Assembly: GCA_034687125.1 (NCBI GenBank)
Contig: JAQGBZ010000182.1
Span: forward strand, 59,372 to 123,371
Length of the DNA stretch: 64,000 nt
Source: Neelides folsomi
Taxonomy: Eukaryota > Arthropoda > Collembola > Neelipleona > Neelidae
Direction of reading: 5' to 3'
The first letter of the stretch is position 1. Each line of letters opens with the position of its first letter. Positions 1-64,000 of the stretch are shown here, piece after piece. Made by a program: the position numbers and the translations under genes. The notes beneath the pieces were generated by a model. The model saw only the letters and a program-made list of their open reading frames with translations. It was not told where the DNA came from and made no database searches.

Positions 1-68
1 ACGTCAATTCAATCGTCAATACGAAATAAATACAAAATAATAAAAAAAATTGTTATATTATACTTATT

Positions 69-3000
69 TTAATGTGATGGTGTTGCAATTGGGGCTTGTT
101 TCTGATTCTGCTTTATGCCGTGATGAGAAAATCCCAAGCCGAGGAGCTTTGCAGCGTCTTGTGCATCAGGTTTTGACAGAAGCTGTTCGACAAGATGCTC
201 ATCACTGATACCCAAAAGTCTCCCGATCAAATCTCCATTCTTATCAAAACCCTTTCGACCAAGAAGAGTTGACGTGACTGCTCCTTTAATTCCCTTCGTT
301 GAAGGCGGCGTACCGCCAGTAATGTGTTTTTTGAGATGGCGAAGCATTGAATGTTTCAATGTGAAGCGACGAGAGCAGTGAGGACAAGTGAAGGGTCTTT
401 CACCGCTATGACTTCTAATATGTCGACGAAGATCTTCGACTGACCAAAAACGTCTGACACAAAACACACACATTACCTATAAAACAAATATCGTTTAATT
501 CCTGATAATAAACGTAAAACTTCTTGTTTTGCTCATTTTAAATGGTTTTATGAAATACCTTTCTATGAGTCAGATCCTTTTGATCTGGCGACACATTCAC
601 TTCCGTCTCTGAAGCCTCCCCAGGAGGAGAAGAAGAAAGAGCTCCTTTAGAAATCAAAAGATGAAGAGTCTCTTTGTGATCTTCTTCCATATGTGCAAGT
701 AAAACATCTCGTTCGCCTGCTGCTGCTTCGCACAAATGACATCTAACCAAAACATCTTATTTGTTTATCTTTTCCAAGCAAAATTGTTTAAATTATATGA
801 AATCATCAATCAGTATATTTATAATCTAAAAAATATAAACCATCTGGTTCTTTATGAAATTCACCTAAATGCAGCATCTTCTGGACTAGATCCATTAGAT
901 GTTGAAAGCTGAGGTTGCCCATTTCCCTTGTTTGGTTTTTGAGGCGTTAAAGCAAGAACATTATTTTTCTCGAGTTGTGCTTGTAATTTTGAAGGTTGTT
1001 TTTCCTCTACTTCTGCTTCCATTTCATCCTCTCCTTCAACTCCGTCTTCGTCCTCCTCTTCGTCCTCTGTCGTGTTATCTCCTGAAGATGTTTTCGGCCC
1101 ACCATTGTGTTTCCGAGCAAGGTGACGGTCACAGTTTGATTTCGTTGTGAAGAGAAGCGGACATTGGCTGCATTGGTATGGCTTTTGACCTGTGTGTGTC
1201 AGCAAATGACGACGGAGTGAAGATGACCAAGGAAATCGTCTCGTACAGAATTGGCATTGAATCTGTTCAACATGCAAACTCGTATATGAGTCACGTGTCG
1301 ATGAAATTTTTCTAATACTGATATTTATGAACCTAAATCTCATATTTAGGGTAAACTTTGAACTAAAAAATCAATCTTTCAGATAATATATTTCATAATC
1401 AATTAATAAAAGTACCTGTCTACATATTTAATTTTCCTTCTTTTCTTCATTTCATGATCTCTTTTAAACATTGTTTCAATCGTTAAAATTTGACGAAGAG
1501 TAAGATGTACTATTCAGTATGATTTATAAAATAATTTCATTTGGCCTAGGTTCAATATTGAATTGCATGTATGAAATTAGATTCTTAATATAATGAAAAT
1601 AATGGTAAATTAAAATTGGTGTTAGTTGTAAAATAAAATAATGAATAGATAATATGTTTACGAGTTACGAGCTAAGGCGTAATAATTATTATATTTAAAT
1701 ATAACATTACACATTAAGTAAACGTAATAAGATTGAAAAAGAAACAAATTAAAACTAGGACATGCAGCATGCAAAATGAAATCTGTGCAAAATAAAAAGA
1801 AAGCTTCAGAGTGCATTTTTAATAAAAAGATTTATTCCATTCGGTTAATATATTTATAGGTAGGTTCGTTAAAGAATAAATGAAACAGCACATGCTAATA
1901 CAATTCAAAATCATATAGACAAAAAGACTGAATTAGTATAACGGATAACTTAATGTTTTATATATAATATAAATATTGTGAAACATAATTTACTGGAGTA
2001 TACTAATAATGTATTAGTTAAAAGTATTAGTTAACTAAAATTAAAAATAGGGTAATCGTGAAAGACTCGTTTGAATAAAGTATATCAAATAAGAGAATGA
2101 ATAATATGCTCTTCAAAATAATTAAACTTTTATTGCATATCTACAAGACTTGCATTACTTGACTTAATGGAATAAAATAAAATGCAATAAATGTTTATTG
2201 TTCTGAAAAGTATTCTCTTATTTGATTTTTCACGTTAATGGACAATTGAGAAAAGTGAAGACGATCAAAAATCATGTGTATAAATACATAACTGCATCCA
2301 ATAGATAATGAGAAATATGTAATGTCATTTGTAATAATAATTAATGCTTATATATTAATATAATATATACCTATGTTAAAGTTTTATATTGATTAATAAG
2401 TATGTTATAAATAAATTGATAAGTATAAATAATGAATATGGGGTAAACAACATAACATCAACTCCAACTAAAGTATATTACACATATAATTATTACGTAC
2501 TCCCAGTTAAGATTATATTCCTCGAGTGACAATGATTACTGATTAACTTTAATATTGGTTATTATGATTATATGTATACTATGATCATGTTTAAAGTTAA
2601 GTTGAATAATCCTCACATCACAAAATATTTTCTGCACAATGTATAATTCAGAATAATTTTTTTAGAATATTGTCTTTATGTGAGGCAGAATTAAAAGTGA
2701 TTTGCCTATCTCAGGTAGATTTATTTAAGTATGAATGCACTATGTATGCAAGTATGTACCATTATGTACATGAATTAAAAATAGTATTTAATTAGGTAGT
2801 TTCAAAATATACAATATTTTGTAGGCACCTTTCCTCTTTTAAATATGAAATTTTAAAGTAATATAACAATAAATTAAATACTCGATGAAATACTATTTTC
2901 TGAATGAATATCATAATTAGCTTTATAACAACTCAAAAACAATGATTACAAACTACAATAATTATAAAAATGGACTTTCAACTTTTCATTATAGTACCAT

Positions 3001-6000
3001 GAAATAAATAAAGTTAGCTATTCAAGTACGTAAGTAATTTGTCATCCCCCCATTAATTGAGCATATATGAATCATATTTAAGTTCTTTTACTATTTAACG
3101 CAATAAGAATTGTAATGCTATTGTATGTTATGTATTATTTAAACTACTTATGTTGACGCAGATTTAGAACTGGAATAGCCAATAGCTTTAACCTCATTTC
3201 ATCTATATATATGCAAACTGACTTCAGGTGGGAATCAAACAAAACTCAATAGAACCAATAATAAATGTTTACTATAATATTTACAAAAAATAAACTAAAG
3301 TGTTGCAATTTGAAAAAAACAAAGAGCATTATTTTTAATTTTGAAGATTTTTAAATCTCAATGCTTCTGAGAATAAATCCACTTCCTTATTATGAAGACC
3401 TTTTTAATTAATACATTGAGAGATATTTAAAAGGAAATATGTAATAAAATTCTAAGCTCTAAACATTTGTTGAACACTCAATAAAAATGTAATAAACGGT
3501 GGTATATTTTTTAAATTGACTGATCAAAAATATATTATGTATAAATCCATAATAATTATCAAAATGATCAAAGAAGATTCGTCCTGTTTTGGAATACTTA
3601 ATTAATGCCAATTAATTTAGAAGAATTGACGAAAGGCGTTGATGCTATTCATGTTCATGTACTCCATATTACTGACCTTATGGGGAGCAGAAGAATAAGC
3701 AGATTTCTTTTTCTCTCCACATGAAGCCTTTGAATTGCCAGAATCTCTCTCTTCATCATCTCCAGTTGACCCATCGTCATCATCATCATCATGACCAGTG
3801 TCGTCACCTGATCCGTCGCCGTCTCCGCCATCTCCTTCAGCAAAATACTGAGCGAAGCTTGAATTTTTGACTCCATCCAGCAGTTGGCTGACACTTGCCA
3901 AATCCGGAGTCGATCCCCGTCCCATAATGAGCTTCCCGTTCTCAATGATATCTCCTTCACCCTCTGTCTCACTCCCAGCATTTCGCATTGAAGAATTTGA
4001 GAGCTTACGCTTCAATTGCTGAGCAATGACGGCTCTTACATTAACATTCCCAGCCTCCACCTTGTCAAGACCAAGTCCCAGAAGCTTCCCGTCCAACATT
4101 CCCATTTGACTGTATTTGTTTGGGTGCACCATTGTTGGGGGCCCAACCAGTGGGCTCTGTTGATTCTTCTGACGATTGATAACTCGATTAGATGGACTTC
4201 TTTGCCAAACGGTTGGATGTTGATGTTTTCCATGCCGTTCCATATTAGATCTAATCAAAATCAAATCATTTACAACCTGTTTTATAATAATTTAATCTAA
4301 TAAATAATCAAATTGTTTATTTTATGTTCATTTTTATTATTTTAACAACATACCGAAGAGTGAAGCGTGCAGGGCAATGGGGGCAAGCAAATGGACGTTC
4401 AGTTCGATAACGCCTTTGTTTAGGTTTTTGATATTCGCCACTGTTGTCCATTCTCTTTGACCGTGAGGAAGTGGCTGATGGAGAAACTGACGAATTTGAA
4501 GTAGAACCACCATCATTTGTAATGGCTGCATTAGCAGAGCTTCGTTTCTGACTATGTGAATCACGTTCCTCCCTCAACTCTCGATCACTTGAGCCTTTCG
4601 TTTCTTTTTCAATTACCAAACTTTCACGACTTCCAAAACTCGGTGTTGGGCTATAGACAAAGTTAAGATTAAGAAATATTGAATAAAAATATTGAATAAA
4701 TTGTAAATTAAATTGCGCTTCATTCATTATTATTTTACCATCATGAGTAGAGTTTCATGAGAAATTGTTAACTTATATTTAAATACCTTGCAATATAGCT
4801 TGGCATCTTTGGGGGTGAACTCGCTCCGAAACGATGTTTATCGGCGTTAGGTGGCTGGAGAAACGGATTGAATGCAGGGAAAGGGAAGAGGGAAAAGGGA
4901 TGTGTTCCCGTCCCAAGAGACCCCAAATTCTGATTCAATTGACTCCCCCCAAATGACCTTTAAAGATAAAATGCACATATATTAATTGAGTGTAACTTGA
5001 TATAATATGAGAGACATGTTGGAGATGATTTAACAATGATTTTTACCCAATGGGAAGCTGAGGATGAACAAGGGCTTCCTTCTTTGAATGAAATGGGGAT
5101 GTGATGAGGAGATTCGATACGTCTGGTGCTGGGTACAATGGCTTGGGTCGCAAGAGGGGCGAACATCGACGAAAGACATCTTTTTTACATTTGGTTGAAA
5201 GATCAACAGCGTCCATTGAAAGGTCAAGGGGCATTTCTTCATCAACGGCTCGAGGTTGGACAGGTTGAACCTTCGGTTTTGGAACCACGGCCGGACTCTT
5301 TCTCGACAAATTAAGACCCACTTCAACGACTTCAGGTTTAATTTGAGCAATGGCCGATGGGATATTGCTATGAGCCATTGGAGATCTGATTGGGGTGGTA
5401 ACTCCGTTTTCTGTTTCCGATTCCGATTCGTTGCTCGAGGATGGGATGCAGACAACAAAATTACGCATTCGGTCACGATCAATTTGACCGTGTCGATTCC
5501 TAAGATGTCGCTCACAATTTGCCTATCAAAACAAGTTAATATTAGATATTATTTGAATTTGAGACGTTTTGAGTCATTCTGTGTTGTGTTGTGTTCAGAA
5601 ATTAGACACATAAAAATAAATTTCTTTATTTCGCATTATAACCACAAGCTTTAGTTTAGGCTTTAAGGACAAGCACTCACTCAAATGAACGTGTTAAACG
5701 TCATTTCATTTTTAATTTATTTCCATTGAAAGATTCATCTTGGGTTAATTAAATCTACTATATAGAAAGTTTTTAAAACTGTTTTGCTTTTGCAGAGACT
5801 CCATTCGTTATATGCACAATAAAGGGTATTTATTTATTATTGGGTCTTTTAATGACCTTATTACTGATCCATGATGATTAATCAACATACCTTGGTAGTG
5901 AATGCAAAATAGCAGAGTCTGCACTGAAAAGGTCGTTCGCCGCTATGAGTTCTCATATGCCGAAGAAGTGTCGACTTGTCACAGCTTCCATAAGAACAAA

Positions 6001-8148
6001 CACCGCAACGGAATGGCAAATTGTCATCACGACTCCTAATGTCCGTCCCTTCATCTTCATACTCTTCGTCCTCTTCAATATTTTGTTTATCTTTCTTAAG
6101 AGAGTCAAGGCTTCTAATTCGAATCCCTTCGGTTTCATCTTCCTCCTCCTCAATATGCAGCGACCCATCATCGTCATCATACTCATGAGTGTCTGGAGAA
6201 TATTTTGCTTCAACCTTTAGGTCTCTTGTTGCCTCTTTGGCGCTCTTAAGTTCTGTGAGGATGTTCCTAATCATCCCATTCTTCCCTGACTCCATGCATT
6301 GTTTCTTATAAGGTGGGCTGTTGTTGTTGTTAAACCCTCCAATCGGTGAATGATAAGGTTCATCATCTTTATCCCTCTTGCAAACTGTTTCTCCGCTGTC
6401 ACAGTCAACATCAACATCGCTACTAGGTTTCTCAACAATCTAAAAATTAACAATAAAAGGTTCAGCAATGATGTTCGAATATAAAATTATTTATGCATAA
6501 TTAAACCAAGTCAATTGGTTAATTCAACTAATAAAATCAAAAGTAAAGAGACAAGCGGGTCAAAAAAAGAACTGTCACAAACTCGTTATTCCAATGGACT
6601 AAATGAACAAAGTAATAAAGATATGCAAAGAAGTGTCCTTGTAGCATCTTTTGCCATAATTATATGTTCATATACTACACAATCAAATGAGAAGTAGAGC
6701 GTGAGTCAGAGGGATAAAAAGCGTGAATGGGCTCCTTTATTCTTCTCACATCCTCCAACCGATTTGTTCCTCTTCTCTTCCCACCTCCGAGAGAGAGACG
6801 GACGAAGAACTGGCGTTTGGTATATAATGAAGAGTGAATGAACAAACTCTTGCCGTCTCCCTTCATGTGGAAAACCACATTGTTACACGGATCTGATGAG
6901 GCTAATCATGTAAAGATCTCCAGCTTCCTCACCATCTGACCACCCTCATCTCTGCTTAATGGAAAATTGATCCTCGACGCGGCACTCGCCGCTCTTTATC
7001 CCTATCGTTCCACACGCCTGATGTGGACATGCAGCCTGGCTCGTTACCATATAATACGAGTATACTCGTACTTTTATCAAAACCCTATTCCACTCCGTAT
7101 CATGAACAGAAATCGTTAGAATGAGATACCTGACTGGAGAACATTATCATTTACCTTCTCCAACCCATTCTCCCCTCTAGTCTACATGCATAATATAACT
7201 CTTCTCCCATCTCATCTCATCAATTCTTCACCATATATTCACAGGATAGGGAATTTAATAGGAAGACCGCACTGACTACTTTCTCCTCATCTGCTATGCA
7301 GCGGAATGGGAGGTGATGAAAATTAAAGGAGAGAGAAACGTCCGTCTCCTATCTCTTAAATTCTTTATGAGCTCATTCCACAAGATTCCTTTTAATGGGG
7401 GAGATTGGACAAACCTCTGCGCTTGAATCAACGTCTACTTCTGATAGACCCATTATTAAACGAATGAATGAGTGGGAGCAATTCGCATATATCTCAAATG
7501 CCATTTCCTCAAATTCCTCATTAAATGATAAGTCTTGTGCCAAATAGTATGACTAGTCCTTATAGACTCTTCTTTGCAATAAGTAATTGTTAGTTAAAAT
7601 GGAATGGAGATGATTGCTTAATAATGTTCATTTAGCAAAGTTTTCACCGCGGTTTATGCCTCAATGCAATCTCTCTGTCTCCTGTCTTTAAAAGGCCAAA
7701 CTCAATATTTAAAATATCGTATGTTACATGTTAAGAATGATTGAATGAATCATTCTATCTAATCATTCGCAGAACATTTTGTCAAAACATAAATTGAATG
7801 CAATGCAACTTATAAGTAGAAATGATTAAAATGACAAACCTTTGAAATCTGTGTTGGTTTTCTTTTACGAGCTCCCACTGCCTTATTTTCGGAGTGAATT
7901 GGCTCTGTATGATTATTGTCTTGATGGGCTTCAACCTCCATCGCTGTTACGCTCATGATTGGTTCTTCTACTGAATGAGATGAAATTGTTGGATTTGTGA
8001 GTGACTCCACAGCTCCTTTGCCTGCCTTCACCGCACTGGCACTTGATGTCCTTTTCCCCTTTTTAGGCGTCCTCTTCTTTCGCTTTTTGTACATCCAGAA
8101 TACTTCTAGCTTTCGACAAGGCACATTTTTACTCCCTTTGTTATCAAT
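69..8148 (-). CDS. RREB1: Pebbled/hindsight (RREB1)-like zinc-finger transcription factor, 5' end missing
   Basis: Nuclear zinc-finger regulator. In flies the orthologue controls epithelial morphogenesis and Notch/JNK responses. Nine exons read in frame: 8148-7840, 6439-5891, 5522-5047, 4957-4787, 4650-4354, 4250-3677, 1262-865, 742-559 and 476-69 (stop included). They give 1121 visible residues. The C2H2-type fingers in order are CGVCSYGSCDKSTLLRHMRTH, CRLCYFAF...ANCERHLRNRH (split by an intron), CPHCPARFTLRSNMERH (split), CQFCTRRFPWSSSLRRH, CSQCPLLFTTKSNCDRH, a weaker CHLCEAAAGE..H, CVFCVRRFWSVEDLRRH, and CPHCSRRFTLKHSMLRH. The pairs RFPWSSSLRRH + TTKSNCDRH and RFWSVEDLRRH + TLKHSMLRH are what I recognise as RREB1/pebbled. 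A CtBP-type PLDLS motif lies at 5231-5217, with acidic and Ser-rich linkers between finger groups. The first exon shown begins at an acceptor (TTTTAG, phase 0) and no start codon is certain, so at least one upstream exon is missing. The N-terminal part has a basic, NLS-like YKKRKKRTPKKGKR stretch. Confidence 0.82.
1263..3676 (-). other. Large AT-rich intron of the pebbled-like gene
   Basis: This 2.4-kb intron sits between the exon ending in SSAPHK (donor AAG|GTCAGT) and the exon starting IQCQFC (acceptor AACAG). It is very AT-rich and holds no ORF of note, repeat or RNA gene that I can recognise. It is far longer than the other introns of the 3' half (80-370 nt), so a skipped exon here cannot be excluded. 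Confidence 0.6.
6440..7839 (-). other. Intron of the pebbled-like gene with a GC-richer, GAGA-motif patch
   Basis: This 1.4-kb intron lies between the first two visible coding exons; both boundaries are phase 0. Its middle part (about 6700-7450) is clearly less AT-rich than the surrounding introns and contains several GAGAG/CTCTC runs and CTCATC-type repeats. It looks like the islands upstream of 8.1 kb and may be an intronic enhancer. I see no coding exon in it. Confidence 0.35.
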
Positions 8149-10080
8149 CTAAAATTCGGAAGAAATTAAATAATTAGCCAATCTCTTAATTACATACTAC
8201 TAAAATAATTATTATGTATGATGCACAAATTCATAGATGAGCGATTTTGCCATTTCATTTTCACCTCTTGTTAAAAGGTAGGTGAAGAGAGTTTCATTAA
8301 TTGGAAGAGTTCCCTCACAACCTTATACTTACATTCATATTAATCATTTGCAGACTCATCATAAATCAGCAGTTTAAAAAGAGCTCAAGTTGAGAAGTAA
8401 CTTTGTATGCATGTAATTATTTTTTATATGTCGCGTATTCTATTGTCAATTGTACAATTCTACATATTGGCCAGAATTTAACACCTTTTGGAATATATCG
8501 ATGATGGAACTTAAAGACGATTTTTACAGGAGCCCGACGACTCGAGTCAAGAAATGGGAGACTCTCTAAAATCTTTAATACATTTTCAACACATTATTAG
8601 CACGATCACCAATCGTTAGAACAAATACAAATTGCTCATAAAAGTTTACGAGGGCTAAATTCTCATTGTAGGCACACACTTGTCAATACCTTAATAAGAA
8701 AAACAATCTCAAATTCCATCTACCACAACCGTGTTCTAATTCTAGTTTAAGTGGAGCGTTTATATGTCAAAAGTAAAAACTTGTATCGAGAACAAGGAAT
8801 AAACGTTGTCACATATTCCACTCTGTGGAGAGTTTCATCTCTTTTGCATATTGGCTGGTCGGGTAATGAATCTTATTAATTTCTCGGAAAAGTGTAACAT
8901 TAGAGTATAAGGGTCGAAATGAAGTATTCTTTAAATTACTAAAATTACTTTTTAAAAAGTTTGTTTCAATCTATCTTTAAAGAACAATAATTGGTATACC
9001 CGTATATCCATCATGTCCTTTTCACCAGCTTCTTAATAATATCAAATACCTTCATTTGTTTTCACATGTATTTATAAATTGTAATAAAACTCATTTAAAA
9101 GATGTAATATTTTTACTTTATAATAATATGAACAATTACTGGGTATTTATTAGTTGAGCTTGTTTGTATGTATTTTATCTTCGCTTTATCAACCCGATGA
9201 TCAAATATTTTAGCTTCTTACCTTCTTCACCTTTGAAAGATTGTATTATGTGCGACCATGGAGTCGGAAGAACTCTTAGATTCTCTCGACGGATCAAGGA
9301 ATTTATGAATGAATAAATTAATGATAATTCTCTGAGGGAACTTTGAAGAAACCTGACGTCTTCATCCCATCTCTTATCTCCATTCTCATATGAATGAAGA
9401 GATTCGTTCGTGCCATTGTAAAATATGAAAAGAGAATTCCCTCAAAGTAGGATTCTCCTTCCCATACACTCTGCTTTTAATCTCTTTACAAATCATCTTC
9501 CGACCTCCGCCAGTATCAAGAGAGCCTGATTATGAATACATCCCAACATCGAGGTTTCCCCTATTTCTCTAAATGAGGAAAATTATACTTTTATGAACAC
9601 CAATATGAATCCCACATCATTGTAACTCTTCTATTGGTAACCCATGAATGGCATATGTATGAGTATACCTATGTACAATATGTATTGATGTAGTCAGAAT
9701 CCCAGAATGCAATGGTGATAAAAAAAGATAAAAGGCTCCCTATAAATATATCTATTGCTCCCATATTATCTCTCTTCGCTCCCTTTCAATCTCATGTTGT
9801 GGTGGAAGCGGATTTGAATACTCTTCTAAGCTTTATTGAGAATTCCTCTGAAGCCGAGATATATTCAAGATTGAACTACTTATTTTGCTTATTTCAGTGG
9901 TTGAGGTTGGATCAGATTACCACACCTGCGTGTAAGCTCGATTCAAACCATATAATGACTAATGAACAATAAAAGGATTGAGAGTGAAAAATAGAAATTC
10001 GGCATGAGTTGGAAATTAAATGCCAATATTAGCCATTAATCTAATTGAGGATAATTGGCAATAGAGGATTTTAATTGAAT

Positions 10081-11560
10081 GGAGCGATATGGTAGAGCGG
10101 CATGCGAATCTCAAAGAGCATCCCTAACATACCGCTCCGACTCCTAAGATGGAGAAGATGCAGAGGGAAGGGGCGGAGTAAAGAGCTGAGGATATGGAGA
10201 CTCCTCTAGACATGAGTGGAGGGGAGAGTATTGTTCATGCGGGATTCGGAGAAAAGGAGGACCCAGGAGGAAGCTGATGTTTTCCTCCGCCGTTGCCCCT
10301 GGAGATTCCCGGAGGAGAGGTTGGGAGGAGAATCGGAGGCCGGCACGTCCCATTTCCACTTCTCCGCAGACGGGGCCCGACGGAAATCATGAATAATTCT
10401 CTAGCACGAGGAGGAACGAGCTCCAGGAACGGGAGGAGGCTTTCAGATATTATTATAGTGCCCTATGTATACACGAATTTTCATACTATCCTCTCTTCTG
10501 TTTGGCTCTCCCGGATTCGGGTTGCCAAGAGACCTTGTTTCTCCATGGCTCTCTCTTGTCTCCGGACAAAGCCCCGCGTCCTGACGTTCCATCCGATCTA
10601 ATTCCAAGAAGCCAGAACGCACTCCCGTCGCTACCCCGAGTTCCGCCCATTGAAAGGCCCCAAAGTAATATATTACCGCCGCGGCCGTCTTGGAACCTCG
10701 GACAAAGGAGATCTTCGGGAAGAGGATGACGGGGGAAGAAAAATCGAACACGGCGGCGGTCGAGCCCCTCATGAATGTTGGAGTGGATGGAGGAGAACAC
10801 CTTTGTCCTCCTTCCCCTACCTCCCATGCATTTTGAATGAGCCCCGCGTCTTAGTCTTCCTTCAAGGGGAATCAGGGGATAATGGAGATAATGGGGGGGA
10901 GGGGAGGAACCTCGCGGATGCCTCCACTCAACTCCCGGGAACATTCCCCGGCCACCTACTAAATGATTGATGCATAATGTGCGGCCTCCATTCCCAACGG
11001 AGGAGAAACTTATCCCGCACGAGAGTCCTCGAGAGGTCTTCATAAATCCCAAGAGCTCTCCCCACTCCTCATGGAATATTCAGAACCCACCAGAATTCAC
11101 CTCTTTCCCCATTACTCTCCCTCTGTGTGTGTATCTTTCCCCGCCCCGTCCGCCGTCCTACTTTCTCCGCTTTCTCGGAACGAAGGTCCCCGCATGCCCG
11201 GCATCTTTTATACATTTTCCCCATCTCGCCCTCCACTTGGCCCATTCTCTCAATTATCCACTCTGATGAGGCCTCCGACGGTATGGGATGAGAAACTCTC
11301 AAGGCACGCAAGGGAAAGGAAAATTTCGACCTCGTTTCTTCCACCTCAAAACTTCTTCGACTCACCACACAATCATTATTATTCGCAATATATCGATAAG
11401 GCCCTCGGCGGCCCTTCTGACTCAACCAAAAGCCAAAGTATCTCCCCACCCATCTCATTTGCTTGTATTATTCATCTAACGATTCTAACGAATTTCCTTA
11501 TCACCTCTTCAATTATATTTATGATCTTACTGCTTCAGCTCCCATAAAGCCTTTCATATA
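10081..11560. promoter_or_regulatory. GC-richer island, candidate regulatory element or promoter
   Basis: This is the most GC-rich non-coding block of the window (GGAGGA, CCCGGC, CGCGG words, several CpGs), sharply bounded by AT-rich DNA. Overlapping ORFs on both strands here are what a GC-rich block yields by chance, since stop codons become rare. It could hold the 5' untranslated exon or promoter of the pebbled-like gene. No TATA or Inr arrangement was convincing enough to place a start site. Confidence 0.3.
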
Positions 11561-14500
11561 CCCCAAGTTTGGAAATGAATAACTCACAAGTTTCCATCTA
11601 TAAATAATTGTCTTCAAGATGATGAGAAAACAGATGAGGGATAAAGTCGATTGGAATGTTCTTAAAAGTTTAATAAGCTATTAAGAATGATTGATCGAAC
11701 ATGTTGAGAGGGAAGGTTGGAAAGTTACGCTCTGTTGAATTCCGCGTCATTTAATCTTATTCTATGTCAATATTTACTCCACATTAATCTTATTGGAAAA
11801 CATCAATTTGAGCCCTTTTAATTCAAATGATCCATAAGTTATATTAAGTTTATTAACGGGGCGGATCCGCAAATAATAATACAAGCTTGAGAATTCAATG
11901 TTCCAAATAATGATGATTTTTGAGACGCAAAAGGCAGATCGAATGTATTAAAAAGATCACACGGTTAGTTAATTTCTTCTAGTGAGTCAAATGAACCGTT
12001 TCCCTTAATCACTCTTACCCAAATAGGGGAACATGATCTTGTTTCCCTTCATCACCATGCTCAATTGGACATCATATCATCCATTGATTACATCCCAACC
12101 GCCTATCCCTCCAATATCTATTGTCTCCTTTCCCCTTCCCACTCTCTCAAATGGAAAATGATGATGAGAATTGGATTTGGCGTGGGGATTTGAAAGAGCG
12201 AGGGTGAGGGAGAGATCCGAATCCAGGTACACACACACACATGGAAGGTGAGTAATCCCATCTCTCCTCTCAAATAGATCAATAATAGTTTCAACTCGAA
12301 AGGGCTTGGACGGTCTCCCCCGCCCGTCACCGGCCAACAACGATGAAGTAAGAATAACAACAAACCCAGGACCTCAATGTAGCCAGAATAGATTAGACAA
12401 GTTGGGATTTCGAGGGAGGCTGTTGATACACATGCACACGGTGATGAAGGTAAAGGAGAGCACAGGTAGTTCGGGCAGTGTAAAAGGGCCGAGGGAGCAG
12501 GTGAGCACCGTGCAAAGAGTATAATAAAAGAACATATTCCCAATATGTATTTTATATGAAATCCTTTCAGCGAGAAGTCAATAGGGGAAGAGGTGGGTAT
12601 GTTATTATAAGTTATACTCCTTTTCACCGAACCGCGGTTCGTGAAACTCAAATGGACCTTTTGCCCCTTCTTTTGCTCTTAACTTTATCTTCTCCAATGG
12701 ACCTTTTAATGAAAAAAGAACTTCCACTTCCCTCAAGGAATTCCATAAGACATTTACTTGCCACTAAAGAGGCGAATAAGAAGAAAAGTTGAAATCTCAA
12801 AATATAATTTCGCCCTTTCCTTCCTCGTTTGATAAAAAAGCTTTTATAATTGCCATCTTTTTCCTTCCACAGAAAGTTTTTTAGAAGGGAAAAGAGAGTA
12901 CATAAAGATCGACGGGTATCATGGCGTGTTGGTAAATTGCACAAATAAAAGAAGTGGAAATAAAAAGTGTGGGAATCTGCAAAGAGTTGCGAGAACGTCG
13001 AGCGGGAGGCGGCGATTGTGAATGCTATAAGTATGTATAGCACAAGATTGTGGAGATCTCTGAACGTAAGAGAAACGAGATCAGAGATTAGGATCCACAC
13101 ATGGGAGCCGAGTGGTCGAGGAGGATGAGGGAGACGCGCCGAGGGACCATAGAGGATTCAACCACCTCGAGTGGCACATAGGCTTTTAGGTTCGCCTAGC
13201 GAATCGCAAAGACTCCGCAGCTCATCTGCGAGAGTCCCCTAAATCGATAAGATGGGAGAAAGACGCAAAGACCTCTTGAAAACACCCAAGTTTAAAAGAT
13301 GTGTAAACAAATCTCCATATCTTTGCTTATTCCATTTATGAATCTTCTCTTTAATCCCCATTGAACCATCAAGTTAAATATGAATAACCACTAAGTTTTA
13401 CGAGTATGCTCTACACAATCTTAATATACCTAAGATTACTTTGATCTATTATATCAATAGAAGTCAATTAATCTTTGAATTTAATGATAGGTGAATTGGA
13501 TTTAATTAAAATGTAACCAATTTGCGTTTACTTTATGAAACGTATGTGAATTGATAGTGATGGGAATGTAAAGAAGACACACGATAATGAAAGATGTCTT
13601 ACCGAGATCGAGATCGGCCACCGGCACCTGCCAAGTCCGGAGAAGAACTGATGAGGAGGAGCAGGCGGATCCTCTCGCCGTTTCGCCCCCTTCATCATCT
13701 CTTTGCCTCCCCCTCGTCCCACCTCCTACCTTCACTTCACCGCTTCCTTCCAGCATGTGTTTTTCTGGGGAGAAGTGGAAGGATCCAATGAAACATCAAT
13801 GAAGTGGAGAATTAGATTTATTTATATACGCACGGTCATTTTTTCCTCCAGCTTGGTCAAATAAAACGTATTTGCTCCTTTGGATGAGAAAGGGATGAAG
13901 AGGCTTTGGCTAGGCATTGGCATTGTACACAGAAGAAAGAAAAGATAGATTGAGTTTGGAGACCGAAGGAGATTAGATTTATTTTTATGAGGACCTCGCA
14001 TAAGAGAAATAATACACCCGGAGACGGTCAAGTCAAAAGGCTTCCTTGTCGGCCGTTCATACTCAACTCAGATCAAACTATAAATATGAGTGGATGTAAT
14101 GGACGTTGACCCTTTTGCCTCTTCAATTCCTCCCTCATCTCAAGTTGAAGTGTCGTGTTTATAAATCATTATATTGGTGGAGAGAGACATTCTCTTGAGC
14201 AAACTTCCCATCTTCGCAGGCCCAGCATGAATTTAAGGGGAGAGGATTAGCAGTAAAATAAGTTCCTTTTCTTCCTTTTCTGGCAACTGCGTCGGAGAAC
14301 ACATTCCAATGTATAACTCTGACTGTGTGAGAGGAGCAAAGATCCACGGAAGAGGAATAAGACTCAACTACGTAGGGCCCTTTCTTAATACGTACCTTCC
14401 ATTTATAATCTCCGTCCTAAATATGTACAAAAATACTCTGATGAACGAGAGCTTAAAATTATCTGATTCCGCCAACTGGGAGATTCCCAACCAAAGCCGC

Positions 14501-17500
14501 CACAGAGAAATTCAACTTAACTACGTACATGACTTACAATGCTACATGAGTTGTTCATATGGGTTTTATTATCTCGTCGACCCAAACTGTTCCCAGCATC
14601 TGTCCATCCAACTCTTGCATAATAAATAATCAATGGGACTATCCACCACGTACTTTTTAAAGGGGACGTGAGAAACAATGATTTTTACTCATTTGAACTG
14701 CTGTAGGAAGACACCTTTGTTCAATATTTCAATCCCATGTAAAATTGTTATTCAAATGGTCAATTTGACTAGAAATAAAGCTTTTACCTCAGAGCTAAAT
14801 TGAGATCATAAGTATTAAAGACGTCTACGTCATTAGGGCTCTGAGAGAGGAAAAATGTATTAATGTCCGAATATGAATGTGAAATGCTCCATATCATTGT
14901 CAGTCATTGGGCAATTGAACTCATTGGGTTTAATATTAAAGTGACATGAGTGAGCTGATGAATTCAACAAATCAATTATTCATATGGGGATTTCAGTAAT
15001 GAGAAAAACCGCAAGATGAGGAAAATTGAATCTCTCTGGTTGTGATGAGACATGGTATAGTCAAAAGACACGAAGGAGTGGGAGAGGCGACTCCGCACTA
15101 ATCTCATGACTGACATATACAATGACCACGAAGACAGACGAGCCACGAAACCCAAATAACCGACCATCCTGTCATTGCTCCTCTCGTGTTCCTCCTCATC
15201 TTACTAATATTATCTCACTCGCTTCCTCCAGACTTTGCTGGGAATTACCTACATGTGTAAATTGGAATCCGACCCTGTCACAATAATCTCTTTTATGTAA
15301 ACTTACACATGACTATGACTTCCATTCCTTTAAAAATGGCAAGCTCTCGTGAGGTGGACAAATGCTGGAAGGTATCCTTCAACATACATAACTACTTTCA
15401 TACATACGAGTATCTAACTACCTATGTATTTATGTATGGTGCGTACTCACAAGTCAGTTAATCTTCAATCGTTTAATACAAATGCACTTCTAAATTTCAT
15501 TGCCCGCTTTTCCTCTACAGATAAGATGAATTTATATAGTAAACAATATTATATCAAGATGCCTTCCCTGCTAAATTATTATTTTATTAGTTGAATTACA
15601 AGAAATATAAAACTAATGTAGACGACGTTCCAAAGTACCAAGATCTCATTACATTATTTAAAACTTTTATTTGAATTACACTCTAGAGTTCAAAGACATT
15701 TGCGTCTCCTCAGCTTCTTGGCTCACAGTCCAAAGTGTTATATTGAGAGTCAAAAATAAAATATGTCAATTGTCTAATTCATTGTTCGAATACCTATACT
15801 TTATTACAAATAATCAAATAACTACAAATACAGATATAACACATGCCGTTTGCACTAGATTCCTTCTGTGGACATTGGACATTCTGATAAAGAAGGCTCA
15901 AGGCTCAAAATATCTTTTTAAAGATTTGAATATCTATGAACTAAAAGATGAAGATGAGTTTTTTCCTGTTCTTTTATGACTAATACTCACATACACGGTA
16001 TTCATGTACAGATTGACTTTGTCTACCATACAAACCTCTTTACATTGTCGCATGAGCTTATCCAGAGTTAGAACGAAATCACATGATTGAAGTTTTTTGA
16101 AATATAGATTATTTTAAAAGGATAAAAGAGGAAAGTCGTATTGAAGGAAATGGACGGGATGAATCGGCCCGCGCGTGCATTGGATTTATTGGTCTTCGAG
16201 ATGGGCGAGTTTAAGAGCATTTGATTTAAAGTGGTCGACTAAATGGAAGAATATAAAGTAATGAGGAGGAGCTCAGGTGGACACGCAGACCTGGCCGGAT
16301 TGATGGAATATACATGCATACATGCATTATATCGTTCTCCCCGAGGATGTCACTTTGTCTTTTATTCATAGAGATAATAATGTCATTTTAGGACAGAGCC
16401 CATACCCTACATTAATACATGCGGAGAGTCCTAGATCTGAGCCGGGTTACCTCACTTCACTCTGCCGATGGTGCAATAAAAGGAGAACCCATCGAAGGAA
16501 GGTGGAAGAGAAGGAAATCAATGGATGTGACTTTGTATCTCGACCCAACTGACTCCACCGGACATGCGACCAAGTTGAATCCCAAAAATCGAATTCATCT
16601 CATCCACGTCTCTCTCTCTGCGTTGTTAGACCAGGCCTCAAACATTGAAGCCGCTCTATCATGCCCGACATTAAAAATTCATCATTTGCCTGGCTCCCCA
16701 CTCTCCTTTTCCCATTATTCATAATTTTCACACTTCTCTTCAATGGTGTTTACCTTTATATCTGAATTTCAAAGCATCTTTTCAATGCTGCACACAAGCA
16801 ATTATTAAAACCTCTCATGGAATTCTTAATCATAATATAACATTTATAAAGTAAAGGCTTTCGACATAATGAATTGCGTTATCATTTACAATAAATAAGA
16901 TAAAATGATAACTAAACTAGCAGTACATTATGTTTATCTCGTAAGCTTTTTAACTGACAATGAATACAAGCTGAGCATGAAAACTTGAAACACGGAAATA
17001 CTGTAAGTATGTATGCGTAAAACCGAAAGTTTATTTAAAATACTTAACTTTCGATGTTATAATTAATAATCTTTATGAAAAAGTTTGTTTTATTAATTAC
17101 AAATTGGAATGTTTAGTGCTTTGTTTTTGAATCCATTTAATAATAGAGTAAACTTAAAACCAAGATTATTTCCTTGATTGAATACAAAGCAATTAAGACC
17201 TTACTATAAAAACGTGATTTGAACATGTAAGGGATGTCTGATAAGTCTGGATTCATTTTATATACCAAGTGGAATGCAGAGTTTGATATACGGAGTTTGA
17301 TGAGCGGATCGTTAGCTCTTTTAAAGCTGTAGGGAATTGAGTGTGGGTTTGCTTGGTATATCCCTATGAGGCAGAGCAATCATAATCAAAGCTCCCTTGC
17401 TTTCATCCATTGTGTTCTGTACAAATGACATCTAACTCTTTTAGTACAACATGCTCGCAAAGGCGTTGTTGATTCGGAAGTGAAACTCTATTGATGATGA

Positions 17501-20500
17501 ATATCCCCCAATGCTGGCGGCGCGAGAGCGACTTCATTTTCTTCTCTCAGCCCTTTGTCTTCCATCCCACCTGCCTTCCGCACAAAGGCAATTCACCAAT
17601 GCAGAAGAAAGACGACGTCTTGCGAACTTTCATCTAAGCCAATCTCTCATGAGAGACTCATTCTCAAACCACAACTATGACCGCCTATGAACGAGGAGAG
17701 AACGCAATAGTGAAATTACCTTTGAAGAATACATTAAATTGTGCTTTCGAAAAATCTCCTTCTCACTTCCCACAATCAGGAAGAGACTTATGAAGATACC
17801 TACGAGCCTACAATGATAATGAGTTTAATGAGAGCGAGAATTGTCTACACGTTAAATCCATGTGTGTGCTACCTCGCTCATTCTTTGCGGTAAAGTAAAT
17901 AATTGTAGACTTGGACAAAGCCATCGAAATTACCTGTAGTAAAAAGGCTAAGCTTTGCGTAAAACTTTGCGTAAGCGTAAGTTAAAGTCATTGTGTGCTT
18001 AAAGTCATTCTAAAATAATATTATACCTTAAACATACCATATGAGTTTTTCGTAAGATTTTCTAGTATTTGTCTTTGTATTTAATAAAAGTGATAATATA
18101 AGAACAAACGTGTGTGCAGATTCAGTAATAGGTAACATATAAAATACGAATTATTGATATTACATTGTAGTACACCTGTATATTAGTAGTACAGTACGAA
18201 TTTGTGTATTTATAACAATGGTTGAATAATGAGATAAGGTATGCACATTTATTGGTTCATTCGTTTTGCGAATTTAATTTTCTCAATATTACTCCGCATC
18301 TAATAATGATGCTTTATGGGTTACAAGGATCTCATTTAATCTTGTGTATTTTAGAAATGAAACATATGGTATCGTATAATCCAATATTCGTGTTTTGCAC
18401 TTACCTGCAATGTATATTAATATATCAGATTGCAATGTACTAAGTACTTAGTACTTATTTGCTCTCTCGTTTTTCTACAACTATGGATGATGTTAAATGT
18501 AGATGATTAGATTTAGTCCTATAAAAAGAAATGATGAGGCTAACCCAATTACGAGCCCTAAAGTAGGGGAATTAAGAAAATGTGTTGAACTAAAAAGAGA
18601 ATTCATCGGGATTGACCTTTCGAGATTCATAAGGAGTGAGGGTGGCTGGTGCAGTGGGATGAAGCAAATACCCGAATCGATTTAGGGTGGAGAGCGAGTG
18701 AAAGGGAGGAGGTGGCCCGTTTTATGGCCGCCGGTGCGTGGCCGAGAAAATGAATCCGGAGAGAGAGTCATTCTCATCCGATCTCTCTCACTTCCACGGC
18801 GGGGAGGAAGCCAAGACCGAAGGATCAACACGACTATTGATCTCACGGACTCTTTCTCCCAAATTTGTTTTCCGAGACTCATTCTTCGTTCCGTTGTAAT
18901 AACAATCTCCCTGGTTAAAGGCAAACTTCAAACTCGTTCCCTGATACTGCCTTTCTCTCCGGCTCTTGGCTACATTATCCCTTTTGTTTGCTCTCCCTCA
19001 AATACCTTACCTTTACCCAAATAGAAACGCTAACTGCATCCTTATAACTATTTTATCAAGTTTGCACCAAAGAAGCTCGACCTCGGCGAGATATAACACA
19101 TACTACACATCAACCTAATTTTACTCCATAAGATATTCCAAGGAAGTGAATATGCATTAGATTGAAAGGAAAGGATATGACTTTTCTTTGAACAATATAT
19201 TTATGGATGTGGAGCAGGAGGAGCAGTGGAGCACGAAGGATTCCATGAGGAGGAGACTTATGCATACATTTCGCCCTTTACAACTCGATCCGACCGAGAA
19301 GAGATTCAAAATGATGATGATGAAAACCGACGAGGGAATGAGGCAGTAAGTGATAATGGGTCGGAGTGAGTGAGGGAGTGGCCAGTGATCCGTAAACCCC
19401 GTGTCCTTTTCTTTCGTAGGGCAATCTCGACCGACTCTCATCCTTTCCATCATCTAATAATACAATCTACCATATACGTGAATTTCATCCAGACTTCATC
19501 TATTTCCAGCCATTCTCTCTTCCTATCTCAAATGGAAAAATACAGAGATTGATGAGATGACTACGCCCTGTTTTAAATGCACTATGGTTTATCATTTTTT
19601 CTACTTATTTTAATCATTAAAGCTTCAGCTTAGGAATTGGGATACGTACCATATAATAATATTTAAATGGATAGATTGTCACTTGTTAGCTCTTTGTATC
19701 GGAAGACATTCTTTTCCCATATTAGAAATACAAATAAACAAAGCATGATGGGATTAAGAGTTCTCTGCTTCCCAGTTACTGTTTGCGAATTCACAATTTT
19801 ACCAGAGTAGAGTTCATTACATTAATACATAATACTTTTATATTTGAATGGAGTATTTGTATTTATTATGCACAATTTTGCATTCATATCGTGTGATTCT
19901 CATTAGTATTTTTTTTTAATTAATTACTCGTTTTACCATATACAGATATACATACATACATACAAGAACAATGTACTTGCTTGTCCTACTGTATACATTG
20001 AATGAAAATGAAAGTTTATAATTCATTTGTTCCTTACTAACCTTACCGATAATCACAAATTCTAATTTTATGCTATACATACCACATGTTATATTTATTG
20101 AAGGTTAAAATATACTGATACTTATGTATGTACCATACACTACCCTACCTATATTTGAAGTTCTGAACATCTATTCCTCATTATTACTATCATTATAAAT
20201 AAAATAAATAATATCTACTCTACTATATATTAGAATGGTATGTGTAGATGTATTTTCGTATATCACTGAACGTATGTAGATGAAAACACCAATTTGCTCA
20301 GTTTCAAGGTAAGTTTTGATCAATTTTAAGAAATCTAAAGAAGATGTTAAAATTCCTTGAATTTAAGGTTAGGAGTACCTAATTTAGCATGTTTCAATTT
20401 ACTCTGCCGTTTATTATGCACATAATGATATAATACATGAATTTACAATATGTAAAGATGAAGAAACTTTAAGGAAGAAATGTCCAATTTGTACAATATA

Positions 20501-21899
20501 ATGATACCTAATAATAAGAGTATTACTCTGAGTTGCAGGTATTGTGGATGTGCTCATTTTAGTATGTTTTATGCGTCTCTACATGATTGTGAGCAATTAA
20601 TTTGCTTTTATAAATCCCCAGTTTCCAGTTTTTCAATAATCTCCCTCCAATCTAGATCCATCTCGCCCATATTAACTCGGTTAATGATAGAGGAACTTTT
20701 CAGACATTATCTCACCCTTTTTATTTCTCAAATGTTTCCTAACCTGCTATACATGCCTTCATCATACAAATACATACATTGATGAAGGGAAGTCCCATTT
20801 AGCATTCTCATCTTACTCATCCTCCACTCATCTTTCTTTCCAAATGGGGTAATAAGAGGTCCATTAGTAGAGGCATAATTAGTCAGAGTTTTGATGGGGG
20901 TCATTTAATTTATTAAGCCACTCGACTCCGTTGAGCTTCCAGAGTATCAAATTGTAATCGCATCTCCGGCAAGGCTGAAAGATCTATTTTTCATCATTGT
21001 GCAATGATATGATATTGTAATTGTTATTGTGTTGTCATCTCTTGAAGAGCGATAAGAGAATTAATCATCTTGTTCATGTAATCATCATTTTTGTGCTTTC
21101 CCATCATCCGCCACCTTCTGCCCCTTGGATCTCATTTACCCTTGAACATTTTTTGGAATATATCTCCCTATAAAACCCAATGTTCCCAGCTTATTAAATA
21201 TCAGAAGTATTGGATGTAAGCTGAAGTCCAGAGATTGGCGACCCTTTGTTCACATGAGCATGGGATCTGGCGATGAGAGCAAACGTTTGCTATCTCCCGT
21301 CAGAGCTCGATGATTTAAACACATCATTTATTATTTATCCATGATGCATGTAAATAGCTTTTCGGCAAATGAAACATGAGGAGTTGGATGATGATTGTCA
21401 ACATCAACTCTTTAAGCCTCTTGAGAGATACGATGGAATAAGCTTTCCCTTAAATTCCTTATCAAAATTCACAATTTATCTCTTCCACCTGACCTTTTGG
21501 GTGTTTCTTCGTCCTCATCATATTCACTGCTGGCCACCTCGGATGATGATAAAAGATTGACAACGAGAAAGAGCAACCAATGTCTGGATAAGAACAAGTG
21601 TGTACCATATATTACTCTCTCCATACTTTAGATAAAATTCTCATCATCTCTAAAAATATATTCATGAGCATTAAAATGAATATTGATGTGCAAGTTCAGC
21701 ATTATTCAAGTTTCTACGCATTGTGATTTGCTCTTTGCTCCTCAAACTCATCATATAATAATTATTATTTGAAGCGAAAAGAGATTCAAAAAATTTCAAT
21801 TGTCCAAATATCTGATAAGTTGACTGTTATTTGAAATTTGCAAGTTAAAAAACCTAAACTTGCCTGATAATTAACTTTGAGCATTCCTGCTGTTCTGTA

Positions 21900-24010
21900 A
21901 TTGTAAAAAGGACCCAATTTAAAAAGTCCTATTACTGTTGTAATTGCCGATCGTAAATGAAAAATGGCAAAGAGCGGGTTGCGAATCGACGGTGGAAGTT
22001 GGATCAATTGAGTAAAGGGTGTAATTTGAACGTCTGTCAGGATCGGGATTGGGCGCGTGAGAGCTGGTGGAGTTGGAGCACCTTCGTCTCCCATTATCCA
22101 AATTGCCTTCCTGACTCCTACCATGTGGAAGTAATGAAGGATCGGGAAGAGGGAGAGCGGGGGAATCAATGATCACATGCTCTCCAAAGGTGAACAAAGG
22201 CATCAGGTGCGACGAGTGTTCTTGTGACTCCAAAGAGGAAATTCGCCCCTTCCCAATCTTCTGGATCGGTGGAGTGAAGAAGTCCATATGCAGCCACGAA
22301 GCTCCATCCTTTCACAATACATGCCGGGGGAGCGGTACTCCCGATTTCCTGAAAAGCAAGCCCATCTTCTCATATTTGCCATATGTCTTGAAGAGGAAGT
22401 CGGTCTCTCACCTTGCCTCCCTCGAATCAGACATCCCATCAGAGGAAGCGATGAAGTTGGGTGAGAGTCCATCTCGATGGATGGTGAGAGCGGTGGGAGC
22501 AGGAGGGCGAACAAGGACTTAATAGCCGCTACGTGGAGATAAGTGAGATAATATGATTGTTCAAACGAAGAGTTGAGAAACGGCTCATTGTCTCGCAGGA
22601 GCCCATTATTCAAATCCACGGACCTTCTGCGGAGGATGAGCGAGGGGATGAGGTGAAAGAGATCGAGAGAGGCAAAGTGAGAGGCAAAGGGAGATAGAGA
22701 GGAAACGGAAACCTCCTGACGCTTCTCATAAGAAAATTTCAAAAACCGGTCCATTTCCTCTCTCAATCTCCTTCTGTGCATCTCTGGGCTAGAATCCCAT
22801 CAGAGAATCCTCCGAGTCCTCGTTGAGAACAATGAAGAAATCCTATGGATTCCATCTCGAAACAACACAATCCCTCATCCCACACTCTGCCTTTATAGTA
22901 ATGACATGGAAGCTCTCCCCATTAGACCCCATTACTCCGACCAGCCTTTCTGCTAACGATGAAACAAAGAGTTGGAGAAGACTATGCCGTCTTGGCGAAA
23001 TCTTCTCATTCTCACACTCGATTCTTATCGCCGCTCTCCGCCATTGCGAAACGGCAATAAGAACCATGTACATTTGAACAATCATACAAGATCCTTTTTA
23101 TCAAAATCCGCTTTACTTGAACCATTTCTCATTGTGAAATGGCTATTTGACTCCAACAACATATTTGCAAAAGTCCAATGGTTCATTGTCGAACTTGGTC
23201 TGAACAATCGAGTCATTATAGTCGTAGATGTCTAGCTTTAGTACCATATTACCACCTTAGTAATAGCAAATCTTGAGATCAACTTTTCTGATACGTTCCC
23301 TCATTTCTCTTATGATGTAGTTAAAGGAGAATAATGGACATGGTTCCCATCTTCGGATCTATAACTCCTTCATCTATCGTATAATTGTTCCTTGGGCTGT
23401 CCGTTACACTGATTCCGACGGAAGTCCATTGAGTCATTATTTAAGTAGATGAGCAGGTTGGTTCTCTCATCCTCTCCCAATTATCGGCCACCATCCTCTT
23501 CTCCATACAATGGGAGGCCCTTGAAGACTCGTTCTCACCTGTCCCACCACCATTCTCCCTCATCCTCTCATTTCCTCTCCTCATTACACAAGCGATCCTC
23601 GTAGCCTTCGTTTAGCAATGACCCAACAGTCCAACGCCCCTTCTCGCTTAACGTCCTCTATTAATCTTCAGCGCGGAGGAACATCCTTTCTCTGGGAAGA
23701 AGGCAGGAGGCGAACCGCCGACAACAATTATTCTCGGGATCCTTTCCTTCAGACCACAGCCGAGCCGAGGTGCGGAGATGAGGGTCCTTTTGTTTGTTAG
23801 CCTTTCTTGAGGCAATTCATTACATCGGAAGAGTCGGTAATGAAATGTAACTTGTAAAGAGTGAAGTAATAAATAGAGAAAGACCATCGGAGCCACGTGC
23901 CCAACCTGTTCTTGAGAACAACCAGACGCTGTCGGAGACTGACTGAGAGATGCAGATGGCTTCGCACTTCTGGCCGCCCCATGGTCAATCTGTCACCTGT
24001 TCTCCGCATG
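21900..24010. promoter_or_regulatory. GC-richer island with dense GAGAG/CTCATC words
   Basis: A 2-kb block of reduced AT content inside the gene-poor domain. It contains many GAGAG, CTCTC and CATC/GATG words and overlapping non-homologous ORFs on both strands (for example 22203-22781 minus). I interpret it as a cluster of cis-regulatory elements. This is inference from composition and position only. Confidence 0.25.
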
Positions 24011-27000
24011 CTTCTTCTATTTACAATCTAAAAAGATCAAGGTGTAATTGCCCACTATGATGATATGCACATATTACTAATCGTTTATGTATTGTGCTCG
24101 TATACCTGCTATGTTATGTTACGTGTACTCAAACCTACCAGTACATCAACTTTACTTAATACTGTAACAAGACTTCAAGAATCTCCTAACAAGATTCAAG
24201 AGTCTAGTTGAATTAAAAGATTAAGGAATTCGTGAATTTATCAAGTTAATGAGTTCACGAAATTAAAAATAATGAATCTCTTTTAATTGCAATAGTAAAA
24301 GAATAAATACAAGAAATAGGTTGGTTTAAGGAAGAGAAACCAGCTAACTAATTGCGCCCACCTGTAATTAGGAAAATAAAGGAAGATGCAAAGGAAATGA
24401 CGACTAGGTGAGAAGATAAGGAGGAAGTTTGGTTTTTCTCATACTTCAACATTAAATATTTCCTATAGTCGCGTGAGGGTGAATTAGAAATTAGAAAGGC
24501 TCATCATCTTATCCATTTCCCTCATCCTCGTCCTGAGACGCGACCGCCGGTTCTCATCCTCATCTTAATAAAGGTGAAATTCAATTTCCTCACACTCCCT
24601 CCCAGCTCCTGGGAGTGTATTATTATTAATAAGCGGACTGGGAGGGTCGAGGATCGAGCCAGGTGTGAGTTGGATGTGATCAGTTTCTTGAGCCGGTGTC
24701 TAAGGTCCCTTTCCCTTCGACTCGTTCTCATCTCGCAGGATACAGAACTACTTTTTTTCGGAGACCAGCATCCGCACCTGACTCCGCATCCGTTAACCCA
24801 CACGGCTTCCTCTCCTTGAAGGGATAAGAAGGACCCAGGAGTGGCTCATCTGACAGATGTGATACAATTACGATTCTTTATGCTCTCCTCATCTCCTCTC
24901 TTTTCACTCTCTCGAGAAGTTCTTCTTGAGGGATGCATGAGAGAAAGGAAATTATGCCTCCACCTTATCCTCTTATTTCATCCTCGTTTCAACATCCACC
25001 CTGCTATAATAATACGTTCATTCTTCCTATTCCCTCCCTCGCTCGACCCGGATTCTCATTCAGAACAAGGTTAAAAAATTAATTACGACTTCTACGTCCC
25101 ATATAGTAAACAATTCTAACAATAAACAAGCTATTTACTTCAAATTACAATGAGCTTCTAAATACAGTAGTTAGGTATAATGCACACTGGCTGGAGCTGG
25201 ATCTTGAATTATTAGATGTTTACCTTTATAATTTCTCAATGCTCAGAATTAGAGAAATCACATCGTGTCCTAGTTCTAATAAAAATTAAATCTCTCTTGT
25301 TCTTATTGAGTAAATATTAGCCAAAATTAATTAATGTGTTTACTTATAATGATTAACTCTTACAATTTCCAATTCATAAAAACAAATATCAACAAGATTA
25401 TTAATGAATAATCAAATAATTGATTAGGATCGGATGTTTTCATTTACACCACGTTATGTTCAAGAACATTTATTGTTTACTTAAAAGTGTAAGTAATATG
25501 CGTTTCTTTTTAATTGAAAAGTTATATTTTATAGAAAATTAAACTACGCTATGAATACCTGTTAATATTATAGGAAAATTAAAGTAGATTTAATTAGCTA
25601 AAAGGGCAATTTCTTTTTAGTAAAATGAGTTTAGAGGGAACTGCTGAAAGGAATAAAGGGAGAAGGTGACAAAGGGGCATTGTTAGGGCACGGAGCTCAT
25701 GCCAGATTTCGGAAGTGGCTCTTTATCTCAAGGTGTATGAAGGGCTTTCTGGATTTGGGTATTCCATTGTATGGGAGTTCCTCCTTCCTTGTCAATTCAC
25801 CGGAGGAAATGACTTCCTACAATTTGACTTTTTGAGTTTATGTTCGATCCATCAGCCTCCTCCGCAACTTCCTCTGACCGGGAAAAGAAATCTTCCAGTG
25901 TCTCTCAAAGGCCCACCTTCGTAAATTGGAGCCTTCGGGAGGAACTCATCTCATCCGCCGCCTGTCATCCTTCGATCCTTTGCCCCAGCTTCACGTTTCC
26001 TCTCGTAATGCCTTCTCGTAATGACCAGACCGTTTCCGTCCATCTGTCTCGTCGTTGCCTCACCCTTCTCCTATCTTTAGGAGAACACTTAATGCTAGCG
26101 AGAAGATACTCTTTAATCCCACAAGGGTCTTACATAAGAGAAGTACAAATACACTATGTGGAGTTATCATCTATATTAGAAGAATACAAGAAATTATTCT
26201 GCAGGTTCCCAGGAGCTATTGCGAATAATAATCCAACATACTCATCAAAAGAGACAAAGGGAGAGAAGTGAGGAAGTGGGATTGAAATTGCCTTATTAGC
26301 CTCGTGAAGCATTTCATTAAAGACGCAGATGGGGCCGGACTTTCTATATCCCAGATCCCATCCATAATATTTTTTGCATCATTTCGCCTTGGTTGTGCGG
26401 AGCGTGGATCTCCCATCACAATCACACACAATTCGCGAATATTATATCCACTCTTGTTCATTATGTGGTGAGGGTGGTGGACGTGTGTGGAGGGCATGGA
26501 GGTTGTGTAACAAGGGGACTGCTTTTCCCACGGTTTCAAAAGTTTTCCAAAGGTAGTCCATTTTCCAAAGATCTCCTTTGAGATCGGGCCAAGACATTGC
26601 ATCTTACTTTTATAAAGAAGCGAGAGAAGTTTCCTTTTGAATGAGAACCGAAGGTAACCTTTCCTCATGGGCAGCATCTGCTCTCCTCTAGTTTCCTTCA
26701 TCAGAGCACGAGAGCCTTATTATGTGAGGGCCGGAGGAGGGAAGAAGAAGGTCTTCAGTAATAATAATATTCTCCAATTCTCCATCCTTCCCCTACCATT
26801 CAATTACGCCATTCCCTCTCATCTCAGGTGGGATGCTGAGGACGGTTTAGAAGAATGAGGGAGACCCGAAGAAGAAAAATCTCTCCAAGGTGGAATGACG
26901 CTCTCCGTCTGTTCCCATTTTTTTCTCCTTGAAAAGATCCTCTCCATCTAAGATGCGAAGGGACCCAGCATCCCTTTTATTGTTAGCCCGACCTCCGCCG

Positions 27001-30000
27001 CCTGTAAACTTCTTCTTCACCTGAAACTCGAGTCCGAGGTTTGTGTCTTCCGAGAAAAGAACCAGCGGCGAGAGTCATCTTCGACATTGACGATCGACCC
27101 TTCCCGTCCTCCCTCTCAGCCCTCCACCATCTTCATGCATTATCTCAAGAGCAAATCCAATTGGGGAAAAAATAAACCCTAAAACTATCAACAGCCCCTC
27201 ACCATCCTACTGGTCATCTCACAATTACACCCTTATTTACAATCACCAATTCCAAAGAGACCATTCTTTGGATCCACTTGTAAATACATCTTCCTTTGAC
27301 AGATTTTGCCATCTTCCACGTGGCAACTCACAAGTGTCGAAAGTCTTGACATGAAACCCTTCAGATCTATTTATTGGTTTATTGCCTTCTTAAACGTGAA
27401 TCTCTCAGGGCTTCTCGAGAAGATCAGGGATTCATGGTTTCATAAACGACAATGACGCATGGGGTTTTACCCTCTCTGTTCATCTATCAATTAATAAAAT
27501 AATTTATGACACGTCTAAGGTCTTACTATACTAGGTACCTATATAATATAGTTAAATGAAATTTTATATAAAAAATCATTTAAAGTTTAATTTAAATGGC
27601 ATTTTATTAAGACTTCTATTTGATAAAAAAGATTATTGTGAGTTCCAACTTCCAACTAAAACTATAAATAAACTAAAGAGGATTAGAGATATGAGAAAGA
27701 TTTGTTTATATCTACTCTAAGCTTATTTTATTATAAAGCAAACATTGAGAATCATTTCGTTGTATTTCTACAAACTGAAGACTCTGTCTCTCGGCATAAA
27801 ACACACTCACACACATGAAGATTTGGGAATAAGAGAGAGTTCGAAAGGGAAAATTTCTAAAGGAGAGCTGAAAATAGATCTGTGGGTATAATTTGTTTAA
27901 AATTGAGTGACAGATATTTCGTTGTGAGTGAAGATGGGCCTTTTGAGGGTCAAAAGGAGTGTAGAGAGGATCCCAAATTGACTGGCCCATTCGGTAAAAA
28001 TCCAGTGGGCGAGTGATAAAAGCGCAAAGGAACCCTTTGGCTCTCTGCCTGACCTTTCCCTATCCCCGATGTATGGCCATATAAGTACGCGTTCATAGCA
28101 CTTGAGCCTCACTCTGGAATGTCTAAATGGCTCCCTCACAAAAATAGGAAATCTGTAAGGGTCATTTCGCGTCGCCAGAGGAAAGGAGTCCCTTCATGAG
28201 AGCATCTCTCTGAGGGAAACCCTTCCTCTAATATGGATTTGATTGCTTGGGTCGGTTCGATGAGGGCTGAAATGCTATAAGTAGTTCAGTATCCCTTCAG
28301 GTTCGAGAGGATTCGAGATCCATCATAAAGGAGAAGAATGGGGCAGGTAGGAAGGATTCAATTCTAAGTGAGAGGGATTTAAGTCCTAGGGATGGGGATG
28401 ATGGGAGTCGGCCAGGTAGACTTCAAAGTCCACAACTGACATTTCCCTTCTTCCCTACTTTCTAATATATCCTCTCTTTTTCAGTCCTATTGTTGTCCAC
28501 TCAGGAAAGATACTCCACATGCTCACGGCGATGTGTAAACACATACATACATAGATACACAGGTGAACAATATACAAAATATCCACAAAGAGACTCCTTA
28601 GATGAGTAACTGACCAAGGAGAGAATAGACAACAGGGACGACACGAGATTGTCAATTATCCCTCAATCCTCAAAGCTCTTCTTAGACCTGCTCAGATTCT
28701 ACCTTTACCTTATAGGCCCAGGGAGCTTCATAAATACATCATACCTTTAACATGACATGACTAAAGAAATTCGTAAACTTCCTCGTATGAGAAACGAGAG
28801 GAATTTGAAACCTTTGACGATCCCTTAATATAAATAGCTAATTCTAAATGCGTCTTACCTTTACACATTCTGGATTTTTACATTTCTGAAGATATTCTCC
28901 TGTGAGGTTTCTTTGGACAAAGTGAGGTAGAAGCTTTAGAAGAATCCTCATCGACTCTCTGACTTGATTATCATATGCTTATATCGAGAAGTCAACCGTT
29001 CGGTCATTTCATTTCACAAATGTTCTACATTCGTCTCTCATGGCTTCTCATCTCCAATGTCTCGTTCTCGTGAGCCGATGTAAATGAGAACGAATGAACC
29101 ATTACATATATGAGAGGGGGATTGCATATCTAGGAAAACCAGGGAAATGTACGAAGTTCGTTGAGACTTCGGAGCATGAAGCGGAAGATGTTGAGGAATG
29201 GGAATTTTTGAGCGTGGAAGCAACTCATGGCATGACACGAAGGTGGGCTGACGAGAAATATATGTGCTCAGGTTGATCTCGGAAACCCGACAAGAACATG
29301 CGAGGAGAAAATCCTCAGATGTGACTCTCAAAGTTGACTCGCCATTCTATTGATTTTCCCCTTTATTCCTCTTCTCGAGAAATGATTCCGAAATAATTCT
29401 CTAATTCTAAAATACCCAAAAGTAGTCCTTAGTCATTATAGACAAAAATGTAAAAGCCTTATATTATGTAATCCAGTGCATTAGTCATCCCTTGATCTTA
29501 ATGAATCTTGGATTTCTTCGATGATGAATGATGATAAATACGCACACAATTCATTCATATTTAAATATTTGTTATAGGCTAGTCATCAAGATAGACACGA
29601 GTCAATTTACCCTTTAAAAACCAACCAAAATTAAAAAAATAAATTAAGTTTTTAAGTGTTTTATCAATTTAATCAAAGATTATGCTTTTTGATTAAAATT
29701 GAGGGTAAGTGAACGAAGAATAAAATAAGTTGAGCGGAGAAAGAGAGGAGGGAAGTGAGAGATTGAAAAATGAACCTCCAGATCCTCCCAACGGCAAAGA
29801 GAGCAAAGAGAGCAAAGACGGACTCTTTGTAACATACCCATTATAATGTTAGTGTGAGCGGAGGGTCCGTTAGTCTTCTCCCCAACTCCAATTCCTCCGA
29901 GTTCACTCATCTCGTGCTGCTTGACCTCTCTATCCACGTCATCCAACTCCCGCTAAAGACACTCTCCGGTCACGGGTATGTAGTTTGGCTCATTTACTTT

Positions 30001-30082
30001 TCCTGATCGTCAATTATTGCTCTTCGGGTTTGGGCCCAAAGTCTGGTCAGATCCCATCATCGAAAATTTTCTAAGTCCCGAC

Positions 30083-30164
30083 ATGGCGGAGGAAAATTTT
30101 CTATGTCCCACAAGCTCAAGCTCAACTCGTAGGGAAGCATTAGATACATAGCTTCCCTATTGCG
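30083..30164 (+). promoter_or_regulatory. Possible Top1 5' leader exon with a short upstream ORF
   Basis: Just upstream of the Top1 start lies a less AT-rich patch with an ATG in good context (ACATGGCGG at 30081) that opens a 22-codon ORF ending at 30151. It is followed by a good donor (TTGCG|GTGAGG at 30164/30165). The Top1 start exon then begins behind a CAG acceptor near 30341. This fits a non-coding first exon carrying an upstream ORF. An 8-bp hairpin stem (AGGGAAGC/GCTTCCCT) overlaps the end of the ORF. No transcript evidence is available, so this is tentative. Confidence 0.25.
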
Positions 30165-30343
30165 GTGAGGCTTTCGAGTATCCTGACTATCTTCTTTCAC
30201 TTTGTACCAACTTAAAAATATTAAATTGGACACTTTAAATATAAAACAAAGTTATTGACACATGTTTTATTTGTGAGAATGATCTAGACTAGTGGTAAAT
30301 TGAGAATTATAGCTAAATTAATAATTTAATGTGTTTAACAGAT

Positions 30344-33300
30344 ATGGACGTAAAATTTGAGCCGGTGGCCCATGTGAAGCACACCAATGGAGGAGATTCC
30401 GAAATTCGAAATGGATATTCTACAGAAAATATAGAAAAAAAATCCTCATCTTCCTCTGACAAGCACAAGAGTAAGCACAAGGACAAACATAAGGACAAGC
30501 ATAAGGACAAACATAGAGACCGGGACCATGATCGAGATAGGGAAAAGAAGCATAAACATCATAAGCACCATAAGGAGAAATCGAGGGATAAGGATCGAGA
30601 TCGAGAGAAGGAAAAACGCAAAGAAAAAGAAGTTGAGGTAACGATAACAAATCGAAGTTTATTCAATTTTCTGCAAAAAAATCTTAAAATTTTTATTAGG
30701 TTTAATTAAAATGTATTAATTATAGTTAAAATTTAAAATTTTTAAGGTTAAGAAGGAATCAGCATCACAGTCCTCGATATCGGAATCGGAATCGCCTCAG
30801 CGACCTCAGATAAAATACGAGGCTCCATCTTCTCCTTTTGAAGACGTCAAACCCGAAATAAAGCCAGTAGTTAAAATGGAAATTAAGGAAGAATCGGATC
30901 CTGATGATGACCTACCGCTGGTAAGGCTGATAATAATAACATGAGACCAATTCAATTTATAGATGTTAATTAAATATTTAATTGAATTCTGTTTAAAGTG
31001 ACGTGAGTTGTGTAGTTAAAATTTTGAATTTTAATGAGCTTGCTTTACTATAATATAGGATGTAATTACGAAGACTAAGGACGATAGCTTTAGTTCAAGT
31101 TCTTTAGATCGCTCTATAGACAATTTAGACATAAAAGCCAAAGGAGACTTAAGTACCGATGAAGCATACGAGTCTAACGAACTCAAGGATAATGACCTCG
31201 TAATTTGATACATTATGCATTTCTTTGTGTTGTTATTCGTCCTGTTCAATTGTTAAACTAATCTTATAATTTAACAACTTAAATACTAACTCACTCCTAG
31301 ATATATGTAATTGGATCACTTATAAATTACTAACGCGTTTAACATATGCTAATGTGTAGATTGAATACGTGTCCGCTTGTTTATACAGGCTGAGTCGCCA
31401 TATTTTACACGACCTAAATATCAGACCGCCCATGAGCTGAATTCCCGCCTAGATTTATTAAAGCGCCTTGGAATTCAATTCTGTCATTCTTTGCTTTAAT
31501 TATTATCATAATATTAAATTAATTCCTAATGGGAAAGAAATTAAATCAAAAAGTTGACGGCATGGTCAGAGCTCTTCTCGCTGGAAAATTAATCTATCAA
31601 TTTATCCTTTAAAATTGTGTTATTGGGACTCTAGGCATCGAAATCGACAGTGAGGAATATTGCCAAGATTGTCGAGAAAAGAAGGCAAGCAAGACCAATG
31701 ACCTACCAACCATACAAATCCCCCCAAAAGTGGACAAAACATTAAAAAGAATTCAACAATTTTTATCAATACACCCATTTACCCCTCATCTTACCCCATG
31801 TCCTCATTTTGATATGTCGTTAATTTAACTTTTCTTTTAATTAGCATTATTTTAAATTTTTCTCTTAAACACGGCATGCTGTCCTTTGACTTAAATTTAA
31901 CCTTCTAGCCATTTCACGTTGACTTGGAGGATTTTCGGAAGAAGAGAAAAGTTGAATAACTTGGTAGGATAACTTTTCTGCGAGAAGAGCTCTGACCATG
32001 CAGTCAACTTCTTGATTTAATTTCTTTCCCATTTGGAATTAATTTAATATTATGATAATTATTAAAGCAAAGAATGACAAAGAATTGAATTCTAAGGCGG
32101 TTTAATAAATATAGGCGGGAATTCAGCTCATGGGTGGCCTGATATTTGGGTCGTGTAAAATAAGGCGATTCAGCCCCTGTACTATACGTTATTTCAAATT
32201 AATAAAATGTGAATATTTTAGATGGCAAGAGTAAAAGCTAAAGTTGAGCTAAAACGAAAAGTTGAACCATCTGACGACGAAGACGACATTCCATTGAGTC
32301 GGCGAAAGAAAGTGAAGACCGAAAAGTCGAAATCTAAACCAAAGAAAAGAGCGCGTTCTGATTCTGAGGAGGAGGAAAAGTACGACAAGAAGAAGCCGGT
32401 GAAGAAGAGCAATTCTTCTCAACGTTCTTCATCCTCATCTCAAAATTCTTCGCCTACCAAGAAAAAGAAAAAGGAGGAAGAAGAAGAAGTGTGTTATTTA
32501 TTTATCTTACTGTTTTCCTACTTATAGGTTTACATTTAAATTTAGCTTATAAGCTAATTAAATTTTATCTAGATTTGGAAATGGTGGGAAGAAGCACCTC
32601 GTGATGACGGTGTAAAATGGAATTTTCTCGAGCACAAAGGTCCCGTATTCGCCCCTGAATATGAACGTCTTCCTTCAAACATCAAGTTTCGGTATAATGG
32701 AAAATCTATGCCCCTTTCGGAAGAAGCTGAAGAAGTTGCCGGTTTTTACTCCCGTTTTATCGAGCATGACTACGTGACGAAAGAAAAATTCAACACAAAT
32801 TTTTTCAAAGTAAAATTTCTTGGCCTTTACAAAGAAAAAATAGAATATTTTGATTATAATGGTTTTAATACTATTCTTACTGGTGATGACTAAAATTATA
32901 CGCTATCATGATATAAAATGATATCTAACTTGCCCTCTCTGACAAATAAATTAATTTTACTCTAACCCAATAGTTTCAATTTAGATTAATTTATTTTATT
33001 AGGATTGGCGTAAGACAATGACGAAGGCCGAACGGGAAACAATAACCGACCTCAAAAAATGCGACTTTAGAGAAATCAATGACTATTACAAACAAAAGTC
33101 AGAAGAAAGGAAGGCAATGAGCAAGGAAGAAAAGAAAGGCTTGAAGGAAGAGAATGAAAAGATTCAAAATCTTTATGGCATTTGTATTCTCGACGGACAC
33201 AAAGAAAAGATTGGCAACTTTAGAATTGAACCTCCAGGTTTTTAAATAACATTGATTGAATAGAAGTTCATTTTCCTTTGTGATGACTAAAATTATACGC

Positions 33301-35177
33301 TATTATGATATATAATGATATCTAACTTGCCCTCTCTGATAAATATATTTCAAATTATTGTTTCAAAAATTATTGCCATTTTTGAATTAAAAATTTTATT
33401 CTCATTTTAGGTTTGTTTCGTGGTCGGGGTGATCACCCTAAAATGGGGATGTTAAAGAAACGAGTTAATCCCGAAGACGTCATCATCAATTGTAGCAAAG
33501 ATGCTGAAGTTCCAAAAGCTCCATTTGGTAAAAAATGGAAGCAAGTTCGTCACGACAATGCCGTCTCATGGTTGGCATGTTGGGTCGAGAACGTTCAGGT
33601 ATTTATCTTTTAGAATTAAATTTTTAAGAATTAAATCATCAAGTATGATGACCAAAATTATACGCTATTATGATATAAAATGATATCTAACTTGCCCTCT
33701 CTGACAGATTATTAATTATCATAATTATTCGAGTTATTAGATAAGATCTAATAAACTTTCAATTCTAGGGACAAACCAAGTATGTCATGCTGAATCCAAC
33801 ATCAAGGCTAAAGGGAGAAAAGGATTGGCTTAAGTATGAAAAAGCCCGGGAGTTGTCAAAGCATATTGAGAAAATTCGAGAGAAATATAAAAGGGATTTC
33901 AAATCTAAGGAAATGCGTGTCCGACAACGAGCTGTTGCTCTTTATTTTATTGACAAATTAGCGCTGAGAGCAGGAAATGAAAAGGATGAAGATCAGGCTG
34001 ACACTGTCGGTTGCTGCTCCCTTCGCTATGAACACATTCAACTCTTTGATGAAAAGGATGGGCAAGAATGTGTTGTAACATTTGATTTCCTTGGAAAGGA
34101 TTCAATTAGATATGTGAACGAGGTCCCTGTTGAGAAACGAGTGTATAAAAATCTGAAAATCTTCCTTGATCATAAAAAAGATGGAGATGATCTTTTCGAC
34201 AGACTAAACGTAAGACTTTTACACACTATAAGATAATATTTACATAAGTATCAATATGTTATTAAAACATTTTTATTCATTAATGGAATTTAACGATTTT
34301 GATTATTATTTTAGACTGCAATTCTTAATAAGCATCTAAGCGAATTGATGCCTGGACTTACAGCGAAAGTATTTCGTACGTACAATGCCAGCCACACGCT
34401 CCAACAACAACTCGACGAGTTGATGGAGAAAGATATGACGGTAGCAGAAAAGGTTTTGGCCTACAACAGAGCTAATAGAGCTGTGGCAATTCTTTGCAAC
34501 CATCAACGTGCAGTCCCTAAATCCCACGATAAATCAATGGAAAACTTGGCGACAAAAATTAAAACCAAGAAAGATGATCTTAAGCAAGCCAAAAAGGAGT
34601 TAAAAAATATGGGCAAGAATTCCAAGTAGGTTTATTTTAGACTTAAATATTAATTGGAATTTTCAACAAATGTTGAAATAAAACAATTTTTTACTATTCA
34701 TGATGAGCAAAATTATACGCTATTATGATACAAAATGATATCTAACTTGCCCTCTCTGAAACTTAATTTATCCATCTATGATTAGATTATAGTGATATAA
34801 ATATGTATTTGCTTATGTGTTTTTTTAATTTACAGAGATCACGAGAAAAAGGCAAATCAAGTTGCTCGGCTTAAGGAACAGCTTGCAAAATTAGAAATGA
34901 ACAAAACAGATAAGGAAGAAGGAAAGGAAATTGCATTAGGAACATCTAAACTTAATTATCTCGATCCTCGAATTACAGTTGCATGGTAAGACATATTGAA
35001 TTTGCCTTAATATTTTTAATAAAACATTGAAATTCGCAAGAGCTAAAAATGTATAATTTGAATGTTTACAGGTGTAAAAAATACGATGTTCCATTAGAAA
35101 AAGCTTATAATAAGACCCAAAGAGCAAAATTCCGATGGGCTATTGATATGGCGGATAAACATTTTAGATTCGATTAA
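30344..35177 (+). CDS. TOP1: DNA topoisomerase I (type IB)
   Basis: Nuclear type IB topoisomerase that nicks one DNA strand through a 3'-phosphotyrosine link and relaxes supercoils ahead of polymerases. Exons: 30344-30637, 30747-30920, (31059-31199, possibly optional), 32222-32488, 32573-32809, 33003-33237, 33411-33598, 33769-34209, 34315-34625, 34836-34985, 35072-35177. This gives 800 residues, or 847 with the optional exon; the human enzyme has 765. A charged Lys/His/Asp/Glu N-terminal region precedes the core, which opens at [20 protein letters not shown]. The five catalytic residues are present: Arg in LALRAGN, Lys in FLGKDSIRY, Arg in [10 protein letters not shown], His in CNHQRA, and the nucleophile Tyr in SKLNYLDPR. 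Family identity is certain. The start could instead be an in-frame ATG at 30329, but a CAG acceptor lies between the two, so I chose ATG 30344. Four introns contain snoRNA-like elements and one holds a transposon. Confidence 0.95.
31059..31199 (+). CDS. TOP1: Candidate optional (cassette) exon of topoisomerase I
   Basis: This 141-nt open segment lies behind a good acceptor (TATAATATAG) and before a weak donor (CTC|GTAATT). It is phase 0 at both ends, so it can be included or skipped without changing the frame. It would add 47 acidic, Ser-rich residues (starting [15 protein letters not shown]) to the poorly conserved linker ahead of the core domain. The composition suits that linker, but there is no family conservation to confirm it. 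Confidence 0.45.
31386..32179. mobile_element. Non-autonomous DNA transposon with ~205-bp terminal inverted repeats, in a Top1 intron
   Basis: The left end (CAGGCTGAGTCGCC..., about 31386-31592) and the right end (about 31966-32179) are inverted copies with roughly nine in ten bases alike over about 205 bp, including a shared block ending in GGTCAGAGCTCTTCTCGC. The right end reads inward CAGGGGCTGAATCGCC. Both ends are flanked by TA, which would be the target duplication. The 370-bp centre has no transposase ORF. The TA target and CAGG start recall Tc1/mariner-type elements, but such long TIRs also occur in other groups, so I leave the superfamily open. It sits in sense-neutral intronic sequence and should not affect the protein. 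Confidence 0.8.
32883..32943 (+). ncRNA. Intronic box C/D snoRNA-like element, copy 1 of 4
   Basis: Box C (GTGATGA) is at 32883-32889 and box D (CTGA) at 32939-32942, giving 60 nt from box to box. The element lies inside the Top1 intron 32810-33002, with box D 60 nt before the 3' splice site, the spacing typical of intron-processed C/D snoRNAs. The stretch before box D, CTAACTTGCCCTCT, is identical in all four copies. Its TTGCCCTC core is complementary to the conserved 18S rRNA sequence GGAGGGCAAGT. A possible C' box (TGATAT) lies in the middle; a D' box is not clear. The copies share more than 90 percent of bases while their flanks have diverged, so the 60 nt are under selection or recently copied. 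Confidence 0.75.
33280..33340 (+). ncRNA. Intronic box C/D snoRNA-like element, copy 2 of 4
   Basis: Box C GTGATGA is at 33280-33286 and box D CTGA at 33336-33339. The span is again exactly 60 nt, in the Top1 intron 33238-33410, with box D 71 nt before the 3' splice site. The guide region is identical to copy 1. It differs from the other copies mainly in the A/T-rich middle (ATATAATG instead of ATAAAATG). Confidence 0.75.
33645..33705 (+). ncRNA. Intronic box C/D snoRNA-like element, copy 3 of 4
   Basis: Box C ATGATGA is at 33645-33651 and box D CTGA at 33701-33704, a 60-nt span in the Top1 intron 33599-33768. Box D lies 64 nt before the 3' splice site. It carries the same guide region and differs by one base just after box C (ACC for ACT). 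Confidence 0.75.
34700..34760 (+). ncRNA. Intronic box C/D snoRNA-like element, copy 4 of 4
   Basis: Box C ATGATGA is at 34700-34706 and box D CTGA at 34756-34759, a 60-nt span in the Top1 intron 34626-34835. Box D lies 76 nt before the 3' splice site. This is the most diverged copy (GAGC after box C, ATACAAA in the middle), yet boxes C and D and the pre-D guide are unchanged. Confidence 0.72.
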
Positions 35178-37407
35178 TTCTTAAAAAAAAATTTATTATC
35201 CGTATATTACCTAATCAAACTAAAAAATTTAATTGCAATCCGACTGTTAAGTTTATAATGTGAAACCAATTTGTTTGTTGATTTACAATGGATGGAATAT
35301 ACTGAGATTAAAATTGAGAAGGATCTCATAGATCTGTTTTGTTAAGTTCATTTTAACACAATTTATCCTCGATCCGGTTTAATTTCAAGTTAATTTCATT
35401 TTGTTTACTTCGATATTCAATTGTATTTGTCTGAATAGTGAACTTATTTTAGCTTACATTTAGATGAGACAAGATAATGATTACAATGAAATTTATGATC
35501 ATGATCAGATTTGAAGAGTTTGTAAAAAAACGTGGCAATAAGTAAATCAGTCTTTGTTAAATAATCAAGATTCATTTGAGTAATATAATATAATTAGGTA
35601 CCTTATGTAAAATTGTAAAATATTTTTAACTCTCGGAACTAAAATATTATATTATGAAATCATATTATTTTAGAATAAAAACGTTATTTTGTAAATTGTG
35701 AGTAGTGATAAATTATTTGCAAATATGATTTGTATTAGCATAAAGGGTTTTTTAATATGCTTAAAAACTAAGAAAAAATTAAGAATGTTTCATATCATGA
35801 TTGACGTGAGATACGGAGATTTTATACCCTTTAAGCCATTTCGTTCCAGGGAGAATTTAATTATCCCTATTAATGCTATTAAACAAAATGGAAGTTTTTT
35901 GTTCTGAATAAATTCCAAAGTAAGTGAAACGAATGTTGCATATAAAAATATTATACTTTTGTCAGCTCAATGAATATTTACAATACAATGTGAAATGTTA
36001 AATTAATGTCATCAATTGTATTATTATTACAGCATACTTGATTGTATAGTTTTTCTCGTTAATATTATTATTAATATAAATACATCCAATTATTATCTCC
36101 TCGTAATTGATGTGATTCTTATGTTACTAAATAATTTTGATATACACTTTACACACATACCTATTGGATAATGTTTATAGAAGACACTGATTCTATCATG
36201 AGTTATTAAAAATATTAAAGTGTCTCACTTCATGTTTATTTATTATCATTCTATCATATAACTAAATGTGAAGATATTTATTAATTAAATATGGACGTTT
36301 ATCATACAATTAAAAGTTTTAAATGAACCTTATGTGAATATTAAATGTTTTTGGATCAAAAAACATCTTGATTACTGTTTGTTATATATAATTATTAATT
36401 ATATAAAAAAAGTTCAAGTAAACGATGAATGGAACTGAGTTTTCTTTTGTTGTGCGTGTATATTTTCTTTATTATCTAAATTACAAATGAATAGGCGCAT
36501 ATGCCGTGTTTGTATTTATTTATAATAAAATTGTAGTTAATAAAATTAAATGCGTATGCTTGAGCTTGAATCTTTGAATCTTGTTAAAATGCATTGTTTT
36601 AGACTTAGGTTAGCAATATTTTACAAATAAATAAATACAAACTAAAAGTAAGAATAAAAAATAGTTATTAATTTATTAAGGTAGGCCTTTATGTGTACTA
36701 ATAAATATGTACCAATAATAATGATGATGAGAATATAATAAATACAAAGGTTCTTAAAATTCTTAAATTAAAAACTCCTTTCATTTCCATCATATGCGAA
36801 AAATATTGGGGCAGTCACAATGATAAAATAGAATAAATAATATTTATTTAACATGATTTTATGATTGATATTGCATCTAGAACAAACTTAAGCAAAAATT
36901 TATAGGTATTCATACACAATCGAAATTTTTACATTTTATTTATTGCTTTAAATGTCGTTCGCTTATTAATGAAAAATTCCATTTTACACATTATGATATC
37001 AAAATTATTTTAAGGCGATTAATTTAATTCAGATAGGTATATTAGATTTAAGAGCATAATTTGTGCAATCAAAATTTACAATTTTTAGGATTTCAAAATT
37101 GGTAACACATTTTAAATTACATACAGAATTATAGAAATTACTCCAATCAAATCAAAAGGCTTAAAGAACTTACACATTACGCATCTTATCTATTCATTAA
37201 CATTGTTCGTAAAATGAGGAAAAACACTTTTATTACAAATATACTTCACTTTCGTATATTTTTATTCGTTCAATAAGACAATTAAAACTTAATAAATATG
37301 AGAATTATAAGAGCTTATTCAGTTTTTCGAAGAGGGCGCATGAAAAAAAATGACTCGAGTAGAATACATCAAGATATATTGGAAGAAAAATAAAATTAGT
37401 GTAAAAA
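35178..37407. other. AT-rich intergenic spacer between Top1 and UBE2F 3' ends
   Basis: The two genes converge here, so this 2.2 kb holds both 3' untranslated regions. It is strongly AT-rich. AATAAA-type words occur (for example near 35673 and 35904), but none can be assigned with confidence. I see no gene, repeat family or RNA structure in it. Confidence 0.6.
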
Positions 37408-38442
37408 TTATCTACGTGAGCTGCTCCGAGAAGATTGGGACGAAGAATCTTTACAATAGCGGTTTATATACTCTTGAACTTTACTCTGAAACGCATGCTG
37501 GTCACGCTGATACATATTCGCTGCTTCGATGTTGAGAGGGTCTTCGAAGTTAAGAAGATCCTGTTAAAATAATAAAGATGGTAAGCGTTTTTAATCATAA
37601 GCTATAAAATTATTAACAAGTGAATTGGTTAATTACGGTGTATAGTGAATTGAGACCCCACACCACATCTTTGAGTCTTCGTGTGGGAGCCCAGCCCAAT
37701 TCGTCGATAGAAGATTGTCTGAGAAGAGAGAGACAGACGGCCCCTTCTTCGTTTATGTTTGGATGCCAGAGTTTCGTTAAGCATTTAACTATCGGCGGCT
37801 GAAATTTGAAACCACAAATGTCTACTACATATCTTATCATAGTACATAATAATAGGTAGGTAGTTACATTTATTAAAAGTTCAATGGACAGAATTCAATA
37901 TACAGTATTTCAATATTCATAATTCATACGCGTTCTGAATGATAAAAGTTATGAAAATAATTAAGTTAAAGGAAATAACGAAATAATTATTATTTGTATT
38001 CAACTTACAGCAAAATTGTACTCTTCGGTGACGAATATGTGAAACTTAAAGACCCCATTTTTCCAATATCCCTCATCAGGGGTGATAGTTAAATGAAAAT
38101 CGTACAATTTATCGGGATCGTCGAACTTTAGTTTGCATGATGGCGGTAGGGCTTGTTGAAGCTCTTGAACCTTAAGAATAAAAAAACCCAAATATTAGAA
38201 TAAACAAGGCCAAGATGACGAATGCACTTAAAGGGTATTTGTATACAACAGCCCCTTTTGTCAACACATTCCAGAGAGATAAAATGATATATTTGATTAA
38301 ATGTATAATATCTTCTAAACTTTACCTCTTTTGTGAGAAGTCGATCACGAACGGAGATCTTTTTGACTGGGGTCACAACATTATTATTATTTTGGCTTTC
38401 CTCTTGAGCTTCTTTTCGTAATTTCTTAGTGAGTGTTAGCAT
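37408..38442 (-). CDS. UBE2F: NEDD8-conjugating enzyme UBE2F
   Basis: E2 enzyme that takes NEDD8 from its E1 and, with RBX2, passes it to cullin 5. Exons: 38442-38326, 38170-38009, 37798-37637 and 37560-37408 (stop included). All junctions are phase 0, giving 197 residues (human 185). The N-terminal extension [15 protein letters not shown]... followed by [10 protein letters not shown] is typical of UBE2F (it docks on the E1). The E2 fold shows [18 protein letters not shown] with the HPN at residues 105-107, and the catalytic Cys at about residue 115 in [26 protein letters not shown] and [10 protein letters not shown] follow. An unusual Ser/Arg tail ([14 protein letters not shown]) extends beyond the usual end. 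It lies head-to-head with VPS25, 245 bp between start codons. Confidence 0.95.
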
Positions 38443-38687
38443 TTTTAAGAGATTTGGAAATATCCAGAGAGCCTCAAGTCGAGTGAGTGAGTATTGGAAC
38501 CTCTTTCAAATTCCCCTATTTATTACACATATCCCAAATCTTTGAGTAAAGTTCTCCCAGGAGTTTGCGCAGGAAATAGGAGCCTTTTACAAATTTTAAA
38601 TTTAATTATCTAAAATAAAGACAATTAATTCAATTATTAATTATCCTGTACAAATCTAAAATATTTTAATTACATTTGGGATCAAAA
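38443..38687. promoter_or_regulatory. Bidirectional promoter region between UBE2F and VPS25
   Basis: Only 245 bp separate the start codons of two divergently oriented housekeeping genes, so both promoters and both 5' leaders must lie here. A GC-richer patch (38460-38590) sits near the UBE2F side. I could not assign TATA or Inr elements. Confidence 0.55.
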
Positions 38688-39451
38688 ATGTCGACAAAAT
38701 TTGAGGATTGGCCACCAGAATTTTCATTTCCGCCATTTTTCACGTATTTGAAATAAATAATAAATATCCATACCGGCCAAACAATAATTTTACAGACTTT
38801 ATTTAGTGTAGTTTGACATTACACATCATTTCATTAAAAAATTATTGTTGGATTATTAATTACAATATAAGTTGTTTATTTATTTTTCAGCATTCAACCG
38901 AATTTGGAAACGAGGAAGCGGCAATTAGAAATATGGGCGACTCTTATAACCAATTATTGCAAACAACTTAAGCTGTTCATCCTTGATAAGAATGCGAATA
39001 ATCTTCCGTTATTCCATAATGCTGACATTTCACGTCAATTATCAATTTTGGATATACAAGTGATTCTTGAGGATATGGCTATAAAGGGTCAAATAGAATG
39101 GATTGATCCAAAGACAAAAGAAAGGTGATGAGAAATGAAAAATGTTAAGTACTTATACTCAGATTAATATTTTACATTAATATTATTTAGGCAATTCTAA
39201 TTATTATTCTCATTCTTTTATATTTTAGATTCTTTGTGTTTTGGAACAGTTCTGGTGAATGGGGCCATATGTTGTACGAGTATGCGAAGTCAAATGGTTT
39301 GTTGAACACCGTTGAAACGCTTCAGAGTATAATTAATTCTAAGACCGAATTCCGAGGAATGGACATACTGATGCTCATGAGGATTATAAGAGGTTTGGAG
39401 ACCGAAGGAAAGGCTGAACTTATTGGGGATAAAGGAGTTAAATTTTTCTAA
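38688..39451 (+). CDS. VPS25: Vacuolar protein-sorting-associated protein 25 (ESCRT-II)
   Basis: Subunit of ESCRT-II (VPS22/VPS36/VPS25, two copies of VPS25), which links ESCRT-I to ESCRT-III when ubiquitinated membrane cargo is sorted into multivesicular bodies. Exons: 38688-38743, 38891-39124 and 39229-39451, giving 170 residues (human 176). The first exon gives MSTKFEDWPPEFSFPPFFT; the PPFFT motif and the following IQPNLETRKRQL form the VPS36/VPS22-binding PPxF part. Two winged-helix domains follow, with SILDIQVILEDM and GQIEWID in the first, and FWNSSGEWGHMLYEYA and GMDILMLMRII in the second. The chain ends GDKGVKFF, the diagnostic end of the family. A candidate AATAAA signal is at 39527-39532. 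Confidence 0.95.
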
Positions 39452-40260
39452 ATTAAATATAATACCATTTCTTGATTTGCTTTTTAATAATGCCAACATA
39501 AATTGTACCTCAATGTTATTTTTACAAATAAACTTATATGTAAATATTATCTATGTAATTAAAATTCAAAAATTGTTTAAAATTTGGATAAATTGCATTC
39601 ATTGATCGTTTGGCTATATGCGTTAAAATAAATTTTATCATTTGTCGTTCTTTTTGGGTTGAATTGTTTACATTTAAAATGCCGCATGGTATTTACATAA
39701 TTTTAAAACTAATTCCAATTGGAAGTTTTGCATATAAAGTATAACTCATACATTATTTAAATAAAGATCTTCATCTGTGTACATTTTTATAAAGGTTGAT
39801 CTCTTGATTATTTTGGTTTTTTGGGTATTATGCAACTTCCTATGTATTTATGCAATGCGCAATGCAGCGCTAAATAACTTTATCGAGCTACCGAGTCTTT
39901 CGTTCTGCCAAGGATTAAATGTTCAGTCTTTTCTCGTGTCTTGTTTAATCTTATTGTTAGTTTAGCTTTAAAAGTCTCATCTAGATATGATTTAGGTATC
40001 TATTTAGTTCATCATATTCTACCTCTATAACTCCATTGTATTTCTGAACATTTACTAGCAATTACAGTTTCACATACAGGTAATTGATTTTTGTTTATGT
40101 TGGTAAATATTCTGTTTTGGTAAAATGGATTACCGACAATTACGAGTAATTTGATAGTCCATTGTAATGTCGCTTATAATTTATAATAATTTTTAATTTA
40201 TGATATAATCAATGAGTATTGCTTTATTTTGTTTTAATAAAATATTAATTGAAAAATAGG
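39452..40260. other. AT-rich spacer, VPS25 3' region and CCDC102-like 5' region
   Basis: This 0.8 kb separates two genes on the same strand. It has a plausible poly(A) signal for VPS25 at 39527. The downstream start exon is preceded by AATAG, which may be an acceptor, so an untranslated first exon of the next gene could lie here. Nothing else is recognisable. Confidence 0.5.
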
Positions 40261-42031
<1,771 letters not shown>

Positions 42032-43857
42032 TGTGTTTAAACTTGAAAAAGTTTAACCACTACAGCTTTATTGCTCACTTCACTGGTTGATATTAGAGTC
42101 GGGTTTTAATTCTCATGTATGTAGTAAGTATTAACTATGTGGAAAATGTAGATACTAACCATATTTTAAGTATTTGGCTGAAAATTGTCTATGTCAATTT
42201 GTATGTGAAGCAGAAATTTTTTGGATTTCGGTGGTTAGATGGGCCAATTTTCAATTGTCTCGATACCATTTATCTAAACAAAAACTGGACTTAACGTGGT
42301 GAAGTGACAAATACCGACTATAATAATTAATACATAAAAGGTAAATTGCCTCAAGTGCAATAATGCATTCCGCATTCCATTCAATTGCTAAAAGTATCGT
42401 AGTTTTTGGGTTTTTCTCAACTTCTTTCTTTCTGTTCATCCTACAAATTTTCAACTTCAATTATTTAAAATGATAATTAAAATGTACCTTACACTTGTGT
42501 TTAATTAACCAAGAATAATTTCAAGTACTTAACAATGCTTTAATGCGTATGATTTTATTAATATTACATGATATTATGTTTGTGATTTATTGTCAGTAGG
42601 TAAAGTAAAAATACATAATATTTACATACTTATTTCTAACAATAAGCATACCATATATGTAAACATGTAAATTTTAATAGTGTTCAAACCTTGCATTATT
42701 ATAAAGAGTCATTAAAGAAATACATCGTAAATCGTTTGATTATTAATAAGTAAAACTTAACAATACTCATTTCATTTTATTTAATAATCGTTGTGAATTT
42801 GATTGTAAAAAAGTAGGGATGTAACGAATACGAATATTCGCTTCGTTTCAATTTTACTATTCGGCGAACACTTTTTTCTCGTAATTTTATTATATAATAC
42901 TGCATTTTCGGTGAATAATTTACCATGTATCTCTATTAAAGTTCTTAATCAACCTTATAAATACAAGAAAATATCTTCGACAATTGAATTTGGTAGATTT
43001 TTAGCAATCTCACTATACTAATCATGATTTCATTAAATAATTTTAGCAAATTAATCAATTATCTCGTACAAATCGTAACTAGAACCAATACATTTCCTTT
43101 AATGTCTTCACTTGTAATTTTAAAGACAATATTTCTCACGTAGGTATTTGTAATTTTTAAACGATTTAGTATAACTATACCTTAACATTCACTATAATCC
43201 CTCATAATTTAAATTCTTATTTAAGAAGAATAAATAACCAATGTTAGCAATCACTCCTTAATTTTGCATGTCACACACCTATAATAAATTATGAAATTGT
43301 TGAGTGTGTACACTATTCCCTAAGCTTTGACTACTACAGTAGGTATTCAACTTTACAAAATGAATGTAGGATATATTACAAGTCGAAAGACAAGGTTAAA
43401 TAAATAATTGATTTGAAATTTCAATTTTTCATTCACAATCCACTCATACTCCTCATAATTCATAATAATTGTATTACATATTTCTATAATGAAGATGCTG
43501 TAGAGAATACTGTAGACGCTATTATAATTTTTTTTAATTAAGAGATTGGGAGAAATGACATGAATTGAAGACACCTCATAGTAATTTAGGTTAATATGAT
43601 TCGAGTGTAGGAGGATTGAAGTGTTGAAAAGAGTGGGTGGTATTCATGATTGTAGGTGAGTCGGTCCCGTTAAGGACGAGACGGCGGTCAAGAGTGAATG
43701 ATGAGAACGAGTTTTTATAGGTAAATATCTATAACAATGCATATATCCGCAATGCAACATACCGACTTATATGGACATATTTATGTGTATGTTCTCTTTC
43801 TCTAACTTTTCGTATTGAATCGCAGATTAATGTGAGTAATTGTCCTGTGACATCGTC
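42032..43857. other. AT-rich intergenic spacer
   Basis: 1.8 kb between the CCDC102-like gene and the protease homologue, both on the plus strand. It must contain the 3' untranslated region of the first and the promoter of the second. Apart from a slightly less AT-rich patch at 43600-43700, I see no structure. Confidence 0.55.
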
Positions 43858-45955
43858 ATGCTTCGCACTATAATTTTCCTTATTATTGCTTCAACCAGCT
43901 TCTCACTAGAAAAAGAAATTAAAGTCAACAAGGGGAAAAGTGGTAAGCTATAAACTGTCAATTTTATAATTTAATCAACTTTAAAGAGTAACTCTAAAGA
44001 GTAATTAATAAATATAGTTATATTATAAAATATTTTCAGGAGAGCCTTTGGATCCTTGCATGAAATGTGGAGGAAATTCTGTTTGTACGAACAGAAACGA
44101 ATGTCTTTGTCCTGACGGATTCGCAGGAGATCCTGAAGAATTTTGCTACAAAAAATGCAAGAAAGCAATGGATTGTCCTTTACACCAAATGTGTTCTGAT
44201 TTCTTTTGCAGAGAAGCTTGTCCACCAATCACTGAATCTGAAGTAGGTATTTAGTTTAATATTTATTTACCTATAAAATTGTAATGCGTATTCTACTAGG
44301 GACTTGAAATAACTTGCGAAGATCCATTCGGATTTGAACACAAGTGTGATGAAGGAGGTGTGAATGGAACAAGAGCATTTTTTCAATGCAAGAAATTTTA
44401 TAAAAATGATGCATCACTCGGATCGGGACAAAAATTCCAAGAAGCTGTTTGCGTTGCAGAGGATCGAAAATGGTTTCATTTGAACTCTTTAACAGCTTGC
44501 ACTGTCGGTCTGATTTATCAAACTTATATCAAATTCAAATTACATAAAATTCAATTAAGTATGAACTAAAGACATATCCAATATATTGGTAACATAATAA
44601 TTTATGTTTAACACCTTATGTAGATTGTGGTTTACTTAACCGGAGTAAAAGTAGAAATAAACGAGGTAAAGGACGTGGGAAATTAACAAGGCATTGGCCA
44701 TGGCATGGGTCTTTGTTTCAAAATGATTCTGGAATTTTTTTACCGCCTTGCGGAGCGACGCTCATTTCTAAAAACGTCGCAATGACGGTCTATTGATAAT
44801 CCTTATATCATTTTAATCAACATTTAATTTAATACTTATCATATTTAATATTTAATTTGATGCGTTTATGCAGGCTGCTATATGCGTATCAAACATTGAC
44901 GGCGAATTATTTCCAGTTGAAAATTTTAAAATTGTATTTGGATCAGCATATAACGACTTTAATCTTATGAAAAAAGAAAAATCTGCTCAGATTTTCAGTG
45001 TAATATGATTAAATACAAAAGGATTAAAAGGTATTCTTGTAGTTAACATAAGATTTACCTTTTATTTATTTATGGTTTTACAGGTTAAAGATGTAGTTGT
45101 TCCTGGATCATATAGTAATGTAAATTACTATTCTGACATAGCTCTAATACGATTATCATCTTCAGTTGTTCAAACAGATTTTGTTCGACCTGTTTGTATT
45201 CCTAAATACGACGTTGGACTCGGAACGGTTGGAATTTCTCCAGGAACTACAGGATATGTAATTTTCGTATTTGCTTATACCTACAATTTATGCGATTTAT
45301 AAAGTGAGTGCGAGTGATATTAACCATAAATATAATTTATTCCGCAGAGCGTTTATGGGCATGACAAATATGAAAAAGGAAAATTTACCTTTGATCAAAA
45401 AGAATTAAAACTTGAGTATCTGGATAAAAAGTCGTGTTTGGAACATGGAGATAGCTTACCTAATGACTCGCAATTCTGTTCACAAAATATTGTATATGGT
45501 AATATATTAAATTCCTTAGGATATTTCCTCGTATTTTATTTTATACAAATTGGAAGTATATTTTATATAATAAAATTCCTGTATAGAAAACTCTGTTTGC
45601 AACGATAATATTGGGAATGGGTTTTTCATTCCAAATCAAGACAACTTTTTTGAGAACCGCTTCGTTATTCATGTAACTCAAAATTAACAATAATAATATA
45701 GAGTGCCTACATAAATAAATTATATGTTCAGACAACTAATGGAACAATAAACTTTGTATTGGCCTAACTAATCTTAATTAATAGGGGATTGTAAGCTTTG
45801 CTGGAAAAGATGGCCCAGCTTGTACTCCTACAGGAACTCAAATTATGACCAACGTTGCACATTATTCACTCTGGATTCAAAGTGTAATCGATAGATTTCA
45901 AAGGGTAAATGATTTCTATGCTAAAAATTTCACGCATTTTCACAAAATCAATTAA
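43858..45955 (+). CDS. Secreted serine protease homologue with EGF-like and Cys-rich modules; catalytic residues lost
   Basis: Exons: 43858-43942, 44040-44242, 44300-44507, 44624-44787, 44874-44999, 45084-45257, 45348-45498, 45587-45672 and 45785-45904, with an in-frame stop at 45953-45955 if the last exon is not spliced. This gives 439 residues to RFQR, plus 16 if read through. A signal peptide (MLRTIIFLIIASTSFS) is followed by an EGF-like Cys-rich module (CMKCGGNSVCTNRNECLC...), a CCP-like module (CEDPFGFEHKCDEG...AVCVAEDRKW...TAC), then DCGLLN and a chymotrypsin-fold domain (HWPWHGSLF, CGATLISKNVAMTAAIC, DIALIRL, GIVSFAG). The catalytic His is Ile (MTAAIC), the Asp is kept, and the GDSGGP region reads CNDNIGNGF, so Ser is missing. 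This makes it a non-catalytic homologue. Its layout recalls modular serine proteases that act upstream in Toll/melanisation cascades; a regulatory role is inference. Confidence 0.85.
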
Positions 45956-45975
45956 GTTTAAAATCATTCTAATTT

Positions 45976-47295
45976 ATGAAGAACTATCCTGATCTTGATG
46001 ACCAATCTAACTTTGAACTTCGGAGCCTAATTCCAGAAGTTCCATTTGAGCATTTTGGACCAGAAGGTTCTTACGAGTCATTCTTCTTCCCACCATCATT
46101 TGAAGGAGAATCTAACGTCACAAAAATATATCTAAAAAACATTAAAATCCCAAATCCTTATTTGCGAGATTCAATTGGAAACTTGACTTCACTCCGTTCT
46201 ATAATACTTGAAAACATCATTTTGGATCGAGATGTTGAACTTGGCAGAGAAGAAGTTTTATTTCTACCAAACTTAAATCAATTCGTGTACTTGTATCCTG
46301 ACAGAATTTCATCACTCTCAAGAATGACCCCGTCTTGGCACAGGGAACTCAAGAGGTCAAAGCAACATCTAAAATCTCTTCTCTTTTTTGTTAAATACGA
46401 AGATGAGCCGACTTGGGACATTGAGAATATTTATGATCTCAATATTGACATTTTGATTGGAAATTCAATGAAATTACTTGAAATTAACCACGAAAAGGCC
46501 ATTTTCACATCCAGGTTTACATTTGCAGAAGAATTGATTAAAAAAACCAAGTCAATTTCAAAACTATCAATTTCCTCTTCGACTCTTGACCCAAAATCAC
46601 TTCCAGCCAACGTCCGTGTGCTGAATCTTAATAAAATCGTGATGAATTGGAACAAGCTAGAAAAATACTTTAAGAATTCCGGGGCTAATGAGCATTTAAC
46701 TGATCTTTACTATTATCCCTCATATCGAGCACCACTTGTTCCAATGACAGAGCAACTCCCCCAGAGTTTGAAAAACTTATCATTCACTGGAGCGACTCTC
46801 GAATTCAACTTTCCTCAACATATTAAACGACCTTTCACTCTCGAAACTTTAACACTCAACAATTGCAAAATTAGGAATTTGAAAAACTTCGAGTCAAGTT
46901 ATTCTCAATTGTTCAATGCTAGGAGATTGGCTGTTTTTGTCGAAGACTCAATGGAATCTTACGAGAGAGATGATCAAGATGACTTCATTCCAACTTATGC
47001 ACTTCTCAAGAATATCATTTCTACTGATCCGGATTGGGTTTACATTGATAGCTTCGACTGGCAAGGGAATAAAATGGATGAGGAGCATTCAGCCGAAGAT
47101 CAACATTTACAGGTGAAAAAAGAAGTTGTGGAATTTTTAAACGCTGCAGGAATCGGATTTGGTGAAAAACGGTTCAAGTTGGTTAAAAAGAAGAGTGGGA
47201 AATGGGAAGGAAAATCACTTTCCAAATCCGAAAGACTTGCCTTAAAGTTCCTACTTTCCGGAGAGCACGCATTTCATTTGGGTTATAAAATATGA
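45976..47295 (+). CDS. Intronless leucine-rich-repeat-like protein (possibly fused to the upstream gene)
   Basis: A 439-codon uninterrupted ORF starts 20 nt after the possible stop of the protease homologue. No firm family match. Irregular leucine-rich repeats are visible: LTSLRSIILENIIL, LPNLNQFVYLYP, VRVLNLNKIVM, LPQSLKNLSFTGATL, TLETLTLNNCKIRNL. They suggest an LRR solenoid like that of F-box/LRR proteins, but no F-box is seen. Starting at its own ATG (45976) it has no signal peptide and only one Cys, which suits a cytosolic protein. Alternatively the upstream exon splices (AGG|GTAAAT to a weak ATGAAG|AAC acceptor, a 74-nt intron) directly into this frame, giving one secreted chain of about 877 residues. 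The frame does continue in phase. The gap leaves no room for an ordinary terminator and promoter, so fusion, bicistronic transcript or trans-splicing must be considered. Confidence 0.6.
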   Translation: MKNYPDLDDQSNFELRSLIPEVPFEHFGPEGSYESFFFPPSFEGESNVTKIYLKNIKIPNPYLRDSIGNLTSLRSIILENIILDRDVELGREEVLFLPNLNQFVYLYPDRISSLSRMTPSWHRELKRSKQHLKSLLFFVKYEDEPTWDIENIYDLNIDILIGNSMKLLEINHEKAIFTSRFTFAEELIKKTKSISKLSISSSTLDPKSLPANVRVLNLNKIVMNWNKLEKYFKNSGANEHLTDLYYYPSYRAPLVPMTEQLPQSLKNLSFTGATLEFNFPQHIKRPFTLETLTLNNCKIRNLKNFESSYSQLFNARRLAVFVEDSMESYERDDQDDFIPTYALLKNIISTDPDWVYIDSFDWQGNKMDEEHSAEDQHLQVKKEVVEFLNAAGIGFGEKRFKLVKKKSGKWEGKSLSKSERLALKFLLSGEHAFHLGYKI

Positions 47296-50200
47296 TTTAT
47301 TTGAAATTCCAATTATTTTAAAATGAAATATTATTAACGAAACAACGATTAACTAAAATATGACATTTATTATGTAATATGTAGTAACTTAATGTATGTA
47401 GGTAATATATAGAAGTATTAATTTATTTATTTTATAATAATGTATAATTAAAGGCAATTCAAATATTGTACAATATTCGTATTGTATAGTTATAAATAAG
47501 CCTACTAAATACATTGATGTAATTTAAAAGGGACAAATCTGCTCTTGTATTTTGATAATTTGAATAAAAGTCATAAACTCATTAATATAAAGAAGGTCAT
47601 GTATCATATCATAAATCATATCTATGAAATAGATGAAAGGTTTGCAAAATTAATAACTAATAAATACATACAACTTTATGCAATATTTGAGAAAAATGAA
47701 ATGAAATGAGGCGTGTCAGAGGATGTCAGAGTTCATGAAATCCGAAAGAATATATATTTCCTCTCCTTTTCGGTTCGGAAATTTCTTCCTTGTTTGTTTC
47801 CAAGTGTGTCCATGTGAGAGGGCAAGCGGGCATCTGGTCGGGGGGCAATTAAGGGCCATAAATAGCCGTTCCACTTCCGCACTCTGCCCTTTAGGGCCTT
47901 AAACACGTGTGCGTGTGGTCAGTCGCGAGTGACTCGTGCCGGCTTGTGCCATTATTTACAATCGACGGCCAGGGGGTTGAGACGACGAAGAACAGAATGG
48001 ACACCATCCGTAGCTCATGCATAGATAAATATGCATTCTTTCAACCTCGGAGCGGAATGTCTTAAATAGTCTCCATTTACATGTATACGAATGAATGTGC
48101 CAGTCCTCTACTGACAACTGTATCGCGGTAGTACATCTTTCTTTCCTCCAATTTCTACCCGTGTGTTTGGGAAACCATCTGACTCTTCCCACTGACGAAC
48201 TGACGACGAATGCAACTTCCAAATTTCAGGCAAATCCATCGGCTCCTCTCTAAATAAGCTCAATCGCTGGGTAAACTTTGATGTTCACATCAATGTTGTT
48301 TGTAGGCTCATGGGAGGAAACCATAATTTAATCCATCTCCCTTTTTTGACATGCGATTAGAAGGTGGGTTTGGAAAAGGGAATGTTTGTTTTGATAGTAA
48401 AAGTGAGTCTCGTGCCTTGAGCCACGCCGCCCGCCATCGAAGATCAACAGATCTCCTTCATTCACCTTTGAGCCCTGCTAGTGGTCTGAGAAGGGGGGAG
48501 TCGGCAGTGGCTGCTAAATTTAGGCGAAGACAACTAACGCATCTTTCAAGACCGCATATTTATCCTTCCCCCCTTCGTCTCCGCCCATATCAGCTCAATA
48601 GTGTCCTTATTAGAAAGGTTCTTTTACTTAGAGACTTCTTTCATATAAGGACCCTTACTGTAACCATAAGGAACACATCAGGATAAGGGAGTACTGAAGG
48701 GGGTTGCTTATTTGCGCATTTCTTCATACCGTCCTAACCCCGTCTGAGGAATTGAGTATAGCAATTCCTCAAATGGTTTAATGAGGTTCCTTCAGGGTGA
48801 GTGGAACCGCTTTGGTCGGATATTTTTCTTATTGTGCAGGATTCCTCACCACACGTCTCTTCAGCTCTCAAATGGATAATGAATGCGCTTGGGAAGGTGA
48901 AGGACTGAATGACTCGAATTCCCAATGGACGCTGTTCCAGAGAATCTATTTATTCATTCCAAGACTCCAGATGTGAGCGAACATCTTCCTTGTGAGCAAA
49001 CCTGAGAAGAGACGTGAGGCTCGGATGTGAGCATACCTAATATAATATACATTCAATCTTACATGTAATATACATATATTATCTGCTAGATATAGGAACC
49101 AACGGCGGCACGTTCAGCTCACCAGTGGCTCATTTACCAAAGATCGTAAAATATGAAAAGGTATGTATAACTGGATGTGCAGTATGGTAACTCTCTGCAC
49201 ACTTGTATGATGTTGAATGTATGTGTATGTGTTAAATGCTCGAGTCTTATTGGCTTATTCTTTAGAGTAAAGTTGAGGTTTTCTGAGTTCAATGTTCAAT
49301 CCCACTATGAGAAAATGATGGAATGTATGGAGGAAGTTTGGGAGGATGAGCCTCCCATATGATAATAAACGGTTTAAGAAAGAAGAGACAAGTGGCAGTA
49401 CGGCACAGGAAGTTTACAATTTTCAGGCATCAAATACCATTTTGTTGAACGAACGTCAACCAGACTCATATCATTGGATAAATTTTGAGGGAAGGGATTG
49501 ATATCCAATGGATGAACCTTTAGAGAAAGTCGATGACTTACCTTATACTCATCTTACATACAATTTTCTCATATTGATTATACTATAAGTTATAAATATT
49601 TATATTAACTTATAATCTACTATGTAATACACTTATAATATGTGTATGTGTATTTTAAATGTGTAACTTACTGATATATGAAGTGATTCCATATTTCAGA
49701 AAATGCCTTCAACCCTTTCTGCTCCTATTCCATCACGTATCATCTTTATCGAGAGATAATTTATTGCCTAAATAAGATAATAAATCCGGATCCCAGACCT
49801 CACTCATCTTCCATTCATTCTACGTATATTCCAGAAGATCCGTTTGAAACACAAACAGAAACTTGTTCATCGGGATCACGTTCCTGAATGAAAACCAGAG
49901 CTCCCTGTTAAACTTTTTTTAAATTAAACAACGATTTTTAATAACAAGTAATAACAAGTTGTACAGATTGTTGTAAATTATAAATAATATTTGTATGTAT
50001 ATATTTTTTATATTATTAAATGCAAAAAATAGTATATTTACAAATATTCTAGTACTTATGTGTACATATTATGTAATTATGTACATATAATTACGTTCTT
50101 ATGTATGCTTAACTGTACATCCATTAAGTATCTGACCTGTACACTTATAATCATATAAATACTTAAATTGGTATGTAAGATCTAATACACACATTATGCA

Positions 50201-52882
50201 GATAAATATCGTACAGATGCCCATAAAGATTTTGGAAATGAATTTTTGCTTAAATTGATTTTAAATGGTTGGATCCATTGAGAAGTTTGTATTTATGTAA
50301 ATAAAAGTGAAGTATGACCATGAATTCATGAAATATGTTGAAATGTTATATGATATGCATTATGGAAAGAGTGAAAGAGATTATGGGGGGTTTAAAAAGT
50401 AATTTGAAATCGTGTTTAAGTTAAAATATGTTGAATATTGTTTTTCACGTCTCTTTAAGCATACGAGTGACTTATTTGTTTTCGGCTTTCAACTGAGGAT
50501 TCTCTGGGCTTCATTTTGGCATATTTTCAAGAACCTCCAGTGTTTCTCTCTGATTGAAGTAAATTCTGTTTTTGCATCACTCGAGTGAAGGAGTCATTAT
50601 GAAGAGAAATGGGCTCAGCTTCGCCATCAAAGTTCCAAGAAATACTTCATGGAGCAGGGCCAGGAAAACCACTTGAGACTCGATACAGGTGTCTGAGTTT
50701 AAAAATATTTGAGAGGAGAAAGAAATTGGAAAGGAAGTCAATTGAGATTCCATTCAACCACAAGTTAGAAGCTTTGCAACAAGAATTTCCCGTAGAGGGA
50801 TTGATCCACAGATTCCTTGATCCCTCAAGGAAAGACATTTTCGAATTGAACAATGTGCGTCACAAAGTGGTCTCTGTTCCAACCCATTAATCATTCCACC
50901 CCATTTTGAGAGAAGGAGAGAAGTCAGGATTAGAAAAACAATTATTCTTCTATACTCTACATTATATAAGATGTAAAGAGAATAACTAGAAGTGAACATT
51001 GTTTAAAAAATAGATCGAGGACCTGGGTGGCAAACCCACAAGAACCACTTTCTTAATCTTCAAAATAAAAAGACTAACTTTAAAGCATCAGTTATTTATA
51101 ACAACGATGAAATTGAAAAGGATAAACCATTGAGAATAAAAATGAATGAATGGATAATTTAATAATTTCACATATTGAAACACTGACGTACAAACTCACT
51201 TTTAAAATCTCATACAAAACCACGTTGAGTCCGGGCAAGGACGATGAATAAAAAGACACTGTGAGACACCGAGAGAGTTGAACTTTTAAGGGACTCTCAT
51301 ATAACAATATAGCATGACAGCTCTATGAGCTATGACTATATTACTCAAACCATATTGAACAGTCATTTCATTCATAAGAGTTATATCTTTTCCTTCAAAG
51401 TATAACCACATTGCATACATCGATGTGTAAGATGCGTCCAGATGCACCCTTATTCCAAGAACCCGTGCTGTCTATACATGTCTAATATCCTATCCACATT
51501 GAGCCTTCAATATACAAAATACTTTGAAGAGACCAGAAAACACAACACGATGGTACATACGTGCGAACATGTTCGTCTCAAAGGTTCTGCTTTGTATGGA
51601 TGAATGTTAAGGAACCAGATGTTATCAAGTGTGGAATCCGGATATAACATCAAACATCCTAAACTTCCCCTTCACCATCTCAGATCGGAATACAATTTTT
51701 AAAAACCAAATCCGCTCCATACCTTTCAAAGAAGGAAATCATAACATTCACCAAGCATTCTCACGAGCACAATGTGAACCTATGCTTTGGGAATTCACGA
51801 CTTTCCCCTTTGTCCAAGTAAAAGTTCAAACCTGGATTTCTCTCCTATACTTGAATCCCTCTTGGTGTCTCAATATCATTATTGTCAATATGGAGAGTGA
51901 CAAATTGTAATCTATGAAGCATGTACTATGGATCGGAAGGATTGTTAAATGTAAACAACTACATAATATTGTCAATACATAATTGTCATACGGAAGGGAT
52001 ACTTTTGGAAGAATACTATACAAGAAGAATTCTTTAATTATAACTTTAATAGAGATTTCCTAGCCTAGTTTATTGTAAATGATTAAGCTAATAATATATT
52101 GGCATGTTTTGAGCTTTAAACATTTATTGAGAAAGAGAAAGAAGTGAGCGTGGGGAATAAATAAACAGAATGGGATCATTAATTAATTTTGTTGATGGAT
52201 AGCTTTTCCTCTCACTATGAGTTACATGCACAGATAGTGAGATCCGTAGTTTAGGTCTAACAATATTCCGGTGGTTTAAAGTTTGAAGGAGCTTGAGGAT
52301 CTTGGAGGGCTGTCGGTGGGTGAAGGTAGAGAATTCTCCCTTCCTCAGACTGGTTGCTAAATTTACAATCCCGACTCTCACTTCCGTTCTGTTGGGGGGA
52401 AGTGAGTGATGGGCGCTGGAGGGACCCAACAAGGTAGCGGTCCCCTCCTCCTCACAAGGAGCCGGAGGAGATCACCCGAGTTATTTTCGGAGACCCGTCT
52501 CCTTCTTACCAGTGTAGTCAGTGGCTGCCGCGGAAGTCGGTCCATGCTCCCGGCCCCACAAATTCTCAAGAACCACCGACTACCCACCTTAAATCTATTC
52601 AAAACACCAAATCAAAGCCAAGTGTTCGTTTTTTCTAGCCAAACTTTTATGCGTCAATACTCAATTTTTACCAAAGAATATTAATCCTTAGAGTGCCAAT
52701 TACTTTAATTGTTTCGGTGTTAGTTCACAATAATTAATAAAAAACCCATTAGAGTACTCGGGGAGTATTGCGATTTTGCGGAAGGGAAGGGTAAACCTCT
52801 TACGTCAAAACAAGGAAAGGGTTGCGGGGGGAAAAGGGTTAAATTGTTCTTAAATAGAAGTGGCTAATTAAATCAAGTTACA
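47296..52882. other. 5.6-kb gene-poor region upstream of the scratch-like gene
   Basis: It begins with AT-rich 3' flank of the LRR-like gene (candidate AATAAA near 47562). GC-richer islands follow at about 47.7-49.0 kb, 49.7-49.9 kb and 52.1-52.6 kb. They contain CCCGCC-, CTCTTC- and GAGA-type words, like the islands near the pebbled-like gene. A 93-codon ORF at 50609-50890 has no family similarity. The block at 52.3-52.6 kb, 300 bp before the scratch-like start codon, is the best candidate for its promoter. Confidence 0.45.
52380..52580 (+). promoter_or_regulatory. GC-rich block just upstream of the scratch-like gene, candidate promoter
   Basis: A compact GC-rich segment (GGGACCCAACAAGG, GGAGCCGGAGG, GCCGCGGAAG words) stands out from AT-rich surroundings about 300 bp before the start codon. 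Its position and composition suggest a core promoter or proximal enhancer. No start site could be placed. Confidence 0.3.
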
Positions 52883-54910
52883 ATGCCTAAAGCCTTTCTA
52901 TTCACTCATAAACGATACGACCTGTATCATCTGAACGTGCCAAAAGTGTTCATCAAGAATGAGGAGGAGGGCGGGAGGAGAAATGACGAACATTTTCCCT
53001 CCCCGCCTCCTTCTGGCCTCCCGCCAGCCCAAACTCTTCCCATTGACGTCAAACCGAATGCCCGGGATGAAGGAATTCTGGTCATTGACCACGATGAGAA
53101 AATCTCTTACTCTGACGAGCCTGTCAATCTTTCCATTAAAAAGATTGACCTATTCAACCTTACTCAACTCGCCGAGGTTAGTTTCGTTTTTTATATGGAC
53201 GGATGCTTCTGGTAAAGTTATATTCTCGTTCCCTATTTGAATCTGCTAAGATCATTATTAAATGTTTTTCATTGGCTCCACTTGAAACCGTGGCTGCTCA
53301 GTGTGTATTCAAGTATTTGGCTCGGCCCGTCTTTATAATTATACAGATGCTAAATAATAAATGACTTTTATATTAAAAAGTAAAGATAATAAAATGCCAA
53401 TTTATATGTAATGAAATGAAATGAAAGAAATTAGGTATGTCCGACATAGAGTTTAAAGAGCATTTAAAAAATTGAACCTACAGTATGATTTAATTACTTA
53501 CCTAATTATCTTTAAATTACTTAGGTATATACATTTTGTAAGTCTGTAGTAAACTAATAACGCTGAAACTTTTATATATTCACAATCAGTAGTATTTTAT
53601 ACCTTTATATGTACTTGGCAAATATTTAGACTCGGTTGAAATATTACCTACTAAATTATAAGTAATATTGCATTTTAATTTTAAGAGTAAAACTTGCTTT
53701 ATAAGCTCGGCAGAACACGATGACAAAGTGATAAATGGGAGACTTGTGCCCAAAAACTTTAATGGCAATGTGTTTAAATATGGAATATTTGTGAATGTAA
53801 AGGTGAGTTTGGCTGCTGCGGCGGGTCTTTGCCTGTCTCCAACTCCGCCCTCGAGTTCTCCACGTTCAATTTCCTCGTCCCTCTCGTCATCGTCTGAGGG
53901 GGAGTCTAAGGGAATTGGAAGTCACTCCGTCCGTCACGCGTGTTCGGAGTGTGGGAAGGGGTTTAGCACGCTGAGTAATTTGGCTCGCCACCGGCAAACA
54001 CACCGGTCCCCCGACGACTCGACAGCTGTCAAGAAATGTCCGCACTGTGACAAGGCCTACGTCTCCGTCCCTGCTTTCTCCATGCATCTCCGAACTCATA
54101 ACCAAGTATGCTATTTATACAACCTAACCTCTTCATGTACCAATAGATAAATTCCTTTGTGCGATTCTTTCATTCTCTCTATAATGAACACATACTACAG
54201 ATACATTCATCTGAGATATTTACATAAACTTTACTAGAATTACAAATCTCGTGTTTCCTCATTTAGTTGATGGAAAGAACGTTAATATAAATGTTATCAA
54301 GTTACTTTTATGCACCGAATCTGTATTTTATTTTTAGTTACATTTTCATTCATTCCTTTACAATGTATTCTCTGATTTTTAAAGGGTTGTAAGTGTCATT
54401 ATTGTGGAAAAGGATTCTCAAGGCCTTGGCTTCTTCAGGGGCACATTCGGACTCATACAGGTTACCTAATTACATATTTTGAACAGTATAATATAAAAAT
54501 GACATATATTGTATTATAATTATAATGTACTTACATAATTATTAAAGGTATTTTAGTTATATAATAATGCGATTACTTTAATGTTAGATTATTAAATGAT
54601 TATGAAGATCTCTCAAACAGTTGTTTTAGCTTGTTTGTTTTATGCAGGAGAGAAGCCTTTCAAGTGTGGGATCTGTGGGAAAGCCTTTGCTGACAAATCA
54701 AATCTCCGAGCTCACACACAAACACATTCAAGTGAGAAGCCCTTCGTCTGTGCCCGGTGCGGAAAAACATTCGCTCTCAAGTCATACCTTTGTAAACACA
54801 TTGAATCATCTTGTATGAGAAGTCAAGGAGGAACACGGAAGAAAATGCCATTCAGTCTCTCTCCCTCGAGTCCGATTCCCCTCAGTCCTTCCACTGACAA
54901 GTCAGAATAG
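52883..54910 (+). CDS. scrt: Scratch-family zinc-finger transcriptional repressor
   Basis: Neuronal repressor of the Snail/Scratch superfamily, binding E-box DNA (CAGGTG type). Exons: 52883-53176, 53803-54105, 54385-54460 and 54648-54910 (stop included), 311 residues. The first residues [12 protein letters not shown] form a SNAG-type repression domain (family consensus MPRSFLVKK). A CtBP-type motif, PVNLS, is at residues 80-84. A Ser-rich linker leads to five fingers: [84 protein letters not shown], and a last C2HC finger [32 protein letters not shown] and [14 protein letters not shown] favour Scratch over Snail. The acceptor at 53803 (AAAG|GTGAG) is weak but keeps the frame. It stands alone in a gene-poor domain, as expected for a developmental regulator. 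Confidence 0.88.
53177..53802 (+). other. First intron of the scratch-like gene
   Basis: AT-rich 626-nt intron with donor GAG|GTTAGT and a weak acceptor. An in-frame open stretch runs back from the second exon to 53668, but it shows no conserved residues and I treat it as intronic. Confidence 0.5.
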
Positions 54911-56638
54911 CACCGGCCGTCTGGACATCAATATTTGTAATCCGAATAGACAACCAAGATATTTTACACTACACACAGATACATTGCAAACATTACTTAA
55001 TTAATAAGGTATCTTTATAATACAAAGTTTTCCTTTATAACTTGAAAAAGACATATATAATTCATTTAATTATGGGACCAGAGGACAGTTTCATAATATT
55101 TTATTAAGTTAAAGAATTATATTATAAGTAATAGAGGAAAATTACAAGTACTAACATTAAGTATACATAAGGCTAATTACATAAAACTTTTAAACTTTAA
55201 ATAATTTGGATTAATTATGAAATGTATGTTTTGAAAATGGGCGTTTAAATAATGTTAATATTAGTTATAACTTATAAAATATGGTTAAATATCTTGAAAT
55301 AAGGGCTCGTAGTATTACTGTTACTGACTGACAATGAGTGAGAAGGATAATCTTATTGATATCGTGTCATACATAGCTATATTTAAGATTTGCCTAAGCA
55401 CATAAGTACATATCAATTAACATGGCTATTTTCTTACCATTTACTTGATATGGATAGTAGATTTACCAATAATGAACCGGGAATCATTTTAATAATAACG
55501 AATAATTATAATATTGGTATAAGACATGAGTATTTTAATATGCTTTACATTATCCGAGTGACAAAGAGTCAAAAATCTATTCAATACAAACATTATTTTA
55601 TTTTTATTCGTATATGTATTAGAGTACATGCCAAGAGATTAAACATCACAGTTGTTTGAAATAATGAAAGAAACCCAAAAATTGATACAAAAATCTTTGT
55701 AGATGTGCATGTAGGTATGAATACAACTGCCAATATTGTTCAATAATTCAAAGTTAATTCGATTACAGCTCATATTTTAAACCTACCCTAAATTGAAAAC
55801 ACTCTACCACATACATCAGAGATCACAACAAATTATCAAATTACTATATTTATGTAATATTTATTAAATGATTTAATATCGTAAAAATTTAATAAAATTT
55901 AATGAATGCTCACTGTTGTAAAAATGCTTATCACTCGATACAAATATAATCTCAATCTAAAATTAATGGCAATATGTGTGAATATGTAATAACTCGTAAT
56001 GCTGCAATATTAATATTAATGAAACTTTGAAAAATTAACGAAATTATTTACTTATGATTGTTAAAAATTATGTGTACTATTTTTTAAATCCTTGTAAGTA
56101 TAAAAAACAAAGGATCAAAATTATCTTTGTTTTCGTTGTACTTAATTGAGATGAGAGGAGATAAGATCTAATTGCAAGACAGATGTCTCAAAAATGTTCC
56201 TTGACACGAATAGAAACACAAGGGATTCGACGATTCGAAGCGAGTGACACTGAAATGAAAAGTAAACAGGAATGACGGCCAATGTACTTTTGGAATTTGG
56301 AACCTCTTCCTTCATGTCAATGAAATAGAGAAGATTCGTTTGGTGTTGTTTATTTTCTCTAGTCTATATCAGGCATTTATATCAAATGTTAATAATCATA
56401 GCTATTATATTATTTTCTTCAATTATTTACTTACATAATTAATTATAATATTTTAAATCATGTTGTATGCATTGTCTGTTTAAAAGGATACCGAACAGCG
56501 ATATATCAATAGTATTTATAATACTTCTAAATTAATTTCAAAAATCAAAGTCAAGGTATGTTTTGTTTAATTATCATCTTGAACTTGGTTGAAGGAGAAT
56601 TGAATCAAATGTCAAGTCCAATGAAAGTAAGTCAAGGA

Positions 56639-56649
56639 GGGGGGGGGGG
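56639..56649. repeat. Homopolymer run of eleven G
   Basis: A lone poly-G tract in AT-rich DNA. It may form a weak G-quadruplex only with other G runs, which are absent nearby. Confidence 0.6.
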
Positions 56650-57137
56650 ACAATTTCAATCTATTGATAATAACATTAATCTTACCTTTAGTGTAATACT
56701 TTATTGCTAATTAGTATATGCTGTGTTATCATTTATTATTAAATTGCATACAATATTACCGCCGTAGACGATTTTTAAGGTAAAGCAAATGATGTTTGAT
56801 TTGCTTTACTACATTCATTAGATTTAATTAAAATAGTAGGTATATGGTACATAAAAATGTTTCTGTTTGAATTTTGCTATTTGTCTCAATCAGTACTTTT
56901 ACAAATTTTTTAAATTTTAAGGTATTTTTTATATTTAATGAAATGACTGACTGATGATGTGAGTTGTGTATGGTTTAGGCCAAAGTTTGGTTCCTATCCG
57001 AGTGTTCCACTAGTCTATTTTGTACGGCAAAACTCTTCACTGTCTCACTTAAATATATAATGTATACATATTTTTACGGAATAATAAATACTTTTGATTT
57101 ATATTAAACATATTTTTGATTGATTTCATTCAATGTA

Positions 57138-57519
57138 CAGGGTGAGTCTAAAGTCGATGCGTTTTTTAATCATTCAATTTCTACCTGAGGTAGCAATTAT
57201 AAAAATCTTTTAAGATAGCCATTCGATGAATAATATATCAATATGTTATGTAGCCAAATATAAGGCGAAACGCTTAAACATTAAATAAACGACAGTCACT
57301 TTTCTTTGAGAAAGTGTGATTTCTCGTAGAAAAGGACCTAAGAAAGGAGGTTTTCTTGGTATCGAAGCCAAGATTTAGCTTAATTGATCAGTTAAATTTC
57401 ATTTTTATCTGATATTATATATTATAAAGAAGATATCTGCCAAATTTAATAAAAATCGATTAATGAATAAAAAAGATGATTGATTTTGAACAAAACGCAT
57501 CGACTTTAGACACACCCTG
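57138..57519. mobile_element. Mariner/Tc1-type MITE
   Basis: 382-bp element whose ends are near-perfect inverted repeats of about 26 bp (left CAGGGTGAGTCTAAAGTCGA, right inward CAGGGTGTGTCTAAAGTCGA, both continuing TGCGTTTT). It is flanked by TA at 57136-57137 and 57520-57521. The interior is AT-rich and has no transposase ORF. The TA target and CAGGGTG ends fit a non-autonomous Tc1/mariner derivative. The ends match each other but differ from those of the element at 31386. Confidence 0.85.
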
Positions 57520-59224
57520 TACATTATAGGAAATTATTTTCACGATGGCTCAGTTATAAGAATGAGAATAAAATCACGTAATTTGCCAGGTGTTGAGAAC
57601 ATCAGATAATTTTCACGATTCAAAAATAAAATAAAATTGCTAAATACCACATATTTTTAATGTTTAATTTAAATATTACATATTATTAAAAGTCATGCTA
57701 CTAATCTAATACTATTTCATATACTTCTACGACTTTATAAAGCATCATGTTACTTGTAGAGTACATGCACTATACTTACCTATGTTTGATTAATGCCAGT
57801 GATTAATAGCATAATATATTTTATTTCTTCACTTCATTAATCAATTAATATAGTTTATAAATTTTAGATACATAATTCCACACTCATATCATTTAATAAA
57901 TATAAAGAAATTGCTGCATGTTTATCCCATGCCAAAATCCAATCATGTTTGGCACAATTTATTCACAAAAAATTAAAATAGTTTTGATAACGCCAACGCA
58001 CTTTATTCATAAAATAAATCATACATTCATATTATAATATCAATATTGCTCAATGACTGTAATTAAAGATGATAATTTATCAATTTCCATTATTAAAAAA
58101 TTAAAAGGTAAGTTCAATAAACTATTTGCTCATTATTTGTGTATTAACTACTTACTTACATTCAATATAATGTACTCATATACTGATGGTTCTATGTAAA
58201 TGCATGTCATAAAGTCATAATATAAGAGTATTAGGGTTAATTTTACTTATAAGATACTTATCATTAATCATTATATAGTTTTATATCTATTTACATAACA
58301 TTTCATAATATAAAAAGACAAGCTATTTAGAATCTCTTGTGTGCAAAAACTATAATTCTTATTGAGGGATTCTCGGCGCCCGTTCTCCTCGGATCTCATA
58401 ATGAGAGATAATTCTGGGTGAAAGGTGAAACTCCTTCATTATACAATCTCTTTGATTTGAATGAATCACGCCGAGTCGTCCTGTATCTTAATGGCTCCAA
58501 TGTCCCCGGCCCTCACAACTTGTAAACATAGTTTAAAGAAGAATTCAAAAATAAATGAACCTTCAGTGAACATATTTTTCAATCTGAATTAAAAAGTATT
58601 AGCGTGCAATTCCATATTAAATTTAAACCTTGATAGTTTAATATATTTACTACCTAACTAAGATTGGCAAGTATAACATTTGCAATCTAAAAGCATTCAT
58701 TTTATATGATATACATATTTAACCTTTCATTTTATAAATGCTCCTAACAATTTTAAAGTACATGAAAGAACGAAATAATATGCATGTACATAATTAACTA
58801 TGTATTTAATTCTATCTCTCTGCCAAATGGCTAATCCTAAATCGCTAAGTCAATTGAAGACTGTTGAGGACACATTTGGATTAATGTCCTTAAGAATAAA
58901 AGTATGTCTTAAATCTGTATCTGTTTGTGATTTTTGATGCTCCTTTTTCGCATTGAAGTGATATTAATGTATACACGTAACTTTATACAACATATGGATA
59001 TTTGCGAATGAAAACTATATGCGAGGGGAGACCTCAACCTCAACGCACTTTCGGTTATCAGAGTTGACATGGGCCTCGACTTTTTCCCCCCGCGGCCCCT
59101 CCGAATGCTCCCTAAGACTCCAGCCGTCTTCGGTCGAATCCCACAGTTGAGTCCAAGAGAAGGACTCGAAAACTTTTCCAAATAAAAAGAGTTCTGTGGA
59201 CGGACTCTCGTTACGTTCACAAAG

Positions 59225-62200
59225 ATGTCTAGGATCACTAGACACTTGGCCCCATGGGCCTGCCTTCTTCTACTCAACTTCGCATACGCCTTTCATATTC
59301 CTTCTGTAAATCCAAAAATTCAATTTTCCATTTACAAAATTAGTTTTATTAAATTACTGATAATATTTTAAATTAATAAATCATCTTCAATAATATTTTT
59401 TTAATTTTTAGGTAAGCTTGCAGGAGAACGATGATCAATTCCCCTCGTTTACGAATTGGCCATCAAGTGGGAACAATGTATCGGAAGTTATCGCACTATA
59501 CGATTATTCAACCGTAAGGTTTTAATCTTTTTAATCTATACAATTTAGAAAAACAAACAGAATAAACAATTGCAGTTAGACTCATCTTGTCATTTCAAAA
59601 TTTGTTTAACTTTTTCTGGATTGCTAAACCAATTTTCATTACATTGGTGGGTGTGTAATATTATTAAATCATGAATTCACGAGTGTATTGGTAATGAAAA
59701 TTACATAATACTCTATCTGAAAGCAGATAGGAGTATAGTACTTATTCAGGAGGTGTTAGTTTAAAGGCCCAATTGTTGGACACTCGTCCATGTTAGTATT
59801 TGGTATCGCAATATAAATCAATACGGGTATTCTAGTGAGTGGTTTAAAACTTTTCTAAATTATATTACATCCAAAATGTTTAAATGATACACGGTAAGCA
59901 CATTTACAAATATTTTTAAAAAGACACGTTCTTAAAAAATTTTATTCAAACAATTCATAAAAGGCAAAAAGTAGAAGTAGAGAAAATGAAATGTATAAAA
60001 ATAAATAATATATTATAAATGCTCTTTGATTAAAACTGTAGCCTAACAAGTTATATAAAATAGGCTATTGAAGATAAAGATTGTTTTTGTAGTGGTATTT
60101 AAGAGATTAATAAATAAAAGCAGTATATAAAATACATATAAGAAAGGCTTAATTTAGTATTCATTACTGATCCTTCTCAATTAAATCCGTCTAGTCGATT
60201 CAAGCTTTAGAGTATTATGATAAGAAAGGTTAAAGTTGAATTTGAATATAGGGAATGATCATCTTCAAAGACGGAAGTATCCCAGCATGTTATATTGAAA
60301 GCCACGGAGGAGAGGATCGTCGGCCGAGTCGGAAGTTGAAAGTTCTTTCAGCTACATCGCTCATCAAGCTCACATCCGATGATGTTATTTCTCCATTCAC
60401 GAAAGAATTTTGCGGCGATCTTCCCATTTACAAAATGGAAGAATCAGTCCCTTCAAAGAGGACCAAGAGAAGCCCCAAAGACCGAAATTTCCAAGGCAAG
60501 TGCACACCTTTTACTGCCCTATTTATAGAACATCCCAAAACAAGTATTTATTGTCCAGTACAAAGTTAAAGTAATCTGATTTAATTGAGATAAGGCTTAT
60601 CAATTTGCTGTATAACAGGGAGCCAAACCCAAGTCCAAGGAATGGTTGCGGGTCAAGGATTCTTCTCGGGTCAAGCCCAATCAGTAAATGGTGGAATGAG
60701 CCAATCCCAAGTCCAACTCGGTGGACATGGGATTACAGGAACTCTCTCAAGGTAGTATCCGATAACCAAACGTTCAATACATTTTCCAATTGTTTGCGAA
60801 TAAACTGTTAACTGATTTGAATTGCAGCTCTGCTGGTAATGCTATGGCTCAACTGTCCTTGGGGTCGACTCAAGGTTCTGGACAAGCCTCGAGCTTTGGA
60901 TCTGGACCGTCTAACTCTCAAGTATAATTACAACATTGCATTTTGCTAAATATTTTCAATTGATCTTGAACAACCACCTTATTAAACGTTGTAATCAGGT
61001 TCAAGTCAATTTGGGGCAAGACGAACAAGGATCTTTGGCATCTGCTAACGTTTTCGCTGGAGGGGACGGAGATGGAAAAATTGGACATGGAGGTCGTGGA
61101 GCTGGAGGTGATGGCGCTTTCGGACCTGGAGGTGGACGAGGAGGTCCAGACGGTTCCGGACGTGGTGGGCGTGGCGGTGGACGAGGAGGATCTGGAGATG
61201 GAAATGGAGGATTTGGAGCCTCACCTGCTGGTGGCGGTTTAGGAAGAGGAATGGGCCCTGATGGCTTTGGCCCGGGTGGCCGGGGAGACGGATCTGGTGG
61301 ATTTGGACCTGGTGGAAGAGGAGGAGCAAATGGTGATGGCTCTGGTGCTGATGGATTTGGATCAGGAGGAGCTGGAGGATATGGACCTGGAGGAAGAGGA
61401 GATGGTTCTGGTGCTGACGGTTTCGGACCAGGAGGTCGAGGAGGAGCAAACGGCGATGGTTCTGGTGGATTTGGACCAGGAGGTCGAGGAGGAGCCAATG
61501 GTGATGGGTCAGGAGGATTCGGACCTGGGGGTCGTGGAGGAGCTAACGGAGCTGGAGGCTACGGACCTGGTGGAAGAGGAGATGGATCAGATGGGGATGG
61601 TTCAGGAACTGATGGACTTGGACCAGGAGGACGTGGTGCTGGAGGTTACGGACCAGGAGGAAGAGGAGGTTTGTTTAAAACATAGATTTTGTCAATTCAT
61701 ATTCACATTCCTGAAAAAAACACTTTTCACATTTTAGATGGATCAAATGGAGATGGAATAGGAGGACGAGGTGGCGGTCGTGGTGGAACAAATGGAGATG
61801 GTTCAGGACCAGGAGGTCGAGGAGGCGGTCGTGGTGGTGCCGGTGATAGAGATGGGCCAGGTGGAAGAGGATATGGGCCTGGAGGATCTGATGCTGATGG
61901 AAATGGGCTTGGCGCTGGTGGCTATGGACCTGGAGGACGCGGAGGTTTAGGAGATGGAAATGATGGTGGAGGACCCGGAGGACGTAGAGGTGGAGGTCCA
62001 GGAGATGATGACGATGATGGCATGGGAGCAGGAGCTGGGGGTTACGGTCCTGCAAGAGGAGCAGGAGGAAATGGAGCTGGTGCTGCTTCAGGAGGAGGTG
62101 CAAACGGAGCTGGAGGGCCAAATGGTAGTGGTCGTGGAGCAGGTGGATACGGCCCAGGTGGAAGTGGTGGACCAGACGCTGAAGGCTATGGACCAGGAGG

Positions 62201-64000
62201 AAGAGGATCAGGACCTGGAGGAAGAGGGGGACCAAATGACGGAAATGGTGGAAGAGGCAGTGGACCAGGAGGATATGGACCTGGACGCGGTGGCGCTAAT
62301 GGAGATGGAAATGGAGGAAGAGGCAGCGGGCCAGGAGGATATGGACCAGGTGGAAATGGATTAGGAGATGGAAATGGTGGACGAGGAAGCGGTCCCGGTG
62401 GATCAGGTCTTGGTGACGGAAATGGTGGATCAGGTCCTGGCGATGGAAACGGTGGACGTGGTTATGGTCCTGCTGGTGGAGCAAATGGAGCAGGAGCAGC
62501 TTCTGGAGGTGGGGCAAATGGAGGAGCTGGTCGCGGACCTGGTGGATATGGCCCAGGAGGACGTGGAGGACCAGATGGAAATGGCTATGGACCTGGAGGA
62601 AGAGGAAGTGGGCCTGGTGGAATTGGAGGACCCAATGACGGAAATGGCGGAAGAGGCAGTGGACCAGGAGGATATGGACCCGGAGGAACAGGATTAGATG
62701 ATGGAATCGATGGAAGAGGAAGTGGACCAGGTGGATCAGGACCAGGAAACGGTGGACGCGGTTATGGTCCAGCTGGAGGAGCTAATGGAGCTGGGGCTGC
62801 TTCGGGTGATGGATCAAATGGAGCCGGACGTGGACCAGGCGGTTATGGACCCGGTGGACGAGGTGGTGCAGATGATGATGGTCATGGTTCTGGAGGGAGA
62901 GGATCGGGACCTGGTGGCCGTGGAGGTCCAAATGACGGAAGAGGAAGCGGACCTGGTGGTTCCGGATTAGATGATGGTACTGGTGGAAGAGGAAGTGGAC
63001 CTGGAGGCTATGGTCCTGGATCTGGACGTGGTAATGACAATGGTGGACGTGGAACAATTGGATATGGTCCATCTGGTGGAAGAGGAGGGCCTAATGATGG
63101 AAATGGCGGACATGCAGCTGGTTCCGGAGGAGTGAATGGAGCCGGTGGACGTGGACCTGGATCAGGTGGCTATGGACCTGCAGGATCGGGAGCTAACGGA
63201 TTTGGACCTGGAGGGCGCGGATCTGGTGATCAAAATGGTCGAGGTGCAGGAGGCTATGGACCCGCAGGACGTGGAACTGGAGACGACGATGACGATTCGG
63301 ATGGCATGGGACCAGGCGGAAGAGGCTCTGGCCCTGGAGGCCGTGGTGGACCTGGAGACGGAAATGGTGGACGAGGAAGCGGGCCAGGAGGCTATGGACC
63401 CGGATCAGGTCCAGGAGGTTCAGGACTTGGTGATGGCAATGGTGGAAGAGGAAGTGGACCAGGAGGTTCTGGACTTGGAGATGGCAATGGTGGAAGAGGA
63501 AGCGGACCCGGTGGTTATGGACCTGGATCAGGACCAGGAGGTTCTGGACTTGGAGATGGCAATGGTGGAAGAGGAAGCGGACCCGGTGGTTATGGACCTG
63601 GATCAGGACCAGGAGGTTCTGGACTTGGAGATGGCAATGGTGGAAGAGGAAGTGGACCAGGTGGTTATGGTCCTGGAGGTTCAGGTCCTGGAGATGGCAA
63701 TGGTGGAAGAGGAAGTGGACCAGGAGGTTATGGACCCGGATCAGGACCAGGAGGTTCAGGTCTTGGAGATGGAAATGGTGGACGCGGATATGGCCCTGCA
63801 GGAGGATCAAATGGAGCGGGCGCAGCGTCTGCAGGTGGAGCTAATGGTGGTTATGGACCTGGCGGTCGTGGCGGTTCTGATGATGATGCCTACGGACCTG
63901 GAGGAAGAGGATCAGGACCAGGTGGAAGAGGAGGGCCAAATGACGGGAATGGTGGAAGAGGAAGTGGACCAGGTGGATATGGACCGGGTGGTTCAGGCTT
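59225..64000 (+). CDS. Secreted glycine-rich silk-like protein, continues beyond the window
   Basis: Exons: 59225-59305, 59412-59513, 60252-60495, 60619-60751, 60828-60921, 60999-61668 and 61738 to the window end; about 1195 residues visible, no stop. A signal peptide (LAPWACLLLLNFAYA) precedes a unique region of about 110 residues with two Cys. A basic cleavage motif (KRTKRS) follows, then a Gln/Ser section with SQTQVQ, SQSQVQ and NSQVQ at exon joints. From about residue 238 on it is almost pure Gly-rich repeat: GPGGYGPGGRG, NGGRGSGPGGYGPG, GANGAGAASGG, with short Asp runs. GPGGX repeats resemble elastic spider silks and other arthropod fibre or adhesive proteins by convergence; I know no firm orthologue. 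One intron is GC-AG (CAAG|GCAAGT at 60495/60496). If the host is a sea louse, a frontal-filament or cement role would be attractive, but that is inference. Confidence 0.8.
59514..60251 (+). other. AT-rich second intron of the glycine-rich gene
   Basis: 738-nt AT-rich intron, donor ACC|GTAAGG and acceptor ATATAG. Nothing recognisable inside. Confidence 0.55.
63432..63780 (+). repeat. 75-bp tandem coding repeats in the glycine-rich gene
   Basis: Starts of ATGGCAATGG-type units fall at 63432, 63481, 63556, 63631, 63694 and 63769. Neighbouring full units are 75 bp (25 residues), and shorter ones of 48 and 63 bp lack one sub-block. Two consecutive units are nearly identical at the nucleotide level, including synonymous sites, showing recent duplication or gene conversion. 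Each unit encodes GDGNGGRGSGPGGYGPG followed by SGPGGSGL. Weaker versions of the same pattern fill the rest of the exon from 61738. Confidence 0.85.

Follow-up and report, generated by a model that had tools for sequence, protein, structure and literature searches.

Four introns of a Top1 gene carry copies of a candidate two-guide box C/D snoRNA

Why would four introns of a single topoisomerase I gene each carry nearly the same 60 nt, and what would an RNA made from them do? The gene, Top1, lies on the + strand at 32222–35177 of the 64,000-nt stretch of DNA analyzed here (the window), and the initial annotation had described the four elements as resembling box C/D small nucleolar RNAs (snoRNAs). 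Our best explanation, drawn from sequence comparison, is that they are four intronic copies of a two-guide box C/D snoRNA, a candidate for methylation of 18S rRNA at the equivalents of human G601 and G644. We give this reading a probability of roughly 0.93.

Four copies of one element in Top1 introns

The Top1 coding gene was delineated with a splice model and by the match of its protein to topoisomerase I chains in the PDB (best E 3.2e-255). It comprises eight exons (32222–32488, 32573–32809, 33003–33237, 33411–33598, 33769–34209, 34315–34625, 34836–34985, and 35072–35177, all on the + strand), which splice into a coding sequence of 644 amino acids with exclusively GT-AG introns. The elements occupy introns 2, 3, 4, and 6, one per intron, that is, four of the seven coding-region introns. 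In the splice model these introns measure 193, 173, 170, and 210 nt, and the element-free introns 1, 5, and 7 (84, 105, and 86 nt) are about half as long.

Every copy runs for exactly 60 nt, from RTGATGA (box C) through CTGA (box D), on the + strand. Copy e1, in intron 2 (32883–32942), has box C at 32883–32889, a first guide (the D' guide) at 32897–32907, box D' (ATGA) at 32908–32911, box C' (ATGATAT) at 32918–32924, a second guide (the D guide) at 32928–32938, and box D at 32939–32942. The same parts follow in the same order in copy e2 of intron 3 (33280–33339; box C 33280–33286, D' guide 33294–33304, D' 33305–33308, C' 33315–33321, D guide 33325–33335, D 33336–33339), in copy e3 of intron 4 (33645–33704; box C 33645–33651, D' guide 33659–33669, D' 33670–33673, C' 33680–33686, D guide 33690–33700, D 33701–33704), and in copy e4 of intron 6 (34700–34759; box C 34700–34706, D' guide 34714–34724, D' 34725–34728, C' 34735–34741, D guide 34745–34755, D 34756–34759). 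Numbered within the element, box C corresponds to positions 1–7, the D' guide to 15–25, D' to 26–29, C' to 36–42, the D guide to 46–56, and D to 57–60, the boundaries of D', C', and the guides having been read by eye from an alignment of the four copies.

The copies are 92%–97% identical to one another. There are two differences per 60 nt between e1 and e2 and between e3 and e4, three between e3 and either e1 or e2, and five between e4 and either e1 or e2, which confirms the annotated near-identity of more than 90%. The closest pairs, e1-e2 and e3-e4, are neighbors, and this fits a stepwise duplication inside Top1. Beyond the element, the best match between any two of the four host introns is 17 nt long (E 0.014), so that the surrounding introns have little sequence in common, in line with the initial annotation. 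Searched with a sequence model made from the copies, the window yields these four at E ≤ 4.3e-24, and the next best of the eight matches listed has an E of 0.086 (26 of 70 positions); the annotated absence of the element from every other intron of the window is thus borne out. A DNA search of the whole 75-Mb assembly returned at least four matches, all of them the Top1 copies, and an exact 57-base pattern of the element had no match in IMG/VR. On a mitochondrial contig (C742), inspection by eye indicates that the protein genes follow the ancestral arthropod order.

Two other features of the window were observed. A large inverted repeat at 31388–32175 ends 46 nt upstream of the Top1 start codon; its arms of 95 and 124 nt are 92% and 91% complementary, respectively, with 350 nt between the inner arms, and it resembles a foldback or MITE-type element. 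At 61686–63998, an open frame of at least 771 amino acids runs off the end of the window. It contains GPGGY, GPGGRG, and GLGDGNGG repeats and GAGAAS stretches, and resembles silk or other glycine-rich structural proteins.

Box anatomy and position within the introns

Box C and box D are both present in all four copies. A C'/D' pair, its two boxes 6 nt apart, lies between the two guides in each of them, with ATGA as D' and a degenerate C' that matches the consensus at five of seven positions. The D guide, D, D', and C' are invariant across the copies. Variation is confined to positions 1 (A or G, either of which fits box C), 8, 9, 25, 32, and 34, and four of these six positions fall within the 16 positions of the spacers (hypergeometric P = 0.038, calculated on our own division of the element into parts). 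In e1, a T-to-C change loses the first pair of the D' guide.

This pattern bears on whether all four copies work. A functional snoRNA of which only some copies are active, the others being decaying duplicates kept alike by recent duplication or gene conversion, overlaps with our main reading and would agree both with the small number of differences (two to five per 60 nt) and with the C at the first D' guide position of e1. The abundance of snoRNAs from one host often differs, according to the portions of two reports cited here (PMC8178906, PMC10234308). However, boxes C, D, D', and C' and the full D guide are retained in 4/4 copies, and the diverged flanks indicate that the duplication is not recent, unless the copying was exact. 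We regard decay of some of the copies as possible but doubtful.

The terminal and external stems of the copies are no better than those formed by shuffled flanks (p = 0.42–0.96 in 4/4 copies). Some box C/D members, reportedly described by Darzacq and Kiss in 2000, lack a terminal stem, and for this reason we do not treat the stem as obligatory. Among human box C/D snoRNAs, terminal stems are more stable in the expressed members than in the non-expressed ones, as stated in the cited part of one study (PMC10234308). Box D lies 60, 71, 64, and 76 nt upstream of the 3' splice sites of introns 2, 3, 4, and 6 in the splice model, the same distances as those annotated initially. The same study, again in the part cited, places the positional optimum for snoRNAs 40–50 nt from the branchpoint (PMC10234308); the observed spacing fits this optimum if the branchpoint is assumed to lie ∼20–30 nt before the splice site. 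Given the weak terminal stems of all four copies, the spacing to the splice site may matter.

The presence of a single copy in each of four introns, out of seven in the coding region, could also reflect a cis effect on how Top1 is spliced or expressed, instead of or besides the guiding of rRNA, and cis functions of intronic snoRNAs are covered in a review (PMC11028025, consulted in excerpt). In contrast, three Top1 introns have no element at all, and the conserved parts of the element include both rRNA guides together with all of the boxes. A role in cis is, in our judgment, very unlikely.

Guide identity and predicted 18S targets

The covariance-model comparison suggested in the initial annotation was run against Rfam. 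It yielded sub-threshold matches to the element, and no Rfam family reached its cut-off. The best of these matches is SNORD81 (RF00136; 29.7 bits, E 0.0075, with a cut-off of 50), which has AACUUG..CUCUC in common with the element. In the best alignment, box C of the SNORD81 model falls on the C' region of the element and its CUGA on a CAGA downstream of the element's box D. We rejected SNORD81 as the identity of the element because the boxes are misaligned in this way and the guide differs at two bases.

Two lower-scoring families align differently. SNORD103 (RF00188) gives 16.7 bits against a cut-off of 45, and snoU54 (RF01277) gives 17.1 bits against a cut-off of 35; in both alignments the guide matches in register, the SNORD103 consensus CACUUGCCCUCACUgA being aligned to AACUUGCCCUCUCUGA of the element and the snoU54 consensus UUAUACGCUAUUCUGA to UUAUACGCUAUUAUGA. 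The D guide, ACTTGCCCTC-T-CTGA, matches the SNORD103 guide in the same register to the box, and the D' guide, TTATACGCTATT-ATGA, matches the SNORD54/U54 guide, placed directly before a D-type box. These weaker alignments appear to us more telling than that of SNORD81. When the SNORD103 and snoU54 models were run over the whole genome, they gave two and six matches, respectively, none over the cut-off and none of them a Top1 copy; such searches say little, since they also produce sub-cut-off matches in 13/14 and 14/14 prokaryote controls.

We also searched the assembly for separate U54 and U103 genes, using exact patterns of the two guides. The D guide pattern has one extra match (L018), and its reversed control has one. 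The D' guide pattern has five extra matches and its control none, with ∼6 expected by chance at this base composition (hand estimate). In none of the six extra exact matches does RTGATGA occur 40–70 nt upstream. The best match of the snoU54 model in the genome, at C749:7700–7757 (L031/L032), is weak (22.3 bits, E 1.25). Inside it, at L031, the D' guide stands before a TTGA as box D, and an RTGATGA lies 89 nt upstream. Apart from this weak match, nothing in the search with exact guide patterns points to a separate U54-like gene.

Neither a DNA probe nor an 18S pattern allowing up to two mismatches matched rDNA in the assembly, and a 5.8S family search gave two matches, none over the cut-off. 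As its own 18S was not found, the guides were tested on 18S from other eukaryotes. The reference was eukaryotic rDNA on six contigs (L009–L014) from GTDB records titled as bacteria, of which three 18S sequences were scored, L013 and L010 being whole and L011 partial, with L009, L012, and L014 left out. Eukaryotic rRNA genes on records so titled suggest contamination; the rRNA matches of L010 include group I introns.

For copy e3, the two best ungapped 18S duplexes are formed by the two guides on all three references (L013, L010, and partial L011). They pair ACTTGCCCTCT with GGAGGGCAAGT and TATACGCTATT with AATAGCGTATA, and both guides abut D-type boxes. The best 28S duplexes of e3, scored on L010 only, fall below these two. 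With 18S from other eukaryotes as the target, the guide at D forms 11 pairs, one of them G-U, in all four copies (duplex score 26.5 in each), and the guide at D' forms 11 pairs in three copies (score 25) and 10 in e1 (score 23). When the base order of the e3 guides, and only the order, was shuffled, the e3 scores against 18S, 28S, and 5.8S were reached in 7/600 trials for D and 4/600 for D'. A second control gave scores matching that of the D guide at 4/204 other CTGA sites on the + strand of the window, so that the evidence from a single guide would be weak. We consider two guides together, at known methylation sites, to be strong evidence.

The base methylated by a box C/D snoRNA is the fifth from the D-type box. 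This rule places the two predicted Gm sites at G552 and G595 in the 18S of L013, 43 nt apart. SNORD103 is listed for 18S G601 (PMC8881200) and SNORD54, hosted by RPS20, for 18S G644 (PMC3766210), and the chicken U103 and U54 homologs are assigned to G562 and G605 (PMC2653536); in the entries cited from these sources, the human and the chicken pairs are likewise 43 nt apart. The cited part of a Drosophila study puts the human 18S region 644–867 among human-unique Nm regions (PMC13228274), and Gm644 may accordingly not be general in animals. The text cited from this preprint also reports internal 2'-O-methylation signals on Top1 mRNA in fly and human (PMC13228274).

The guides help to decide between a snoRNA and a dispersed repeat or mobile element fragment with C- and D-like boxes that arose by chance. 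A repeat would explain why the four copies are so alike and end sharply, but those found in 75 Mb, at least four, are all in one gene and carry two 18S guides in register; we think a dispersed repeat extremely improbable. The elements instead fit a box C/D snoRNA, a classification supported at the sequence level. The reading put forward in the initial annotation, which named no rRNA targets, is thereby strengthened, by boxes C and D, the C'/D' pair, the position within introns, and the two in-register 18S guides. At 21388–21492 of the window there is an RTGATGA...CTGA pair with a spacing of 105 nt; 11 nt there could pair with the 18S of L013 around position 197, which may be chance.

A working model and its relation to known snoRNAs

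These results suggest a model in which the spliced Top1 intron lariat would be debranched and trimmed to an RNP of ∼60–70 nt with fibrillarin. The D guide would pair with GGAGGGCAAGT of 18S and is predicted to methylate the G that corresponds to human G601; the D' guide would pair with AATAGCGTATA and is predicted to methylate the G equivalent to human G644. The element thus most likely does the job of two separate vertebrate guide RNAs. We infer that the Top1 copies are expressed and direct methylation, and co-expression of Top1 with an rRNA-related snoRNA would make sense. The copies probably arose by duplication within the host, the boxes and guides being kept and the surrounding introns diverging.

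The order of the guides (G644 at D', G601 at D) is collinear with 18S read antiparallel, and both guides could therefore pair at once. The two predicted sites flank what we take to be helix 18 (the 530 loop, at the decoding center). On this basis, a single RNP might act as a clamp that holds both flanks of helix 18, methylates both, and chaperones the 32 nt between them, with the Top1 copies tying its supply to rDNA transcription. We offer this extension tentatively, as an improbable one.

Duplication of box C/D snoRNAs across the introns of one host is common, according to the cited part of one report (PMC8178906). The chicken SNORD103 homolog, GGgCD15, is, like the Top1 copies, spread over several introns, with three copies in introns 9, 12, and 21 of PUM1 (PMC2653536). 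The arrangement of the guides is different, however. The SNORD103 guide is at D' in chicken (11 nt, 5') and after box C in the Rfam model, whereas it is at D in the Top1 element; the U54 guide is at D in chicken (11 nt, 3'), on a single copy in RPS20, whereas it is at D' in the Top1 element (PMC2653536). The hosts differ correspondingly, with two separate snoRNAs in PUM1 and RPS20 of chicken and one double guide in Top1. A similar relation, at other sites and with other sequences, exists between chicken GGgCD18 and human U36A/U36C, where one predicted two-guide snoRNA is split over two elsewhere (PMC2653536; as for the other chicken comparisons, from the part cited).

Our literature search turned up no account of Top1 introns that host a snoRNA, and none of a U54+U103 double guide. 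Both double guides and duplication inside one host have precedents; the pairing of these guides, their swapped order, and the Top1 host are unusual and, as far as our searches show, new. The comparison suggests a lineage in which the two 18S guides that chicken carries on snoRNAs of RPS20 and PUM1 are found on one 60-nt double guide in four Top1 introns, and it would make this locus a clean case for the merging of guide functions, the swapping of hosts, and possibly a two-site folding clamp on 18S.
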